Positions 1 to 64,000 of a DNA stretch of 64,000 nt are shown piece by piece. Under the pieces are notes generated by a model that searched no databases, had not been told where the DNA came from, and saw only the letters and a list, made by a program, of their open reading frames with translations. Source of the stretch: Arthrobacter sp. (GTDB taxonomy: Bacteria > Actinomycetota > Actinomycetes > Actinomycetales > Micrococcaceae); the NCBI GenBank assembly GCA_031277795.1, contig JAITLQ010000017.1, positions 62,001 to 126,000 of the forward strand, in the 5' to 3' direction. Both the position numbers and the translations under genes were made by a program. Positions within the stretch are counted from its first letter, which is position 1, and each line of letters opens with the position of its first letter.

Positions 1-1
1 C

Positions 2-349
2 ACCGAGGTGCTGCGCGTGCGCGGCCTGGACTTCGTGGAGGCGTCGTTCCTCTCGGGGGCCTCGCGCCTCGCCGTGGTGCGCACGCACGTGCTGCCGCAC
101 GTGCTTGGACCCGTGCTCGCGCTGCTCGTGGTCGAGCTCGGCGCCGCAATCCTTGCGATCTCCGGCCTGGGCTTCCTCGGCTTCGGCACGCCGCCGCCGG
201 CCCCCGAATGGGGCCTGCTGGTGGCCGAGGGGCGCCAGTACCTGGCCAAGGCCTGGTGGATGAGCACCCTCCCCGGCGCGGTCATCGTCACCGTCGTCCT
301 GTCCCTGGCCGCCTGCGGCCGCGCCCTGGCGCGCCGCGGCCGCTACTGA
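2..349 (+). CDS. ABC importer permease, DppC type (3' part)
   Basis: This is the last 115 residues of an inner-membrane permease of the peptide/nickel (DppC/OppC) family; the 5' part lies outside the window. The frame is open from base 2. It shows the end of the cytoplasmic coupling loop, a membrane segment, the family motif GLGFLGFG followed by Pro residues and PEWG, and a last membrane helix before a short Arg-rich tail. The double ATPase starts 34 bases downstream, so the two are one operon. The transported molecule is probably a small sulfur compound or peptide, inferred from the downstream flavin monooxygenases. Confidence 0.88.
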   Translation, partial: TEVLRVRGLDFVEASFLSGASRLAVVRTHVLPHVLGPVLALLVVELGAAILAISGLGFLGFGTPPPAPEWGLLVAEGRQYLAKAWWMSTLPGAVIVTVVLSLAACGRALARRGRY

Positions 350-383
350 TCCGCCCCACCCCACCTCGAGCGAAGGAGAAGCC

Positions 384-2015
384 ATGAGCCACAAGGGCGA
401 CGAGGTGCTGTCCGTGCGCGGCCTGCGCGTGAGCTACGCCGGGGCGCCCGCGCTGCGCGGCATCGACCTGAGCCTGCGGCGCGGGGAGATCCTCGCGGTC
501 GTCGGCGAATCCGGCTCCGGCAAGTCCACCCTGACGCGCGCACTGCTCGGGCTGCTGCCGGCCTCGGCCCACTCGGACGGGAGCATCGTCCTGGCCGGCA
601 TCGAGGTCACGGCCCGCACCGCCCCCGGGCTGCGCGGCGGCACGGTCTCCCTCGTCCCGCAGGATCCGGGCGCCTCGCTGGATCCCGTGCGCAGCATCGG
701 GTCCCAGCTGCGCGAGACCCTGCGCCTCGGCCCCGGTGCCCGCCGCGCGTCCCGCGCCGAGCTGGGCGCCCGGGCCGCCGAGCTCCTGGCCTCGGTGGGC
801 ATTGATCGCCCCGAGGAACGCCTGCGCCAGTACCCCCACGAGCTCTCCGGCGGGCAGAAACAACGCGTCCTCATCGCCCTGGCGTTTAGCCGCCACCCCG
901 AGGTGCTCGTCGCGGACGAGCCCACGAGCGCGCTCGACGTCACCGTGCAGCGCACCGTCCTGGAGACCTTCACCCGGGTGGCGAGGGAGCAGGGCAGCGC
1001 CGTCGTCTTCATCACGCACGACATCGCCGTCGCGACCGACCTGGCCGATCGCGTCCTCGTCCTGCGCCACGGCGAGGTGATCGAGACCGACACGGTGCCC
1101 CGGCTCGCCGCGGGCGCCGCCTCCGAGTACACACGCACCCTGCTGGCCGAGGTGCTGTTCGCCGGTGCCGGCGTCGGCTCGGGATGCAAGGACGACGCCG
1201 CGTCCACCGGCACCGGACACGCGCCCGCCGAGCCGCCGGCGCTGCGGCTGAGCGGTGTGAGCAAGCGCTTCGGGCACGGAGCGGCCGCGCGCACCGTGCT
1301 GCACGACGTCGACCTCACCCTGCCGCGTGGGCGCACCCTGGCGCTGGTGGGCGAGTCGGGTTCCGGCAAGTCCACCACCGCGCGGATCGCGATGCTGCTC
1401 AGCGCGCCAGACGTCGGCACCGTCGAGATCCACGGGCGCGACGTCACGGGTGCCTCCGGCGCGCTGCGCCGCGAGACGTGGCGTTCGCTGCAGCTGGTGC
1501 ACCAGAACCCCGACCGCTCCCTCGACCCCCGCTGGTCCGTGGAGCGGATCGTGGCCGAGCCCCTGCGCTACGGTGCGGCGACGGGTGCGCCAGAGCGTGC
1601 CGCCGCCGTCGGGCGCGCCCTCGAGAGCGTGAAGCTCGCCGACCGGCTGCGCCACGCGCTGCCCGGCGAGCTCAGCGGTGGGCAGCGCCAGCGCGTCGCC
1701 ATCGCCCGGGCGCTGGCCGTCGGCGCCACCACCCTCGTGCTCGACGAGGCGCTCTCGGCGCTCGACGTCGTCACGCAGAATCACGTCCTCGACCTTCTGG
1801 CGGAGCTCCAAGCCGAGCACCGCCTGAGCTACCTGTTCATCTCTCACGACCTGGCCGTCGTCGAGCGCTTCAGCGACGCGACCGCGGTCCTGGCCGGCGG
1901 GCGGGTCGTCGAGGCAGGGCCGACGGCCCGGCTCTTCGCCGACCCGCGGGCCGACGCCACCCGTGCCCTCCTCGATGCTCGCCCCGGCACGCGGCTGCGT
2001 GAGCTCGTCGCCTAG
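384..2015 (+). CDS. Double ATPase of peptide/nickel-type ABC importer
   Basis: A 543-residue fusion of the DppD-like and DppF-like ATPases that energise uptake through the DppB/C permeases. Half 1 (about residues 5-260) has Walker A GESGSGKST, signature LSGGQKQR and Walker B DEPTSALD. Half 2 (about 285-535) has GESGSGKST, LSGGQRQR and DEALSALD. The second Walker B differs from the usual DEPTSALD but keeps the catalytic Glu, so it is probably active. The start is the ATG after GAAGGAGAAG. It lies between the permease and the lipoprotein receptor gene. Confidence 0.93.
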   Translation: MSHKGDEVLSVRGLRVSYAGAPALRGIDLSLRRGEILAVVGESGSGKSTLTRALLGLLPASAHSDGSIVLAGIEVTARTAPGLRGGTVSLVPQDPGASLDPVRSIGSQLRETLRLGPGARRASRAELGARAAELLASVGIDRPEERLRQYPHELSGGQKQRVLIALAFSRHPEVLVADEPTSALDVTVQRTVLETFTRVAREQGSAVVFITHDIAVATDLADRVLVLRHGEVIETDTVPRLAAGAASEYTRTLLAEVLFAGAGVGSGCKDDAASTGTGHAPAEPPALRLSGVSKRFGHGAAARTVLHDVDLTLPRGRTLALVGESGSGKSTTARIAMLLSAPDVGTVEIHGRDVTGASGALRRETWRSLQLVHQNPDRSLDPRWSVERIVAEPLRYGAATGAPERAAAVGRALESVKLADRLRHALPGELSGGQRQRVAIARALAVGATTLVLDEALSALDVVTQNHVLDLLAELQAEHRLSYLFISHDLAVVERFSDATAVLAGGRVVEAGPTARLFADPRADATRALLDARPGTRLRELVA

Positions 2016-2060
2016 CCGCCTGCCCCACGTTCTCCGCCACTCACCCAAAGGAAAAGCACT

Positions 2061-3701
2061 ATGTTCTCCCGTCCCTCCGCTCGACGCGGCCGCACCGCTT
2101 TCGCCGCGCTCGCCCTCGCCGGGGCCCTCGGCCTCTCCGCCTGCGGCGGCTCGGCGCAGTCGGCGTCCCCCGCCTCCGGCTCCTCCGCAACCGGCGACCC
2201 GGTCAAGGGCGGTGACCTCGTCTTTGCCGAGGTCACGCCGATCAACCAGTGGCAGACGCAGAACGCGCGCTTCTACGAGAAGGCCAACGTCCTCAATTCG
2301 GTCCTGGATCGGCTGACGTACTTCGACCCGGAGAAGAAGGAGCTCGTCGGATGGATCGCCGAGGGCTTTGAGGCCAACGACGCGCAGACCCGGTTCACGT
2401 TCACCATCCGTGACGGGGTCACCTTCAGCGACGGGACGGCGCTGGACGCGGCCGCCGTCAAGGCCAACCTCGACGCGCTCGGCGAGGGCATCGCTTCGGC
2501 GCAGATCCAGCCGAACGTCGATTTCGGGGCCTACAAATCCTCCAAGGTCAGCGGCAACAAGGTCATCGTGACGCTCTCACGTCCCGACGCGAACTTCCTG
2601 CGCTCCACCTCCTCCGTGGCCGCCGGCCTGGTCTCGCCGGCCACGCTGAAGGGCGACAACGCCGCCCAGAACGACATCTCCAAGATCGTGGGGTCCGGGC
2701 CCTTCGTCTACGCCTCGCAGGTGCCGGATCAGGAGGTGAAGTTCACCTCCCGCGACGACTACGCGTGGGCGCCCGAGACCGCCGCCAACCAGGGCGCGGC
2801 CTACCTCGATTCCCTCACGATTCGTTACCTCCCCGAGGTCGGCAACCGCGCGGGCGCGGTGCAGACGGGCCAGGTCGACCTGGCCCGCGGCCTGCAGCCG
2901 GTGGACGAGGAAGCCGTCTCCGGCTCCGGCAACCAGGTACTGGCCGTGCCAGGGCTGGACCTCACCGCCAACATGGCCGCCCTGCGTGTGGGCTCCGGCC
3001 AGCTCGCTGACGTCAAGGTCCGCCAGGCGCTGGGCAAGGCCATCGACCGCCAGAGCATCAAGGACACCGTGCTCTCCGACAGCTACACCGTCGCCGCGTC
3101 GATCCTGAACCACGGCGCCCCCGGCTTCGTTGACCTCTCCAGCGACCTGGCCTACGACCCCGAGGGTGCCAAAGCGCTCCTGGAGGAGGCCGGCTGGAAG
3201 GTCGGCTCGGACGGGATCCGCGAGAAGGATGGCAAGAAGCTGGAGATCACCGTGACCTCCTCGAATAATTCCGTGGTCATCAAGCCCGCCTTCGAACTGA
3301 TCGAGCAGCAGTGGGCGCAGGTGGGTATCAAGCTCGTCAACCGCGCCGCGGACAACACGTTCCTCGCGACCGCACTGACCGACCCGAAGGTCGAGATCTT
3401 CGGGACGCGTCAGTTCGCCTACGGCGGCCTCGGTCCGGTGTTTGGCCCGGAGACCAACACGCAGACCCTGCACACCGACGCCGAGCGCGACGCTCTGTAC
3501 ACGAAGGAGCAGGCCGCGAGCACCACGCAGGAGCACGTGAAGCTGGTGGGGGAGGAGCAGCGCAAGCTCGTGGTGGACGACGCCGCGATCCTGCCGCTGT
3601 GGGACGAGGTGCAGGTCTATGGCGCGCACGCCGGCGTGCACGTCGACTTCACGACAGGCACCGCTCCCATCTTCCAGGGCGCCTGGAAGTCCGAGTCGTG
3701 A
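2061..3701 (+). CDS. Solute-binding lipoprotein, family 5 (DppA/OppA type)
   Basis: A 546-residue receptor for the upstream importer. Residues 1-28 form a lipoprotein signal peptide with lipobox LSAC. The mature part follows the SBP_bac_5 plan: an early segment naming the bound complex (residues about 70-110), the FTIRDGVTFSDGT motif near 115, and a C-terminal lobe ending with a Trp-rich segment. An AAAGGAAAA ribosome-binding site precedes the ATG. The stop overlaps the GTG start of the monooxygenase gene, so transport and oxidation are translationally coupled. The ligand cannot be read from sequence; a sulfonate, sulfone or thioether is suggested by the neighbours. Confidence 0.9.
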   Translation: MFSRPSARRGRTAFAALALAGALGLSACGGSAQSASPASGSSATGDPVKGGDLVFAEVTPINQWQTQNARFYEKANVLNSVLDRLTYFDPEKKELVGWIAEGFEANDAQTRFTFTIRDGVTFSDGTALDAAAVKANLDALGEGIASAQIQPNVDFGAYKSSKVSGNKVIVTLSRPDANFLRSTSSVAAGLVSPATLKGDNAAQNDISKIVGSGPFVYASQVPDQEVKFTSRDDYAWAPETAANQGAAYLDSLTIRYLPEVGNRAGAVQTGQVDLARGLQPVDEEAVSGSGNQVLAVPGLDLTANMAALRVGSGQLADVKVRQALGKAIDRQSIKDTVLSDSYTVAASILNHGAPGFVDLSSDLAYDPEGAKALLEEAGWKVGSDGIREKDGKKLEITVTSSNNSVVIKPAFELIEQQWAQVGIKLVNRAADNTFLATALTDPKVEIFGTRQFAYGGLGPVFGPETNTQTLHTDAERDALYTKEQAASTTQEHVKLVGEEQRKLVVDDAAILPLWDEVQVYGAHAGVHVDFTTGTAPIFQGAWKSES

Positions 3702-5119
3702 GCGCCGCCCGCAAGCGCCTGCTCCTCGGCGCGTTCCTCATGAACACACCCAGCCACATCCTGGGCGGGGGGTGGCGTCACCCCGACGCCCAGCAGCTGC
3801 GCTACAACGAGCTCTCGCTCTGGACTGATCTGGCCAAGCGCCTCGAGGAGGCGGCCTTCGACACCCTCTTCCTCGCCGATGTGGTGGGCGTCTACGGCGA
3901 TCACGACGGCGGGTGGGCCTCTCACGTGCGCCGCGGCCTGCAGGTGCCCAGCAACGACCCGCTGGTGCTGGCCTCGGCCCTGGCCGCGGTGACGGACAAA
4001 CTCGGGCTGGCCTTCACCTCCTCCGTGGTGCAGGCACATCCCTTCCAGTTCGCCAGGCAGCTCTCCACGCTGGATCACCTCACGAACGGCCGGGTGGGGT
4101 GGAACATCGTCACCTCCGTGCTGGAGAACGCGCACCGCAACTTCGGTGCCACCTCCCTCGTGGCGCACGACGATCGCTACGAATGGGCCGAGGAATACGT
4201 GGATGTGGCCTACCGGCTCTGGGAAGGCTCCTGGGACCGCGACGCCGTGCTCGCGGACAAGGCCGGCGACTTCGCCGACCCGGCCAAGGTGAACAAGATC
4301 GGCTTCGAGGGGCATACCTACAAGGTCGACGGGCCGCACCTGGTGACGCCGAGCCCGCAGGGCACGCCGTACCTGTTCCAGGCCGGGTCCTCGGATCGGG
4401 GCCGGCGCTTCGCGGCCAAGCACGCCGAAGCGACCTTTCTCTTCGCCCCGCATCCCGAGTATGTGGCCAAGCAGGTGGCTTCGCTGCGGGCTCTCGAAGC
4501 CGAGGCCGGGCGCACGCGGGGCTCCGTCAAGGTCTTCGCCGGGCTGCACGTGCTGGTCGGCTCGACCGAGGCCGAGGTCTCCCGCAAGCTCGACGAGTTC
4601 GAGGAGTACCTGGACCTGGATGCCATCGTGGCGCACATCGGCGGCGGCATCGGCGTGGATCTCGGCGGGCTGCCGCTGGATGCCACGCTGGCCGATGTGG
4701 AGACGGAGGGCGCCCGCGGCGTCCTCGAGGCGCTCTTTGCCGCCGTGCCGAACGGCAACCCCACGATTGCGGATGTGGCCCGCTACCGGGCGCGCGGCCA
4801 GCTCGTGGCCGGCACGCCCGAGTCGGTCGCCGACGAGCTGGAGCGCTGGCAGGATGCCGGCACCGACGGCATCAACCTCATCAACTTCCGGCTCCCCGGC
4901 ACGTACATCGACTTCATCGAGGGCGCCCTGCCCGAGCTGCGTCGCCGAGGACTGGCGCAGTCCTCTTACGGCGAGGGCGCCACGCTGCGAGAGCGGCTGG
5001 GCGACACCGTCGGCGATGGGCAGATCGCCGCCGATCACCCCGCGGCCCGCCACCGGGGCGCGTTCTCGCACCTCTCCGCCGCCGCCACCAACCTCCAGAA
5101 GCAAGGACACCGAGCATGA
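3698..5119 (+). CDS. LLM-class flavin monooxygenase, NtaA/SnaA/DszA family
   Basis: A 473-residue cytoplasmic FMNH2-dependent monooxygenase of the luciferase-like class. The family includes nitrilotriacetate and dibenzothiophene-sulfone monooxygenases and needs reduced flavin from a separate reductase. Diagnostic stretches are the N-terminal WRHPDAQ, the LASALAAVTDKLGLAFTSS region (about residues 95-113), DHLTNGRVGWNIVTS (about 125-140) and QAGSSDRGR (about 225). The start is the GTG overlapping the receptor's stop (GTGA), which places the conserved N-terminus correctly. No flavin reductase gene lies in this operon; it must be supplied from elsewhere. Confidence 0.92.
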   Translation: MSAARKRLLLGAFLMNTPSHILGGGWRHPDAQQLRYNELSLWTDLAKRLEEAAFDTLFLADVVGVYGDHDGGWASHVRRGLQVPSNDPLVLASALAAVTDKLGLAFTSSVVQAHPFQFARQLSTLDHLTNGRVGWNIVTSVLENAHRNFGATSLVAHDDRYEWAEEYVDVAYRLWEGSWDRDAVLADKAGDFADPAKVNKIGFEGHTYKVDGPHLVTPSPQGTPYLFQAGSSDRGRRFAAKHAEATFLFAPHPEYVAKQVASLRALEAEAGRTRGSVKVFAGLHVLVGSTEAEVSRKLDEFEEYLDLDAIVAHIGGGIGVDLGGLPLDATLADVETEGARGVLEALFAAVPNGNPTIADVARYRARGQLVAGTPESVADELERWQDAGTDGINLINFRLPGTYIDFIEGALPELRRRGLAQSSYGEGATLRERLGDTVGDGQIAADHPAARHRGAFSHLSAAATNLQKQGHRA

Positions 5120-6390
5120 GCACCGCCACCTCCGCGCCCGCCGTCGTCGCGAGCGACGCGCCCCCGTCTTACGAGGCGCTCGCCGAACGCTTTGCCCCGC
5201 TGTTTGAGCGCATCGCCGAGGGCGCGCTTCAGCGCGACTTGCGGCGCGAGCTGCCCTTCGAGGCGGTCGCCGAGCTCGATGCCGCAGGCTTCGGGGCGCT
5301 GCGCGTGCCCCGCGAGCACGGGGGCGAGGGAATCTCCATCGAGACCCTCGCGCTGCTGCTCGCGGACCTCGCCGCGGCGGACTCCAACGTGGCGCATCTG
5401 TACCGCTCGCACCTGGGCTTCCTGGAGACGTTGCGCTTCCAGCGACCCGAGCTGCAGGACTACTGGTACCCGCGCGTCCTCGCTGGGCAGACGGTAGGCA
5501 ACGCGTCCACCGAGCGCGGCGGCAACGCGCTCGGCAGCCTCAACACGGTGCTCAGCCGCGACGCGTCGGGGTGGAGCATCTCGGGGACCAAGTACTACGC
5601 GACCGGGTCCATCTTTAGCGACTTCACGCGCGTCTCCGCCGCGCTCGAGGACGGGCCTGGCCGGCGCTTCGCCGTGGTCCCGACCGACGCCGAGGGCGTC
5701 ACGCTCGAGGATGATTGGGACGGCTTTGGGCAGAAACTCACGGGCACCGGCACGGCCGTGTTCGAGTCCGTGCGCGTTGAGGAAGAGTGGCTCTTCGACC
5801 GCGTGGCCGGCTCGCCCGAGGCGACGCACGAGGCGGCGTTCTTCCAGCTGGTGCTGCTGGCCGTGCTGGCCGGCATCGCGGAGGCGGCCCTGCGCGACGC
5901 CTCCACCACGGTCGCCGGGCGCGCCCGCACGTTCAACACGGGCTCGGGGCTGCCCTTCCGCGACGACCCGTTCATCCAGGCGGCGGTCGGCAAGCTCGCG
6001 GCCAAGGCCTTTGCGGCGCGCTCGTCGGTCCGCGAGGCCGCCCGGGTCCTGGATCAGGGGCTCGACGCCGCGGCGGCGGCCGGGGCGCTCTCGCCGGACT
6101 TCGCGGGGGAGGCGCCGCGAGAGCTCTTTCTCGGTGAGCTGGCCGTGGAGAAGGCGCAGGTGATCGTTCCCGAGCTGGCGCTCGCGGCGGCCCAGGGCCT
6201 CTTCGAAACCGTTGGGGCCTCGGCGACGAGCACCAAGAAGGGCCTGGACCGGCATTGGCGCAACGCCCAGACCGTGGCCACGCACAACCCCATCGCGTTC
6301 CGGGCGCGCTCCATCGGCGACTTCCACATCAATGGGACGCTGCCGGAGGGCCTGAACGCGATCGGCGATGCGGTGAAGCAGAAGCGCTAG
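5116..6390 (+). CDS. SfnB/DszC-type acyl-CoA dehydrogenase-fold monooxygenase
   Basis: A 424-residue flavoenzyme with the acyl-CoA dehydrogenase fold. SfnB/DszC relatives use reduced flavin and oxygen to oxidise sulfur compounds. Visible are the N-terminal helical domain, the middle domain around NASTERGGNALG (about residue 135) and EDDWDGFGQKLTGTGTA (about 200-215), and the C-terminal helical domain ending with RHWRNAQTVATHNP, a known signature of this subfamily. The start overlaps the previous stop (ATGA). The protein at 29539-30828 is a close paralogue. Two two-component-type monooxygenases behind one transporter suggest stepwise oxidation of one imported compound. Confidence 0.9.
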   Translation: MSTATSAPAVVASDAPPSYEALAERFAPLFERIAEGALQRDLRRELPFEAVAELDAAGFGALRVPREHGGEGISIETLALLLADLAAADSNVAHLYRSHLGFLETLRFQRPELQDYWYPRVLAGQTVGNASTERGGNALGSLNTVLSRDASGWSISGTKYYATGSIFSDFTRVSAALEDGPGRRFAVVPTDAEGVTLEDDWDGFGQKLTGTGTAVFESVRVEEEWLFDRVAGSPEATHEAAFFQLVLLAVLAGIAEAALRDASTTVAGRARTFNTGSGLPFRDDPFIQAAVGKLAAKAFAARSSVREAARVLDQGLDAAAAAGALSPDFAGEAPRELFLGELAVEKAQVIVPELALAAAQGLFETVGASATSTKKGLDRHWRNAQTVATHNPIAFRARSIGDFHINGTLPEGLNAIGDAVKQKR

Positions 6391-6409
6391 CCGCGCAGAA
6401 CCAAGCGGT

Positions 6410-6447
6410 GGCCCGCGGCGCATCCTCATCGGGGTGGGCCGCGGGCC
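6410..6447. terminator. Hairpin terminator after the monooxygenase operon
   Basis: Perfect 10-bp arms GGCCCGCGGC and GCCGCGGGCC with an 18-base loop, 20 bases after the monooxygenase stop. It has no T-tract, as is common in GC-rich actinobacteria. It lies between convergent genes, so it may serve both. Confidence 0.6.
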
Positions 6448-6517
6448 TCATTCTGGGCGCGTGGGGTCGCCTACGCGCCCGCCGGGCACTGGCAGGCGAG
6501 GGACCGTGGAGCGGTGC

Positions 6518-7420
6518 TTACGCGCCCGCCGGGCCCGGGGTCGCGGAGAAACGTGCCGTCGAGGTGTCGCCGGCTCGCGAGAGCAGCAGCGCGGCGCCGC
6601 CGAGGAGCAGTACGGCGATCAGCCGGCCGGGGTCCAACCCCAGCGGCGCGAGCGCCTGGGTCATGGCCGGGACCGTCAAGGACACCGCGAGCCCGATCAG
6701 CTGTGTGTAGGTCAGGGCGAGGGCCACGACGACGCTGCCGATCACCGTTGCGGCCAGTACCGATCGCCCGGAGAGCAACGCGGCGAGACCGGCGTAGAGG
6801 AAGCCCCACACGACGCCTGAGACGATCAGGCCGAGAAGGGTCGAGCCCCATGCCGTGGCGGCCTCCCCGCTCAGCTGCCACGGGAGCAGCCCGATGAGCG
6901 CCGGGGGGAGGGCGAGGGTGACGCCGGCGGCCAGTCCGGACGCCGCCGGGGAAAGCACGCGGCCCCAGAGCGGGGCGAGGATGCCGAGGGCGATGAACGC
7001 CTGGATGAGGGCGCCCGGCAGCGACTGGAGCGCGAGGGTGAGTCCGGAGGCTGCGGCGGTGGCCACCCCGGCCGAGTCGCTCCACGAAGACACCCCGGAC
7101 TGCGCAAAGATCAGCACCAAGGCGAGGACCGCCGCGCCGGCGACGAGCGCGAGGATGCGTCCGGACCCAACGGCAGGCCGCGCCGTCGGGCGGCCCGCCG
7201 GGCGTGGGACGAACCACGCCAGCAGCGCGGCCAACAGCAGCGGAAGAGCGCCGAAGACAGACGCGATCGCGAGGAACAGCCATGGCGGCGTCGTGCCCAC
7301 GAACTGCTGGAGAACGGAGCCAAGGGGCCGCTCGAGTGCGATGGCGAGAGCCACTCCACCGGCGATGAAGAGGAACATCCGCAACCACAGCTCGGCGGAT
7401 CCCGATCGTTTCGTGTTCAT
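6518..7420 (-). CDS. Predicted multi-pass membrane protein, unknown family
   Basis: A 300-residue integral membrane protein with about nine hydrophobic segments spread over its length and a short polar C-terminal tail; I do not recognise the family. The start is the ATG at 7420 (MNTKRS), chosen because a good GAGGGGAA ribosome-binding site precedes it; an upstream in-frame start would add 15 residues. It is transcribed alone and converges with the monooxygenase operon. Nothing in the sequence shows what it transports or binds. Confidence 0.75.
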   Translation of the reverse strand: MNTKRSGSAELWLRMFLFIAGGVALAIALERPLGSVLQQFVGTTPPWLFLAIASVFGALPLLLAALLAWFVPRPAGRPTARPAVGSGRILALVAGAAVLALVLIFAQSGVSSWSDSAGVATAAASGLTLALQSLPGALIQAFIALGILAPLWGRVLSPAASGLAAGVTLALPPALIGLLPWQLSGEAATAWGSTLLGLIVSGVVWGFLYAGLAALLSGRSVLAATVIGSVVVALALTYTQLIGLAVSLTVPAMTQALAPLGLDPGRLIAVLLLGGAALLLSRAGDTSTARFSATPGPAGA

Positions 7421-7470
7421 GGCGTTCCCCTCGGTTCTTGGTGGTGATCGCGGGAGTCGTGTCACCCAGG

Positions 7471-7785
7471 CTAGGTGGGCGGGCCCGCGAGGTATAGGCG
7501 GGGTGGGCTTCGTTGTGGCTTTGTGAGACGGCGGCCGTCCAGGGGCTCAAGCTCGGAACCGCCGGTCAGCTTGCCTCGATACGTGGTCACGGAGCCGTGG
7601 CAGGACGGCACGACCTTGCCGTTGCCACCCGTGACCACCAGGGCGTTGGCGGGATCCACAGAGACGAGTGTGAGGCCGGTGGCGGCGGCTGCCGTCGCGA
7701 ATCCGAGGGGGACGCGTCGCATGAGTTCGTCGATGGCGAGACCATTCGTCGAGGTGCGAGCCGGTTCTCGCGCATGATCGACGTC
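7471..7785 (-). pseudogene. Frameshifted gene relic behind a decayed riboswitch
   Basis: An ATG at 7785 follows GGGAG and begins MTSIMRENRLA, but the coding-like stretch that follows (RTSTNGLAIDELMRR, then about 60 ordinary-looking residues ending LDGRRLTK) is in another frame, with a shift near 7740. The combined product would be about 90 residues. I do not recognise the family. It lies directly downstream of a damaged S-box aptamer on the same strand, so this was probably a SAM-regulated sulfur gene that decayed. It could also be noncoding. Confidence 0.4.
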
Positions 7786-7924
7786 ATGGGTGTTACTCCC
7801 GAGGGTGGAAATACCTCCCGGTCTGGACGGCTTCGCGGTGCGACTTCCGCGCGGGGACGGGGACGTCGCACGTTGTGTGACGTGGGTAGTTAAACCGGTC
7901 CCGGCGCCCCGCTAGACCGAGAGC

Positions 7925-8017
7925 CCCTCGCTGCGCACGCCGTCGCGGAGCCAGGTCTCTCAGGTGCTCTGGATGGGCACCCCTCTGTGGAACTCGTGGG
8001 GGACTGGCCGCACCAAG
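7925..8017 (-). promoter_or_regulatory. Degenerate S-box (SAM) riboswitch and promoter, relic
   Basis: Reading on the minus strand, this segment shares with the acs leader (29105-29180) a TTGGTGCG(G/A)CCAGTCCCC block, an AGAGGGGT(G/A)CCCATCC block and the aptamer core AGAG-5N-TGAGAGACCTGGCTCCGCGACG. The helix after the kink turn is still possible (GCAC with GTGC), but the invariant GCAACC has become GCAGCG. The downstream GGTGCT-like strand and the closing GATGG are not found. I read it as a decayed duplicate of the acs leader. Confidence 0.55.
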
Positions 8018-8042
8018 CCGTGAGTCAGCGCATTGCGGCGTC

Positions 8043-9179
8043 TCACACGATTCCCTCCAACCCGGCCAGCATGGTGCGGAACTTGGCCTCGGTTTCGCGG
8101 TGCTCGGCCTCGGGATCGGACCCCTCGACGATGCCGGCGCCGGCCCGCAGCTCGAGCCCACCCGCGTCCATGCGCGCCCCACGTAGCACGAGCGAGAAGC
8201 GCCCGTCTCCACTCGCGTCCATCCATCCGACCAGACCGGCGTAGAAGCCCCTCGCCTGCGGCTCCAGCTCGGAGATGATGCGGGAAGCGCTCGCCGTCGG
8301 CGTGCCGCAGACCGCAGGCGTCGGGTGGATCGCCAGCGCTGCGTCGAGCGCGCTCGTCTCGGGGGACACCGAGCCGGTGATGCGTGTGCCAAGGTGCCAC
8401 ATGGCGTCGGTGGCAAAGACCTCCGGGGCCGCCGGCACCCGCAGGGAGGCCGTCAGACCACGGAGCGCTTCCTCGATGTGGGAGACCACAAAGTGGTGTT
8501 CTCGGCGATCCTTCTCGGAGGCGGAGAGCAGGGTCACCGCGTCCTCACGGCTCACGGTCCGGGCGATCGACCCGGCCAGCGGGTGGGTGAGGAGCCGGCC
8601 CTGGCGCACGTCCGCGATGATCTCGGGGCTGGCTCCCAGCCATAGCTGCCCCTCCGCGTCCGGCGCGCAGTACACGTCGGCTGCCGGGTTGAGCTCCGCG
8701 AGCCGGTCGCAGATCACCTCCGCGAGGCCTGCGAGGTCGGCCCCCGCCGGTAACGCATGCCGCGCCGTGCGGGAGAGGACCACCTTGTCAGCCTCACCCC
8801 TCGCAAGGCGCCGCAGGGCGTCCGAAACGGCCGCGGTGTAGCCGTCGTCGCGAGGGGTGGCCGGCGGCCGCTGCACGAGCGGGGCGCCTGCCCCGGACGC
8901 GGCGGTGCGCGTGCGGGGCAGGAAGCCCGCCCGGCTAGTGAGGCGAAGGTGCGCCGGCTGGGACGTGTCGAAGGGGATCAGCCCACACAGCACGTGCGTG
9001 CGTCCCGTCCTGGCCTCGGCGGCGCGCAGCTGGGCGAGGAGTTCGGCGGAGGCGGCCGCAGGGTCCGGGCCGAAAACCGGACTCAGGAGGCGCCCGCCCT
9101 CGGCTTGCAACAGCCAACGGCCGGAGGCGAAGCGGAAGGGGTGGGCCACGGTCACGTGGGCTGCGGCGGTGGCGCTCAT
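8043..9179 (-). CDS. dhbC: Isochorismate synthase
   Basis: A 378-residue enzyme converting chorismate to isochorismate, the first committed step to 2,3-dihydroxybenzoate. The chorismate-binding domain fills the C-terminal two-thirds: KVVLSRTARH (about residue 135), LWLGASPE (about 185), EKDRREHHFVV (about 225), HPTPAVCGTP (about 285), GFYAGLVGW (about 315) and AGAGIVEGSDPE (about 350), all typical of EntC/DhbC. The ATG overlaps the stop of dhbA by four bases, so it is the last gene of the minus-strand dhbE-fes-dhbA-dhbC operon. Confidence 0.95.
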   Translation of the reverse strand: MSATAAAHVTVAHPFRFASGRWLLQAEGGRLLSPVFGPDPAAASAELLAQLRAAEARTGRTHVLCGLIPFDTSQPAHLRLTSRAGFLPRTRTAASGAGAPLVQRPPATPRDDGYTAAVSDALRRLARGEADKVVLSRTARHALPAGADLAGLAEVICDRLAELNPAADVYCAPDAEGQLWLGASPEIIADVRQGRLLTHPLAGSIARTVSREDAVTLLSASEKDRREHHFVVSHIEEALRGLTASLRVPAAPEVFATDAMWHLGTRITGSVSPETSALDAALAIHPTPAVCGTPTASASRIISELEPQARGFYAGLVGWMDASGDGRFSLVLRGARMDAGGLELRAGAGIVEGSDPEAEHRETEAKFRTMLAGLEGIV

Positions 9180-9994
9180 CGCTGGGTCGCACCCCCGTCC
9201 ACGCTCAGCTGGGCCAAGGTCACGTGGGCGGCGCGCGGGGAGACAAGGAAGTCGACGCTCTCCGCGATGTCCTGCGGCTGCGCGATCCGACCGAGCGGGA
9301 TGCCGGGTCTGAACAGCGAGGGGTCACCCGCGACGGCCTCGCGGGAGCGGTCCGCGCCTCCCCACATGGCTTCGACCATGCGTGTTGCCGTGGTGCCGGG
9401 GTCAACCACGTTGCAGCGGATGCCCGCCGCGCCCACCTCGAGGCCGAGGCTGCGCGTGAAGCTGGCCGCCGCGGCCTTGCTTGCCCCATAGACGGAGAAG
9501 TTGGCCCGCGGGCCGTTGGCGGCGTTGGAGGCGATCGTGGTGATGGAACGGGTGTTGTCACGCCACCGCTCGCGGTCTTGGGAGAGCATGGTGGCCGCAG
9601 CCGCGGAGGCCACGAGGATCGTGCCAAGCGCATTCACGCTGAACAGCTCGCGGGCCGCGGCGGGCGGGGTCAGGACGGCGGGCCCGGTCGCCAGCACGCC
9701 AGCGGCGTGCACCACGGCCCGCAGATCGTAGCCGGCCGCCACCTCGGCGAAGAGCTCGTCGACGGAGCCCGGGTCCGAAACGTCGAGGTGGCGATGCAGC
9801 ACGTCACGGCTCTCGCCGCCCCCGGCCGCCGTCGGGTAGGCGGTATCGGCGGCAAAGAACGTTGGGTGCCCGTGCTCGGCGCTGCGGTGCATGAGGGTGG
9901 TCAGCACGGCGGACCCGATGCCCCCGGCGGCGCCGGTGACGATGATGGCCTGGGGTGTGTTCAAGGCGGTGCGAGCACCGGTGGGGGAGATCAT
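9176..9994 (-). CDS. dhbA: 2,3-dihydro-2,3-dihydroxybenzoate dehydrogenase
   Basis: A 272-residue short-chain dehydrogenase that oxidises 2,3-dihydro-2,3-dihydroxybenzoate to 2,3-dihydroxybenzoate with NAD+. It has the N-terminal nucleotide-binding glycine motif VTGAAGGIGSA (about residue 20), the active-site YGASKAA pair Tyr-x3-Lys (about 160-165), and a C-terminal VDGGAT end. The start ATG at 9994 overlaps the stop of the esterase gene (ATGA) and is preferred over a much longer upstream frame. The operon position between dhbC and dhbE supports the specific assignment over generic SDRs. Confidence 0.93.
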   Translation of the reverse strand: MISPTGARTALNTPQAIIVTGAAGGIGSAVLTTLMHRSAEHGHPTFFAADTAYPTAAGGGESRDVLHRHLDVSDPGSVDELFAEVAAGYDLRAVVHAAGVLATGPAVLTPPAAARELFSVNALGTILVASAAAATMLSQDRERWRDNTRSITTIASNAANGPRANFSVYGASKAAAASFTRSLGLEVGAAGIRCNVVDPGTTATRMVEAMWGGADRSREAVAGDPSLFRPGIPLGRIAQPQDIAESVDFLVSPRAAHVTLAQLSVDGGATQR

Positions 9995-11319
9995 GCCTGT
10001 TCCTGCTGGTGTGAGAGTCGAGTGAAGATGCCGTGTCGGGTGAGGCCGGCGGCCAGAGGGCCGGGGAAGGCCTGGACCAGCGCGTCGATGATGCCGACGC
10101 GCCAACACACGAAGTCGTGGCCACCCTCGTATTCGCGGGCGTTCACCTCGACCCCGGCGGCGGCCGCCAGGGCGCGGAACTCCCGGTTGATACCGCGCAG
10201 GTGGCCCTCCTGCGAGCCCACCTCGTGGAAGAGGCGCACGCGACCCGCCAGGCCGGGACCCGCGTCCGCCCAGAGCCGGAGCTGCTCGCCCTCGGCCAGG
10301 TCCGGGTCGCCGGACGGCCACCAGAACGAGCCGGATTGGACGAGCGCGTTGGCGACCAGGTCCGGTGCGCGCCGCACGACGTCGGCCGCCGCCAGCCCAC
10401 CCAGCGAGGCCCCGGTGACGAGGTAACGGTCAGGATCGGAGGGCAGCTCCCAGCTGCGCGCCGCCCACGGCAACAGCTCCCGCTCGATGAAGGCGGCCAG
10501 TCCGGGGTTCATGCCGAGCACCTCGTAGCGATCCGAGGGGTCCTCTGGGGCAAAGAGCAACGTGAGGGTCGGGGCTAGCGCGCCGGTGGCCTGCGCTGCC
10601 GCAAGGGCACCGAGCACCGGAACCTCGGAGGTGAGGCGGTCCCCGTCGCTCAGGAGGGCGACGGCGTGGGGTTCGCTGGGCGACGGCACCCCGGGCGCCA
10701 CGGGTGCCCCGGCCCAGACCCGCATGCGCACTCCGAGTGCCGCAGAGTCGATGGCGTGTTCGGCCGGCACCACGAACGTCTTGTCCTCGCCCGCCAGCTC
10801 CACAAAGCCCGACGGCGAGGCCCCGGGCAAGGTCAGCACGCTCGCTCGCCCGCCGCCGGCGGAACGTAACACCTCGCCCGTGCCGGCGAGCTCCACGGTG
10901 CGGGAGCACACCCCCGCCCAGCTGGAGCGCTCGGCAGCGACGCTCGGGTCGAAGCGCTCCTGGAGCAGGAATGCTGCCGTGCAGCGCAGCCCCCGCGGCA
11001 GGTCGAGGCTGATCGCCTGGAGATCGCCCTCGTCGGTGGCGATGCGCTCCAAGAGGAAGTGCCGCAGCCGGTTGCGGTGCAGGTGGGTGAGCGTGTCGAG
11101 GAGGAGGATCACTGCCTGCTCTCCCGCGTCATCGTCGGCAGCCCGCGCGAAGGTCACCCGTACGGCGCCGTCGGTGGGTGACTCGCTGAGGAGGAACCCG
11201 CCGCTCGCCTCGAGAGCGGCCAGCGCCGCGCCGCGCCCGCCCGCCTTGAGCCACGGAGCGAGCTCCACGGCGGGGTTGGAACGCGGTGGAAGCGGGGGCA
11301 GGAACTCGGGCCCGTTCAC
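9991..11319 (-). CDS. Catecholate siderophore esterase (Fes/IroD-like)
   Basis: A 442-residue alpha/beta hydrolase with an N-terminal enterochelin-esterase domain and a C-terminal esterase-D-like catalytic domain. The nucleophile is Ser305 in GASLGG, and the likely catalytic His is in GGHDFVCWR near residue 420. These enzymes cut the ester bonds of imported ferric trilactone siderophores in the cytoplasm to release iron. Coupling to the biosynthetic genes by 4-base overlaps on both sides, and the TE-terminated NRPS nearby, imply that the product is an ester-linked (cyclic or linear) oligomer. Confidence 0.9.
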   Translation of the reverse strand: MNGPEFLPPLPPRSNPAVELAPWLKAGGRGAALAALEASGGFLLSESPTDGAVRVTFARAADDDAGEQAVILLLDTLTHLHRNRLRHFLLERIATDEGDLQAISLDLPRGLRCTAAFLLQERFDPSVAAERSSWAGVCSRTVELAGTGEVLRSAGGGRASVLTLPGASPSGFVELAGEDKTFVVPAEHAIDSAALGVRMRVWAGAPVAPGVPSPSEPHAVALLSDGDRLTSEVPVLGALAAAQATGALAPTLTLLFAPEDPSDRYEVLGMNPGLAAFIERELLPWAARSWELPSDPDRYLVTGASLGGLAAADVVRRAPDLVANALVQSGSFWWPSGDPDLAEGEQLRLWADAGPGLAGRVRLFHEVGSQEGHLRGINREFRALAAAAGVEVNAREYEGGHDFVCWRVGIIDALVQAFPGPLAAGLTRHGIFTRLSHQQEQA

Positions 11320-13124
11320 TTAGTACCCGCCTGCAGCGACGCCGCCCTCGTCTTCCCCACGGCGGTGCGCGGCAGGGAATCGCCCACGAACACCTTGTCG
11401 GGGAGCTTGTAGCGGGCCAGCCCACGCCCGCTGAGGTGGGCGCGGACGGACGTGATCAGTCGCGGCGCGGCGAGCCCCCGCAACGCGTCGCCCTCGGGGC
11501 CGGGCTCGAGTAGAAGGTGGGCCACGACGCGCTCGCCGAGCGCTGGGTCCGCTTCGCCGACGACGGCGGCCTCCAGGATGCCAGGGTGGGCGAGGAGGTG
11601 GTTCTGCACCTCCTCGGAGGCAATCTTCTCGCCGCCGCGGTTAATCTGGTCCTTGGATCGTCCCACCACGCTGAGGTGCCCGGTCGGCCTGCGCACCACG
11701 ATGTCGCCGGTGCGGTAGAAGCCGTCCTCCGTGAAGGCGGTGCGGTTGTGCTCGGGTGCCCGGTAGTAGCCACGGATCGTGTAAGGCCCACGAGCCAGCA
11801 GGTGCCCCGGCTCGCCGTCGGGCACGTCGCGCCCCTCATCGTCCACGACCCGCACCTCATCGAGCGGGTGCATGGGCCGGCCCTGGGTGGTCGTGACGAG
11901 GTCGAGCGGCTCGTCGAGGCCCGTGTAGTTCACGAGGCCCTCGGCCATCCCGAAGACCTGTTGCAGCGTGCAGCCGAGCTCCGGTCCGATCCGCCGCGCC
12001 GCCTCGTCCGAGAGCCGCGCCCCGCCGACCTGCAGGCTGCGCAGCCGCGGGACGCTGGTTCCAGCCGCGCGCAGGCGTGAGGCCGCCGAGAGCCAGAGCA
12101 GGGCGAGCGGGGGCACCAGCCCCGCCACGGTGACGCCCTCCTCCCGGATGAGCGCGAAGCACGTGGCGGGGGACGGATCCCGCGTCATGATCACGGTGCC
12201 GCCGGCCATGAGGGCGCCGAGCACTCCCGCCGAACTGAGGGCAAAGTTGTGGGCGGCCGGGAGCACGCACAGGTAGACGGTGTCGGCGTCGATGCCGCAC
12301 CACGGCAGGCTCGCGCGCACGCTGCAGAGATAGTCGGCGTGGGTGCGGGGGATGAGTTTGGGGGTGCCCGTGCTGCCGCCGGAGAGCTGCAGAAGGGCCA
12401 GGTCGCGAGCCGACGCCCGGGGCTCGCCGTGGGTGCCGGGCGTGGTCCGGCTTGGCAGCGAGGCCCCACGCGACGTCGCGGCCTCGCCCCGGGCGAGCAC
12501 GTCACCGTAGCTGAGCGTGGGACCGCCGATCCGAGCCGCCCCTCCCCATGAAGCCGCCGCGCTCGGCGCGCCTGCTGCCGTGCCGTCTCCCGTCGCGACG
12601 TCGCCCGCGGGACCCGGCCCGGTGGCGTCTGGCACCACGACGTGGAGCAGCGAACCGTCGCCGAGACGGCGGGCCGCCGCGAGGTGATCCAGGCCCGGGG
12701 AGGTGACGGGGCTGATGTAGGCCAGGGCCTCGGCGTGCTGGGCGAAGTGGCCGAGCTCCGCCTCGCGGTGATCGGGGAGAGCCATGATGGGCACGAGGCC
12801 GGCCTTGAGCAGCGAGAGCAGGCTCGTGAGGAACTCGACGGAGTTCGGCAGCTGCAGGATGACCCGATCGCCGCGGCGCAGGCCGAGCTCCCGCCAGCCG
12901 AGGGCCAGACGCGTCGCCTCGTCCTCCAGCTCGGCGTAGCTCAGGCGACGGGTCGCGTCCGCGACGGCTGGCTTGGAGGCCAGGGTGGGGTCCGCGGCGG
13001 CGTGAGCCGCGATGTCCCCGATGAGGTCATCCGTCCAGACGCCGCGCTCCTCGTAGCGGCGGGCGGTGTCCTCGGGGACGGGGGTGACGTCTGAAGGGGG
13101 CGCGGCGGTCGGCGCGTTGCTCAT
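11316..13124 (-). CDS. dhbE: 2,3-dihydroxybenzoate-AMP ligase
   Basis: A 602-residue stand-alone adenylation enzyme that activates 2,3-dihydroxybenzoate and loads it on the carrier domain of DhbB. It shows LSGGSTGTPKLIPRTH (the phosphate-binding A3 loop; aryl-acid ligases use this LSGGSTG form), FGMAEGLVNYT (A5), YRTGD (A7), GRSKDQINRGGEKI (A8), and the C-terminal catalytic Lys in PRTAVGKT. About 50 residues between the A1 and A3 regions form a low-complexity Gly/Ala/Ser insertion, making it longer than the usual 540-550. It is the first gene of the minus-strand operon; GAAAGG precedes its ATG. Confidence 0.95.
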   Translation of the reverse strand: MSNAPTAAPPSDVTPVPEDTARRYEERGVWTDDLIGDIAAHAAADPTLASKPAVADATRRLSYAELEDEATRLALGWRELGLRRGDRVILQLPNSVEFLTSLLSLLKAGLVPIMALPDHREAELGHFAQHAEALAYISPVTSPGLDHLAAARRLGDGSLLHVVVPDATGPGPAGDVATGDGTAAGAPSAAASWGGAARIGGPTLSYGDVLARGEAATSRGASLPSRTTPGTHGEPRASARDLALLQLSGGSTGTPKLIPRTHADYLCSVRASLPWCGIDADTVYLCVLPAAHNFALSSAGVLGALMAGGTVIMTRDPSPATCFALIREEGVTVAGLVPPLALLWLSAASRLRAAGTSVPRLRSLQVGGARLSDEAARRIGPELGCTLQQVFGMAEGLVNYTGLDEPLDLVTTTQGRPMHPLDEVRVVDDEGRDVPDGEPGHLLARGPYTIRGYYRAPEHNRTAFTEDGFYRTGDIVVRRPTGHLSVVGRSKDQINRGGEKIASEEVQNHLLAHPGILEAAVVGEADPALGERVVAHLLLEPGPEGDALRGLAAPRLITSVRAHLSGRGLARYKLPDKVFVGDSLPRTAVGKTRAASLQAGTK

Positions 13125-13156
13125 GCTGAGGCCTTTCGGAACGAGGCAGCGGGGAC

Positions 13157-13951
13157 ATGGGACAGGATGGGGGCGTGGAGCGAAGCGAACGGGCAGGGGT
13201 GAGCGTGGCCTGGCTGGCCGTACCCTCCTCCTCCGTGCTCGCGGCGTGGGGGAAGGACAAGGTGGAGTCGTTGGCCGGTCCGGCGGCGGTCGCGCGCGCC
13301 GCGGAGCTCAGGCGTGAGGTGGATGCCCTCGATCATGTGGCGGTCCGGGCCCTGGCGCGGCGCCTGGCGGCCCACGTCTCCGAACGGCCTGTGAGCTGCG
13401 TCGCGTTGCGGCAACGTTGCCTCGAGCCGGGGTGTCGTCGCGCGCACGAGCACGGCGCGCCCGAACTCACGCTGACCGGTGGCCCGGCGGCGAGCGTGTC
13501 GTGGTCCCACTCGGCCGGCTTGCTGGCCTGCGCCGTCGCGCTCTCCGGGGCACCCGGAGGCCCGCCCCCGGTAGGGATCGATCTCGAACCGATCGGGGAG
13601 GGGGCCCCACCGCTCGTGGACACCTGGGCGCAATGGGTGCGCGCGGAGGCCTGCGTGAAGGCCGGCCTCGCCGACCTCGACGAAGCGCTCGCGGTAAGCC
13701 AGGCGGTGGGTCCCCTGCCCGGGGCACCCGCCGCCGAGCGCTCGAGTGTGACCGGACGTGACGCCGCGGGTGCCTTGTCCGGCGCCCCGCGCGGCGCCTT
13801 GCTGGGGGCTTCCTTCGCATGGGACGGCGAGATCGCTCTGCCGAACGGGCCGGCCGCCGTCGCGATCGTGCTCGGCCGCCGCGCGGTCAGCCGGGAGCAG
13901 GCCGCGCGCCGCGTTGCGCTCGCGCGCCTGGGGTTCGACTCCCTGTCCTAG
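13157..13951 (+). CDS. 4'-phosphopantetheinyl transferase (Sfp/EntD type)
   Basis: A protein of about 264 residues that transfers phosphopantetheine from CoA to the carrier domains of DhbB and the NRPS. The Mg-binding motif GIDLEP (about residue 140) and the catalytic W-x-R-x-E-x-x-x-K motif (WVRAEACVKAG, about 160) are present. The WSHS-like motif of the family is seen as SVSWSHSAG. The start is uncertain: ATG 13157 leaves only 32 bases to the divergent dhbE, while a GTG at 13199 has a better GGGGTGA spacing and would leave room for a promoter. Confidence 0.9.
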   Translation: MGQDGGVERSERAGVSVAWLAVPSSSVLAAWGKDKVESLAGPAAVARAAELRREVDALDHVAVRALARRLAAHVSERPVSCVALRQRCLEPGCRRAHEHGAPELTLTGGPAASVSWSHSAGLLACAVALSGAPGGPPPVGIDLEPIGEGAPPLVDTWAQWVRAEACVKAGLADLDEALAVSQAVGPLPGAPAAERSSVTGRDAAGALSGAPRGALLGASFAWDGEIALPNGPAAVAIVLGRRAVSREQAARRVALARLGFDSLS

Positions 13952-14117
13952 CCCGGGATTCCGCGGATGTGCACGGCGCGGGCGAGGCGCACCGGGCGCG
14001 TTGCGGTGCGCTGCGATCCAGGTCCTGGGCACGCTGGGTCGCCTCCTTCCGTGGGGTTGCCTGACGGCGTGACTCTCATTGTGCAACATTTCAAGCCACT
14101 GTTGCGCCCAAATTTGC

Positions 14118-14136
14118 TTAGGTCTATCTTGGTCAA
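14118..14136. promoter_or_regulatory. Weak DtxR/IdeR-type iron-box candidate
   Basis: TTAGGT starts a 19-base stretch that matches the actinobacterial iron-box consensus (TTAGGTTAG and its inverse) at about 11 of 19 positions. It lies about 30 bases before the start of the ferric-siderophore uptake operon, where an iron-dependent repressor would be expected. The match is poor in the right half, so this is only a candidate. The rest of 13952-14165 shows no gene. Confidence 0.3.
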
Positions 14137-14165
14137 TGCTCGGACCATTACGTAAGGATTGTGTT

Positions 14166-15236
14166 GTGTATTTGGCGCGTCCCGACTCCGCTGTCACGGC
14201 GGGCACCGTCGCCTCACCGCCCTCCCCGCTACACCTCCCGCGCCTCACGGTGCGACGGTGGGCGGCGCTCGGCGTCCTGCTCATCGCCCTGCTCGTGAGC
14301 GTTCTTGCCTCGCTGAGTTGGGGGTCCTCCGTCATTCCGCTCGAGCGGGTGTGGCATTACCTGCAACACCCGGACGAGAGCAACGACAGCTACATCGTCA
14401 ACGGGCTGCGCGTGACGCGAACGCTCATCGGAATCCTCGTGGGCCTGGCCTTGGCTGTGTCCGGTGCCGTCATGCAGGCCGTCACCCGCAACCCGCTGGC
14501 CGACCCCGGCTTGCTCGGCGTGAACTCGGGCGCGTCGCTCGCGATCGTGCTTGGGGCCGCCTGGGGTGGCCTCACGAGCGTCGGAGCGCAGTTCGCTTTG
14601 GCGTCCGTAGGGGCCTTCGCGGCGGCGGCCCTCGTTTACGCGGTGGGCGCGTTCGGCTCCGGCGGAGCCTCGCCCGTGCGGCTCGTACTGGCCGGCGTCG
14701 CCTTCTCCGCGGCGGCCGGCGGCATCATCTCGATGATCCTGCTCCTCAAGCCACGCGTCTTCGATGCCTTCCGCTTTTGGGACGTGGGAGCCCTCACCCG
14801 CATGGACGTCTCGCCTCTCGTCGGCGCGGTACCGATCGCGGTTGGCCTCGTGCTGGTGTCGCTCGTCGCCCGCGGCCTGACCGACGTTTCCCTCGGCGAC
14901 GACGTGGCGGCCGCGCTCGGCACGAACGTTGCGCGGGTGCGCGTCGTCGCGCTCGTCGCCCTGACCTTACTCTGCGCCACCGCGACCGCCCTCGCTGGCC
15001 CCATCAGCTTCGTTGGTCTCATGATCCCGCTCGCGTGCGCCTGGTTCGCCGGCCCGCACCGAGGCTGGATCATCGCGCTCAGCGCGCTCGCCGGGCCCGT
15101 GCTCATCCTGGCCGCCGACGTCGTCGGGCGCCTCGTCGCCCGCCCCGCCGAGCTGCAGGTCGGGTTGCTGACCGCCTTCGTGGGCAGCCCCGTGCTGCTG
15201 TACATGGTCTTCAAGCTCAAAGGGGACCGGCGATGA
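14166..15236 (+). CDS. Ferric-siderophore ABC permease, FecCD family (1)
   Basis: A 356-residue permease of the BtuC/FecCD family with about nine to ten membrane helices. Family signatures are the RVTRTLIGILVGLALAVSG segment, NPLADPGLLGVNSGAS (about residues 100-115) and GPISFVGLMIPLA (about 275-290). The GTG at 14166 was chosen because AAGGA sits seven bases upstream; longer in-frame starts have no ribosome-binding site. It forms the importer with the next permease, the ATPase and the receptor at 17403. Confidence 0.93.
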   Translation: MYLARPDSAVTAGTVASPPSPLHLPRLTVRRWAALGVLLIALLVSVLASLSWGSSVIPLERVWHYLQHPDESNDSYIVNGLRVTRTLIGILVGLALAVSGAVMQAVTRNPLADPGLLGVNSGASLAIVLGAAWGGLTSVGAQFALASVGAFAAAALVYAVGAFGSGGASPVRLVLAGVAFSAAAGGIISMILLLKPRVFDAFRFWDVGALTRMDVSPLVGAVPIAVGLVLVSLVARGLTDVSLGDDVAAALGTNVARVRVVALVALTLLCATATALAGPISFVGLMIPLACAWFAGPHRGWIIALSALAGPVLILAADVVGRLVARPAELQVGLLTAFVGSPVLLYMVFKLKGDRR

Positions 15237-16372
15237 GCCGGCGGACCGCCGCAGAAGGCGCCCTCCCCGGAGCGGGCGGCGCCGGGGGATCCGGCGCGGC
15301 GCCGGCCACCGCGGAACGCGCCCCGCGCGTAACGATCCGCCCGGCTGGTCACTGGTGGCCGCGCCTGGGCAGCTATTCGCTCCTCCTCCCGCGCCGCGTC
15401 ACGCTGGTGACGGGTCTGCTCGTGGCCTGCTGCACGGTGCTCGGCGTCGCGGCCCTCGGCCTGGGAGCCACGCACCACGGCGTGGACGAGGTGCTGGCCG
15501 CTCTGACGGGAGAGGGCAGCCGGGCCACCCGGCTCGTGATCCTCGAATGGCGCGCGCCGCGCATCGTGCTTGCGCTGGCCGTCGGTGCCGCCCTGGGCCT
15601 GGCGGGCGCAATCTTCCAATCCATCACCCGCAATCCCCTGGGAAGCCCAGACCTCATCGGCTTCACGGTCGGCGCCCAAACGGGCATTCTCGTGGGCGTC
15701 CTCTTTCTCGGCTCCAGCTTCATCTCCGTCTCGCTCGCCTCCCTCGTGGGCGGCATCGCGGTCGGCGCGGTGATTTTCGCCCTCGCCTTCCGCGGCGGAT
15801 TCGGAGGCCTGCGGCTGATCCTGGCCGGCATCGCCGTGAGCTCCATGCTGGGCGCCTTCAACCGATGGATGATCCTCAACGCTGACATCGACTCGGCCTA
15901 CGGCGCCCTGCGCGCCACCACCGGGACGCTGAGCGCCGCCGATTGGTCGGTGGCCGGGTCAAGCACCCTGGGGATCGCCGCGCTGACGATCCTGCTGCTC
16001 GTCCTCGCCCCGCGCCTGCGGGCACTCGAACTCGGCGAGGAACTGGCTGCTTCCCTCGGCTCGCGCACGAAACGCGACCAGGCGCTGCTGGTCATCCTCG
16101 GCACCATGCTCGTGGCGCTGGCCACAGTCGCCGCCGGACCCATCGCGTTCGTCGCCCTCGTCGCGCCGCACCTTGCCCGCATGGTGACCCGCGCCCCCGT
16201 CGCACCGCTCGGGGCCTCGGGTGCCATGGGTGCGTTGCTGCTGCTGAGCGCCGATGTGGCGAGTCAGACCCTGCTCGAGAGCATGCCGGTCGGCATCGTG
16301 ACGGCCGCCGCCGGCGGCCTGTACTTCATGGCCCTGCTTCTCCTGCAGGCCAAGACCAGGAGGGGCGCATGA
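15233..16372 (+). CDS. Ferric-siderophore ABC permease, FecCD family (2)
   Basis: A 379-residue partner permease of the same family; it pairs with the previous protein in a heterodimeric channel. It has an extended Gly/Ala-rich cytoplasmic N-terminus of about 45 residues, then about nine helices. Conserved stretches include EWRAPRIVLALAVGAALGLAGAIFQ cut around residue 110, NPLGSPDLIGFTVGAQTG (about 135) and GPIAFVALVAPHLAR (about 305). The ATG overlaps the preceding stop and its own stop overlaps the ATPase start, giving tight translational coupling. Confidence 0.93.
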   Translation: MSRRTAAEGALPGAGGAGGSGAAPATAERAPRVTIRPAGHWWPRLGSYSLLLPRRVTLVTGLLVACCTVLGVAALGLGATHHGVDEVLAALTGEGSRATRLVILEWRAPRIVLALAVGAALGLAGAIFQSITRNPLGSPDLIGFTVGAQTGILVGVLFLGSSFISVSLASLVGGIAVGAVIFALAFRGGFGGLRLILAGIAVSSMLGAFNRWMILNADIDSAYGALRATTGTLSAADWSVAGSSTLGIAALTILLLVLAPRLRALELGEELAASLGSRTKRDQALLVILGTMLVALATVAAGPIAFVALVAPHLARMVTRAPVAPLGASGAMGALLLLSADVASQTLLESMPVGIVTAAAGGLYFMALLLLQAKTRRGA

Positions 16373-17271
16373 TGTCGCTTCGTACCACCGCACAATCCGC
16401 CCCGACGGCACGCCCCCCGGAGGGCAGTAACCGCCTGAGCGCGCGAGCCGCCACGCTCGCCTACGACGGTCGCACCATCGCCAGCGAGCTCAGCCTCGAG
16501 GTGCCGGCCGGGGAGTTCACGGTGGTGGTGGGCCCCAACGCCTGCGGCAAGTCCACCCTGCTACGTGCGCTCTCGCGCCTGCACCGGCCGGCTGCCGGTT
16601 CGATCGTGCTCGACGGCGAGGACATCCACTCGCTCGACACCAAGTCGGTCGCGCGGCGGGTGGGCCTGTTGCCGCAGAGCGCCATCGCCCCGGAACGCAT
16701 GGTGGTGCGTGACCTCGTGGCCCGCGGCCGCTCCCCGCATCAGGGCCTGTTCCGCCAGTGGAGCGAGGCGGATCATCGTGCGGTCCAGCGGGCGCTTGAG
16801 CTCACGGGCACGACTGAACTGGCCGCTCGCCCGGTGGACGAGCTCAGCGGCGGCCAACGCCAGAGGGTGTGGCTCGCCCTCGTCCTGGCCCAAGACACCG
16901 AAACCATCCTGTTGGACGAGCCGACAACCTTCCTCGACCTCGCCCATCAGCTCGACATCCTGGGCCTCTGCCGCCGGCTGCGCGGGCAACAGGGGCGCAC
17001 CGTGGTGGCGGTGCTCCACGACCTCAACCAGGCCGCCCGCTACGGAACCCACCTCGTGGCCATGAACGAGGGGCGCATCGTGGCCGCCGGGCCGCCGTCC
17101 GAGGTCGTGACGAGTGAGCTCGTGCGGGAGGTCTTCGGCGTGGAGGCCCTCGTGACGACCGATCCAGTCACCGGGACGCCGCTCGTGGTGCCGTACGAGC
17201 GCGACCCAGAGCCGGCCCCGGAACCCGCCGGGCCAGCCTCCCACGGCGCCCCCGAGCCCACCGCCGATTGA
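16369..17271 (+). CDS. Ferric-siderophore ABC transporter ATPase, FepC type
   Basis: A 300-residue ATPase that drives the two FecCD permeases. It has Walker A GPNACGKST (about residue 50), Q-loop LLPQSA, signature LSGGQRQR (about 160), Walker B LLDEPTTFLD and the switch His in AVLHDLNQA. GPNACGKS is the usual form in siderophore/heme importers. The start is the first ATG of ATGATG, overlapping the permease stop. The C-terminal 25 residues are Pro/Glu/Ala-rich and probably disordered. Confidence 0.95.
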   Translation: MMSLRTTAQSAPTARPPEGSNRLSARAATLAYDGRTIASELSLEVPAGEFTVVVGPNACGKSTLLRALSRLHRPAAGSIVLDGEDIHSLDTKSVARRVGLLPQSAIAPERMVVRDLVARGRSPHQGLFRQWSEADHRAVQRALELTGTTELAARPVDELSGGQRQRVWLALVLAQDTETILLDEPTTFLDLAHQLDILGLCRRLRGQQGRTVVAVLHDLNQAARYGTHLVAMNEGRIVAAGPPSEVVTSELVREVFGVEALVTTDPVTGTPLVVPYERDPEPAPEPAGPASHGAPEPTAD

Positions 17272-17402
17272 TCTCCCGAGGGGACCGGATCGTGGCCGAG
17301 GACCCTCCCTCCGTTCGCTTGACCCATTACCGCTCGCGCCACTCCGGCGCGGGCGTCCCCCACGCGCGGCCCGACGACGCCGCGCGCCATGAAAGGAACA
17401 CC

Positions 17403-18446
17403 ATGTCATCTCAGCGCATCACCGCGCGTCGCACCGCGGCCGGCGTTGTCCTGGCCGGCCTCGCGGCGCTCTCGCTCGCCGCCTGCGGATCCGCGGCGTC
17501 CTCCACCGAGGCGGGGGCCTCGGGCGGCTCCAGCCAGTCCGTTTCCGCCGAGGCCTCGTGGCCGCGCACGGTGAGCACGGACGACGGGGAGCTGACGCTG
17601 AAGGAACAGCCACAGCGCATCGTCTCCACCTCGACCACGCTGACCGGCGCGCTCCTGGCCATCGACGCGCCCGTCGTCGCCAGCGCGGCGACGAGCCCCA
17701 ACATCGACGGCCTGAGCGATGCCAACGGCTTCTTCTCCCAGTGGTCCTCGCAGGCCAAGGCAGCCGGAGTGGAGAAGCTCTACGAGAACGCCTCCCCGAA
17801 CCTCGAGAAGGTTGCCGAATACGAGCCCGACCTCATCGTGGTCGCGAAGAACAGCGGCGACTCCGTCATGAACAGCGTTGATCAGCTACGCAAGATCAGC
17901 GACGTGCTCGTGGTCGACTACTCCGGGTCGTCGTGGGAGGACGTGACCACCATGGTCGCCAAGGCCACGGGCCACGAAAAAGAGGCCGAGGGGAAAATCG
18001 CCGACTTCAACGCTCACCTGCAGGAGGCGAAGTCCAAGATCGCGGTGCCCGAGGGCGACACCTCGGCCCTCATCGTCTTCGGTGACGGCTCCGGCGCGGC
18101 CGCGCTGACCGAGGAGGCCTCGCAGGTGCAGATCATGAACGAGCTCGGCTTCCAGATGGCCACGATCCCCGATTCCGTCAAGGGCGACACCTCCATGGGT
18201 GCGGACCGCAAGGACATCGTGAACCTGTCCATGGAGAACGTGCAGAAGGGTCTCACCGGTCAGAACTGGATCGTGGTCTCCGCCGACGACAAGGCGAAGG
18301 CGCAGATCAAGGACGACAAGGCCTTCAACACCGCCCCGGCAGTCAAGGCCGGCAAGGTCGCCTACACCCCCGGCGAGACGTTCCGCCTGGACTACTACTC
18401 AGCCATCATGCTTGTCGATTCCCTCGTGGAGTCCTTCGGCAAGTGA
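17403..18446 (+). CDS. Ferric-siderophore binding lipoprotein, FepB/FatB type
   Basis: A 347-residue extracytoplasmic receptor. Residues 1-27 are a lipoprotein signal with lipobox LAAC, followed by a Ser/Gly linker. The periplasmic-binding-protein fold of class III is indicated by PQRIVSTSTTLTGALLAIDAPVVA (cut here to residues about 65-88), EPDLIVV near 140 and the long middle helix. AAAGGA precedes the ATG. It lies 131 bases after the ATPase gene and 164 bases before dhbB, so it may also be expressed from its own promoter. Confidence 0.93.
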   Translation: MSSQRITARRTAAGVVLAGLAALSLAACGSAASSTEAGASGGSSQSVSAEASWPRTVSTDDGELTLKEQPQRIVSTSTTLTGALLAIDAPVVASAATSPNIDGLSDANGFFSQWSSQAKAAGVEKLYENASPNLEKVAEYEPDLIVVAKNSGDSVMNSVDQLRKISDVLVVDYSGSSWEDVTTMVAKATGHEKEAEGKIADFNAHLQEAKSKIAVPEGDTSALIVFGDGSGAAALTEEASQVQIMNELGFQMATIPDSVKGDTSMGADRKDIVNLSMENVQKGLTGQNWIVVSADDKAKAQIKDDKAFNTAPAVKAGKVAYTPGETFRLDYYSAIMLVDSLVESFGK

Positions 18447-18610
18447 GCCAGCGTTGGGGCGGGCTGGGTCGACAAGACTCCGGTCCTCCCGCCCGTCCCG
18501 GCGCCCACGTCCTCTACGCCGCCGCGCCCGGGCGCCTTCCGCCCGGTCGCGTCCCGCCGCACCGCACCCGCCCTGCCCTCGATCTGCCCTCCCGCTCGAA
18601 AGGCTCCGCC

Positions 18611-19525
18611 ATGCTCCCGCAGTCCATCGCCTACCCGCTTCCCAGCCTCGATCAGCTCCCCGCGAGCCGCGCCCCGTGGAGCCTCGAACCCCACCGCGCC
18701 GCCTTGCTTGTGCATGACATGCAGGAGCACTTCGTGGGCGCCTACGCCGACGGCCACGCGCCGATCACCCCGGTCCGGGAGGCGATCGCCGGGCTCATCG
18801 CGGCGGCCCGGGCGGCGGGCGTGCCGATCTTCTACACCGCTCAGCCCACCGGCCAGCTTCCCTCCCAGCGCGGGCTGCTCACGGATCTGTGGGGAGCCGG
18901 TTTGGGGGACGACACGGAGCGGGCGCGCATCGTGGCGGAGCTCGCGCCCGAGCCGCACGACACCGTGCTGACGAAGTGGCGCTACGACGCCTTCGAGCGC
19001 TCCGACCTGCGGGAGCGCTTGGCCGCCGCCGGCCGCGATCAGCTGATTATTTCCGGTGTGTACGCCCACATCGGTTGCCAGGCGACAGCGTTGCGGGCCT
19101 TCATGCTGGACATCCAGCCGTTCTTCGTGGCCGATGCCGTCGCCGACTTCAGCCGCGACGAACACGAAGCGGCGCTACGGCTCGTCGCCGATTGCGCGGG
19201 GGTCACGACGACCCGCGCCGAGGTCGTGGAGGCCCTCGCCGCGCCCGCTTACCCGACGGCGGCCGCGGCCTACCCGCGCTCTTGGGACGCGCTGCGCGAG
19301 CAACTGGCCGGGCTGACCGGCTGCGAGGCACGCGACGTGGAGTGGGAGAGCGACCTGGACGCGCTGGGTCTTGATTCGGTGCGCACCATGGAGCTCAGCG
19401 ACCTGTGGAGCGAGGCCGGAGCCGAGGTCGCGTTCGCCAGGATGGCGCGCTGCGCTTCACCGTCGGAGCTGGCGGGGGTGCTCAAGGAGGTGCACGGCGT
19501 CGAGCTGAGCGGGGCCACGGCATGA
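18611..19525 (+). CDS. dhbB: Isochorismatase fused to aryl carrier domain
   Basis: A 304-residue bifunctional protein. The N-terminal isochorismatase domain (about residues 1-210) makes 2,3-dihydro-2,3-dihydroxybenzoate from isochorismate. It has Asp36 in LVHDMQ and the Lys in LTKWRYDAF. Gly replaces the usual nucleophilic Cys in GVYAHIGC, as is known for EntB/DhbB. The C-terminal carrier domain (about 225-300) has phosphopantetheine-accepting Ser256 in GLDSVR. DhbE loads dihydroxybenzoate here. The stop overlaps the NRPS start (ATGA). Confidence 0.96.
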   Translation: MLPQSIAYPLPSLDQLPASRAPWSLEPHRAALLVHDMQEHFVGAYADGHAPITPVREAIAGLIAAARAAGVPIFYTAQPTGQLPSQRGLLTDLWGAGLGDDTERARIVAELAPEPHDTVLTKWRYDAFERSDLRERLAAAGRDQLIISGVYAHIGCQATALRAFMLDIQPFFVADAVADFSRDEHEAALRLVADCAGVTTTRAEVVEALAAPAYPTAAAAYPRSWDALREQLAGLTGCEARDVEWESDLDALGLDSVRTMELSDLWSEAGAEVAFARMARCASPSELAGVLKEVHGVELSGATA

Positions 19526-22500
19526 GCCTCGCCGACGTCAGGGAACGGGCCGGGGCGGTCGGGCTCAGCGCGGCCCAGCGCGGCATCTGGCTCTCGCAAC
19601 AGCTGCTCGGCTCCGAGGCCGTGTACGGCGTGGCCGAGCTGACGGAGCTGCGCGGCGAGCTCGATCCCGGGGTGTGGGCTGAGGCAGCCGACGCCGTCCT
19701 GGCGGCCACCCCTGCGTTGCGGCTGAGGCTCGTTGACGCGGGGGACGGGGCGGGGCTGCCGGCCGCGCGCTATGACTCCGAGCCGGCACGCTGCGTTGTG
19801 CACGACCTCAGCACCCTGCTGGACCCCGAGTCCGAGGCGAGGCGGCGCCTCGACGCGGCGCTGGGAGAGGACATCGACCTCGCGGACGGGGTGGTGAGCC
19901 GGGCCGAGCTCTTGGTGCTTGGCGGCGACCGGGCCCTGTGGTTCCTGCGCGTGCACCATGTCGCGACGGATGGCTACGGCTTCGCACTGATCACCGATGC
20001 CCTGGCCCGCGAGTACACGGCCAGGCTCGAGGGCGAGCACGCGGACGCGAACGCGGCGGACGGCGACCGCGAGGGGCCCGACGACGCCGCGCTGGCCGAG
20101 TTGCTCTCTCACCGCGTGGCGCGGGAGGCCGCCGAGTCCGCGGCCAACGCGGTTCCCCCCGCCCGGCCCGGCGTCCCGCTCTCGACCGGTCCCGCCGACG
20201 TCTCCGCGGCCCCGGCGCGCGTGCGCGTCCCCCACAGGGGGACGCCCGGTCCTCCGGATCCCGCCGTTCACCTCGCCGCGCTGGCGATCCTCGCCGACGC
20301 CGTGCACGGCCGCGGGGATGCGATCGTGGGCGTCCACACCATGAACCGCCCCGATCGGCGTTCGCTGCGCGTCGTGGACTCGGTGCAGAACGTCGTCCCG
20401 CTGCATCTTGTGCTGGACCCGGACGAAACCCTGGACGCGCTTCTGCGGCGCGTGCGGGATCAGTGGGCGTCGGCCCGCCTGGCCCCGGCACCCCGGCACG
20501 AGGCTCTGCGCGCACTCGCCGGTCTGGCCCCTGACCAGGCACTGTGGGACGTGGCGCTCAATGTTGTTCCGTTCTCCCAAGAGCTGCGCTTCGGCCGTGC
20601 GCGGGGGCGCTCGCTCCCGCTGTGGGACGGACCCGCGGACGCCCTGACGGTGGACGTGCGCTCCGGCGGCGAAGGGGAGATCGTCACGCTGCTCGCTCCG
20701 GACGGGGCCCTCGACGCCGTCGCCCTGTCCGGCCAGGCCCTCCTGCTCGGCCGTGCGCTGACCGCGTTGGGCGAAGTGGCCAAGGCCCGGAGTGGCGGGG
20801 GTCCCGTTCCCGGCACGACGCTTCGGAGCCTTGATCTGCGGGGGGACGCCGAGGCCGGGATCGCCCCCGGCGGTTCGCTGTGGCAGGAACGCGATGAGGA
20901 GTACCCGGAGTCCTCCACGTGGGTGATCGGAGCCATCGACCGTGCCTCCGCGTCGGGCGCCGAACTGCATGCGCCCGACGCCGAGCTGGACGGACCCGCC
21001 GCCGCCGCCGCCTCCCACCGCCTCTCTCGCGCCCTCCTGGGCCTCGGCGTGCGCCAGGGCGAGCGCGTCGCCGTGTGCTTGCCGCGCAGCGCATGGGGAA
21101 TCCTTGCCTTCCCGGCCGTCTGGGACGCCGGCGCCGCGGTGATCCCCCTCGACCCGGCCTGGCCGGCCGCCCGCCTCGACGCGGTGCTCGCACGCTCTGG
21201 CGCGCGCTGGCTGCTCGTGGGCCCCGGGGCGCCGGTGGCCGCCACCTCGCCGCGCGAGGGTGTGCGGATCGTCGACCTGGGCGAGGAGGCCACGGAGCGT
21301 TGGATCGACGCGCAGCCGCCGGGACCGATCCTGGACGAGGAGCGCGGGCGGGCCGTGGGGCCCGCTGACCTGGCCTACATCCTCTTTACCTCCGGTTCGA
21401 CGGGCACCCCCAAGGGCGTTGGCGTGGAGCATGCCCAACTCGGCAACTTCGCCCGCACGCTCGCCGAGGTACACCTGCCGCGCCAGAGGGCGGCGGCGGG
21501 CGCGAGCGTGCTCGACATCGCGCACGAGCACCCCCTGGTCTTCGACTCGGCGCTCAACCCGCTCGTGAGCTTCCTGCACGGGCACCGGCTGCACGTGCCT
21601 GCCGAGGCGGTCCTGCGTGATCCGGCCGCACACCTCGAGTTCCTCATGAGCCGCAGGATCCAGGTGCTCGACGTCTCGCCGGCCGTCCTCGAGGGCTTGC
21701 TCGACGCCGGACTGGTCGTGGGCGAGGGCGGCGTGGCAGCGGTGACCATCGGCGGTGACGCCTGTTCTCCGCGGCTCTGGGACCGCCTGCGGGGCTTCGC
21801 CTTGCGCGGCGCCGCGGTCTGCAACGCCTACGGCCCCACAGAGAACACGGTGGACGCGAGCGTCGCCTGGCTCGAGGAACGTGAGCGCCCGAGCATTGGC
21901 CGCATCCTCCCGCGCCAGCGGGGCGACGTGGTGGATCACCTCGGCCGTCCGCTCCCGGCGGGCCTCGTTGGCCAGCTGGTGCTCGCCGGGGAGTCCGTGG
22001 CGAGGGGCTACGTGAACTCCTCCGACGCCGGCGGCTTCGGCGAGGAACGCGGCGGCGGCCGGAGTTACGCCACGGGTGACCTCGTGCGCCGCGAGGCCGA
22101 TGGCACGCTCACCTTCTTGGGCCGGGCGGACGAGCAGCTCTCCGTTCGCGGCGTGCGCGTCGAGCCGGGGGAGGTCGAGGCGGCGCTGCTGGCGCTGCCA
22201 GGCGTCTCGCGCGCCGTCGTGACGTTGCGCGACGACGGGCAGGGGCCGCGCCTCGTGGCCCACATCGTGGCCGGACCGGGCTGGAACGACCGGCCGGAAC
22301 ACACGCGTGCCGCCCTGCTGCGGCGACTGCCCACCGCCATGATCCCTGCGCACGTGGTGCGGCTCGACGCCCTGCCGTTGACCGATCGCGGCAAGGTGGA
22401 CAGGGCGGCGTTGCCGGCGCCCGAGGCCGGCGCCGAGGCCGGTCGACCGCTTGAGGCGATGGACGCGGCGGAGCGCTGCGTGGCCTCGGCCTTCGCGCGG

Positions 22501-25500
22501 GCCCTCGGCCTCGAGGCGCGGGCCTTGACCTCATCCGCCGACCTGTTCGAGCTCGGTGGGCACTCCCTGACGGCCGCGGCCGTGGCGGCCGAGCTAGAAC
22601 GCGGGGGCTACGCCCCGCCGGGACTCGCCTCCGTGTTCGGGGCATCCTCCATCGAGTCGCTCGCGGCGACGCTGCGCCCGGCCGGCCGGCGGGCCCCCGC
22701 TCAGCCGGAGGCCGCGCGCGCGGCGACCGGGTCGGCCGAGGACGCTGCCGGTGTGGCCGCCGGAACAACCTGTCCTGAGCTCGCCGCTGCACGCGGCATC
22801 GCGCCCGGGCTCACCGCGGCCCAGCGCCGGATCTGGGCGATCGAGGCAGCGGAGGGCCCCTCGGCCCTGTACGCGATTCCCCTGGCGATCGACCTGGGAC
22901 CCACGGTGGACGAGCGCGCTCTCGAGCGAGCCGTGCTCGACACCGCCCTCGCCCACCGGGCCCTGCGCACCGTCGTCGCCGCCGATGCCGAAGGTCTCCC
23001 CGCCCCCCGGGAGCTTGGTGGGGCCGAGCTTGCCCGGGCCCTGGGCGTCGAGCGCGTGCCGGGGGAGGCAACGGATCCGCTGCGCGGGCTTGACCTGGCC
23101 ATCGACGTCGCGACGCAGCCGCCGTTGCGCGCCTGGATCGTTGGAGAGCCGGGCGGGCGTCAAGCCCTTGTGCTCGCGGTGCACCACATCGCGGCGGACG
23201 GTTGGGCCCTCAGCCCGCTCCTTGACACGTTTGCCGCTGCCTACCGGGCCCGCTGCGGCGGCGAGGGGCCGCCGGCGGCACCCGATCCGACCGTGAGCGA
23301 GCCGGGCTTCTCGCCGGCCGACGTCGACTGGTGGCGCTCCGCGCTCGCGGGCCTGCCGGAGGAGACCTCTCTGCCGCTGGACCGGCCCCGTCCCGATGCG
23401 CGATCGCGCGAGGGTGGCGAGGTGCTCACGGACCTCGAACCAGCGCTCGCGGCGCGGCTGCGCCGCCGCGCGGGGGAGCTCGGCGTTTCGCCGTTCGTGC
23501 TCATCAGCGGCGTCCTCGCGGGGCTGCTTCGGCGCTGCGGTGCCGAGGAATCCGTCCCGCTCGGGCTGGTCGTCTCCGGGCGGGAGCCTGGGGCCGCTGC
23601 CGTGACGTTCCAGGCGAACACGGTGGTCGATCGCATCGAGGTCGGGGCGAACCCGCGCCTCGATGAGCTCATCGAGCGCGCCAAGGCCGGTGCGCTCGCG
23701 GCGATCGAGCACGCCGCGGTCCCTTTCGATGCCGTCGTCTCCGCCGTGAACCCGGCGCGCAGCACGCGCCGTCACCCCCTCTTCCAGGTCATGCTCGTGG
23801 CACAGGACACGGCAGCGGAGCGCCTGGACCTGGGCCACGGTGCCCCGGCCCGGGTGCGCGTGCTTGGCACGGGCACCGCGAAGTTCGACCTGAGCCTGGC
23901 CGTGAGTTTCCCGGCTCCGGGCGAGGCCAACGCGGGGCTTCGCTTGCGCTGGGAGTACGCCCGCGATGTGTTCGACGCCGCGACGGTTCAGGATCTCGCA
24001 CGATGGTTCGTCACGCTGCTGAACCAGGCCCTGGCGGCTCCATCGTCCCGGCTCTTCGATCGCCCGCTCGACGAGGCCTCGCTTCGAGGGGCCCAAGCGG
24101 AGGCGGCGCGCTGTCTTTCCTGGCGGCAGGAGGAGGCGCGCCGCGTCGGTGCGGCCCACTCCGCCGAGAACGCGCCCGGCACCGAGGCCGCCCCGGGATC
24201 CGGTCCCGACCCCGTCGACGAGCCGACCCTCGCAGGAGCCGTCCGTTCGGCCCTGCGCCGCCACGCCGAGCGCACCGCACTGGTGGGCGTGGGCCCGGAC
24301 GGGCCTCGTAGTGAGGTCAGCTACGCGGAGCTGGCGGCGCGGGCCGAGGCCCTCGCCGCTCGCCTGCGCGCGGCGGGCGCTGGCCCCGGCGAGCTCGTGG
24401 CGCTGCTGCTGCCGCGCGGTGTGGAGCAGGTCGGCGCCGTGCTGGGCGTCGTGCTCTCCGGCGCGGCCTACGTCCCGCTCGACCCCGACTACCCCGTCGC
24501 CCGCCTGGCCGACGTGCTTGAGGATGCCTCGCCGCGCGTCCTGCTGCACGCAGGGGAGCCGGACCCGCGGCTGCTGGCCGCCCTCGGACCGCAGGCCCGC
24601 GTGGTGGATCTCTCGGATCCTGGAGCGGATCCCGGGCCCCCCGCGCCGGGCCCCGGCAACACCGCGCCGACGCCGCGGGACCCGGCGTACGTCATCTTCA
24701 CCTCGGGCTCGACGGGGCGTCCCAAGGGCGTGCAGATCCCGCAGGCCAATGTGCCGCGGCTGCTGCGCAGCACACGGCACTGGTTCGGCTTCGGCCCCAC
24801 GGACACGTGGACGCTCTTCCACTCCTACGCCTTCGACTTTGCGGTGTGGGAGCTTTTCGGGGCGCTGCTGACGGGTGGCCGCCTCGTGGTGGTTCCCCCC
24901 ACGCTCTCCCGCTCACCGGAGGAGTTCCTGGGGCTGCTCGAGGCCGAGCGAGTCACCGTGCTGAATCAGACGCCGTCGGCCTTCGCCCAGCTCGTGACGG
25001 CAGACGCCGCGCGGGGCGGAGACGACGGGCTCGCCCTGCGCACCGTGATCCTGGGTGGCGAGGCGATGGACCCGCTGACCGTGCGGCGCTGGTTCGGCCG
25101 GCACCGGCCGGGGACGCCGAGGATCGTGAACATGTACGGCATCACCGAGACGACGGTGCACGTGACCTACCACGAGGTGGGCCGGGAGGACGCGGGACGC
25201 TCGCCCGTCGGCGAGGCGATCCCCGACCTTTCCGTGTACCTGCTCGACGCCGGCGGTCACCCCGTGCCGCCCGGTGTGATGGGGGAACTGCACGTGGGAG
25301 GCGCCGGGCTCGCGAGCGGCTACATCGGCCGGCCGGAGCTGACGGCGGAGCGCTTCGTGGCCGACCCCTTCGCCGAGGCGGCGGGGGAGCGTGGGGCACG
25401 CATGTACCGCTCCGGCGACCTGGCCGTCCGCACGCGCTCCGGCGTGCTCGACTTCGTGGGGCGCGCCGATCGCCAGGTCCAGCTGCGCGGCTTCCGGATC

Positions 25501-26844
25501 GAGCTGGGGGAGGTCGAGGCGGCGGCCGCAAGCCTGGAGGAGGTGTCCGAGGTCCACGCCAGGGTGGTCCTGCTCGGGGCCGACGACGCGCGGCTCATCG
25601 TGCACGTTGTGGGTCCGGATCCAGCGACGGCGGATCCAGTGCGGTTCAGGCGCCAGATCGCGCAGCGGCTCCCGGCGCAGATGGCCCCGGCCGCCGTGGT
25701 GATCCACGCCGCCTTCCCGCTGACCGTGAACGGCAAGCTCGATGCCGCCGCGCTCCCGTTGCCAGTCGTGGCCGCTACGGGTGGGCGCGGGCCGAACGGC
25801 CCTGCGGAGGCCGCGGTCTGCGAGGCGTTCGCCGAGGTGCTCGGACTGCCGGCCGTCGCGGCGACCGACTCGTTCTTCGATCTGGGCGGGCACTCGTTGC
25901 TGGCCGTGAGCCTGACGGCGCGGTTGCGCGAGCGGATCGGGGTGGGACCGCGTGTCGGCTACCTCATGACGCACCCGACGCCTGAACTCTTGGCCGCCGG
26001 GCTCCTGCGCACGACGGCAGGGACCGACGCTGACGGAGACGACGGCGCCGACAGCGACGCGGCCGAGCCGGAACTCGGGATGCTGCTGCCGCTGCGCCGG
26101 CCAGCCACGGACGCCGGGCCAGGGGTGTTCTGCATTCACCCGGCGGGCGGGCTGTCCTGGTGCTACGCGGGACTTCCGCGCGAGTTGCCCGGAACGGTGC
26201 CGGTGTGGGGGCTGCAGGCCGCCGGCGTCCTGGACCCGGGGGCACAGCCTGGCTCGCTCGCCGACATGGCCGAGGCCTACATCGAGCGGATGAGGCAGGT
26301 GCAGCCGGAGGGGCCGTACCACCTGCTCGGCTGGTCGCTGGGCGGGATGGTGGCCCAGGCCATGGCAGCGCGCCTGGGCGGCGAGGCAGGCGTGGTTGCG
26401 CTCCTGGACGCCTACCCCTCCGAGGCCGAGCGCGGCATCGAGGAGCCGCCGCTCGAGGACGCTATCTCGGCGGTGCTCGCCATGGCGGGGTGGGACGACG
26501 ACGCGCTGGGCGGGGCGGAGCCCACCGTGGGGCAGCTGGCCCGGGCCCTGACGGAAGGCACCTCGCCCCTGGGCGGGCTCTCCGCCGAACGGCTCGGCGC
26601 GCTCGTCGCGACCTATCGCAACACGGCGCGGATCCTGCGCGAGTTTGAGCACGAGCGTTACGACGGTGACGTGCTCTTCTTCCGTGCGGCGCGTGGAGGC
26701 GTGGGGCCGGAGCACGATCCGGCGGAGTGGGAGGGCCACGTGGGCGGCCGCGTCGAGGTGATCGATGTGGACTGCACGCACCGCGAGATGACCCAGCCAG
26801 GGCCGCTACGCCAGATCGGGGCCGTCCTGCGGGAGCGGCTCTGA
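19522..26844 (+). CDS. dhbF: Two-module siderophore NRPS, C-A-T-C-A-T-TE
   Basis: A 2440-residue synthetase that extends dihydroxybenzoate with two amino acids and releases an oligomer. Domains: C1 (about 14-430, HHVATDG at 145), A1 (about 450-975, TSGSTGTPKG at 623), T1 (Ser1015), C2 (about 1095-1515, HHIAADG at 1221), A2 (about 1570-2060, TSGSTGRPKG at 1727), T2 (Ser2125) and TE (about 2190-2440; Ser2272, Asp2296, His2420). By eye the A2 pocket reads D-F-W-S-I-G-M-V-H, one change from the known threonine code. The A1 pocket reads about D-S-N-A-T-G-A-V-D, unlike the glycine code of bacillibactin DhbF. No epimerase domain. The architecture fits cyclic (DHB-X-Thr) trilactones such as griseobactin or bacillibactin. 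Confidence 0.96.
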   Translation: MSLADVRERAGAVGLSAAQRGIWLSQQLLGSEAVYGVAELTELRGELDPGVWAEAADAVLAATPALRLRLVDAGDGAGLPAARYDSEPARCVVHDLSTLLDPESEARRRLDAALGEDIDLADGVVSRAELLVLGGDRALWFLRVHHVATDGYGFALITDALAREYTARLEGEHADANAADGDREGPDDAALAELLSHRVAREAAESAANAVPPARPGVPLSTGPADVSAAPARVRVPHRGTPGPPDPAVHLAALAILADAVHGRGDAIVGVHTMNRPDRRSLRVVDSVQNVVPLHLVLDPDETLDALLRRVRDQWASARLAPAPRHEALRALAGLAPDQALWDVALNVVPFSQELRFGRARGRSLPLWDGPADALTVDVRSGGEGEIVTLLAPDGALDAVALSGQALLLGRALTALGEVAKARSGGGPVPGTTLRSLDLRGDAEAGIAPGGSLWQERDEEYPESSTWVIGAIDRASASGAELHAPDAELDGPAAAAASHRLSRALLGLGVRQGERVAVCLPRSAWGILAFPAVWDAGAAVIPLDPAWPAARLDAVLARSGARWLLVGPGAPVAATSPREGVRIVDLGEEATERWIDAQPPGPILDEERGRAVGPADLAYILFTSGSTGTPKGVGVEHAQLGNFARTLAEVHLPRQRAAAGASVLDIAHEHPLVFDSALNPLVSFLHGHRLHVPAEAVLRDPAAHLEFLMSRRIQVLDVSPAVLEGLLDAGLVVGEGGVAAVTIGGDACSPRLWDRLRGFALRGAAVCNAYGPTENTVDASVAWLEERERPSIGRILPRQRGDVVDHLGRPLPAGLVGQLVLAGESVARGYVNSSDAGGFGEERGGGRSYATGDLVRREADGTLTFLGRADEQLSVRGVRVEPGEVEAALLALPGVSRAVVTLRDDGQGPRLVAHIVAGPGWNDRPEHTRAALLRRLPTAMIPAHVVRLDALPLTDRGKVDRAALPAPEAGAEAGRPLEAMDAAERCVASAFARALGLEARALTSSADLFELGGHSLTAAAVAAELERGGYAPPGLASVFGASSIESLAATLRPAGRRAPAQPEAARAATGSAEDAAGVAAGTTCPELAAARGIAPGLTAAQRRIWAIEAAEGPSALYAIPLAIDLGPTVDERALERAVLDTALAHRALRTVVAADAEGLPAPRELGGAELARALGVERVPGEATDPLRGLDLAIDVATQPPLRAWIVGEPGGRQALVLAVHHIAADGWALSPLLDTFAAAYRARCGGEGPPAAPDPTVSEPGFSPADVDWWRSALAGLPEETSLPLDRPRPDARSREGGEVLTDLEPALAARLRRRAGELGVSPFVLISGVLAGLLRRCGAEESVPLGLVVSGREPGAAAVTFQANTVVDRIEVGANPRLDELIERAKAGALAAIEHAAVPFDAVVSAVNPARSTRRHPLFQVMLVAQDTAAERLDLGHGAPARVRVLGTGTAKFDLSLAVSFPAPGEANAGLRLRWEYARDVFDAATVQDLARWFVTLLNQALAAPSSRLFDRPLDEASLRGAQAEAARCLSWRQEEARRVGAAHSAENAPGTEAAPGSGPDPVDEPTLAGAVRSALRRHAERTALVGVGPDGPRSEVSYAELAARAEALAARLRAAGAGPGELVALLLPRGVEQVGAVLGVVLSGAAYVPLDPDYPVARLADVLEDASPRVLLHAGEPDPRLLAALGPQARVVDLSDPGADPGPPAPGPGNTAPTPRDPAYVIFTSGSTGRPKGVQIPQANVPRLLRSTRHWFGFGPTDTWTLFHSYAFDFAVWELFGALLTGGRLVVVPPTLSRSPEEFLGLLEAERVTVLNQTPSAFAQLVTADAARGGDDGLALRTVILGGEAMDPLTVRRWFGRHRPGTPRIVNMYGITETTVHVTYHEVGREDAGRSPVGEAIPDLSVYLLDAGGHPVPPGVMGELHVGGAGLASGYIGRPELTAERFVADPFAEAAGERGARMYRSGDLAVRTRSGVLDFVGRADRQVQLRGFRIELGEVEAAAASLEEVSEVHARVVLLGADDARLIVHVVGPDPATADPVRFRRQIAQRLPAQMAPAAVVIHAAFPLTVNGKLDAAALPLPVVAATGGRGPNGPAEAAVCEAFAEVLGLPAVAATDSFFDLGGHSLLAVSLTARLRERIGVGPRVGYLMTHPTPELLAAGLLRTTAGTDADGDDGADSDAAEPELGMLLPLRRPATDAGPGVFCIHPAGGLSWCYAGLPRELPGTVPVWGLQAAGVLDPGAQPGSLADMAEAYIERMRQVQPEGPYHLLGWSLGGMVAQAMAARLGGEAGVVALLDAYPSEAERGIEEPPLEDAISAVLAMAGWDDDALGGAEPTVGQLARALTEGTSPLGGLSAERLGALVATYRNTARILREFEHERYDGDVLFFRAARGGVGPEHDPAEWEGHVGGRVEVIDVDCTHREMTQPGPLRQIGAVLRERL

Positions 26845-26895
26845 GGGCCGTTCCCCGGCCGTGCCTCTCGGAGGGGGCGCGGCCACAGAGGGGCG

Positions 26896-26922
26896 GGTGA
26901 GCGGGTGGCCCACCCGCTCACC
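26896..26922. terminator. Bidirectional terminator between NRPS and acs
   Basis: Perfect 13-base arms GGTGAGCGGGTGG and CCACCCGCTCACC around a single central base; a real hairpin would open a few central pairs. It sits between the convergent stops of dhbF and acsA and probably serves both. Confidence 0.7.
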
Positions 26923-26937
26923 CGCTCGCCCGCCGGA

Positions 26938-29031
26938 CTAGAGCCGCAGCCCCGCGCGGCACACCGCGTCGATCCCCGGGATGCAGGGCTCGTTCTGCAG
27001 CGAGGTGGTGTCGCCCAGCGTGGTGTCCTCGAAGAGCTGGGTGAGCAGGCGCCGCATGATCTTGCCCGAGCGCGTCTTGGGGACGTCGTCCACGAGCACG
27101 ATGTCGCGCGGCTTGGCGATGGGGCCGATGTGCTTGGTCACACCGGCCCGCAGCGCCGCCGCGAAGGTGGCGCGCCGCGCCTCCCACTCCTCGCGCGTCT
27201 CCGCCGCGCCGCCCCGGCCGGTGGGCAGGGAAGGCGAGGCGCCCTCACTGCCCGACGCCGCGGCGTCGGGCAGGTGCCCGAAGCTCACCAAGGTGCGGTC
27301 GAGGGGGACGACGAAGGCGACGGCGGCGTGGCCGGTGGAGGCGTCGACGCTGGGGCACACGCCGGCCTCCACCACACCGGGGTCGGTCACGAGGGCCGAC
27401 TCGATCTCGATCGTGGAGAGGCGGTGGCCGGAGATGTTGATGACGTCGTCCGTGCGGCCGAGGATCCAGACGTCGCCGTCCGCATCGAAGCGCGAGCCAT
27501 CCCCGGCCAGGAACCAGCCCTGCGCCTGGTACTTCTCCCAGTAGGAGCTGTAGTAACGCTCGGGGTTGCCCCACACGGTGCGGGCCATGGCCGGGCCCGT
27601 GCGGGTGATGACAATGTTGCCCTGGATGTTGGCCGGCACGCGCTCGCCGGCGTCGTCGACGATGTCCACCGCGAGGCCGGGCAGGGCGCGCGTGGCGGAG
27701 CCGGGCTTGAAGCTCACGTCGGTCTGGCGCGGGGAGAGCACGGTGGCGCCGGTCTCCGACTGCCACCACGTGTCGACCATGGGGATGCCCTCGGGGGTGT
27801 CGCGGCCCACCTGCGTGCGCAGCCACTGCCACGCCTCGGGGTTGACGGCCTCGCCCACGGTGCCGGCCAGGCGGATCGAGGAGAGGTCGTACTCGGCGGG
27901 GATGCCGCCGGGGAAGTTGCCCATGTGCGAGCGCACCAGCGTGGGCGCCGTGTAGTAGGAGGTCACGCCGTAGCGCTGGATGATCTCGAAATGGCGCCCG
28001 GCGTGCGGGGCGTTCGGCACGCCCTCGTAGATGACCTGGGTGACGCCGTTGGAGAGCGGGCCGTAGATCTCGTAGGTGTGGGCCGTGACCCACGCGAGGT
28101 CGGCGGTGCACCAGTGCACATCGTCGGCGCGCCGCTCGGGATCCGGGTGGGAGAAGAGGAACTCGTGGCTCCAGGACGCCTGCGTCAGGTAGCCGCCCGT
28201 CGAGTGCACGAGGCCCTTGGGCTTTCCCGTGGTGCCGGAGGTGTACATGATGAACAGCGGTGTCTCGGCGTCGAAGGCCTGCGCCTCGTGTTGCCGCGGC
28301 TGCGTGTCCACGACGTCGTGCCACCAGACGTCGCGGCCCGGCGTCCACTCGATCTCGCTGCCTGTGCGCTTCAAGACCAGGACGTGCTCGATGTTGTTCT
28401 CGCCCGAGACCGCCTGGTCGGCGTTGGCCTTGACCGGCACGGACTTGCCGCGGCGGAACTGGCCGTCCGTGGTGACGAGCAGCTTGGCCCCCGTGTCCTC
28501 CACACGGAACTGGAGGGCCTCCGCGGAGAAGCCGCCGAAGACGAGGGAATGGATGGCGCCGATGCGCGCGCACGCCAGCGTGATGACGATGGTCTCCACG
28601 AGCACGGGGAGATAGACGACGACGCGATCGCCCTTGTCGATGCCGAGCGCGGTGAGCGCGTGGGCGGCCTGGGAGACGAGCTCCGTGAGCTCGCGGTAGG
28701 TGATGGTGCGGGTGTCGCCCGGCTCGCCCTCGAAGTGCAGCGCCACCTTGTCGCCGTTGCCGGCGGCCACGTGGCGGTCGGCGCAGTTGACGGCGGCGTT
28801 GAGTGTTCCGCCCTCGAACCATCGGAAGTCCGGGCCTCGGCGGGTGTCAGCGTTGGGCGCCGTGGCGGAGTGCACCGTGTGCCACGGGGCGTCCCAGGTC
28901 AGGCGCCGCGCCGCGCCCTCCCAGAACGCCAGGCGTTCCTCTTCACTCCAGAGGCGCTGGGCGCTCTCGTCCTCGTCGCGGGACACGGCGAGGTTGATCG
29001 GCTGATTCCGGGCAGGTGCGTAGGTGCTCAC
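26938..29031 (-). CDS. acsA: Acetyl-CoA synthetase (AMP-forming)
   Basis: A 697-residue cytoplasmic ligase making acetyl-CoA from acetate, ATP and CoA. It has YTSGTTGKPKG (about residue 260), the WWQSETG motif (about 405), the YYSSYW/GWFLAGD region, GRTDDVINISGHRLST (about 515) and the C-terminal PKTRSGKIMRR with the acetylation-regulated catalytic Lys. A Gly/Ser/Ala-rich insertion of about 30 residues near 600 makes it longer than the usual 650. The start is a GTG five bases after GGAGGA. The leader contains a SAM riboswitch whose closing helix touches this ribosome-binding site, an unexpected control for this enzyme. A propionate-using variant is possible. Confidence 0.92.
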   Translation of the reverse strand: MSTYAPARNQPINLAVSRDEDESAQRLWSEEERLAFWEGAARRLTWDAPWHTVHSATAPNADTRRGPDFRWFEGGTLNAAVNCADRHVAAGNGDKVALHFEGEPGDTRTITYRELTELVSQAAHALTALGIDKGDRVVVYLPVLVETIVITLACARIGAIHSLVFGGFSAEALQFRVEDTGAKLLVTTDGQFRRGKSVPVKANADQAVSGENNIEHVLVLKRTGSEIEWTPGRDVWWHDVVDTQPRQHEAQAFDAETPLFIMYTSGTTGKPKGLVHSTGGYLTQASWSHEFLFSHPDPERRADDVHWCTADLAWVTAHTYEIYGPLSNGVTQVIYEGVPNAPHAGRHFEIIQRYGVTSYYTAPTLVRSHMGNFPGGIPAEYDLSSIRLAGTVGEAVNPEAWQWLRTQVGRDTPEGIPMVDTWWQSETGATVLSPRQTDVSFKPGSATRALPGLAVDIVDDAGERVPANIQGNIVITRTGPAMARTVWGNPERYYSSYWEKYQAQGWFLAGDGSRFDADGDVWILGRTDDVINISGHRLSTIEIESALVTDPGVVEAGVCPSVDASTGHAAVAFVVPLDRTLVSFGHLPDAAASGSEGASPSLPTGRGGAAETREEWEARRATFAAALRAGVTKHIGPIAKPRDIVLVDDVPKTRSGKIMRRLLTQLFEDTTLGDTTSLQNEPCIPGIDAVCRAGLRL

Positions 29032-29040
29032 GCGCTTCCT

Positions 29041-29142
29041 CCATCGAGTCCTGGCATGAGCACCGGCCGTTCCCCACGCGTGCGTGGGGGTGGTGGTTGC
29101 TGCGGCGTCGCGGAGCCAGGTCTCTCAGCCGCTCTGGATGGG
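29041..29142 (-). promoter_or_regulatory. S-box (SAM-I type) riboswitch in the acs leader
   Basis: On the minus strand: P1 5' strand CCATC (29142-29138), AGAG, then P2 GCGGC...GCCGC enclosing TGAGAGACCTGGCTCCGCGAC, the conserved AGCAACC, a P3 hairpin built on CCCCACGC/GCGTGGGG, the GGTGCT strand, and P1 3' strand GATGG (29045-29041). These elements and their order match the S-box aptamer that binds S-adenosylmethionine. The GGAGGA ribosome-binding site begins inside the P1 3' strand, so ligand binding should block translation of acsA. Confidence 0.85.
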
Positions 29143-29180
29143 TACCCCTCTATTGAGCACGCGGGGACTGGTCGCACCAA
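29143..29180 (-). promoter_or_regulatory. Candidate promoter of the acs riboswitch transcript
   Basis: This stretch just upstream of the aptamer, TTGGTGCGACCAGTCCCC followed by GCGTGCTCAATAGAGGGG, recurs almost unchanged before the relic aptamer at 7925-8017. A TTGGTG -35 and a CAATAG-like -10 are possible. Conservation in both copies supports a promoter or protein-binding site. The rest of the divergent spacer to 29437 shows no convincing gene. Confidence 0.4.
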
Positions 29181-29437
29181 ATTGTGTTGCGCGCGGTGTG
29201 GTCCGTGCGTCGCGCCGGCCGGCGTGGGCGTCTGGCTGACGCGGAGCGGGTGGCGGCCGGCATGGTCAGCGGCGTCAACCAGGGCTTCGCGCCCGCCCCG
29301 CGCGGGGTCTGCGCGCGCGGGTGGGGCAACGTGCGCGGCATCGTGACGTCTTGCTCCGTCATGTGGGCGTCCCCGATTGCGCCGCGTGTCCGCGAGACCC
29401 CAAGATGAAGCTGTGGGTCCTGAGAAGGACCCGCAGC

Positions 29438-29525
29438 TCCATCCAGAGCGGCCGAGAGACCTGGCTCGTTGACGCCGCAGCAACCATCGCCCCGAGGCGA
29501 GGGTGCTTCCGCCGGGACCGATGGA
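29438..29525 (+). promoter_or_regulatory. S-box (SAM-I type) riboswitch before SfnB-like gene
   Basis: P1 is a perfect TCCATC/GATGGA pair (29438-29443 with 29520-29525). Inside are CAGAG, P2 GCGGC...GCCGC around CGAGAGACCTGGCTCGTTGAC, the invariant AGCAACC, a P3 hairpin TCGCCCCGAGGCGA, and GGGTGCTTCC, which corresponds to the conserved GGTGCTAATTCC strand. The GAGG ribosome-binding site of the monooxygenase lies four bases after P1, so control is probably at translation initiation. Confidence 0.88.
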
Positions 29526-29538
29526 ATCGAGGCCATGC

Positions 29539-30828
29539 ATGTCGTTGTCCGCGCGCCCCTCTCTCGAGGCGTCCTACGAATCGCTCTCGCTGCGCTACGC
29601 GTCCCTCTTTGCCCAGATCGGGGCCGGGGCGCTGCAGCGCGAGGCGCGGCGCGAGCTGCCGCACGAGGCCGTCGCCTGGCTCGACGAGGCGGGGTTCGGT
29701 GCCCTGCGGGTGCCGCGCTGGGCCGGCGGCGTGGGTGCGAGCGTGCAGACCACCGCCCGGCTCATCGCCGACCTCGCTGAGGCGGACTCCAACGTGGCGC
29801 ACCTGTACCGCTCCCACTTCGGGTTCGTGGAGGGGTTGCACTTCCAGCCGGAGGCGGTCCGGGAGTTCTGGTACGGGCGCGTCCTGGCGGGGGAGACCGT
29901 GGGCAACGCCTCGACCGAGCGCGGCGGCAACGCGCTGGGCGAGCTGAACACGCGGCTCTCGCCGGACGGCGAGTCCTGGCAGCTGGACGGCTCGAAGTAC
30001 TACGCCACCGGCTCGCTCTTTAGCGACTACACGCGCGTCACGGCCGCCGTGGAGGGCGTCGACCCCACGGTCATCCAGGTCTTTGCCGTGGTCCCGACGG
30101 GCGCGCCGGGAGTGGCGCTCGAGGACGATTGGGACGGCTTCGGCCAGACCCTCACCGGCACGGGGACCGCCAGCTTCGACGCCGTGCACGTGGAGGCCGG
30201 TGCGGTGCTCTCGCGCCAGGCGGCCGGGCCGGAGGCGGTCCACGAGGAGGCCTTCTTCCAGCTCTACCTGCTCGCGGTGCTGGCCGGGATCGCGCGGGCG
30301 GCGCGCCGAGACGCGGTGGCCACCATCGCCGGGCGCACGCGCACCTTCAACACGGGGACGGGACTGCCCTTCCGCGAGGACCCGCTGATCCAGCAGGTGG
30401 TGGGCAGGATCTCGGCCAAGGCCTTCGCCGCCGAGGCCACAGTGCTGCAGGCGGCCCGGGTGCTTGACGAGGGCCTGGACGCCGCGGCGACCGCCGGGGC
30501 CGACGCCGAGGGCTACGCGGGCCCGGTGCCGTACGAGCTCTCCCTCGCCGAGATCGCGGTGGAGCAGGCCCAGGTGATCGTGCCTGATCTGGCGCTCGGG
30601 GCAGCCCAGCAGCTCTTCGAGACCGTCGGGGCCTCCGGCACCTCCATCTCGAAGGGCCTGGATCGGCATTGGCGCAACGCGCAGACCGTGGCGACGCATA
30701 ATCCCGTTGCCTTCAGGGCCAGGTCCATCGGCGACTTCCACCTCAACGGCACCCTCCCGGAGGGTCAGCACGCGGTGGGCGAGGCACCGTACTCGCTGTC
30801 GCAGGGCTCCCAGGGGAGCGCCGCCTGA
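29539..30828 (+). CDS. SfnB/DszC-type monooxygenase, SAM-riboswitch controlled
   Basis: A 429-residue acyl-CoA dehydrogenase-fold flavin monooxygenase, closely similar to the protein at 5116-6390 (shared LRVPR, NASTERGGNALG, EDDWDGFGQ-LTGTGTA, and RHWRNAQTVATHNP near the C-terminus). Relatives oxidise organosulfur compounds using reduced flavin. The ATG at 29539 has GAGG six bases upstream and lies just after the S-box aptamer; an in-frame GTG inside the aptamer is unlikely. Direct SAM control is strong independent evidence for a sulfur-acquisition role. It stands alone with a terminator behind it. Confidence 0.92.
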   Translation: MSLSARPSLEASYESLSLRYASLFAQIGAGALQREARRELPHEAVAWLDEAGFGALRVPRWAGGVGASVQTTARLIADLAEADSNVAHLYRSHFGFVEGLHFQPEAVREFWYGRVLAGETVGNASTERGGNALGELNTRLSPDGESWQLDGSKYYATGSLFSDYTRVTAAVEGVDPTVIQVFAVVPTGAPGVALEDDWDGFGQTLTGTGTASFDAVHVEAGAVLSRQAAGPEAVHEEAFFQLYLLAVLAGIARAARRDAVATIAGRTRTFNTGTGLPFREDPLIQQVVGRISAKAFAAEATVLQAARVLDEGLDAAATAGADAEGYAGPVPYELSLAEIAVEQAQVIVPDLALGAAQQLFETVGASGTSISKGLDRHWRNAQTVATHNPVAFRARSIGDFHLNGTLPEGQHAVGEAPYSLSQGSQGSAA

Positions 30829-30838
30829 GGCGGGGCGC

Positions 30839-30864
30839 GGGCGGCCCCACACGTTGGGCCGCCC
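30839..30864 (+). terminator. Hairpin terminator after the SfnB-like gene
   Basis: Nine-bp arms GGGCGGCCC and GGGCCGCCC with an 8-base loop, starting 11 bases after the stop codon. The rest of 30865-31144 shows no gene. Confidence 0.6.
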
Positions 30865-31144
30865 GGCGCGCGCGCTTTGGTGTCACCTAAGGTGCGCCCC
30901 GGGGGACGGGGCGGCCCCGGCAGCGCTCCTGTCCGAGGCGAGCGCGGGGGTGTGGCAGATCACGGATGAACAAAGATTCTTCGGAGAGGGCGGCCCCGCC
31001 GCGCAGGCGGCAACGGATTCAATGGTTGCTCGGGCAGTCCAAAATCCTTGAGGTGGCGCGGACTTTGCCCCGGGGATCGGGGCGGGGCCGGAACGGGGCG
31101 TCGCCCGGCGCAACGAAATCGCCAGCGGGAGCCCAAAGAAAGTC

Positions 31145-31166
31145 GTTCACTTTCCGTTCACTTATC
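31145..31166 (+). promoter_or_regulatory. PhoP-box-like direct repeat
   Basis: Two adjacent 11-base units, GTTCACTTTCC and GTTCACTTATC, match the actinobacterial PhoP direct-repeat consensus (GTTCACC-like units spaced 11 bases apart). They lie about 130 bases before the receptor gene at 31295. This suggests induction of the following transporter under phosphate starvation. Confidence 0.55.
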
Positions 31167-31294
31167 CGGGGTCGGAACGTAGTTTGGCGGCACTAGACCT
31201 CTTCCTGGACGCACCAAACGCAGCGGCGCCGCCGCAACGCACGGTGTCCGCCCTCCCGGGCCGTCCTTGAAACCTCGGAAGGATCGCACCCACC

Positions 31295-32422
31295 GTGAAA
31301 CGTCATCACCTGCTCGCCACCGCCGCCCTCGTCGCTCTGGCCGGATCGCTGACCGCTTGCGGCGGTTCCGGCGACTCCGGCAACGCCGACTCGGGCTCCG
31401 TGGACGCCAAGACCGCCACGTCCGTCTCGGCCTTCGGTTCCATGGATCAGCTCGTCGAGGCCGCCAAGAAGGAGGGCGAGCTCAACGTCGTGGCCCTGCC
31501 GGACGATTGGGCCAACTACGGGGCCATCAAGAAGGGATTCGAGGACAAGTACGGGATCACCGTCAACTCCGACATCCCCGATGCCTCCTCCGCGGACGAG
31601 ATCAAGGCGGCCAAGGACCAGGCCGGGACCGACACCGCGCCGGACGTCTTCGACCTCGGCGCCGCCGTGGCGCTCGCCAACACCGACATGTTCGCCCCCT
31701 ACAAGGTGAGCACCTGGGACGACATCCCGGAGGCCAACAAGGAATCCACTGGCCTGTGGGTCAACGACTACACGGGCATCATGTCCGTGGGCTACGACTC
31801 AGAGAAGGTCCCGGAGCCCAAGGCGCTCGATGACCTCCTGGGTGCCGACTACAAGGGCAAGGTTGCCATCAACGGCGATCCCACGCAGGCCGGTGCGGCG
31901 TTTGCCGCCATCGGCAACATCTCCGTGGCCAACGGCGGCAGCGTGAGCGACTTTGGACCCGGCATCGACTTCATGCAGAAGCTCAAGGACGCCGGCAACT
32001 TCCTGACCGTCGACCCGACGCCGGGCACGATCGCCTCCGGCGAGACCCCGGTGGTCTTCGACTGGTCCTACAACAACGTGGCGGCGGCGAAGGACAAGCC
32101 CTCCTTCAAGACCACGGTGCTCCCGGGCAAGGCCTACGTCTCCTTCTACAACCAGGCGATCAACAAGGAGGGCCCCAACCCGGCCGCCGCCCGCCTGTGG
32201 CAGGAGTACATCTTCTCCGACGAGGGCCAGAAGCTCTTCCTCGAGGGCAACGCCGTGCCGGTCCGCGCCGATGCGCTGAAGAAGGCCGGCGCTGTCACCG
32301 AGGCGGACCTCAACGCCGTCACCTTCGGCACCACCTCCGCCGACTGGGTGTCGCCGACCACGGAAGAGGTCGACACGGCCAATGCCCTGCTGAAGGAACG
32401 CTGGTCCGCCCTGACCAAGTGA
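31295..32422 (+). CDS. ABC solute-binding lipoprotein, family 1 (PotD/PhnS-like)
   Basis: A 375-residue receptor. Residues 1-23 are a lipoprotein signal with lipobox LTAC, followed by a Gly/Ser/Asp linker. The body follows the two-lobe family-1/iron-polyamine fold: NVVALPDDWANYG near 65, PDVFDLGAAVA near 115, GLWVNDYTGIMSVGY near 155 and VVFDWSYNN near 250. Receptors of this type bind ferric iron, polyamines, thiamine or phosphonates. The PhoP-box-like repeat upstream favours a phosphorus compound such as a phosphonate or phosphodiester. That specificity is inference. Confidence 0.88.
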   Translation: MKRHHLLATAALVALAGSLTACGGSGDSGNADSGSVDAKTATSVSAFGSMDQLVEAAKKEGELNVVALPDDWANYGAIKKGFEDKYGITVNSDIPDASSADEIKAAKDQAGTDTAPDVFDLGAAVALANTDMFAPYKVSTWDDIPEANKESTGLWVNDYTGIMSVGYDSEKVPEPKALDDLLGADYKGKVAINGDPTQAGAAFAAIGNISVANGGSVSDFGPGIDFMQKLKDAGNFLTVDPTPGTIASGETPVVFDWSYNNVAAAKDKPSFKTTVLPGKAYVSFYNQAINKEGPNPAAARLWQEYIFSDEGQKLFLEGNAVPVRADALKKAGAVTEADLNAVTFGTTSADWVSPTTEEVDTANALLKERWSALTK

Positions 32423-32428
32423 GGTGAC

Positions 32429-32513
32429 GGGGAGGGCTCCTTGGGGGACCTCCCCTCCTCCTCCACCCCGATCCATCGCGTGGCTCGCCCTGCAACGCCA
32501 GGCGGGCCACGCG
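32429..32513 (+). terminator. Two hairpins between receptor and permease genes
   Basis: Hairpin 1 pairs GGGGAGG with CCTCCCC (32429-32455). Hairpin 2 pairs CGCGTGGCTCGCC with GGCGGGCCACGCG (32477-32513; one G-T wobble). Such structures between a receptor gene and its permease genes commonly lower downstream expression and protect the receptor message. Confidence 0.5.
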
Positions 32514-32563
32514 GTGCTTCCGGTCGGCCAGATCCTTCGCTCCTTCCCCAAAGGTGAACCAAG

Positions 32564-33412
32564 ATGAAACGTCTGAGCGCGGCGCTGGGCCTGGTGCCCT
32601 TCGCCGCCTACGTATTGCTCTTCCTGCTGGTGCCCACGGTGTTGGCCATCGTGAGCGGATTCCAGGACAAGCAGGGCGGCTTCACGCTCGCCAACTTTGC
32701 GGCGTTCAAGGACTCCGCCGTCTGGGACTCGTTCTGGGCCTCCACCTGGCTGAGCGTCGTGACGGCGGTGGCGGGCGCCGTGATCGGCGCGCTGGCCTGC
32801 TGGGCGCTCACCGGCGTCAGCAGGGACGGGTGGATCCGGCGGTGCATGGACGCTGCGAGCTCGGTGCTTGCGCAGTTCGGCGGCGTCATGCTCGCCTTCG
32901 CGTTCATCGTCACGATCGGCATGAACGCCGTCATCACGGTCTTCCTGAAGGACAGGTTGGGGCTCGACATGTATGCGGGAGGGAACTGGCTCTACACGGT
33001 GCCCGGACTGATCCTGCCGTACCTCTACTTCCAGATCCCGCTCATGATCATCACCTTCCTCCCGGCCATGGAGGGCCTCAAGCCGCAGTGGGCCGAGGCC
33101 TCCGCGACGCTGGGTGGGACCCGGAGCAGCTACTGGACGCGCGTGGGGTTCCCCGTGTTGGCGCCCTCCTTCCTCGGTGCCCTCCTTCTCCTCTTCGCCA
33201 ACGCCTTTAGCTCCTACGCCACGGCCGCCGCCCTCATTTCCCAGGGCGCCCAGATCGTGCCGCTGCAGATCAGGGCTGCCCTCGTGGGCGAGACGGGCGC
33301 CTCGAGCGCCAACACCGCCGGCGTGCTGGCCCTGGGCATGGTGGTGGTCATGACCGTGGTCATGGTCGTCTACTCGGTGCTCATGAAGCGGGCAGCGAGG
33401 TGGCAGCGATGA
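32564..33412 (+). CDS. ABC permease, PotB/PhnU-like
   Basis: A 282-residue inner-membrane permease with six predicted helices. The cytoplasmic coupling loop is EGLKPQWAEASATLGGTRSSYW (cut; about residues 170-190), which contains the EAA-x3-G motif. It follows the receptor gene by 141 bases containing two hairpins, and its stop overlaps the start of the next permease (ATGA). The ATG follows AAAGGTGA. It pairs with the next protein to form the channel. Confidence 0.9.
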   Translation: MKRLSAALGLVPFAAYVLLFLLVPTVLAIVSGFQDKQGGFTLANFAAFKDSAVWDSFWASTWLSVVTAVAGAVIGALACWALTGVSRDGWIRRCMDAASSVLAQFGGVMLAFAFIVTIGMNAVITVFLKDRLGLDMYAGGNWLYTVPGLILPYLYFQIPLMIITFLPAMEGLKPQWAEASATLGGTRSSYWTRVGFPVLAPSFLGALLLLFANAFSSYATAAALISQGAQIVPLQIRAALVGETGASSANTAGVLALGMVVVMTVVMVVYSVLMKRAARWQR

Positions 33413-34362
33413 GCCGGTCCCTTTCCGTGGACACCGCGCCCCGCCCCTGGCTGCGCCGCCTCATCCTCACCGTCGTGGCCGTGCTCCTCGTGGTCCCGCT
33501 GCTGGCCATGCTCGAGTTCTCGCTGCGCCAGACCGGCGGCGGCTACGGCGCCGAGCACTGGACCGGGCTCTTCGACCCGGAGAACGAGCGCAAGTACCGC
33601 GCCATGTTCAAGGGCCTCATGAACTCCCTGGTGCTGGCGCTCCTCGTCTTGGTCCTGGTCCTCGTGGTGTTGTTCCCGACGATCGTGCTGGTGCACCTGC
33701 GTTTCCCGCGGCTGCAACGCATCCTCGACCTGCTCACGATCCTCCCCATCGCCATCCCGGCAATCGTCATGGTGGTGGGATTCGCCCCCATCTATCGGTG
33801 GATCGGCCAGAACATCTCTACCGAGACCTGGACGCTGTTTCTGGCCTACGGAATCCTCGTGCTGCCGTTCGCCTACCGGGCTATTGTCACCGACCTGGCC
33901 GGCGTGGACGCGAGGACGCTCTCCGAGGCGGCCCGCTCGCTCGGCTCGAATTGGTTCGCGGTGCTCGTGAAGGTGCTGGCGCCGAACGTCCGCCGCGGCC
34001 TGCTCAACGCCTCGCTCCTGACCATCGCGATCGTGCTTGGCGAGTACACCGTTTCCGCCCTGCTCTCGCGCCGCACGTTCCAGGTGGCCTTGCTTCAGCT
34101 CAATCAGTCCGATCCTTTCGGCGCGGTCATCATGTCCTTCCTCTCGCTCGTCGTGATCTTCGGGCTGCTCGTCCTGGTGGGGTGGCTCACCGCCCGCCCG
34201 CGCAAGGGCGAGCGCAAGGCGGCCGCGTCGGCGTCGCGGGGCGCGGCCGGGGACGCCACCGGGGCCTCCCCGGCGGTTCCCGCCGTGCCCGCCTCCGCCG
34301 GGCGGAACGCCGCCGCTCCGTCCGTCCCCGCCTCCCAGAAGGAGGGCCCAGATGCCCGTTGA
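33409..34362 (+). CDS. ABC permease, PotC/PhnV-like
   Basis: A 317-residue permease with six helices in residues 20-265 and the coupling loop DARTLSEAARSLGSNWF near 170. The C-terminal 50 residues are Ala/Ser/Pro-rich and charged, probably a disordered cytoplasmic tail. The ATG at 33409 overlaps the preceding stop and is preferred to an in-frame start three codons upstream. The end overlaps the ATPase start by 11 bases. Confidence 0.9.
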   Translation: MSRSLSVDTAPRPWLRRLILTVVAVLLVVPLLAMLEFSLRQTGGGYGAEHWTGLFDPENERKYRAMFKGLMNSLVLALLVLVLVLVVLFPTIVLVHLRFPRLQRILDLLTILPIAIPAIVMVVGFAPIYRWIGQNISTETWTLFLAYGILVLPFAYRAIVTDLAGVDARTLSEAARSLGSNWFAVLVKVLAPNVRRGLLNASLLTIAIVLGEYTVSALLSRRTFQVALLQLNQSDPFGAVIMSFLSLVVIFGLLVLVGWLTARPRKGERKAAASASRGAAGDATGASPAVPAVPASAGRNAAAPSVPASQKEGPDAR

Positions 34363-35473
34363 ATCGCCCACCCAGCCCAGCCCCGCGACGTCGGGCGCCG
34401 GAGGCGTGTCCGTCAGCCTGCAGGAGGTCGTGAAGACCTACGGCTCCAACACCGTCCTCAAGGGGGTGACGCTCGACCTGGCTCCCGGTGAACTCGTGTG
34501 CCTGCTGGGCCCGTCCGGCTGCGGCAAGACCACGGCGTTGCGCTGCCTGGCCGGCCTGGAGGAGGTCTCCGGCGGCGCCGTCACGATCGGCGGGGAGGAC
34601 GTGTCGAACACCCCCGTGAACAAGCGCGACATCGGCATGGTGTTCCAGGCCTACTCGCTCTTCCCGCACCTCACCGTGGCCAAGAACGTGGCCTTCGGTT
34701 TGGAGCAGCGCAAGGTGCCGCGGGCGGAACGCGGGCCCCGCGTGGCCGAGGCGCTCGCGGTGGTGGGCCTCGAGGGCTTCGAGGAGCGCTATCCGCACCA
34801 GCTCTCCGGCGGCCAGCAGCAGCGCGTGGCCTTGGCCCGCGCCCTCGTGACGCGGCCCAAGGCGTTGCTGCTCGACGAGCCGCTTTCCGCCCTCGACGCG
34901 AAGGTGCGCGTGCGCCTGCGCGAGCAGATCCGTGCGATCGTCACCGAGCTCGGCATCACCACGGTGTTTGTGACCCACGATCAGGAGGAGGCCCTCGCCA
35001 TTTCCGATCGCGTGGCGGTCATGAACAACGGGCGCATCGAGCAGCTGGGGACGCCGGAGAAGCTCTACCGCTCCCCGGCCACGCCCTTTGTTGCCGACTT
35101 CGTTGGCCTCTCCAACCGCCTGCACGGCGTGCTGCACGAGGCGGGCGTACTGGTGCACGGCTCCATGCTTCCCGTGGGGTCGACGGACGGCGCGGTTCCC
35201 GGCGAGAACGTCCTCGCGTTCGTCCGCCCCGAGAACCTGCGGCTCGAGCGGGCGGGGGTCACGACGCCCGACGCCGCGCGCGGGCTGCGCGGGACGGTCA
35301 CCTCCTCAGGATTCCTGGGATCCCTGCGCCGCACCGTGGTGCGGCTCGACGTGGACGCGGCGGGCGGCTCCGAGGAGCTCGCGGTGCAGCACGCCGCCGA
35401 TGATGCCTACGAGCCGGGCGAGGCCGTGGCGATCACCCTCGCGTCGGAGCCGGCGGCTCTGCAGAAGGCGTAG
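34352..35473 (+). CDS. ABC transporter ATPase, PotA/PhnT type
   Basis: A 373-residue ATPase for the importer encoded just upstream. It has Walker A GPSGCGKTT (about residue 50), signature LSGGQQQR (about 150), Walker B LLLDEPLSALD (about 170) and switch His in VTHDQEEA. The C-terminal third is a TOBE-type domain (FVRPENLRLE near 290, then the GTVTSSGFLG stretch), as in polyamine, iron and phosphonate importers. It starts with the ATG after GGAGGG and is the last gene of the operon. Confidence 0.93.
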   Translation: MPVESPTQPSPATSGAGGVSVSLQEVVKTYGSNTVLKGVTLDLAPGELVCLLGPSGCGKTTALRCLAGLEEVSGGAVTIGGEDVSNTPVNKRDIGMVFQAYSLFPHLTVAKNVAFGLEQRKVPRAERGPRVAEALAVVGLEGFEERYPHQLSGGQQQRVALARALVTRPKALLLDEPLSALDAKVRVRLREQIRAIVTELGITTVFVTHDQEEALAISDRVAVMNNGRIEQLGTPEKLYRSPATPFVADFVGLSNRLHGVLHEAGVLVHGSMLPVGSTDGAVPGENVLAFVRPENLRLERAGVTTPDAARGLRGTVTSSGFLGSLRRTVVRLDVDAAGGSEELAVQHAADDAYEPGEAVAITLASEPAALQKA

Positions 35474-35557
35474 CCCCGGACGGGGCGGCCGCATGGTCCG
35501 CGGGGAGCCCGCGGGGTGGTGAGGGCGCCCGGTGCAGCCGCACGGTGGAGTGGGTTT

Positions 35558-36217
35558 CTAGCTCCGCTCCCACTCCCGTGCCCGCGCGCCCGTCAGGGTG
35601 GCGCCTAGCTCGCCCGGCATCGGCAATCGCCGCGCGTGAATCAGGGTGAGCGGCCGTCGGGTCTGCCCCACGATGCGCGTGGCCAGCCCCAGCACTGCCT
35701 CGGGCCCCCAGGCCGGCGCGATGAAGGTGCTCAGCACCTCCTGGGCCCGATTGGTCAGCACCAAGCCGTAGCGCGTCTCGCCCCGCACGAAACGACCAGG
35801 CGTGGAGCCGCGCAGGGTCGACGGCCGCTGGCCTTCGGCGACAAAGACGAAGCATTGGCCCAGCTCGGTCCAAGGAATCCGTCCGGCGGGCCGTGCCCGC
35901 TCGACCGGCGTGACGCGTGGAAGCGTGAGCCCGGCCGCGTCCACTCGCACGCTCGCCCGGCCCAGCCCGCGCCACAGGGTCACGGAGATCCAGCCCACGA
36001 AGGCCGTCATGAGCGTCAGCACGATCACGCCGACGAGCTGGCTCGGATCGCCGAGGTCGTGCTTCAGGGCAAAGACCAGGGCCACGGCCGTCCCGACCGC
36101 GAGGCAGAGGCCGAGGAGGGCGAGCGCCTTGGTGCGGTTGCCCGGCCCGTGCGACCCGTCCGGCAGCGGCGGCACGGTGGGTGGGGTGCTGGCTGGCGGC
36201 TCGGGTGCGGCGGACAT
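35558..36217 (-). CDS. Small two-helix membrane protein, unknown
   Basis: A 219-residue protein with a Pro-rich N-terminus, two adjacent hydrophobic helices (about residues 30-52 and 60-82) and a C-terminal cytoplasmic-like domain rich in beta-type segments. The arrangement resembles bacterial PH-domain membrane proteins, but I cannot assign a family. The start is ATG 36217; the open frame extends upstream but has no codon-use support there. It is divergent from cutC with 55 bases between the starts. Confidence 0.7.
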   Translation of the reverse strand: MSAAPEPPASTPPTVPPLPDGSHGPGNRTKALALLGLCLAVGTAVALVFALKHDLGDPSQLVGVIVLTLMTAFVGWISVTLWRGLGRASVRVDAAGLTLPRVTPVERARPAGRIPWTELGQCFVFVAEGQRPSTLRGSTPGRFVRGETRYGLVLTNRAQEVLSTFIAPAWGPEAVLGLATRIVGQTRRPLTLIHARRLPMPGELGATLTGARAREWERS

Positions 36218-36272
36218 GTCACGAGGGTAGCGGCACGGGCGATCACGGCGGCGACACGGCAGAATGGGGAGC

Positions 36273-37070
36273 ATGACTTCCCCCGCGCAGAACGCCCTCC
36301 AGCTCGAGATTGCCGTCCAGGACGTCGAGGGCGCCCTCGCCGCCCAGCGCGCCGGCGCCGACCGCCTGGAGCTGTGCGTCTCCCTGGGCTCCACGGGCGG
36401 GCTGACGCCGTCGATCGGCCTGGTCTCCGAGGTGCTCGCCGCCCTGGCCGCCGACGCCGCCGCGACGGGCCGCCAGGGCGGCCCCGCGGGCGTGTGCGTC
36501 CTGGTGCGTCCGGCCGAGGGTGGCTTCGTGTACGACGACGCGGCGGTGCGCGTCACGGTAGCCGACGTCGCCGCGCTCGCGGCGCTGGGTGCTGACGGCG
36601 GGCAACGCGTGGAGGGTGTCGTGGTGGGCGCCCTGCTGCGCGAGGGCGGCGTGGACGTCGAGGCGATGCGCCGCATCGTGGCGGCGGCCGGGGACCTGGA
36701 CGTGGTCTTCCACCGCGCGATCGATGTGGTCTCCTCGCCGGAGGAGCTCATCGAGGACGTCATCTCGCTCGGTTGCGTGCGCGTGCTGACCTCCGGCGGC
36801 GCCGCCGCGGCGGGAGACGGCGTCGAGGTGCTCTCGCGCCTGGTCGCCACGGCCAGCGGCCGCACCCAAATCATGGCCGGCGGGGGCGTGAGCATCGAGG
36901 CCATCCCGGCGCTGGCCGCGGCCGGCGTCGACGCCATTCACCTCTCGGCCAAGGGCCAGCGCGAGTCCGATCCCACGGGTCCCGGCGGCGGCGCCCCGCA
37001 GGTGCTCTTCACCGACGCGGGCGTCGTGGCGGCGGCCCGCGCGGCGATCGATGCAGCCTCAACGTTTTGA
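36273..37070 (+). CDS. cutC: CutC family protein (copper homeostasis)
   Basis: A 265-residue TIM-barrel protein of the CutC family, linked to copper tolerance although the reaction is unknown. Conserved stretches are the N-terminal LEIAVQDVEGALAAQRAGADRLELC region (cut), LVRPAEGGFVYDD (about 80), VVGAL (about 115), FHRAIDV (about 150), VLTSGGAAAA (about 175) and IMAGGGVS (about 205). ATG 36273 is chosen because GGGGAG sits just upstream. It ends just before the drop in GC content that marks the accessory region. Confidence 0.93.
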   Translation: MTSPAQNALQLEIAVQDVEGALAAQRAGADRLELCVSLGSTGGLTPSIGLVSEVLAALAADAAATGRQGGPAGVCVLVRPAEGGFVYDDAAVRVTVADVAALAALGADGGQRVEGVVVGALLREGGVDVEAMRRIVAAAGDLDVVFHRAIDVVSSPEELIEDVISLGCVRVLTSGGAAAAGDGVEVLSRLVATASGRTQIMAGGGVSIEAIPALAAAGVDAIHLSAKGQRESDPTGPGGGAPQVLFTDAGVVAAARAAIDAASTF

Positions 37071-37105
37071 CGCATACCCTCGATTGATTCGAGACTCACC
37101 TTTCC

Positions 37106-37135
37106 ATGAAGCCGCACGGCCAAAAGAGGCTTCAT
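37106..37135 (+). terminator. Hairpin after cutC
   Basis: Eight-bp arms ATGAAGCC and GGCTTCAT around a 14-base loop, 36 bases after the cutC stop. A second small inverted repeat, GTCTCA/TGAGAC, lies at 37158-37178. Confidence 0.45.
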
Positions 37136-37906
37136 CGGGGTCTCCTACCTGCGCGCTGTCTCACACCTCGCCTGAGACGAGATAGACGCTGGTATGTGTA
37201 GTCGGCCGCCCGGGGTCGGCATGCGGTCGCACTTTAGCGACACCGTGGTGAGATAGCTCAGGTACAGGACAAAGCTTCCCGTCTCCAGAGCAGCCAGTCG
37301 CTAGGCACAGGTGAAGCATGAAACGACTGTCACGATGAGCCAGGTCTCGATCCGAATGGTCCAGTTCACGGCGGTGGACACCGCGCGGCGCGGGAGCCAT
37401 GCGGGGCTCCGGGAAGACGTGCTCTTTTGCATGACGCCCACCTCACTGCGCGAGTACGAAGCAAAGGAGCGGCTCATGGTGGGTGTGCGTCGTTGATTCC
37501 ACCGCTCTGGGCAGCGGAGCCTCGGGCAGAAGATTGGCTCCAGAGACGTGCCCATTGTCGTCGCAGACAGCAACAGCGCAATGCAACCCTGACACAGCTT
37601 TCCGGCCGCTCGAGGGCCAGCTAATGTCCGAAGAGCCACTTTGGCAGCAGTTTGGAATGAATCTGTATCAACAGCTGTGCCCACAGCTTGGTCCCCGCTA
37701 GCAAAAAACTTGGGGTGGTGTGAAATAAATCTCCACACCACCCCAGTGTCATCTTCAACAACAAACAACCGGACTGCGGATGAAAGTTGGCGGCCTTTGT
37801 CGCGATCGTTTCTCGCAGACCTCTCACTTTGAAGAAAACTGCCCGCTCAGGCAACGAGAGTGCGACTAGGCCACGAAAGCCGGAGCATCCCGGAATCTTT
37901 CACCCC
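37136..37906. other. Gene-poor stretch at start of accessory region
   Basis: About 770 bases of lower GC. Short open frames exist on both strands but none shows a recognisable family, a good ribosome-binding site or consistent codon use. It holds a strong inverted repeat at 37711-37745. I read it as degraded mobile or intergenic DNA. Confidence 0.5.
37711..37745. repeat. Perfect 12-bp hairpin
   Basis: Arms TGGGGTGGTGTG and CACACCACCCCA with an 11-base AT-rich loop. It may be a terminator or the remains of a transposable-element end; there is no assigned gene on either side within 150 bases. Confidence 0.5.
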
Positions 37907-38101
37907 TCAGTCAACGATCCGTCGCCCCTCAATGAGCCTGACAACTACCCACGAGATAGAACCCGCAACAACGATCAAGAGCGGCACAACCCACCACGCA
38001 TAGTTGGTTGTCACCAACAACAGTGGGAGGACTGTCACAACCCCGATGAGGGCCAGCAGTAGAGTGAAGACTCCCCAGATCCAATATGTACGCCTAGTCA
38101 T
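37907..38101 (-). CDS. Small two-helix membrane protein
   Basis: A 64-residue protein with two hydrophobic helices (about residues 8-28 and 35-55), a charged N-terminus MTRRTYW and a basic C-terminal end RLIEGRRIVD. A good AGAGGATGG ribosome-binding site stands before the ATG. It has no recognisable family. Its size resembles small membrane proteins found on mobile elements, but no partner gene is visible. Confidence 0.55.
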   Translation of the reverse strand: MTRRTYWIWGVFTLLLALIGVVTVLPLLLVTTNYAWWVVPLLIVVAGSISWVVVRLIEGRRIVD

Positions 38102-38199
38102 GGGCCATCCTCTAATGTCTCAGGCTCGGTTAGGAATGGCGCAGACAGGAATCTTTTGGTCACTACGCTGACCCTTGCGGCTGCTGCTCCAAACTCGTA

Positions 38200-38577
38200 C
38201 TATTTCGCCGTGAGTTGGCTGAGGCGCTGCTTGGAGACGCCAAGCACGAACGCGGCGTCGTTGACACCGAAACTCTCGCGCGCCTTCGTGTTCGTGGTTG
38301 CTGCTCGGCCACGAGCTGCCGCCGCTTCAACCTCGCGGTGCGCGCTCTCCCCATCTTCTCCAGCCTTGACCCACGCCGTACGTGCTTCGGCTGCGTCGGG
38401 CACCTCCACGGTCACGTTCACCGAGTGCTCGGGCACCTGACGTGTGACCGCCACGACGCCACGGGCCATGTCTTCGACCTCGGCCAAGTGCCGCGCCTGG
38501 GTGACTTCCTCGACGCCGGTCTTCTCTTGGCTGTGGTGCGTGAGTATTTTGGGAAGCCGTACGGACGGACCCACCAT
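38200..38577 (-). CDS. HicB-like antitoxin-type protein, N-terminus truncated
   Basis: A 125-residue frame whose last 95 residues follow the actinobacterial HicB-like plan: VTQARHLAEVEDMAR, a short domain, a long charged helix and a C-terminal helix-turn-helix ending LGVSKQRLSQL. The usual N-terminal beta-strand half of the HicB domain is missing. In its place lie about 25 unrelated residues that abut the recombinase relic at 38610. No HicA-like toxin gene adjoins it. It is probably a non-functional or altered remnant of a toxin-antitoxin gene. Confidence 0.6.
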   Translation of the reverse strand: MVGPSVRLPKILTHHSQEKTGVEEVTQARHLAEVEDMARGVVAVTRQVPEHSVNVTVEVPDAAEARTAWVKAGEDGESAHREVEAAAARGRAATTNTKARESFGVNDAAFVLGVSKQRLSQLTAK

Positions 38578-38609
38578 CAACTTGTGCCACCGCTTCCGCT
38601 CACACTCGC

Positions 38610-38866
38610 TCGACGGCAGCGGTGTCGATGAGGTGCGGGGCGACCGTCCGAGGCGGTCGAGCTTCCAGGCCACCAGGGAATCGCCGGACCTCAGTACCTC
38701 CAGTGCTGCGGCTAGCTGGGGGCGGTCATCGCGCCCCGATAGCGTGCTCGGTAAACGCCCGTGCGTATCCGGCACGCTCCAGGGCGTCGATCTGCGTGTG
38801 GGTGCGTTGCTCGTCGGTGGAGACGCGGGCGTAGCCGATGAGCAGGAGGCCGGAGGTTTCGTTCAT
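38610..38866 (-). pseudogene. Serine recombinase remnant with two frameshifts
   Basis: The ATG at 38866 begins a resolvase N-terminus with the catalytic-serine motif GYARVSTDEQ. The frame ends at a TGA (38726-38728), but the expected continuation GRDDRPQLAAALE...LVAWKLDRLGRS runs on in another frame. After DRLGRS the match (PHLIDT) shifts again and stops. Only about 85 residues of the catalytic domain remain; the DNA-binding part is gone. The break point joins it to the HicB-like gene. Confidence 0.75.
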
Positions 38867-38990
38867 GCGGTGAGGCTAATCCGGCTTCAACCCCGTGCTC
38901 GGCGAAGCGTTCGGATCCGTGAACGTGGTGACCTTCATCAACCTGGTGCTCTGGGCCCGCGCGCAAGCCTGGCCCCGCCGGCGGGCAATG

Positions 38991-39026
38991 ACAAGGGCGA
39001 CAGTTCGTTCGAACTGTCGCCCTTGT
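38991..39026 (-). terminator. Perfect 17-bp palindromic hairpin
   Basis: Arms ACAAGGGCGACAGTTCG and its exact complement separated by two bases. It lies 75 bases downstream of the stop of the secreted-protein gene at 39101, so it probably acts as its terminator. Confidence 0.6.
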
Positions 39027-39100
39027 GCTGCAAAGGTCGCCACGTTCCGAGCCTGCCCGGTCCAACGGAGGCGGCTGCGCGACATGGCTGGGTGGTCTGG

Positions 39101-39841
39101 TTACTGAGCCTTACCGATCGAATTGGCTAGCGCCTTCCAGCTGTCTTCTGCTCGCGACTCCATAAAGGCGCGCGCTCCGTCCTCTACGCTCCCGAAGTTG
39201 AGCTTCGGGCCGGTGGTGTGCACGTTCAAGTATGTCTTGTTGGCTCCGGAAACGACGCGGAAATTCATCACGGCGCCCTTCATGACCCCTTCTACGCCAA
39301 TGAATGAAATTCCATTTGTTCGGACTTGAATGATTTTCATTCGCCCCGCACTCGGCTGTACTAGTCCGCGATCGAGAAGGGGGAGTGATTTCTCATACCC
39401 GATCCAGAACGTAGACCCGCAAGTAGCATTGTTCATTGACGTATTGAGCTTGGAAAATACCTGTTGGTAATAAGGTTGTCCAGTGACTGAATCAAAACGC
39501 ATTTCGGCTTTCACGCTTGACCAGTTATATAGCGGGAACGTCTTACCCAGGTTGGGGCTCACCTTTGCCCAAATGCGGTCTCCGGTCTTTAGCCCATAGG
39601 GGTCATTTTTGAGTAGGCGGGTCCAAGCGGAACTGGTCAGGGGAATGGTCGGGTCTTTCTTGTAGCCATAGCCATTTCCACCGTCTTTGTAGGCTCCACA
39701 GATCGTTGTCCCGAAATATTTGTCGATGTCTGGTGTTGCTTCCCCTGCCGCTTGCGCTGGAGCAGCAACCGCTAGGGCACTGGCGCTGACCAGTGCTGAC
39801 ACCGCAGTGAGGGACAGTAGATGCTCGCGTAGTTTTCTCAT
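39101..39841 (-). CDS. Secreted protein of unknown function
   Basis: A 246-residue protein with a classical signal peptide (residues 1-31, cleavage after AQA). The mature part has two Cys (TTICGAY near 47 and ATCGSTFW near 135) that could form one disulfide, and many aromatic residues but no motif I recognise. GC content is visibly lower than in the flanking genes, which fits acquisition by transfer. The ATG has no clear ribosome-binding site and lies close to the likely promoter. It is a single-gene unit with a strong hairpin behind it. Confidence 0.8.
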   Translation of the reverse strand: MRKLREHLLSLTAVSALVSASALAVAAPAQAAGEATPDIDKYFGTTICGAYKDGGNGYGYKKDPTIPLTSSAWTRLLKNDPYGLKTGDRIWAKVSPNLGKTFPLYNWSSVKAEMRFDSVTGQPYYQQVFSKLNTSMNNATCGSTFWIGYEKSLPLLDRGLVQPSAGRMKIIQVRTNGISFIGVEGVMKGAVMNFRVVSGANKTYLNVHTTGPKLNFGSVEDGARAFMESRAEDSWKALANSIGKAQ

Positions 39842-40165
39842 GGTGTTACGTTACGAAGCGCCCGGTGAAGCGTCAATAGCGACGGTCCGGAATGGACCGA
39901 ATTAGGGCCACCGGCGCCGGCGGCCCGCCACGCCGAGGTAGGGCGGTCCGAAACGCTGGCCCAAAATCCTTTTGTGGCCCACAAGTGACCCGATGGCCGC
40001 TCTGGATGCATGGACCTGTCGATGGGGTAGTCAGACGGTGACCTGTTGCTCTTGGTGCTGGGGATGAGGGGGGGCTATGGAGATGACCTCGGGTGTAGCG
40101 CGCAGGTTCTGGAGCGACGAGGCTAGGGTTCTGCTTCACCACGGCTCTCGTTGGGCGGGTCCGGC
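39842..40165. other. Intergenic stretch, no gene seen
   Basis: Contains the upstream region of the secreted-protein gene and the end of the MFS gene's operon. A small GGTCC/GGACC inverted repeat is near 39890. Open frames here lack recognisable content. Confidence 0.5.
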
Positions 40166-41341
40166 TCAGGGGCGCAAGGCTTTGCTGGAGCTTTCGATCC
40201 CGCACACGAGTGCGGCGACTCCGGACAAAGCGGCTACTGCGGCGACAGGCGCCCAGGGGATGCTGCCGATGAGAGCGCCGGCAGTCGCGGTGCCCGCCGA
40301 ACCTGCCGCGATCTTCAGCGCCCCGACCCAGATGAACACCTGCCCGCGCGCTTCGAGCGGGGCGTACTCGCTGCGCGCGGCCAGGGTTGCGGCGAAGAAC
40401 AGGGCGTTCGCGATGCCTGCGACCGTGAACGCGGTGAGCGCCGCGGCGAATCCGGGCACCAGGATCACCGTTGCGACCGCTGCCGCGACCACGCCGGCGA
40501 GCCACGCGGTGAGCTTGTCGGCGTCGCCTCGCAGCGGCCACACCATCAGCAGCGCGGAGCCGGCAAGGTTCCCCACTCCGTAGCCTGCGACCAGGGCGCC
40601 GGCGAGGGCGGCATCGCCCAGGCTCGGGGCGATCGCGACCGCGTAGATCGGCATAGCGGCAACCGAAAACGCGATCACGACGGTGAGGCTCAGCGTGCGG
40701 CGCAGCGGACCTGACCGCCAGATCGTTGCGAGGGTGCGCGCTGGAGAGGGCACCGCGCCCGGATCGGAAACAGGCGCCTGACGGGGCAGGGCGAGCACCG
40801 CTCCTGCCCCCAGGATGGCAGCGGACGCGAGGATCAGCGTTGCCACCATCGGGCCGGCGGTCGCGGCGATCCACGCGACTATGGCAGGGCCGAGGGTGCC
40901 GCTGAGGCCGTAGCTGGCGACGTCCCAGCTCTGCGCCCGGCGTTGGCTCTTCTGCGATGGCCCTGCGATCGAGGGCAGGCGGCTGCTGATGCCACCGGTG
41001 AGCATCGGACCGAACAGGCCCGAGACGACCAGCAGGAGCGCCGGGATGATCGCCCAGGTGACGGGGAGCAGCAGTCCGGCGGCACCGAGGAGCGCTCCAT
41101 GGGCGACCGCGGAGAGGGCGATGACTTTGCGCCCGTCGTGTGCGGTGTCGAGGCGGCGGGCGATGAACGGGCCGAGCAGGTGCGGGGCGGTGATCGAGGC
41201 GCCGAGCAGCCCGGACACCCAGTCGGGCAGCCCGCTGGCGTGCGCGAGCAGCACGATTGCGACGACCGCGCCGCCGTCGGCGGAACGCACGAGTGTGGCT
41301 GCGAACACGTACCGCGCCAGCGGCGAGATCCTGACGCCCAT
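40166..41341 (-). CDS. MFS transporter
   Basis: A 391-residue major-facilitator protein with about twelve hydrophobic helices and a central polar loop near residue 190. Short Arg/Asp motifs follow helix 2 (IARRLDTAHDGRKV, the MFS loop 2-3 signature region). It resembles drug or metabolite exporters. The ATG has GGAAAGAAG upstream and lies 13 bases after the EamA stop, so it is the last gene of the seven-gene operon beginning at 45804. Confidence 0.88.
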   Translation of the reverse strand: MGVRISPLARYVFAATLVRSADGGAVVAIVLLAHASGLPDWVSGLLGASITAPHLLGPFIARRLDTAHDGRKVIALSAVAHGALLGAAGLLLPVTWAIIPALLLVVSGLFGPMLTGGISSRLPSIAGPSQKSQRRAQSWDVASYGLSGTLGPAIVAWIAATAGPMVATLILASAAILGAGAVLALPRQAPVSDPGAVPSPARTLATIWRSGPLRRTLSLTVVIAFSVAAMPIYAVAIAPSLGDAALAGALVAGYGVGNLAGSALLMVWPLRGDADKLTAWLAGVVAAAVATVILVPGFAAALTAFTVAGIANALFFAATLAARSEYAPLEARGQVFIWVGALKIAAGSAGTATAGALIGSIPWAPVAAVAALSGVAALVCGIESSSKALRP

Positions 41342-41354
41342 CAGCTTCTTCCTT

Positions 41355-42242
41355 TCAGGACAGTGCCAGGAGTGCGCAGCCGCCGAGCGCCGCGGCGATC
41401 CCGATCAGGTGCAGCGCCCGGAGGTGCTCCTTCAGGAACACCCAGGCCAGCACGGCGGTGGTCACCGGGTAGAGCGAGATCACGACGCCGACCGCGGCCA
41501 GGGACCCCGCCTGCAGGGCGAGGACCTCGGTGCTGTTCGCGGCTGCCAGCACCACCCCGCCGATGACTGCGATGCCGATGGCACGTCGCGACGGCTGCGC
41601 GCCCGGCCGCGTGCTCCCGATGGATCCGAAAGCGTAACCGATGCGTGTCGAGCCGCGCACCGCGAGCAGCAGGACACCGATGATGCCGAGCCCGATCACC
41701 ATCTCCACCGCGGGCGTCAACAGGCCGGCGCTGTGCGGGGCCATGCCGAGTGCGGTGACGGTGCTGCCGAAGAAGAGGCCTGCGATCACGGCCCAGATGA
41801 TCGGGCGGAACGTCGCTCGTCCCGCGCCCCGCCCCTCGGCGATGCCAATGAGCACCGAGCCCAGGATCGCGATCCCCATCCCGGCGAACGCGACCAGTCC
41901 GAGCGTCTCGTGCTTCCAGATCACCGCAGCGACGACCGGGACCACGGCCTGGGTCGCACCGACGATCGCACCCATCGGCCCCATCGGGCCCGACGCGAAC
42001 GCGGCATAGAACGCGAGCAGCCCGAGGACATTCGTCACGCCGGCGACGGTCGCGGCCACCAGCATCGCCGTCGACCACTCCCCGGAACGGGCCATGACCA
42101 CGATCAGCATCGTCACGGTCGCGCCGAGATACGCCCACGCGGTCGCGCGGAGCACGGTGCTGCCGCGCGCCGCGATACCGCCGAGGACATCCGAGACACC
42201 CCAGAACACGCTCGAGAGGAGCGCGATGAGCACCGCCACCAT
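41355..42242 (-). CDS. EamA/DMT family transporter (1)
   Basis: A 295-residue membrane protein with ten predicted helices in two repeats, the EamA plan. Hallmarks are the N-terminal SSVFWGVSDVLGG helix, the ATQAVVPVVAAVIWKHE segment near 100 and its repeat YPVTTAVLAWVFLKEHL near 260. Members export amino acids and related metabolites. It follows the aldolase gene by 60 bases and precedes the MFS gene. Confidence 0.88.
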   Translation of the reverse strand: MVAVLIALLSSVFWGVSDVLGGIAARGSTVLRATAWAYLGATVTMLIVVMARSGEWSTAMLVAATVAGVTNVLGLLAFYAAFASGPMGPMGAIVGATQAVVPVVAAVIWKHETLGLVAFAGMGIAILGSVLIGIAEGRGAGRATFRPIIWAVIAGLFFGSTVTALGMAPHSAGLLTPAVEMVIGLGIIGVLLLAVRGSTRIGYAFGSIGSTRPGAQPSRRAIGIAVIGGVVLAAANSTEVLALQAGSLAAVGVVISLYPVTTAVLAWVFLKEHLRALHLIGIAAALGGCALLALS

Positions 42243-42302
42243 CAGCTCACCTGTGCTGACGACTTGCGGACCGCAGTCCGCGGTCGTCGGTTCCGGCGAT
42301 GG

Positions 42303-43229
42303 TCAGGAATCAAGACCGAGATCCTCCACCACTGCAGCAACCCGGGCCCGCTGGGCGGCATCGAGCCCCTGAATCGGTAACGGCAGGCACCGCCTGGGGG
42401 CGAGCCCGAGATGCTCGGCGATTGCAGCGACCACGCGCAGGCTGCCCCCGAACTCGGTGAACAGCGACCAGAGCGGTGAGAGCCGTTCCGACTCGGCGAA
42501 CGCTGCAGCGCCATCGCCTCGCAGTGCCGCACGGGTGATCGTGAGCGCGGGCTCGGGGAGGGTGCCGCCGATCACCGAGTACCAGGCGTCGCAGCCCGCG
42601 TTCAAGCCCGCGGCAGCGAACGCATCTCCCGAGACCCCGATCGTGACATGCTCCGGGATCGCCGCCCGGATCTCCGCGATGTGCTGCCGCGCCGCATCGA
42701 GGTTCCGGGGATCCGCCGGATCCAGGGGAACGCCGGGGATCTTGATCGACGTGATCCCCGGCAGCCCGGCGATCCGCGCGTACAACTCCGTCGTGAACGC
42801 GAAGTGAGTCGTGCCGGGGTTGTCGTAGACGATCACGGGGAGATCGGTGTGCTCGGAGACGGTTCGGAACAGCTCGAACACATCATCCGCAGTCAGCGGC
42901 TGATACGTCATCGGTGCCAGCAGCACACCGGCCGCTCCTGCAGCCTCGGCGGATGCGACGTGCGCGAGGACATGGGAGGTGCGCAGTCCCCCGACCCCGA
43001 CGAACACCGGCGTCGATCCCGCGTGCTCGACGGCGAGGCTGGCGACGCGGGCGCGCTCATCCGGGGTGAGGTAGGCGTAGGAGCCGGTCGAGCCGAGTGC
43101 GGTGATCGAATCCACCTCGGCTGTGGCGAGCCGTTCGATGAGTCCGGTGAAGGCTCGTTCATCGACCTGATCGTCGTGCAGCGGGGTGAGGGGGAACGCA
43201 GAGAGGCCGGTGAAAAGCTGGCTGGTCAT
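42303..43229 (-). CDS. DapA/NanA-family aldolase or lyase
   Basis: A 308-residue TIM-barrel Schiff-base enzyme of the dihydrodipicolinate synthase family. It has GSTGSYAYLTPDER (about residues 47-60, the pyruvate-binding loop), VYDNPGTT with the conserved Tyr (about 137) and the Schiff-base Lys in SIKIPG (about 165). The real lysine-pathway enzyme would carry slightly different active-site residues and lie with lysine genes, so this is more likely a keto-acid aldolase or lyase of other specificity. Its ATG overlaps the stop of the ABM gene. Confidence 0.87.
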   Translation of the reverse strand: MTSQLFTGLSAFPLTPLHDDQVDERAFTGLIERLATAEVDSITALGSTGSYAYLTPDERARVASLAVEHAGSTPVFVGVGGLRTSHVLAHVASAEAAGAAGVLLAPMTYQPLTADDVFELFRTVSEHTDLPVIVYDNPGTTHFAFTTELYARIAGLPGITSIKIPGVPLDPADPRNLDAARQHIAEIRAAIPEHVTIGVSGDAFAAAGLNAGCDAWYSVIGGTLPEPALTITRAALRGDGAAAFAESERLSPLWSLFTEFGGSLRVVAAIAEHLGLAPRRCLPLPIQGLDAAQRARVAAVVEDLGLDS

Positions 43230-43573
43230 GACTGCTCCTGGTCGGGTCGGTGTTCGAGGCCGAGGATCGGATTGCCATACACCGATTGCACTTCGGAGAT
43301 CACGACCCGGTACTCGCCCAGCCACTCCCCATACCGAGACTTCGCGAGACGGTGGGTGTCCATACCCATGAGCTGTTTCAGGGCGTCCATGTCGGTCCAG
43401 TAGTAGACCTCAGCATGTAGGCCCGTCTCTTCGTTGTGCCAGGCCTCTTCCCCGAGAAAGCCAGGGATCTGACGGGCACGGGTCGCGATCTCACTGTCGA
43501 TCCGATCGAACTCCTCGGTGAGATTCCGGGTCTCGAAGATGAACGTGGAACTGTATTTCGGGGTGGCGGTCAT
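43226..43573 (-). CDS. ABM-fold (antibiotic biosynthesis monooxygenase) protein
   Basis: A 115-residue protein of the dimeric alpha-beta barrel family: a beta-strand with FIFETRNL, a helix, PGFLGEEAW, then HAEVYYWTDMDALKQL with the Tyr-Tyr-Trp aromatic run that is typical of the domain. Such proteins act as cofactor-free oxygenases or small-molecule isomerases, or have no known enzyme role. It is coupled by 4-base overlaps on both sides to an EamA gene and the DapA-family gene. Confidence 0.82.
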   Translation of the reverse strand: MTATPKYSSTFIFETRNLTEEFDRIDSEIATRARQIPGFLGEEAWHNEETGLHAEVYYWTDMDALKQLMGMDTHRLAKSRYGEWLGEYRVVISEVQSVYGNPILGLEHRPDQEQS

Positions 43574-44475
43574 CGGGTCTCCTTCGCTGTTGATGCGGGC
43601 AGGTCAGTTGTCGCAACGGGTTCGGTCGTTCGTCTGCCTCCGCGTTGCGCGGCTGCTCCCGCGAGAACGACCAGCGCGATACCGGCCAATTGCACGAGGG
43701 TGGGGGTCTGGGCGAGTACGAGCAGGCCGATGAGGATCCCGAACGCGGGCTCGATTGACAGCAACGTGCCGAACGCGGTGTGGGTCATGCGGCGCAGGGC
43801 GAGCATCTCGAGACCGAACGCGATCACCGGCGTAATGAGCGCGATCCCCGCCGCGGCCGGGAGTACCCACCAGGTGAACTCGCCCCCGATCACCTGCGGC
43901 AACCCCACCGGCAGAGTCGCTATTGCTGCGACCGGGATCGTCAGCGACAGCCCGCTGATGCCGGAGAACCGGTTTCCGACATGCTGGGTGAACACGTTGT
44001 ACAGACCCCAGCAGGTTCCCGCGGCAATGGAGAATCCAACGCCTGCGAGGTCAATGGTGCCGTGCCAAGGCTCTGTGAGCAGTACGACCCCGATGAGGGC
44101 GAGCAGTGGCCAGAGGAGGGCCTTGCGCTGCTTGCTCATGATCCCGGCTACCGTCAAGGGGCCGAGAAACTCGATCGCGACCGCGGTGCCCAGCGGGATA
44201 CGGTCGACCGCGGCGAGGAAGAACGTGGTCATGAACCCCGTCACCACACCGAGCACCAGCAGCGCTGGAATGTCTTTCTTGCGTAGGGAGCGGAGCGCGG
44301 GCCGGGCGATGAGCCAGAGGAACACGACGCCGAAGCACATGCGCAGCCACGCGGTACCCGCCGGCCCGACCTGGTTGATGATGGGCACCGACAGGGCGTT
44401 GGAGAGCTGCACGGACAGCATGGCCGCGATCGCCATCGTCCACGGGGGTATCCCCGTGATGCGTTGCCGGATCAC
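43570..44475 (-). CDS. EamA/RhtA-like DMT transporter (2)
   Basis: A 301-residue ten-helix transporter of the drug/metabolite superfamily. It resembles RhtA/threonine-homoserine exporters: LSNALSVPIINQVGPAGTAWLR near 25-45, VAIEFLGPLTVA near 90, and SIEPAFGILIGLLVLAQTP near 245. Exporter function for an amino acid or close analogue is the best inference. ATGA overlaps join it to the B3/4 gene before it and the ABM gene after it. Confidence 0.88.
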   Translation of the reverse strand: MIRQRITGIPPWTMAIAAMLSVQLSNALSVPIINQVGPAGTAWLRMCFGVVFLWLIARPALRSLRKKDIPALLVLGVVTGFMTTFFLAAVDRIPLGTAVAIEFLGPLTVAGIMSKQRKALLWPLLALIGVVLLTEPWHGTIDLAGVGFSIAAGTCWGLYNVFTQHVGNRFSGISGLSLTIPVAAIATLPVGLPQVIGGEFTWWVLPAAAGIALITPVIAFGLEMLALRRMTHTAFGTLLSIEPAFGILIGLLVLAQTPTLVQLAGIALVVLAGAAAQRGGRRTTEPVATTDLPASTAKETR

Positions 44476-45197
44476 GCGCTCACCAGGCGTCTCGCTACCT
44501 GCACGTCCTTGCCCAGGCTCGCCAGCACCTCGGCAAGTGCGTCGCCCGCGGCCTGCAGCTCAGCGTCGGTGATCGGAGCGAGGGCGTCGAGGATGAACAA
44601 CGCCGTCCGAGTCGTGTCCGTCAGGCCGGTGCGTCGGCCCTGCCGCCAGTTCCACCTGCGGCACGTCACCCCGGCCCCGTCGCACCAGACGACCTCGCCG
44701 GGCTCGGGGTGCTCGATCACGCTCTCCCCGTTCGCGGTCGTGTCGAACGGCTCCTCACCCGTGGCCCGGACCAGACGTGCAGGCCCGTCGTAGCGCTCAT
44801 AGTCTTCCCCGCCGAGGGGGATCTGGTGCAGCACGGAGATTGCGTTGTAAATGTCGGTGAGCGCGTTCACTCGCGGCAGGCCTTTCTCGGCACGGCGAGT
44901 AAGGGCTTCGAGGCTGTTACGAGTGCGCTGCGGCTTCGCGCCGAACCCCCGATACGCCTCCCGCCACGAGGCGACGTGCGGAAGCACTTCGACGGCAGCT
45001 CCCGACAGAAGATCACGCGCGTGCGCCTCGGCTCTGGTGATGAGCGCGTCGACCGCGGTATTCCCCTCACCAGATGTGGCCGGAGCGAGGCCATCGACCA
45101 CCAGGAGGAGGGTGCGGTAGTCCGGACGTAGTTCGAACACCGCCGTATCTACGGTGCAGCGGTCCAGGAACTGTTCGGGGGTCATGGCCTCAGGCAT
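44472..45197 (-). CDS. B3/4-domain protein (phenylalanyl-tRNA synthetase editing-like)
   Basis: A 241-residue stand-alone protein with a B3/B4 domain, the module that edits misacylated tRNA in the beta chain of phenylalanyl-tRNA synthetase. Seen are ASWREAYRGFGAKPQRTRNSLEA (cut; about 75-97), LPRVNALTDIYNA (about 107), a mid-region with GEEPFDTTANGE, and GEVVWCDGAGVTCRRWNWRQ near 170, typical of free-standing B3/4 proteins. Its role may be to clear a non-standard aminoacyl-tRNA or bind an amino acid. It starts 8 bases inside the regulator gene. Confidence 0.88.
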   Translation of the reverse strand: MPEAMTPEQFLDRCTVDTAVFELRPDYRTLLLVVDGLAPATSGEGNTAVDALITRAEAHARDLLSGAAVEVLPHVASWREAYRGFGAKPQRTRNSLEALTRRAEKGLPRVNALTDIYNAISVLHQIPLGGEDYERYDGPARLVRATGEEPFDTTANGESVIEHPEPGEVVWCDGAGVTCRRWNWRQGRRTGLTDTTRTALFILDALAPITDAELQAAGDALAEVLASLGKDVQVARRLVSA

Positions 45198-45804
45198 TCG
45201 AGGTTTCCGTTCGGTGTGCGGCTCCCACGCCCGGCTCGAACACCGTCAGCGAGAACCGGGCAGAAGCATCGGTCGAGTTGATGTAGGCATGGGGAGCATC
45301 GCCGTGGAACGACAGAGCGTCGCCGGGTGCGAGGTCATAGCGGTCGCCGTCAACTTCGACCGTGACCGTTCCCTCCTGGACGTGCAGGAGCTCGCGGGTG
45401 CCGTCGCTGTGCGCCTCACTGTCGTGCCGCTCACCCGGCGCGAGCACCCAGTCCCACAGCTCGACCACGTCCGGTGGCTCGGTGCCCGCGACCAGCACCC
45501 CCTGACCACCCGACTCGCCGGCCCACAACACAGCACCCTGTCCATTCCGGGTGAGCTTCGCTGTACGCGAGGCCGGAGGCTCCACCAGGGCTGGGAGCCC
45601 GACCCCGAGCGCGTCCGAGAGCCGCAGCAGAGTGCCCACGCTCGGATTCACCGCACCCTGCTCGACGTTCACGAGCATGCGGCGGCTCACTCCGGCGAAC
45701 TCAGCGAGTTGGTCGAGCGTCCAGTCACGACCTTTGCGATACTGCTTTACGCGTGTTCCGATCGCATGTGCCAACGACTCTGTACTTGTACCCATATAAG
45801 GCAT
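45190..45804 (-). CDS. XRE-family regulator with C-terminal cupin domain
   Basis: A 204-residue transcription factor: a helix-turn-helix (about residues 14-68; WTLDQLAEFAGVSRRMLVNVEQG) followed by a cupin effector domain (about 95-195; HSDGTRELLHVQEGTVTVEVDG, then LAPGDALSFHGDAPHAY). Relatives sense amino-acid-like metabolites. It is the first gene of the seven-gene operon and probably controls its own promoter; TATAAGGCATGATAAT surrounds the start. An in-frame ATG three codons later is an alternative start. Confidence 0.9.
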   Translation of the reverse strand: MPYMGTSTESLAHAIGTRVKQYRKGRDWTLDQLAEFAGVSRRMLVNVEQGAVNPSVGTLLRLSDALGVGLPALVEPPASRTAKLTRNGQGAVLWAGESGGQGVLVAGTEPPDVVELWDWVLAPGERHDSEAHSDGTRELLHVQEGTVTVEVDGDRYDLAPGDALSFHGDAPHAYINSTDASARFSLTVFEPGVGAAHRTETSNA

Positions 45805-45869
45805 GATAATGCACTATGCGGGGGCTGTAGCAGTATCTGGTGCTCCTTGTGGGCAACCTCCAATGGGGC

Positions 45870-46448
45870 TCATCGCGAATGAGGGTGTAGTTGGGGTCTG
45901 AATCCTCCGGCCTCGAGCAGGCTGCGTGGGACGTAGTTCGTGAGATTGCGGAACCCGAGTGCGGATCGAAGGTGTTCGAGCCTGCCGTTGGTCGCCTCCG
46001 TAGGACCGTTCGAGGTGCCGGGACGGTCGAAGAACGCGAGCACGTCGACCGCGCGCTGTTTCAGCGTCCTGCCGAGCCTGCGGATCTCGACGAGCGCAGC
46101 GGGAACGCCGTTGCTGACAGAGTCGATCACGTCGCGCATCATCTGCTTGGCCTTGCACTTGTCGGGTTCGCGGTAGGCGGCGACGGTGCGCTGGTAGATG
46201 CACCACGTTGCGTCGACTGCGACGCGCTCCTCGATGGCGAACACGGCGTTGAGGCGAGCGTGCTGCTTGTCGGTGAGCAGGCTCGCGCCGGTGTGCAGGG
46301 TGCGGAGGGCCTTGTAGAGCGGGTCGCCGGCAACCACCAGGTGCCCAGCAAACGTTGGAGGCATCTCGGAAGAGAGAGCTCTGTGTGGACGCTTGCGGAA
46401 GTTGCCTTCGCGGTGCATCCAAGCACCTCTTGTTCTTCGAGAGGTCAC
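45870..46448 (-). pseudogene. ISL3-family transposase, C-terminal fragment
   Basis: About 190 residues, of which the last 160 match the C-terminal part of ISL3 transposases: AGDPLYKALRTLHTGASLLTD, the long helix, then the conserved end SNGPTEATNGRLEHLRSALGFRNLTNY. The catalytic Glu region (GPTEA) is present, but the N-terminal zinc ribbon and the first two catalytic Asp are absent. The first 30 residues are unrelated, so the 5' end is broken at about 46360. It cannot be active. Confidence 0.82.
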
Positions 46449-46829
46449 GGGCTAGATCAGTCCTTGCCGGTCGTCAAGGAACGCTGTCTCGCGGATCTGC
46501 GGAGTTCGACGGACGCCCATCGTGGTTCACGTCCGCGTCCTGGCTGTAACTGGGTCGTGGTTGGGTTGCTGCCCGACGAGCATGTCGGCCTGTGATCGGA
46601 GCGACTGGTGCGCTCCATCGATTGAGCGTTGGCGATGAGAGGGTCCACTACTGGCGAGGTTCATGCATGGGTCAACACCCGCCGGATCGGGTCGTGCGTC
46701 GGCTGGCGCCGCCGGACGGATGAGCCGAGCAAGGACGGCCCGAAACACTGGCTCGAATACTGCCGGGGCCAATTTTGGTTCGCTTCTGACTGGGGGTATG
46801 AGAAGGCCCCACGGGCGTGTGGACCGGCG
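46449..46829. other. Scrambled mobile-element DNA, no intact gene
   Basis: Lies between two transposase fragments. Several short frames on both strands look protein-like in places, including a plus-strand frame at 46629-46871 with a GPKHWLEYCRGQFWF stretch, but none matches a family I can name. Confidence 0.45.
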
Positions 46830-47020
46830 GGGTCCAGAGCATGTCTGACAATTGTGGAGTCCAGGCGATGATGCTGTGGAGGAGGACAGCAGTGCGGTAA
46901 GTGACGGCGTGTTTGTCGTATCGGGTGGTAAGGCCGCGCCATTGCATGAGGTGGCAGAAGCGGTGTTCGATGACGTTGTGGTTCTTGTAGTCGACAGTGT
47001 CCGGCTGCGGCGATACCAGC
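46830..47020 (-). pseudogene. IS5-family transposase, C-terminal remnant
   Basis: A short minus-strand frame reads VDYKNHNVIEHRFCHL, QWRGLTTRYDKHAVTY and a final hydrophobic LLHSIIAW. This is the known C-terminal end of IS5-group (IS427-like) transposases, where N-x-x-E-R-x-F-x-x-x-K-x-W-R-G-x-A-T-R-Y-D-K is conserved; here the Lys before QWRG is Met. Only about 60 residues survive; the rest of the element is missing. Confidence 0.72.
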
Positions 47021-47060
47021 AGCTGCAGCGATACTGGTCAGTCTTCTTTTTAAACTCATG

Positions 47061-47105
47061 GTCCCCCTGGGCGTGTTGCGAACACCGTTATGATAACCAG
47101 GGGAC
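47061..47105. repeat. Nested inverted repeats beside resolvase gene
   Basis: Outer arms GTCCCCCTGG and CCAGGGGAC (one extra C) enclose GTGTTGCGAACAC, itself a 5-bp palindrome with a 3-base centre. It sits 22 bases after the resolvase stop. It may be a terminator, an element end or a recombination site. Confidence 0.45.
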
Positions 47106-47126
47106 AGTAAATGACTACTACTTGGA

Positions 47127-47738
47127 TTAATTCGTTTGGGAGCCGTCTGCGGTCGCCCGGGTTTGATTGGCGTGTTGTTGGTGTCGGTAGAGCGTCGCCC
47201 GGGACCAGCCGACGGCCGCAGCGGCTTGTGCTGCTGTTCGGCCTTTCTGGCGTTCGTCGGCGGTGATGGCGAGTTTGCGTGCGATGGTGTCGGGGTTGAC
47301 GGGTGGGCGGCCGAAGCGGGTGCCTTGGGCTTTGGCTGCTTGGATTCCGGCGTTGACGCGTTCGGTAATCAGCTCACGTTCATATTCGGCCAGGGTGGCG
47401 AGCATGCCGAGCATCATGCGTCCGGAAGAGGTGGCGGGGTCGATCCCGTCGGAGATGGAACGCACTTCGACGCCGCGGCCACGGAGTTCGTTGACGGTGT
47501 TGAGTACGTCGATGAGGGATCGGCCGAGTCGGTCGATGCGCCAGACCACGACGGTGTCGCCGGCCTCGGCGTAGTTCAGCAGCCTCTTCATCTGTGGCCG
47601 CTCGCGGGCGTTCTTCGCCCCGGAGGTGACGTCGGAGAAGATGTCGCGGCGCTGCACCCCGGCGCCGACCAGGGCATCGAGCTGCAGGGCTGGATCTTGT
47701 GTCTGGGTGGAGGCGCGTGTGTACCCGAGAAGCCTCAT
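47127..47738 (-). CDS. Serine recombinase (resolvase/invertase, Tn3-resolvase type)
   Basis: A 203-residue small serine recombinase. The catalytic Ser is in GYTRASTQTQD (about residue 11), the active-site Arg cluster in VWRIDRLGRSL (about 68-78), and the E-helix in MLATLAEYERELITERVNAG. A C-terminal helix-turn-helix spans about 155-190 (GRTAAQAAAAVGWSRATLYRH). The protein is full length and looks active. The ATG at 47738 starts directly with the conserved MRLLGY; upstream extension is not supported. No matching transposase gene is intact nearby. Confidence 0.92.
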   Translation of the reverse strand: MRLLGYTRASTQTQDPALQLDALVGAGVQRRDIFSDVTSGAKNARERPQMKRLLNYAEAGDTVVVWRIDRLGRSLIDVLNTVNELRGRGVEVRSISDGIDPATSSGRMMLGMLATLAEYERELITERVNAGIQAAKAQGTRFGRPPVNPDTIARKLAITADERQKGRTAAQAAAAVGWSRATLYRHQQHANQTRATADGSQTN

Positions 47739-47748
47739 GGCCCCAGTC

Positions 47749-47799
47749 TGTCTCAAAAACACCTCTGCACGGTGAACGCGACACGCTTCACTGTGAGAC
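47749..47799. repeat. Candidate recombinase site before the resolvase gene
   Basis: TGTCTCA (47749-47755) and TGAGACA (47793-47799) form an inverted pair just upstream of the resolvase start, where resolution sites usually lie. A CTGTCTCA plus CACCTC combination recurs at 37157-37169, after cutC. Confidence 0.35.
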
Positions 47800-47887
47800 A
47801 AGTTTCTAAGTCAACGCCCGTCCTGATTTGGCGCGGGAGCTCGGATGCGAGTCGGGGAGTGGGGGACTGTCTCGTAAAGCTACAGAT

Positions 47888-48550
47888 TTATGACGCGCTG
47901 GGGCGTGGCTTCCACCGTGAGTAGGTATGTGCAGTGCCGCCGATGAGGATAAGGACCAGCGCCGCGATCAGGAGTGACCCTGGGCCGAGCAGCGAAACGG
48001 CCGTGGCTCCTATGCCTGCACCGAGGGTGATGGCAGCCCACATCGCCAGCGGTCGTTTCCATGAGGCTGCTGCTTGTTTGGTGGCTTTGGCTGCGATGGC
48101 AAGCCCGAGGCTGACGAGGGTGCCGGTGGCGTAAGTGATGGCTAGGCGCGCGCGGCCTTCGTCGGCGAAGAGAGTATTCATGGCGCCCATGACGGAAGCT
48201 ACCCCTGCCAGGGCGAAGCCTGGCGCTGGCCAGGCGAGTACCGGCCCGGCGGCGACTAGCAACGCTACGCCTAGCCCCGTAACTCGCAGGGGGAGGCCGA
48301 GTTGGGGGAGGAGCCGTTTCGAGGCTTGGGCTAGAACTACGCCGCTCAGGAACCCGCCCACGAGCGTGAGGGCGACCACTCCCTTGAGTGCGGCGCCTGT
48401 TATGAATTCAACTCCACTTTGTGTGGAGTTGCCACTCATGAACGAGACGAACAGGCCTCCGGAAAGGACGAAGCCGATGGCGTCAATGAACCCTGCCAGG
48501 AGAGCTAACGCCACAGATCCGACAAAGGCGACGCGGGGAACTGTCTTCAC
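47888..48550 (-). CDS. YoaK/DUF1275 family membrane protein
   Basis: A 220-residue membrane protein of the DUF1275 family with six predicted helices. Family signatures are AGFIDAIGFVLSGGLFVSFMSGNST (cut; about residues 17-38), GGFLSGVVLAQ (about 65) and VMGAMNTLFADEGRARLAITYATGTLV (about 125-150). The function is unknown. The GTG at 48550 overlaps the stop of the small upstream gene (GTGA) and is preferred to a longer in-frame start. Confidence 0.87.
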   Translation of the reverse strand: MKTVPRVAFVGSVALALLAGFIDAIGFVLSGGLFVSFMSGNSTQSGVEFITGAALKGVVALTLVGGFLSGVVLAQASKRLLPQLGLPLRVTGLGVALLVAAGPVLAWPAPGFALAGVASVMGAMNTLFADEGRARLAITYATGTLVSLGLAIAAKATKQAAASWKRPLAMWAAITLGAGIGATAVSLLGPGSLLIAALVLILIGGTAHTYSRWKPRPSAS

Positions 48551-48795
48551 GGCCGGGTGGGCGCCTTGGTGACGAAGCGGGCATACAGCTGGGCGACTAG
48601 CAGTAGGAACGCTGCGTAGAAAAGTCCCGTGGAGGTGGTGCCTGTCCAAACGTTCGCGGGACACCATTGTGGGGCGGGCAGGAAAGCAACGAGGGCGCCC
48701 GCGGTTGCCAGAAGCACGGTGGCCAGCGCGCCCCAGTGTGTGCCTGGCCTGCGCCGACTGTGCTGCGTTGGGGGCTGAAATTCAAACTCGGGCAT
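48547..48795 (-). CDS. Small two-helix membrane protein coupled to DUF1275 gene
   Basis: An 82-residue protein with a short polar N-terminus and two helices (about residues 22-42 and 50-72), ending RFVTKAPTRP. GGAGAATCACCTC precedes the ATG. Its stop overlaps the GTG start of the DUF1275 gene, so the two proteins probably act together. I recognise no family. Confidence 0.68.
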   Translation of the reverse strand: MPEFEFQPPTQHSRRRPGTHWGALATVLLATAGALVAFLPAPQWCPANVWTGTTSTGLFYAAFLLLVAQLYARFVTKAPTRP

Positions 48796-49001
48796 GAGGT
48801 GATTCTCCCATCCGACGGAGGTGGCTTCTCCGCGAGAGCAAACAGGAACGCCGGAGCGGACGCCGCGCGGGATCCCATGAGTGCGGCCCGCGGCGAGGTA
48901 TCTCGACGCTCGGGGCCGTCTCAATATCCATGGGTGGGTTGAGACCGCCATTTGTTTATGAGCCACAGCTGCTCGCCGTGCGGGGCCGAGCAGCTAAGGC
49001 T

Positions 49002-50999
49002 TCACCTCACTGGGACTGTGTTCTTGGTGAAGTAGGCACCGGTGCTACTGGTGTTTCCGGTCGCGTCTAGGTATCGGACCACAAATTGCCGTTCATCTAG
49101 CACGTAGAGGGGTAGGGAGATAGTGCCGATTCCTGCAGGATCGAGAGTGGTACGTAGGGGGAGAAGGTGCGGGATGGGCTTGAGCGTCGAAGCATCGACG
49201 ATCTCGATTCGCTGCCCTGGAAGGCCCTGAAATTTCACGGTGCTGCGGTTGAGGAATCCGACTGTGCGCTCGAGGACTGCTGGCGTGATGGGTACGTCAC
49301 GTTCCAACGGTGTGTCAGCTGGATCAGTGCGCAACGAAGCAGAGAGTACGGGTGTCTTGACGGGGTCTAGCAATGCCAACTGCACGATCCAGTCTCCGTT
49401 TTCGGCCACAGTGGCATTGCCTAGATCACTGTCAGTCGAGCTGGACACGGTGACGATGGCACCTGCTGTCCCGGTGCCCTGGAGACAGGTCGCGGTGGGC
49501 GTGCACTGGTGCGCGGAGAATGTGGTGGTGTCGGGGACGTTTTCCAGGAGCAAAGTGGACTTCGCTCCTGCGTTCTGCTCACCCCTCGTTGATGTGAGGT
49601 AGATGTCCAGCTGCCCGGGTGGAACTCGGTCCAGCTCAATCTCCCAGTTCTCGCTGGGGCTTTCCGGGACCAACGTCGTTCTGCCGAGTTGCTGGGCATG
49701 AATTGCCAACTCGGAGTCGTGTGTGCGGTCGCCCTCCAGGCGAAGGGTTTGTGCCTCTGCGTTGTAGTCCCACCTGAGCAAGGTGGGTGCCTCCATCGGC
49801 GGCTCCGGGGGAGGTGTTGTCAGCACTTCGCTGCTGGGTGCCGTCGTTGTCAGCGAAGACGAGGAAGGTGCTGCATACGTCGGTGTCGGTGCAATGAATG
49901 GAGAACTGGTTGCAGGAGATGTCGTGCGCGTACTTGATGGGGGTTGGGGTGTTGGAGTTGAAGCTGGGTGTATGGGCGATATGGGGGCCTGAGTGTGCGC
50001 GGTAGTAGGCGACTGAGTGGGGGAGAGCGGCGCTGAACTGTGGGTCGCTGGCAGAGTGGAGTCGTTTGGTAGGCGCGGGGTGGCGATGATGCCGAGAACA
50101 ACTGTGGCGCCAGCGAGAGTTGCTCCGGCGGCGGTGAGCGTCACTAGGACCGCCTTACTTGAGCTAACTGCGGCGGTTTTTGCGAGGGCTGAAGTGCTCG
50201 GAGCAGTGAAAAGTTGGCTGGAAGGGGCGAGCCAGGCCCGTGTTCCTTCGAGTCCGAGAATGGATGGGATGAGCACGAACCCGAGCCGTTGGCTGCTGAT
50301 CAGGGCGTCCTGAGTCGCTCGTGAGCACACCGGACAGCCGGCAATGTGTTCCTGAACAAAGGTTGTCTTCTCAGAGCTGGCGCTGCCAGCTTCTACAGAA
50401 CCGACGAGTGAGAGTACAGCCTTGCACAGGGGTGCGGTGGTAGGGGACTCAACATGTTCTTGAATCCACTGGGCTCGTAGGCCGACGCGTGCGCGTTTGG
50501 CTAGGTTGGTCAGGCCGTTGGGCGATGTGCCCATGAACTTCGCGACCTGGCGGGGTTTGAGCTCTTCGACGTGCAGGTACCACAGGACGGCCTGCCACCG
50601 CCGCGGCAACCGGCTGAAGGCCTGTGAGAGAAGCGAGGTGCGAACCTGTAGGTCATGGCTGCTGGCAGGGTTCACTTCGGCGTCGTCGTCCGGCAACTCT
50701 GGAAGCGCAGCTGGGTCGGCGGCGAATTCGTGCGCCTTGCCGGAGGCGGCATTTCTCACTGCTGTGTAGAGGTACGCCCGAACTGAGTCCCGCGGACCCT
50801 TTCCAGCATGGAGAGCTTGGAGCGTGTTGGTGAAGGCTTGTGAGACGAGATCTTCAGGGTCTTCGTTTCGCGCGTAGATCTTCGCCACACGTAGGACTGC
50901 TGCCGAATGTCGGGCCCACAGGACACCGAACGCATCGTTGTCCCCTTGCCTGACACGGTCTAGCAGTTCGCCATCCGAGATCAAGGAAGCGCCTTTCAC
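49002..50999 (-). CDS. ECF-like sigma factor fused to zinc finger, membrane and extracellular tail
   Basis: A 665-residue fusion. Residues 8-85 are sigma region 2 (EDLVSQAFTNTLQAL) and about 115-165 sigma region 4 (LPRRWQAVLWYLHVEELKPRQVAKFMG). About 216-223 has a HxxxCxxC zinc motif (HIAGCPVC) as in anti-sigma factors. A single membrane helix spans about 280-306, followed by a Ser/Thr/Pro-rich linker (about 310-400) and an extracellular region with beta-sandwich-like repeats to the end. So sigma, anti-sigma-like and sensor parts are in one chain, as known for some actinobacterial ECF groups. The GTG start follows GAGGCG. The surface-protein gene lies directly upstream. Confidence 0.88.
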   Translation of the reverse strand: MKGASLISDGELLDRVRQGDNDAFGVLWARHSAAVLRVAKIYARNEDPEDLVSQAFTNTLQALHAGKGPRDSVRAYLYTAVRNAASGKAHEFAADPAALPELPDDDAEVNPASSHDLQVRTSLLSQAFSRLPRRWQAVLWYLHVEELKPRQVAKFMGTSPNGLTNLAKRARVGLRAQWIQEHVESPTTAPLCKAVLSLVGSVEAGSASSEKTTFVQEHIAGCPVCSRATQDALISSQRLGFVLIPSILGLEGTRAWLAPSSQLFTAPSTSALAKTAAVSSSKAVLVTLTAAGATLAGATVVLGIIATPRLPNDSTLPATHSSAPLSPTQSPTTAHTQAPISPIHPASTPTPQPPSSTRTTSPATSSPFIAPTPTYAAPSSSSLTTTAPSSEVLTTPPPEPPMEAPTLLRWDYNAEAQTLRLEGDRTHDSELAIHAQQLGRTTLVPESPSENWEIELDRVPPGQLDIYLTSTRGEQNAGAKSTLLLENVPDTTTFSAHQCTPTATCLQGTGTAGAIVTVSSSTDSDLGNATVAENGDWIVQLALLDPVKTPVLSASLRTDPADTPLERDVPITPAVLERTVGFLNRSTVKFQGLPGQRIEIVDASTLKPIPHLLPLRTTLDPAGIGTISLPLYVLDERQFVVRYLDATGNTSSTGAYFTKNTVPVR

Positions 51000-51054
51000 G
51001 TCGCCTCGCCGGCATCCGGCGAGGGCAGAGGGTTGAAGGAAACAGCTGAAGGGG

Positions 51055-51090
51055 GGGGCGGCGCACCGGCTGATGCCGGTGCGCCGCCCC
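51055..51090 (-). terminator. Strong terminator after the surface-protein gene
   Basis: Perfect 15-bp arms GGGGCGGCGCACCGG and CCGGTGCGCCGCCCC with a 6-base loop, on the minus strand followed by a run of C residues. It lies between the surface-protein stop (51117) and the sigma start (50999), so the sigma gene gets reduced read-through or its own promoter. Confidence 0.8.
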
Positions 51091-51116
51091 ATCAGACGAC
51101 CAGGTGAGTACTACTC

Positions 51117-52589
51117 CTACTGCTGGTCGTCAGCAGGGACCGGTTCCTCGCGGCGCCGGCGCGTGGCCAGCACGACGATCAGACCAGCGGCCAGGAGTGC
51201 GGCAGCGGCCGAGCCGATCGCGACACCACCAAATCCGGTGTGAGCCAGATCCACGTCAGGAGTGACTCCAGGCGCAGGCTGCCCCGGCACAGGGGTGGAC
51301 GGAGTCCCCGGAGTCACCGGCTCTTCTTCGACGGTGACGGTCTGGGCGTTGTCGTCGATGTCCTTGTGGGAGGCGACGACTTCGCCCTTGGAGAGGAGGT
51401 CTTCGAAGGCCACGAGGGTGGAGCCGGCGTGGCCGGCGGGGACGGTGAAAACCACGTCGACGGTGCCCGAGGCGGTTTCGGGGGTGAAGGTGGTTTCGCC
51501 GGTGATGCCGGTGCCCTTGCCCGTGGCCTTGTCCATGAGTTCGCCCTTGAGGGTGTACTCCTGGCCGGGGGTGAGGTTCTCGTACTTCACGGCGTCGACG
51601 ACCTTGCCGCCGTCCCAGGAGATGACCTTGTCGCCATCGGCCTGGTCGGTTGCGGACGTGCCGATGCTGGGCTTAGCCGCAGTAGCAGTGAGATCGAGCT
51701 TGCCCGTGACCTTGTTCTGGTCGACGGTGATCATGTTCTGCGGACGCTGTGCACTCGTCCAGCCAGTGGGCTCGCGCATCATGACCACTGCCGCAGGTGC
51801 CAGGCGCGAAGCCTCGACATGGACATCCGTCGCGGTGATGTCAATGGGAAGAGTGAACTTGCCGTTTGCATCGGTCGTCACTTCAGCGGTTGCTGGCGTG
51901 GCGCCGGTGACAGCCACGTCAATTTCGCGCTGGGGAACCGGTGTACCGGTGGCTGCAAGCAGCGTTCCAGTAACGGCTGTAGTCTCGCCCACAGCAGGAG
52001 CGACCGGGTCCGCACTCAATTCCAGGGTCCAAGGACCGTGATACTTCGCAGCATCAGCCTTGAGCTGGTTGTAGATGGCCGGGACGCTGCCGGGCTTCTG
52101 GCCGCTTCCGATCGGATCCTCGTTCGCAGCGAAAGCGCTGAGCGCCCAGTTCGGGTCATAGACGCTCGTGCCGCCGGAATTCGTCCAGTCATGCACGATC
52201 ACGGATACGGCGGCGGCGTAGTCGTCGGCGACCTTGCCCTTCTGTTTGATCACCTTGTGGCTGGCTTCAGAGACGATGTAAGCCAGGTCGGCCATGCGCG
52301 AGGCGGACAGTGCAGAGCCATCGTCACGCGTGAGCAGTCGAGGGGCCGTCCATCCTGTCGCGTTTTCAGGCTCGGGAGCCCAGATCGACGCGCACCAAGC
52401 CTCCAGCCCATCAGGCATGCGGTAGGTGCCTTCCCAGTTGGGAGTCCCGCCCTGCCAGAGATAGCCACGGACCTCACCGTTGGTGCCGTCAGCTTGTGCT
52501 GCTGGTGCGAGAGCAACCGCGCCTCCGAGGGTGGCCAGCGCTGTGCTTACTACGGCGACGGAAGCCGCCCATTTTCTACGTGTTCTCAC
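51117..52589 (-). CDS. Sortase-anchored VaFE-repeat surface protein
   Basis: A 490-residue cell-wall protein. A signal peptide (1-34, ending AQA) is followed by a thioester-type or adhesin head region (about 35-185; EAWCASIWAPE contains the only mature Cys, a candidate thioester residue). Then come Ig-like stretches (about 190-310), a VaFE domain with VAFEDL near 395, a Pro-rich spacer, and the sorting signal LAHTG (about 446-450), a membrane helix and ATRRRREE. LAHTG replaces LPXTG, a variant usual for class E sortases of actinobacteria. The GTG start follows AAAGG. No sortase gene is in the window. Confidence 0.88.
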   Translation of the reverse strand: MRTRRKWAASVAVVSTALATLGGAVALAPAAQADGTNGEVRGYLWQGGTPNWEGTYRMPDGLEAWCASIWAPEPENATGWTAPRLLTRDDGSALSASRMADLAYIVSEASHKVIKQKGKVADDYAAAVSVIVHDWTNSGGTSVYDPNWALSAFAANEDPIGSGQKPGSVPAIYNQLKADAAKYHGPWTLELSADPVAPAVGETTAVTGTLLAATGTPVPQREIDVAVTGATPATAEVTTDANGKFTLPIDITATDVHVEASRLAPAAVVMMREPTGWTSAQRPQNMITVDQNKVTGKLDLTATAAKPSIGTSATDQADGDKVISWDGGKVVDAVKYENLTPGQEYTLKGELMDKATGKGTGITGETTFTPETASGTVDVVFTVPAGHAGSTLVAFEDLLSKGEVVASHKDIDDNAQTVTVEEEPVTPGTPSTPVPGQPAPGVTPDVDLAHTGFGGVAIGSAAAALLAAGLIVVLATRRRREEPVPADDQQ

Positions 52590-52703
52590 GTTGAACCTTT
52601 CATTCAGGGCCGGCAGGGAGTCCAGGCCACGTGGAAGCCAGGCGCGACGAATCTCGCGGCGCCGCATGTCTTCGATTCATGTGAGTTGTGCGGGGGGTAA
52701 AAG

Positions 52704-52723
52704 TGCCGTAATTATAGTCAACT
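52704..52723 (-). promoter_or_regulatory. Likely promoter of the surface-protein gene
   Basis: On the minus strand a perfect TATAAT (52716-52711) puts the transcription start near 52704, about 115 bases before the surface-protein start. TTGACT immediately upstream overlaps it and is too close to be its -35 box. Confidence 0.5.
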
Positions 52724-52739
52724 TGTGAGATAGATCACA
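52724..52739. promoter_or_regulatory. Perfect CRP/GlxR palindrome
   Basis: TGTGAGATAGATCACA matches TGTGA-6N-TCACA exactly, and also the GlxR form with central TA. It sits between the surface-protein gene and a plus-strand membrane-protein gene. Relative to the TATAAT of the former it covers about -20 to -36, a position expected to repress that promoter or to act on the other strand. A second inverted pair TGTCA/TGACA is at about 52768-52795. Confidence 0.75.
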
Positions 52740-52838
52740 CTTGGATCCGCGAATATGGCATGTGTCACATCTTCATGGATTTCATGACACCTCACGCGAT
52801 CCGCCGACTCTCATCCCTGTGAGCAGTGCGAAATAAGG

Positions 52839-53330
52839 GTGGGTGGAGTGAGATCGGATGACGGCGGGGCTGGCCATCTTCGCGGTGGTGTGCTGGTAGA
52901 GGGGAGTGATCGAAAGCCGTTCACTCGCAAGGATTTCCGGCAGGACTACGCCCTGGGCTGGAGCGCCGGGACTTTTGCCCTTTGCTTGGGATTCCTGCCA
53001 TGGGTGATCGTGCACGCAGCAGCGTTGGGAGCTGGAGGAAGTCTGGTGCTGGGCCTGATGCACTTGGCGGCGGCCCTATCGGTGTGGACGATCTGCGTAG
53101 CCCTCATTGGGTTGGTCGTCGCATTCGTAGTTCCTGATGCCACTCGGTTGTGGGCGCACGAAGTGCGGCTCTCGATTGGCTTTGCGGCCGCCTCGGTAGC
53201 GCTGTCGATGTGGCTTGCGGCAGGGGTGACTGCTTGGGGGGACCTGGAAGCATGTTTCGTCGGGTACGCCACCGGTGTGTCGGCGGTCATCTTGTCCATG
53301 GTTTCTGCGCTTCGTAGGCGTGAGGGATAG
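52839..53330 (+). CDS. Four-helix membrane protein, unknown
   Basis: About 163 residues with a polar N-terminus (KPFTRKDFRQDYALGW near 30) and four hydrophobic segments in the remaining part, ending SALRRREG. No recognisable family. The start is uncertain; GTG 52839 is used, but a GTG near 52890 (VEGSDRKP) would remove an unlikely Gly-rich leader. It diverges from the surface-protein gene and may share the CRP/GlxR site. Confidence 0.62.
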   Translation: MGGVRSDDGGAGHLRGGVLVEGSDRKPFTRKDFRQDYALGWSAGTFALCLGFLPWVIVHAAALGAGGSLVLGLMHLAAALSVWTICVALIGLVVAFVVPDATRLWAHEVRLSIGFAAASVALSMWLAAGVTAWGDLEACFVGYATGVSAVILSMVSALRRREG

Positions 53331-53473
53331 CCCTTGCGGTCGACCTGATTTTTGTGATCTCGCGCCTCGGCGGCCAGATGCCGGCCGAGGGGTGCCCGCG
53401 AGGGGAAGGGGGCCGGGGCGGACCAACGAGCATTGCTTATAGTCCGCGTCGGTCTACTTGACCCCGTGACATT

Positions 53474-53642
53474 TTCACCCCAGTAACTGGGGGTGAATGA
53501 GCTCCGACTGTTGCCCCCCCGGCCAGTCGGAGAGCCCTGAGAGTCAGGGCTCTGCAGAGCGGAACGCATCATTTGCGCATGACAGGATCCGCTCTGCGAA
53601 GGGCTGTTCGGCTCCTGCTTTTCCCCTGAGTATGCAGGAGCC
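53474..53642. ncRNA. Array of five tandem hairpins (possible structured RNA)
   Basis: Five inverted repeats follow each other almost without gaps: TTCACCCC/GGGGTGAA (53474-53497), CTCCGACTG/CAGTCGGAG (53502-53532), AGAGCCCTGA/TCAGGGCTCT (53531-53553), GCAGAGCGGA/TCCGCTCTGC with an inner CGCA/TGCG (53554-53597), and GGCTCCTGC/GCAGGAGCC (53610-53642). All arms are perfect except one slipped base in the first. No gene covers it. Stacked terminators, a structured RNA or a recombination/replication site are possible; the 53331-53473 flank shows nothing else. Confidence 0.5.
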
Positions 53643-53766
53643 GGGCAGTTCTTCATTTTCGCGGTATCAGGTACTACAGCCAAATGAGGCACGGAATATG
53701 CACCGTGTGGCGATGCGCCGACTAATCCCGTGGAACAATACTTACGTGTGGTGACACTATTGGTGT

Positions 53767-54048
53767 GTGATCCAGTCATTCGCGGACCGAGCTACCGAGA
53801 AGGTGTGGGACCGTGAGGTCGTGAAGCGCTTCTGTCCGGAGCTGCAGCGGATGGTACACGTGAAGTTGAGATTGCTGAACGCCGCTGATGACATCAACGA
53901 TCTGCGCATCCCGCCGGGGAACAGGTTGGAGAAGCTCAGCGGCGACCGGGCAGGGCAGCACTCCATCCGCGTCAATGCTCAGTTCCGCATCTACTTCCGG
54001 TGGACCGCAGGCGGACCCGTTGATGTTGAGATCGTCGACTACCACTAG
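53767..54048 (+). CDS. higB: HigB-family toxin
   Basis: A 93-residue RelE-like endoribonuclease that cuts mRNA on the ribosome. The signature KLSGDRAGQHSIRVNAQFRIYFRW (cut; about residues 56-79) is typical of HigB. The start is a GTG at 53767. Toxin-first order with the antitoxin eight bases downstream is the usual higBA layout. The array of hairpins lies 124 bases upstream. Confidence 0.93.
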   Translation: MIQSFADRATEKVWDREVVKRFCPELQRMVHVKLRLLNAADDINDLRIPPGNRLEKLSGDRAGQHSIRVNAQFRIYFRWTAGGPVDVEIVDYH

Positions 54049-54056
54049 GAGGAACC

Positions 54057-54416
54057 ATGACTGAGAAGGCGCACGAGCCGGTCACCCCCGGCGAGATCCT
54101 CAAGAGCGAGTTCTTGGAGCCGTTGGGCGTGAGTGCCTACAGGCTCGCGCAGGCCACCCGCCTGCCGCAGACCCGCATCAGCGAGATCATCCGCGGACGC
54201 CGGCGCATCAGTACCGATACGGCCCTGAGGCTCTCTGCCGCGCTGGGGACCAGCGAAAGGTTCTGGCTGAACCTTCAGACCGACTACGACATTCAGCTCG
54301 AGCGGGATCAGCACGCCGAAGAGCTCGCTCACATCAGCCTCCTCACGGGCCTGAGGCCGACGAAGCGCCAACCAGGAGACGCTCGGCCCCAGTCCGTCCG
54401 CCGAGGGGCGCACTGA
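54057..54416 (+). CDS. higA: HigA-family antitoxin
   Basis: A 119-residue HTH protein: PVTPGEILKSEFLEPLGVSAYRLAQATRLPQTRISEIIRGRRRIS (cut; about residues 8-52) contains the XRE helix-turn-helix, followed by SERFWLNLQTDYD, a conserved HigA element. It neutralises HigB and represses the operon. AGGAGG precedes the ATG. The C-terminal 15 residues are longer and more basic than in most HigA proteins. Confidence 0.94.
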   Translation: MTEKAHEPVTPGEILKSEFLEPLGVSAYRLAQATRLPQTRISEIIRGRRRISTDTALRLSAALGTSERFWLNLQTDYDIQLERDQHAEELAHISLLTGLRPTKRQPGDARPQSVRRGAH

Positions 54417-54563
54417 ACGCTAGGCCGGCACGGTCAAGCGTGGGAGCGACTCATGCCAAGAGGCGCGGAGCTGGCTGTGCCACCTTGGCGCCTCGAGAGG
54501 AACGTAAGGCATCAGGCGTGGGGTGGATCGAACCGCTGCCGTTTTGGCACTTCTTAGCTGTAC

Positions 54564-55391
54564 CTAGCGCCGCTCTCGGTGCCCGCCCCTGGCGCGCAGG
54601 AGGCGCGCGGGGGTGAGCCGGGGCCCGGAGCGGGCGGCGTCCGCCTCCTGTGCCCCGCGCCCGGCGACCCGGCGGCCCGGGCCGGGCACGGCGTCGTCGT
54701 GCGTTGACTCCTGGCCGCGCCCACGGCGCTTGAGGATCGCCGGAAGGCGCGGCGGGCGCCACTCCTCGAGCCACTGGGCCGGCCCGGGCAGCTTCCATCC
54801 GAAGCGGCGGGCCAGCACGGTGAGGGCCGCTGCCGTGACGATCGAGGCGGCCATGCCCACGCTCGGCAGCCCCAGCTCCCAGAAGATCACCATCTCCACC
54901 GAGCCGATGAGCGCGCCCGTCGCGTAGAGCGTGTTGCCGCCAAAGACCGCCGGGATGCGGCCCACCAACAGGTCGCGGATCATCCCGCCGCCCACGGCCG
55001 TGACGAGGCCGATGAAGACGGCGGGCAACCAGCTCAGGCCGGCGGAGAGCGCCTTCGCGGTGCCCGTGGCCGCCCAGCAGCCGAGCGAGAGGGCGTCGGC
55101 CACGGTGAGGACGCGCCGCGTCCAGCGCCCGCGCATCGGCACGAGGTAGGCGATCGCCGCGCCGGCGAGGGCAAAGACGAGGTAGAGCGGGTTGGTTAGT
55201 GCCACGGGCTGGCCCACGTTGAGCAGGGTGTCGCGCAGGAGGCCGCCGCCGAGGGCCGTGATGATCGCCAGGAACACGAAGCCGACCGCGTCGAGCTTGA
55301 GCGACCTCGCGACCACGCCGCCCAGGATGCCGTTGGCCAGCACGCCGGTGAGGTCGACGACGTCGAAGGCGGCCTGCGGTTCAAGGAACAC
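54564..55391 (-). CDS. TRIC/UPF0126 family cation channel
   Basis: A 275-residue membrane protein with seven helices made of two similar three-helix repeats. Each repeat carries a Gly-rich ion-pore motif: ALGGGLLRDTLL (about residue 48) and AVGGGMIRDLLVG (about 133). Bacterial TRIC proteins are potassium-permeable channels. The C-terminal 60 residues are Arg/Pro-rich and probably disordered. The GTG start has AGAGGAG upstream. It marks the return to chromosomal-type GC after the accessory region. Confidence 0.9.
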   Translation of the reverse strand: MFLEPQAAFDVVDLTGVLANGILGGVVARSLKLDAVGFVFLAIITALGGGLLRDTLLNVGQPVALTNPLYLVFALAGAAIAYLVPMRGRWTRRVLTVADALSLGCWAATGTAKALSAGLSWLPAVFIGLVTAVGGGMIRDLLVGRIPAVFGGNTLYATGALIGSVEMVIFWELGLPSVGMAASIVTAAALTVLARRFGWKLPGPAQWLEEWRPPRLPAILKRRGRGQESTHDDAVPGPGRRVAGRGAQEADAARSGPRLTPARLLRARGGHRERR

Positions 55392-55448
55392 GGGTCTCCT
55401 CTGGGGTCGTCTGCGCGGCGGCGGTTCACGCTACCACCGAGAACGCGC

Positions 55449-55482
55449 CAAGGGCCGTCGGGTGTGACCCCGACGACCCTTG
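55449..55482 (-). terminator. Terminator between ROK kinase and TRIC genes
   Basis: Fourteen-base arms CAAGGGCCGTCGGG and CCCGACGACCCTTG with one mismatch and a 6-base loop. On the minus strand it ends the peptide-importer operon before the TRIC gene. Confidence 0.6.
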
Positions 55483-55617
55483 GGTGCTTCGTCCGCGGTG
55501 CCCTGCGGTGCGCCTGGAGGCGGGCCCGGAGGGGAGCCCCCGGCGGGCCCGGCGGGGAGCCCGCCGGCGGTCCCGTCCCGGCGTCGGGTGCGGCGCACCC
55601 GGCCCAGGGGGAACGGC

Positions 55618-56520
55618 TCAGCCGAGCAGCGCCCCCACGGCCCCTGACCAGCCGCCGAAGGCGGCGGGCACGAGCTCCGGCAGGTGGTGGAAGGTGGCGC
55701 GTTGCCTCGCCAGCTCGGCCGCCCGCACCGGCAGCTGCGGGTGGGCCTCGGCCACACCCCCGCCGACGATGAGGCGCCCGGGGTCGACGAGGGCCGAGAG
55801 CACCAGCATCGCGGAGGCGAGCGCCTGCGCGGCCCGCTCCAGGATGGCCTGCGCGGCCTCGTGACCGACCAGCGCTGCCGCCTGCAGGCCCTTCAGATCG
55901 CCGGGTTGGCCGGTGGCCCGCTCCCACGCCGCGGTCAGCGCGGGGGCGCCGATCACGGTCTCGAGGCAGCCGATCGCGCCGCAACTGCACGGTGCGGAGG
56001 ACTCCGGCACGCGCACATGCCCCAGCTCGCCTGCCTGCCCGTGCGCCCCAGGCAGCATGACGCCGTCCAGGACGTGGGCGCCGGCCACGCCGGTGCCGAG
56101 CACGGCAACGAACACATCAGCGGCGGCGTCGCCGGAACCCAAGCGGGCCTCCGCCAACGCCGCGGCCAGGCCGTCGTTCATGACCGTCACCGGGACGCCG
56201 AGGACGAAGCTCAGCTCGCCCACGACGTCGAGCCCCACCAGCTGCGGGACGTTGGTGCACGCGCGCACGATGCCGTCCTGCACGATCCCGGGAACCGTCA
56301 GCCCCACGGACATCAGCGGCGCACCGGCCGCCACGGCGCGAGCCGCCGCCACGAGGTCGTCGATGACGGCCTCGCCCGGGGACTGGCTGCGTAGCTTGTG
56401 GATCACGCGCGGAGCGCCGTGCGCCGGGCTCGCCACGGCCTTGATGCTTGAACCGCCGATGTCGAGACCCACCCGGACGGCGCCGGGGGCCTCGGCGATT
56501 CGTTCAGGCTGCGTCGCCAT
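55618..56520 (-). CDS. ROK-family sugar kinase
   Basis: A 300-residue ROK kinase without a DNA-binding domain. It has the phosphate-binding GLDIGGSSIKAV (about residue 19), VPGIVQDGIV, NDGLAAALAE with the catalytic Asp (about 113), GHVRV with the metal His, and the ROK zinc motif CSCGAIGCLE (about 168-177). It probably phosphorylates a hexose or amino sugar; which one cannot be told. It is the last gene of the importer operon, overlapping the ATPase gene by 17 bases, suggesting that the imported compound contains a sugar. Confidence 0.88.
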   Translation of the reverse strand: MATQPERIAEAPGAVRVGLDIGGSSIKAVASPAHGAPRVIHKLRSQSPGEAVIDDLVAAARAVAAGAPLMSVGLTVPGIVQDGIVRACTNVPQLVGLDVVGELSFVLGVPVTVMNDGLAAALAEARLGSGDAAADVFVAVLGTGVAGAHVLDGVMLPGAHGQAGELGHVRVPESSAPCSCGAIGCLETVIGAPALTAAWERATGQPGDLKGLQAAALVGHEAAQAILERAAQALASAMLVLSALVDPGRLIVGGGVAEAHPQLPVRAAELARQRATFHHLPELVPAAFGGWSGAVGALLG

Positions 56521-58192
56521 GCTTCCCTTCCCAGCGAGCCGCGCGGCGCAGGGCCTGCACGGCCGGATCCGGCACCGGAACGGCGGCGAGCAGGCGCTGC
56601 GAGTACTCCTCCTGCGGGGAGATGAGCACCTGATCCACGGGGCCGAGCTCCACGATCTTGCCCCGGCGCATGACGGCCACGCGGTCAGACATCTGGTGCA
56701 CCACCGCGAGGTCGTGGCTGATGAACAGGCACGCGAAGCCGATCCGCTCCTGCAGCTCGCCGAGCAGGCGCAGCACGGTGGCCTGCACCGACACGTCGAG
56801 CGCTGACGTCGGTTCGTCCGCCACGAGCAGCTCGGGTTCGAGCGCCACGGCGCGGGCTAGGCCCACGCGCTGACGCTGGCCACCGGAGAGCTCGTGGGGG
56901 TAGCGGTCGGCGTACTCGCCCGGCAGCTCCACGGCCTCGAGCAGCTCGCGCACGCGGGCGACCCGGTCGGCGCGGGACTTGGGCGCCAGCTGCGGCTGCA
57001 CCTGCATGGGTTCGAGGATCGCTTGGCCCACCGTGATGCGCGGATCGATCGAGGACCCCGGGTCCTGGAAGATCACGCCGACGCGCGAGCGCACCTTGCG
57101 TTCGGCGCGCTCGTTGCGCCAGCGGCCGGTCATCTGGGTGCCGAGCACCTGCACCCGGCCCTCATCCACGGGGATGAGGCCGAGCGCGGCGCGGCCGAGC
57201 GTCGACTTGCCGGAACCGGATTCGCCCACGAGGCCAACGATCTCGCCGGGGGCGACGGTGAGGCTGACGTCATCCAGCGCGTGGATCGTGGCGCCCTTGA
57301 CGCGGTAGCTGAGCTTGGCGCCGCTCACGCTGAGCGCGGGGGTGGCGCCGGCGGAGCCCTCCGCAATGCCCGACGGCGTGTGCTCGCCCGCCACTGGCAG
57401 GCGCGGCACGGCGGCGAGCAGCCGGCGCGTGTAGTCGTGCGCCGGCTGGGTGAGCACCTGTTCGGTGGTGCCGACCTCCACGAGGTCGCCGCGGAACATC
57501 ACGGCGACGCGGTGGGCCACATCCGCCACGACACCCATGTTGTGGGTGACGAGCAGGAAGGCGGTCCCGGATTCCTCGGCGAGGGAGCGGATGAGGTCGA
57601 GGATCTCGGCCTGGACCGTGACGTCGAGGGCCGTGGTGGGCTCGTCGGCGATGATCAGCTCCGGCTTGCACGCCAGGGCGATCGCGATGACCACGCGCTG
57701 CCGCTGGCCGCCGGACATCTCGTGGGGGAAGCCCTTCGCCTTGGCCTCCGGCTCGGGGATGCCCACGCGTCGCAGCAGCGCCACCGCGCGCTCGTGGGCC
57801 TCGGCCTTGGGGAGCTCCTCGTGGTTGAGGATGGCCTCGGCGATCTGATCCCCGATGCGCATGGTCGGGTTCAGCGCGGTCATGGGCTCCTGGAAGATCA
57901 TGCCGACCTTGGCGCCGCGGATGGAGTTCATTTCGCGCTCGGAGCGGCCAACGATCTCCTCGCCGCCGAGCGAGATGCTGCCCTCGAGCGTGGCGGTCGC
58001 CGGGAGCAGACCCATGATCGCCAGGGACGTCACGGACTTGCCCGAGCCGGACTCGCCGACGAGCGCGAGCACCTCGCCCGCGCGCAGGTCGAGGCTCATG
58101 CCTTTGACGGCGCGCACGGGGCCGCCATCGGTGCGGAAGGTGACCTGGAGGTCATCCAGGGTCAGGAGTGCGGGCGTGGTGGGGGTGCTCAT
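56504..58192 (-). CDS. Double ATPase of peptide-type ABC importer (2)
   Basis: A 562-residue DppD-DppF fusion. Half 1 has GESGSGKSVTS (about residue 45), MSGGQRQRV and DEPTTALD; half 2 has GESGSGKSTLG (about 340), LSGGQRQRVG and DEPTSALD. All catalytic motifs are complete in both halves. The ATG at 58192 overlaps the stop of the permease gene. It has the same layout as the protein at 384-2015 but serves a separate operon. Confidence 0.93.
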   Translation of the reverse strand: MSTPTTPALLTLDDLQVTFRTDGGPVRAVKGMSLDLRAGEVLALVGESGSGKSVTSLAIMGLLPATATLEGSISLGGEEIVGRSEREMNSIRGAKVGMIFQEPMTALNPTMRIGDQIAEAILNHEELPKAEAHERAVALLRRVGIPEPEAKAKGFPHEMSGGQRQRVVIAIALACKPELIIADEPTTALDVTVQAEILDLIRSLAEESGTAFLLVTHNMGVVADVAHRVAVMFRGDLVEVGTTEQVLTQPAHDYTRRLLAAVPRLPVAGEHTPSGIAEGSAGATPALSVSGAKLSYRVKGATIHALDDVSLTVAPGEIVGLVGESGSGKSTLGRAALGLIPVDEGRVQVLGTQMTGRWRNERAERKVRSRVGVIFQDPGSSIDPRITVGQAILEPMQVQPQLAPKSRADRVARVRELLEAVELPGEYADRYPHELSGGQRQRVGLARAVALEPELLVADEPTSALDVSVQATVLRLLGELQERIGFACLFISHDLAVVHQMSDRVAVMRRGKIVELGPVDQVLISPQEEYSQRLLAAVPVPDPAVQALRRAARWEGKHGDAA

Positions 58193-59115
58193 TCGCCCTG
58201 TCCTTTCACGTCGAAGAAGTCGCGCAGGCCGTCGCCGATGGCGTTGAACGCGCAGACGATCAGCACGATGCACAGGCCGGCGGGGAGGATCAGCCACCAG
58301 GCGCCGGCGTAGGTGTAGGTGATGCCGCTCGTGAGCATGGCTCCCCAGTCGGTGGAGGGCTTCTGCACACCCATGCCAAGGAAGGAGATGTACGCGACAA
58401 GCAGGATGGCGTCCGCCACCTGGAAGGTCGCGTTGACCACGATGGTGCCCACCGAGTTGGGGACGATGTGCTTGAGCACGGCGCGCCCGTGGCCGCCGCC
58501 CATGGCTCGCAGCGCCACGACGTAGTCGCGCTGCTTGAGCGAGATGGACTCCGCGCGCACGAGGCGTGCGGGGACCAACCAGGAGACCAGGCCGATGACC
58601 AGGATGAGCAACGGCACCGTCGGCTTCACCATGGCCGAGAGGATCAGCAGCAGGAACGTGGCGGGGATCGCGATGCCGGCATCGACGATGCGCATCATGA
58701 CGGAGTCGACCCAGCCGCCCACGTATCCGGCGGTGGCGCCCCACAGGGTGCCGACCACGGTGGCCAGGACGCCGGCGGCGAGGCCAACCATGATCGAGAC
58801 CTGGCCGCCCACCATGAGCCGGCCGAGGATGTCGTAGCCCACGTCGTCGGTGCCGAGCGGATGGCCCTGCTCGCCCGGCTTCAGGAGCGCCGAACCCAGA
58901 TCGGTGTGGGTCTGGTCCGTCTGGTAGACGAGCGGACCAACAAAGCAGAAGAGCACCAGCAGCACCAGCACGGACAGGCCGGCCACGGCCAGCTTGTTGC
59001 GCAGGAAGCGGCGGGCGCCGCGGCGCCAGGGGGCGTTGCTGCGCGGGGCCTGGGCGGGAGCGGACGCGGTGGCTCCGGCTTCCGGCAGGCGCGGGGTGGG
59101 CAGGGTGCGGTTCAC
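58189..59115 (-). CDS. Peptide-type ABC permease, DppC family
   Basis: A 308-residue permease with a polar 40-residue N-terminus and six helices. It has the HPLGTDDVGYDILGRLMVGGQ motif (cut; about 78-98) characteristic of DppC/OppC and the coupling loop DYVVALRAMGGGHGR near 205. A GTG start overlaps the DppB stop (GTGA). Confidence 0.93.
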   Translation of the reverse strand: MNRTLPTPRLPEAGATASAPAQAPRSNAPWRRGARRFLRNKLAVAGLSVLVLLVLFCFVGPLVYQTDQTHTDLGSALLKPGEQGHPLGTDDVGYDILGRLMVGGQVSIMVGLAAGVLATVVGTLWGATAGYVGGWVDSVMMRIVDAGIAIPATFLLLILSAMVKPTVPLLILVIGLVSWLVPARLVRAESISLKQRDYVVALRAMGGGHGRAVLKHIVPNSVGTIVVNATFQVADAILLVAYISFLGMGVQKPSTDWGAMLTSGITYTYAGAWWLILPAGLCIVLIVCAFNAIGDGLRDFFDVKGQGE

Positions 59116-60137
59116 TTGAGGGCTCCTCGCGTGCGCGGGTCCAGGGCGGCCTGAATCAGATCGGCCACGAGCGATCCGATGACGGTCGCGATGGCGATGA
59201 TCAACATGCAGCCCATGAGCACGGGGTAGTCGGACTTCTGGGCGCTGGTCCAGAAGAGCAGGCCCATGCCTGGGTAATTGAAGAGCGACTCGACCACGAT
59301 CATGCCGCCGAACATGACCGGCAGATAGTAGCCAAGCATGGCGATGATGGGGGTGAGGGAGTTGCGGAAGACGTGCTTGACCACCACGCGGTTCACGGGC
59401 GTGCCCTTGGAGCGGGCGGTGCGCACGTAGTCCTCGCCCAGGTTCTCCAACGTGGAGGAACGCATGTAGCGCGAGAACGTCGCGATGATCGGGATGGCGC
59501 CGGTCAGCACAGGCAACACGAGGCCCTGCGGCTTGGCCAGCACGGCGGCCACGGTCTGGCCCTGCGGCGCCGTCGCGGGGAGCAGGTGCATCCACTGCGT
59601 GAAGACGATGACCAGGATGAGGCCAAGGAAGAACGACGGCGTGGAGTACAGCACGAAGTTGATGGCCGTCATCACGGTGTCGAAGGGCTTGTTGCGGCGC
59701 ACCGCCTGGGCCACGCCGAGCGGGATGGAGACCAGCAGCGCCACGGCCATGGCCAGCACCGCCAGGAGGAGGGTCTTGGGCAGGCGCTGCGCCAACAGAT
59801 CGAGGACGGGGCGCTTGGCCTCGAAGCTCGTGCCGAAGTCGCCGGTGGCGATCTGCCCCAGGAAGTTCACGTACTGCTGCCACACGGGCAGATCGAAGCC
59901 GTGCTCATGGTTGAACGCGGCGATCTGGACGTCGGTGGCCTGCATGCCGAGCACGCCGGAGCCGGGGCCGTCCGGGAGCGCCAGGTGCATGAGGGCGAAG
60001 ACGATGAGGGTCACGATGAGGATGACCGCGATGCCTTGCGCCACGCGCTTGGCCAGGTACCGCCAGAACCAAGCGCTGGCGGCGGCGCCGCCGCGCCCCT
60101 GACGGGACGCGGCGGCGGGTGCTGCTGTGGTGCTCAT
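59112..60137 (-). CDS. Peptide-type ABC permease, DppB family
   Basis: A 341-residue permease with six helices. Residues 1-25 are a Gly/Ala-rich cytoplasmic leader, followed by the usual first helix of DppB proteins and the loop LGEDYVRTARSKGTPVNRVVVKH (cut; about 230-250), which contains the EAA motif. It starts two bases after the receptor stop, so receptor and channel genes are one transcript. Confidence 0.93.
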   Translation of the reverse strand: MSTTAAPAAASRQGRGGAAASAWFWRYLAKRVAQGIAVILIVTLIVFALMHLALPDGPGSGVLGMQATDVQIAAFNHEHGFDLPVWQQYVNFLGQIATGDFGTSFEAKRPVLDLLAQRLPKTLLLAVLAMAVALLVSIPLGVAQAVRRNKPFDTVMTAINFVLYSTPSFFLGLILVIVFTQWMHLLPATAPQGQTVAAVLAKPQGLVLPVLTGAIPIIATFSRYMRSSTLENLGEDYVRTARSKGTPVNRVVVKHVFRNSLTPIIAMLGYYLPVMFGGMIVVESLFNYPGMGLLFWTSAQKSDYPVLMGCMLIIAIATVIGSLVADLIQAALDPRTRGALK

Positions 60138-60139
60138 GT

Positions 60140-61942
60140 TTACTTCCAGGACCAACGCTGCGGGTAGAAGGAGGCGCCCGGATCCTGGTGACCCACGTCG
60201 AGGCCGTTCTTGATGACCGAGACCTGGTAGACCGGGTTCGGCATCCACATGACCGGCAGATCCTTGGCCAGCAGCTCGGAGTACTTCTGAGCGATCTGGG
60301 GATCGGTGGAGGTGGTCATGGAGGTCACGAGCTTCTCGGCCTCGGGGTTGTCGTACTGGCCGGCGTTCCACTTGGTGTCCTTGGCGAACACGCGCTCACC
60401 GGTCGGGTAGGCCGGGAAGTACCAGGAGCCGGCGGTGCCGAAGAAGACGAACTGCCAATCGCACTTGGTGCCCTGCTTGCAGGTCTGCGCCTCGGCGAGG
60501 ACGTTGTCCAGCGGCTTGGCGTCGATCGTGACCTTGACGCCCACCTGGGCCATGGCCGACTGGATGGTGGCCATCATGTTGTCGGTCTCCTGGGATCCGT
60601 TCTGGGTGGTGAAGACGATTTCCATCTTCTTGCCCTGCTCGATGCCCTCGCCGCACTGGTCGGCGCCGGTGCCCGGGTTGGTGCACTCGAGGACGTCGCC
60701 GTTCTTGGTCCAGCCGTGATCGGCGAAGAGCTTGGAAGCGGCGTCGAGATCGTACGGGTAGGGGTTGTCCTTCTGGGCCTGCGAGAGGTAGTCGGACTCG
60801 GGCGTCTGCGGGATCGGTCCGTAGTCCGGCGTCGCCGCGTCATGCCACACGACCTTGGACAGGCTCGGCTGATCCACGGCGTGCTGCAGGGCCTGGCGCA
60901 CGTAGAGCTGGCTGAAGACCTTGCCCATCGAATCGGACTTGAAGTTGTACGGCATGTAGGTGATGGACCAGCCGTCCCACGGCTTGACCTCGTAGCCGTT
61001 GTCCGTGAACTGGGCCTTGTTTTCCATCTGCGAGGCGGTGATGTAGCCGTAGTCCACCTCGCCGGCGCGGACGGTGTTCATCTCGGCGTCGGTGGAGGTG
61101 TAGGGCAGGAACTTGACGGTCTTGATGCTCGGCTTGTCCTCCCCCGTGTACTTGTCGTTGGCCTCGAGGGTGACCTCGCCGGAATCGCTCCACGTGCCCA
61201 CCTGGTAGGGGCCGTTCACGACCTTCCACAGCGGGTTGGTGGCGTAGGAGGCGAGATCGCCGGCTTCCTTGAAGAGGTAGTCGAGGACCTGCTTGGAGCC
61301 GGCCTTGTCGCGATCAAGATCGCCGATCTCGCCGTCGGCGCTCGTCTTGTCCCAGGCGTGCTGGGGCATGGGGCGAACCAGGGTGAGCTGGTTGGCGAGC
61401 AGGAAGTCCTCGTTGTAGACCTTGTCGAAGGTCAGCTTGAAGGTCTTCTCGTCCACCGTCTCAAACTTGGTGATGTTGTCCGGGATCATGCCGGCGGAGT
61501 AGCCGCCCGTGGCCTCGCCGTTGAAGCGGACCAGGTTGTACCAGAACTCCACGTCGCGGGACGAGAGCGGGGTGCCATCGGCCCAGTTCAGATCGTTGAG
61601 CGTGATGCTGATGGTCTTCTTGTCATCGGAGAACTCGTAGGACTTGGCGGCCGAGGCCTTCTTGTCCCATTCCATGGTCCCGCTGGTGCCGTTGAACTCG
61701 AACAGCGGGACGAACAGCGTGGACTTGATGGCCGAGTTGTGGGTGGCCATGGTGTCCGGGCTGGCGATCGGGAGCAGCCAATTGGGGCCGGTGCCCACGG
61801 GAAGGGCGTAGGACACGGTGTCCTTGGCGGAGCCAGCGTCGCCGGAACCGGAGTCCCCGCTCGAACAGGACGTCAGGGCGAAGCTGGCGGCGGCCAGGAT
61901 CGCGAGAGGGGCCATGAGGGCCCGGCGTTTTGTGGACAGCAT
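60140..61942 (-). CDS. Solute-binding lipoprotein, family 5 (2)
   Basis: A 600-residue receptor, first gene of the importer operon. Residues 1-26 are a lipoprotein signal with lipobox LTSC, then a Ser/Gly/Asp linker. The SBP_bac_5 fold shows in ISITLNDLNWADGTPLSSRDV (cut; near 110), VVNGPYQVGTW (near 250) and YVRQALQHAVDQ (near 350). There are two Cys pairs in the C-terminal lobe (ECTNPGTGADQCGEG and TCKQGTKCDW), unusual for this family, which could form disulfides. The ligand is probably a peptide or glycopeptide. Confidence 0.9.
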   Translation of the reverse strand: MLSTKRRALMAPLAILAAASFALTSCSSGDSGSGDAGSAKDTVSYALPVGTGPNWLLPIASPDTMATHNSAIKSTLFVPLFEFNGTSGTMEWDKKASAAKSYEFSDDKKTISITLNDLNWADGTPLSSRDVEFWYNLVRFNGEATGGYSAGMIPDNITKFETVDEKTFKLTFDKVYNEDFLLANQLTLVRPMPQHAWDKTSADGEIGDLDRDKAGSKQVLDYLFKEAGDLASYATNPLWKVVNGPYQVGTWSDSGEVTLEANDKYTGEDKPSIKTVKFLPYTSTDAEMNTVRAGEVDYGYITASQMENKAQFTDNGYEVKPWDGWSITYMPYNFKSDSMGKVFSQLYVRQALQHAVDQPSLSKVVWHDAATPDYGPIPQTPESDYLSQAQKDNPYPYDLDAASKLFADHGWTKNGDVLECTNPGTGADQCGEGIEQGKKMEIVFTTQNGSQETDNMMATIQSAMAQVGVKVTIDAKPLDNVLAEAQTCKQGTKCDWQFVFFGTAGSWYFPAYPTGERVFAKDTKWNAGQYDNPEAEKLVTSMTTSTDPQIAQKYSELLAKDLPVMWMPNPVYQVSVIKNGLDVGHQDPGASFYPQRWSWK

Positions 61943-62254
61943 GGGGGACTGCTCCTCAGGAAGGCGACGATGACTTGCTTCGAGAATCGATGCAACTCAA
62001 ATTAATACCGAACAAAGCCCCGAGCGCAATGCGCAGAAGGTCACAAATGTGTCACGGGCGTCACAGTCGCTCGGCGCGGGGGAGGGTGTCTGGTGCCCTA
62101 CGGCGGTGGGGTGCGTCACGAGGCGGGCGCGCGTGGGCGCGGGAAACGGCCCGCCCCGTCGCGGCGCGGGCGGGGTGGGGGGAGGGTGTGCTGAGGCGGG
62201 GGAGCGCTGCGGGTGAGGTGGAGGCGGCGGTGAAAGGGCCGCTCGGGGCGGGCT
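61943..62254. other. Intergenic region upstream of the peptide importer operon
   Basis: Holds the promoter of the receptor gene. AT-rich AACTCAAATTAATACC is near 61995, and GACTTGC...GCAACTC is an imperfect inverted repeat at about 61973-61999 that shares ACTTG and a TTCGA element with the palindrome before the ROK repressor. The 62050-62254 part is GC-rich and shows nothing. Confidence 0.4.
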
Positions 62255-63424
62255 CTAGGCCCCGGCCAGCTGCAACACGGCGTCGACGTTTTCCGGCTGC
62301 AGACTCTTCTCGAGGGTGTCCCACGCGATGCCCACGGCGCCGGCCGCGCGGCCGGCCTGGGCCACACTGATCTCCAGCAGATCGGTGGTCATGGGCAGGC
62401 ACTGCGTGTAGATGGCCTGGCGCACGCCGGCGGTGAAGGCGTCGGAGGTGGCCAGGAGGCCTCCGAGGGCGAGCACCTGCGGGTTGAAGAAGTTCACGAT
62501 CGTGGAGAGCACCTCGCCGATGCGACGGCCGGCCTCGCGCAGCACCTCGCTCGCGCCGGGATGCCCCTGCTTAGCCAGCCCCAGGACGTCGTCGATCGAG
62601 GCCGCCTCGCCGCCGCGCTCCCGGACGGATTCCACGATGGCGGAGCCGCTGGCCACCATGTCCAGGCAGCCGACGCGCCCGCACGAGCAGGGGATCGCCG
62701 GGGCGTTGGTGAGGGTCGTGTGGGAGATGTCGCCCGCGACGCCGCGGAAGCCGGTGTAGAGCGAGCCGTCCACGATGGAGCCGGTGCCGATGCCGCTTCC
62801 GGCCTTCACAAAGAGCAGGTCGCGGACGCTTCCCTCGCGGACGGCATACTCGGCCAGGGCCATGGAATTGGCGTCATTGCTGGCGCGGGAGGGGATCCCG
62901 CTCAGCGCCTCGAGCCGCTCGCGCACGTCGACGCCGCTCCAGCCCGGCATGCGCGTGGGGGAAAGGAGGCGGCCGGTACGGGCGTCCAGCGGGCCGGGAA
63001 GGCTGATGGCGAGGGCCGCCAGCGTGCGGCCGGGCGTTGCGTCGGTGAGCTGGCGAACGTGCTGAATGAGGGCGCCGAGCACCGTGTCCGGATCCGCACG
63101 CAGGCTGACCTCGTGCACGGCCTGAGCCACCGTTTCTCCGCGGCGGTTGAGCAGCACGATGATGGCGTGGTTCTCGCCCAGATCGATGCCGGCCACCACT
63201 TCCGGGGCGTCCCGCACCGCGAGATTGCGCGGGCGGCGGCCGCCGGAGGAGGCACCCTCCCCGGATTCCTCGATGTAGCCGGCCTGCAGCAGCTCGTCGA
63301 TGCGCAGCGCCATGGTCGAGGCCGAGGCCCCGGTGTGACGGGCCAGCTCGGCCCGGGTGGTGGCCGCCCCGGTCTTGATCAGGTGGAAGATCGTCCCCGC
63401 CGACGTGGGTGTTGACTGGTTCAC
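62255..63424 (-). CDS. ROK-family transcriptional repressor
   Basis: About 389 residues. The N-terminal winged helix (about 15-60; TTRAELARHTGASASTMALRIDELLQAG, cut) is followed by a ROK sugar-binding domain with GIDLGENHAI (about 83), NDANSMALAE (about 190), and the zinc motif CSCGRVGCLD (about 248). GAAAGG is adjacent to an ATG at 63430 but well spaced for the GTG at 63424, so the GTG is preferred. It probably represses the peptide importer operon and the divergent M81 gene, with a sugar or amino sugar as inducer. Confidence 0.9.
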   Translation of the reverse strand: MNQSTPTSAGTIFHLIKTGAATTRAELARHTGASASTMALRIDELLQAGYIEESGEGASSGGRRPRNLAVRDAPEVVAGIDLGENHAIIVLLNRRGETVAQAVHEVSLRADPDTVLGALIQHVRQLTDATPGRTLAALAISLPGPLDARTGRLLSPTRMPGWSGVDVRERLEALSGIPSRASNDANSMALAEYAVREGSVRDLLFVKAGSGIGTGSIVDGSLYTGFRGVAGDISHTTLTNAPAIPCSCGRVGCLDMVASGSAIVESVRERGGEAASIDDVLGLAKQGHPGASEVLREAGRRIGEVLSTIVNFFNPQVLALGGLLATSDAFTAGVRQAIYTQCLPMTTDLLEISVAQAGRAAGAVGIAWDTLEKSLQPENVDAVLQLAGA

Positions 63425-63494
63425 GAGCATCCCTTTCGAAGGCGGCACCGGGTTCAGCCGTCCGCGTGAGAATGTCACCGATGCGCCGACGCAT

Positions 63495-63507
63495 TCAAGT
63501 CACTTGA
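63495..63507. promoter_or_regulatory. Candidate ROK operator palindrome
   Basis: TCAAGT and ACTTGA flank one central base. It lies between the divergent starts of the ROK repressor and the M81 peptidase gene. AACTGCTTCGTTCGA follows and resembles TTGCTTCGAG near the receptor promoter at 61975. Confidence 0.4.
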
Positions 63508-63632
63508 CGAACTGCTTCGTTCGACATCGTAGAGACTTTCTCCATTTTTGCGATAATGTTCCCGCGAAGAGTGCCTGCGCAGAGGGTGTGCCGTGCCTCG
63601 ACTCAGCGAAGCGTCAAGCGAAGGGAGCGGAA

Positions 63633-64000
63633 GTGTCCGCCTCGATTCCCCCATTGCCCTCCGAGATCCGCAAGGGACCCCTGCCCGCCGTGGCCGAGAG
63701 CGGCCTGAGCGCTCCGCGCATCGGCATCGGTGGCATCTCCATCGAGTCAAGCACCTTCTCGCCCCACCGTTCGGGCCGCGAGGCCTTCACCCTGCGCGAG
63801 GGCGAGAGCCTCGTTGGCTACTACGACTTCCTCGACGAGGGCGCCGAGCTGCGCGAAGCGGCGCAGTGGATCCCCACGCTGCACGGACGTTCCTTCCCGG
63901 GCGGCGCCGTGGAGCGCGCCTTCTACGAGGAGATGAAGCAGGGCATCGTCGCCTCCATCCAGGACGAGGTGGCCAAGGGCGGGGCCTTCGACGGCTTCTT
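63633..64000 (+). CDS. M81 family metallopeptidase (MlrC-like), 5' part
   Basis: The first 122 residues of a protein cut by the window end. After a 30-residue leader it reads RIGIGGISIESSTFSPHRSG, then REAFTLREGE, HGRSFPGGAVERAFYEEM and FDGFF. These match the N-terminus of the MlrC/M81 family, zinc peptidases first known for cleaving linear microcystin peptides. The GTG start follows AAGGGAG. It is divergent from the ROK repressor and likely works with the peptide importer. Confidence 0.85.
   Translation, partial: MSASIPPLPSEIRKGPLPAVAESGLSAPRIGIGGISIESSTFSPHRSGREAFTLREGESLVGYYDFLDEGAELREAAQWIPTLHGRSFPGGAVERAFYEEMKQGIVASIQDEVAKGGAFDGF

Follow-up and report, generated by a model that had tools for sequence, protein, structure and literature searches.

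Background

Few one-component signalling proteins are as poorly understood as the fused ECF sigma factors. In the SigI-RsgI system of Clostridium thermocellum, the genes of the surface machinery are under the control of a sensor that detects surface material outside the cell. Autoproteolysis of RsgI has been described (PMC10766802). In the groups ECF48, ECF52 and ECF53 the ECF sigma factor is fused to a zinc finger, a transmembrane (TM) segment and an outer domain (PMC5826349, PMC8999054). The ECF52 protein SCO4117 of Streptomyces coelicolor has a carbohydrate-binding module, and its proteolytic release has been proposed (PMC5826349, PMC8999054). A review singles it out as the best understood among the actinobacterial groups of fused ECF sigma factors. 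Activation by Prc/RseP proteolysis has been demonstrated for IutY (ECF243) of Pseudomonas putida (PMC8999054).

Here we describe a fused sigma factor gene and an adjacent adhesin gene in a 64,000-nucleotide stretch of DNA (the window; positions 62,001 to 126,000 of contig JAITLQ010000017.1, assembly GCA_031277795.1). The window genome most likely belongs to the genus Galactobacter, in the family Micrococcaceae. The fused architecture is already known (ECF48/52/53 type), as the first-pass annotation of this DNA had said of actinobacteria. The adhesin pairing is new; no description of a sigma-sortase-adhesin pairing was found in the open-access papers searched.

Results

Structure of the fused sigma factor

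The features of the two genes are collected in Table 1. In the sigma ORF, Sigma70_r2 (PF04542, E=3e-6) is over the Pfam cut-off and the TIGR02937 sigma70-ECF model is passed (46.6 bits, cut-off 42.9), while Sigma70_r4_2 (5.6e-4) and zf-HC2 (0.0039) are both below their cut-offs. Unlike the window sigma, most of the relatives scanned have zf-HC2 over the cut-off. A profile built from the relatives matched solved ECF sigmas (PDB chains; best 4e-15). The presence of sigma regions 2 and 4 only, together with the superfamily model, places the protein among the ECF sigma factors. By direct reading, the TM helix falls near residue 314 of an ORF of 696 aa, and P/S/T make up 37% beyond the helix. Big_6 (8e-7) is the sole Pfam domain of the outer part.

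In the AF2 model, which is of moderate confidence (pLDDT 53), sigma and anti-sigma helices are followed by a stalk without structure and by about three beta modules. Foldseek matched its N-terminus to SigE-RseA, AlgU-MucA and SigW-RsiW; for its outer part the matches were adhesin modules, from Bap, from SiiE and from an ice-binding adhesin. The first-pass annotation had described one polypeptide carrying sigma regions 2 and 4, a zinc motif, one TM helix, a Ser/Thr/Pro stalk and an outer domain; Pfam, TIGR02937 and direct reading bear this out, and the sigma regions held up in the profile search.

The ATG at 51092 was rejected as the sigma start: it borders a 16-bp GC hairpin, and the real start is therefore probably TTG 50984 or GTG 50999. 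Initiation at TTG 50984 gives MISDGELLDRVRQGD, which aligns with the start of a relative, MLSDLEILDKVRSGD, and the resulting N-terminus (MISDGELLDRV) matches the relatives.

Table 1. Features of the sigma factor and adhesin genes, in window positions
Feature	Position	Strand	Basis or remark
Fused ECF sigma factor gene, ~660 aa	49002..50984	-	TTG start proposed; GTG 50999 alternative
Extracellular beta-rich region, ~3 Ig-like modules	49005..49787	-	Pfam; AF2 model (moderate confidence); Foldseek
Big_6 domain within extracellular region	49374-49502	-	Pfam
Ser/Thr/Pro-rich stalk	49788..50075	-	Sequence; low-confidence, unstructured in AF2 model
Single transmembrane helix	50079..50153	-	Hydropathy
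Zinc anti-sigma-like domain, HIAGCPVC motif	50325..50426	-	PF13490 E=0.0039 (below cut-off); Cys/Cys conserved in relatives
Sigma region 4	50487..50630	-	PF08281 below cut-off; family profile; AF2 helices
Sigma region 2	50745..50921	-	Pfam PF04542
16-bp perfect GC hairpin between the genes, then C-run	51055..51090	-	Lacks the T-tract of a canonical terminator
VaFE / T-Q ester-bond surface adhesin gene, GTG start, signal peptide, 490 aa	51117..52589	-	Pfam, NF033903
LAHTG sorting motif (LAXTG, class E sortase type)	51234..51248	-	Sequence
TQ (VaFE) ester-bond domain	51330..51671	-	PF18202 9e-32, NF033903; PDB 4mkm relative
TATAAT, possible -10 of adhesin promoter	52711..52716	-	Sequence
CRP/GlxR-type palindrome TGTGATCTATCTCACA upstream of adhesin	52724..52739	-	Match to consensus TGTGA-N6-TCACA

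The adjacent adhesin

The adhesin gene is the first transcribed of the two, and its GTG start (52589) is preceded by GAAAGG. The protein has a TQ/VaFE domain, recognised by the TQ model (PF18202, 9.4e-32; 110.6 against a cut-off of 23.8) and by the VaFE_rpt model (NF033903, 5.9e-31; 107.3 against 24). The sorting signal of class E sortases is LAXTG (PMC5148588). The sequence has what marks a class E substrate, with LAHTG, a hydrophobic stretch and a basic tail at the C-terminus and three sortase genes in the genome. The upstream VaFE protein with its LAHTG signal was thus correctly recognized by the first-pass annotation. The AF2 model of the adhesin alone reaches a pLDDT of only 39, so that a thioester N-terminal domain is no more than suspected.

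Recurrence of the sigma-adhesin pairing

A second fused sigma of the window genome, on another contig, lies directly downstream of a SpaA/Big_8 adhesin. Similar arrangements occur elsewhere in the genus. In one locus a LASTG adhesin is followed by the sigma, in another a Cna-B-like protein is divergent from it, in a third SipW/TasA-like genes and a LVNTG protein lie downstream, and in a fourth LAHTG is found two genes away from a frameshifted sigma. Fused sigmas are present in 41 of 100 family genomes (18 of 32 genera) and in 68 of 198 order genomes (27 of 72 genera). A degenerate contig scan used a 3-row sigma profile, as one built on 8 diverse sigmas had proved too divergent.

Sortase-signal ORFs, counted in 750-bp bins outward from the sigma, number 11, 5, 1, 1, 6, 3, 1 and 0, and the same binning of the named genomes gives 2, 10, 1, 0, 1, 0, 0 and 0. 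Across both sets 28 lie within 1.5 kb of a sigma where 4.7 are expected from the 1.5-6 kb interval, a comparison in which related loci are not independent, so that its P value overstates the significance. On a 113-row sigma-domain tree the label 'sortase-anchored neighbour' changes 12 times, and only 2 of 500 label shuffles gave as few changes. Because at least 9 of the 12 changes are forced by well-supported branches, the pairing is, as read from this tree, recurrent and not one inherited block. Most of the fused sigmas sampled (96 of the 113 rows) have no sortase-anchored neighbour, which we count against a signalling module.

The adhesin-type partners include SpaA, Big_8, VWA, SdrD_B and DUF7507 proteins and one trypsin-like protein. 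A VaFE-specific linkage was rejected, since the partners vary and none of the sampled sigma loci encodes a homologue of the window VaFE protein. The pairing highlighted by the first-pass annotation was looked for in other genomes and is found there for adhesins in general; its restriction to a VaFE adhesin did not stand.

A dyad promoter in Arthrobacter and Paenarthrobacter

Alignment of the divergent Arthrobacter/Paenarthrobacter loci yielded a repeated element, GTCACGA-N15-CACT, with 57 occurrences in 2.3 Mb of loci. At each of the other spacers from 10 to 20 the same halves occur 0-2 times, and a Markov control gives about 0.3 occurrences per 1.2 Mb. The base before GTCACGA is C in nearly every site. 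At 15 sites the dyad precedes the start of the fused sigma by about 70 nt. At 8 sites it precedes divergent LANTG/LASTG/LATTG adhesin starts, mostly by about 75 nt and in a few cases by other distances. It is also found upstream of LPxTG pilin operons and of a divergent gene whose product has about 250-300 aa and no Pfam family. Of 100 family genomes only 4 contain 4-6 sites that match CGTCACGA-N15-CACT exactly, and the dyad-linked sigma clade is present in each of these; in the remaining family genomes the exact dyad occurs at a rate close to that of a reversed-pattern control. De novo searches in other clades gave a CGTCAT-N15-GCGTCT-like pair in one clade, and the rest were weak or uninformative. 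The fixed spacing and autoregulatory placement fit an ECF-type -35/-10 pair, of which the fused sigma would be the reader.

Carrier genomes have extra dyad sites elsewhere, and some fused sigmas adjoin genes for HtpX-like membrane proteases (Kocuria), catalase-like genes or other genes (names by eye), as might be expected if the fused sigma responded to general stress on the envelope, from proteases or wall damage, with adhesins as only one of several targets. We consider that improbable, given that no other recognisable surface-associated neighbour is as common as the adhesins, which themselves carry the dyad.

The adhesin promoter and intergenic region of the window

A whole-genome scan found no exact dyad in the window genome, and when Galactobacter upstream regions were scanned with mismatches allowed, no confident variant turned up at the window adhesin. 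The adhesin is preceded instead by a palindrome matching the GlxR/CRP consensus TGTGA-N6-TCACA (PMC7999487). This consensus has 9 sites in the 3.6-Mb window genome, and each of the two sigma-paired adhesins has one of them at its promoter. Galactobacter contributes 5 of the 11 CRP/GlxR palindromes in all sigma loci. A TATAAT is nearby, and no full sigma70-type promoter was called at the window adhesin.

The two genes do not form a simple short-spaced operon; that arrangement was rejected on account of the hairpin between them. The 121-nt stretch holding the hairpin has an MFE of -58.4 kcal/mol (z -5), no T-tract terminator was called there, and Rfam gave no match. With such a hairpin, free of a T-tract, between the genes, expression of the sigma probably relies on read-through or on a promoter that was not seen.

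The missing dyad, the hairpin, the palindromes and the TATAAT would all suit an adhesin that is run in Galactobacter by the housekeeping sigma with a CRP/GlxR-type regulator, the fused sigma controlling other genes and the sigma-adhesin wiring existing only in other genera. This is unlikely in our judgement. The second Galactobacter sigma-paired adhesin has TGTCAGAT-N15-CTCT upstream, with the same 15-bp spacer as the dyad; the element is conserved in a sister genome and unique in both genomes. Moreover, the pairing survives cassette swaps, and CRP and sigma control are compatible. Control of the window adhesin by the window sigma is something that we infer; the adhesin promoter lacks the dyad but bears a CRP/GlxR palindrome, and a hairpin lies between the two genes. 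The first-pass annotation had suggested such control; the shared ECF-type promoter of the relatives speaks for it, and these same features of the window against it.

Cassette exchange at the chromosomal site

Between the window genome and that of a sister species the flanks of the site are well conserved at the amino acid level (ROK 98%, UPF0126-like 94.5%, HigB 90%, HigA 86%), whereas the sigma proteins at the shared site are 32% identical. The sister site carries a different adhesin; the window adhesin has no homologue there, and gene order and orientation differ. In another genome the same UPF0126-like gene (86%) is found close to a third fused sigma, which is accompanied by a SipW/TasA set. 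A plasmid search found only relatives below 60% identity.

The GC content of the window stretch is 0.61-0.64 compared with about 0.71, which fits exchange, and a resolvase, a transposase fragment and HigBA are near the pair. The same surroundings, and the many fused sigmas without adhesin neighbours, would be seen if both gene types were gained and lost in variable islands and became adjacent without regulation. Such hitch-hiking seems very improbable to us: sigma and adhesin promoters of the relatives have a dyad at fixed spacing in common, and adhesins fall off steeply with distance from the sigma.

Discussion

A proposed mechanism

The fused architecture, the recurrent pairing and the dyad shared in Arthrobacter/Paenarthrobacter are seen in the sequences themselves. 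They lead us to favour, by a little, the reading of the window pair as an adhesin-coupled one-component signalling module. The zinc anti-sigma-like segment would keep the ECF sigma domain of its own polypeptide inactive at the membrane, while the stalk and the Ig-like modules outside the cell probe its surface or wall. In response to a signal at the surface, perhaps contact, mechanical load or a ligand, the protein would be cleaved near the membrane and the sigma domain freed. The freed domain would then transcribe its own gene and the neighbouring adhesin, so that the cell adjusts the proteins on its surface. The Galactobacter adhesin promoter may also be under a cAMP-CRP/GlxR-type regulator, and the output would combine carbon status with the surface signal. 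Proteolytic release of the sigma domain is suggested by precedent (PMC8999054, PMC5826349).

A broader proposal, to which we give a little less than an even chance, is that adhesin-coupled membrane-tethered sigmas form a widespread class in Actinobacteria. Their outer part would be made of adhesin modules, they would be autoregulated together with the adhesin through a dedicated promoter, and they would be cassette-exchanged between species at fixed chromosomal sites. A single polypeptide may act as a surface-responsive adhesin switch, which could let these bacteria detect surfaces and regulate how sticky they are. The recurrent adhesin link and the promoter motif in cultivable Arthrobacter/Paenarthrobacter name a target and allow a direct reporter assay of what the proteins sense and of whether they undergo cleavage.

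Relationship to known systems

The window adhesin has the TQ domain, signal peptide and sorting signal of the VaFE/T-Q ester-bond fibrillar adhesins (PDB 4mkm relatives), but only one TQ domain, and its signal is the LAXTG of class E. Unlike the window sigma, the SigI-RsgI system consists of separate, unfused sigma and anti-sigma proteins. IutY is likewise a sigma fused to its own membrane anti-sigma (PMC8999054), but it serves Gram-negative iron-siderophore cell-surface signalling.

The closest likeness is to ECF52 (with ECF48 and ECF53), where an ECF sigma, a zinc finger, a TM segment, a Pro-rich stalk and an outer domain are joined in one protein, in Actinobacteria only (PMC5826349, PMC8999054). 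The window sigma has the zinc-finger anti-sigma segment after region 4 (HIAGCPVC) and the TM segment with a Pro-rich C-terminal extension. The carbohydrate-binding outer domain of ECF52 was not found in it: Pfam gives Big_6 only and the fold matches are adhesin Ig modules. The outer part is therefore Ig/adhesin-like and not carbohydrate-binding, and the partner is a sortase-anchored adhesin. The promoter motifs differ as well, CSGYN-17-SRHA being published for ECF52 and CGTCACGA-N15-CACT occurring in the relatives of the window sigma.

Possible sensor ends and outer domains of the fused sigma factors

Many fused sigma factors lack a folded ectodomain and carry instead a Pro/Thr/Ser stalk that ends in a short Cys-X(6-9)-Cys motif, for example CSWSPDIEC or CPLFPWWQC. 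This ending appears to be a conserved sensor tip. The fused sigma factors of L122, L123, L128 and L157 reach 1300-1400 aa. These have 12 cysteines past the first transmembrane helix, several have outer domains of the DUF11 type, and three lie convergent with an LPXTG/LAXTG gene. In two Galactobacter genomes the sigma gene is interrupted after region 4 but before the zinc motif, which is either sequencing error or loss.

Neighbouring genes and the variable site

In Kocuria and other genera the fused sigma gene directly adjoins a gene for an HtpX-like membrane metalloprotease, a candidate for a protease that would release the sigma factor. In L204 and its counterparts the fused sigma gene adjoins a divergent gene of ~250-300 aa, which shares the promoter dyad (GTCACGA-N15-CACT) with the sigma gene and may form a second part of the module. 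No Pfam family was assigned to this set, one member of which gave a weak GGDEF-like match (E=0.11). The window pair itself lies in a variable site, and the sister genome G002 carries a different sigma-adhesin pair at the same HigBA/UPF0126/ROK flank.

Features in the window and in sampled loci (L) around fused sigma genes
Feature	Location	Strand or detail
Stalk-only sigma, Cys tip	L012:7621-9219	(-)
Stalk-only sigma, Cys tip	L017:7871-9385	(-)
Stalk-only sigma, Cys tip	L057:6618-8363	(+)
Stalk-only sigma, Cys tip	L067:14609-16207	(+)
Broken sigma gene	L014:6521-8348	frameshift
Broken sigma gene	L016:8006-8773	in-frame TAG
Sigma/HtpX-like neighbours	L011:8751-12004	also L048, L050, L072, L080
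Divergent gene	L204:5038-5859	counterparts in L073, L056, L051, L053, L064
Variable site	window:45870-56520	transposase fragment, resolvase, DUF1275 protein, sigma-adhesin pair, HigBA toxin-antitoxin
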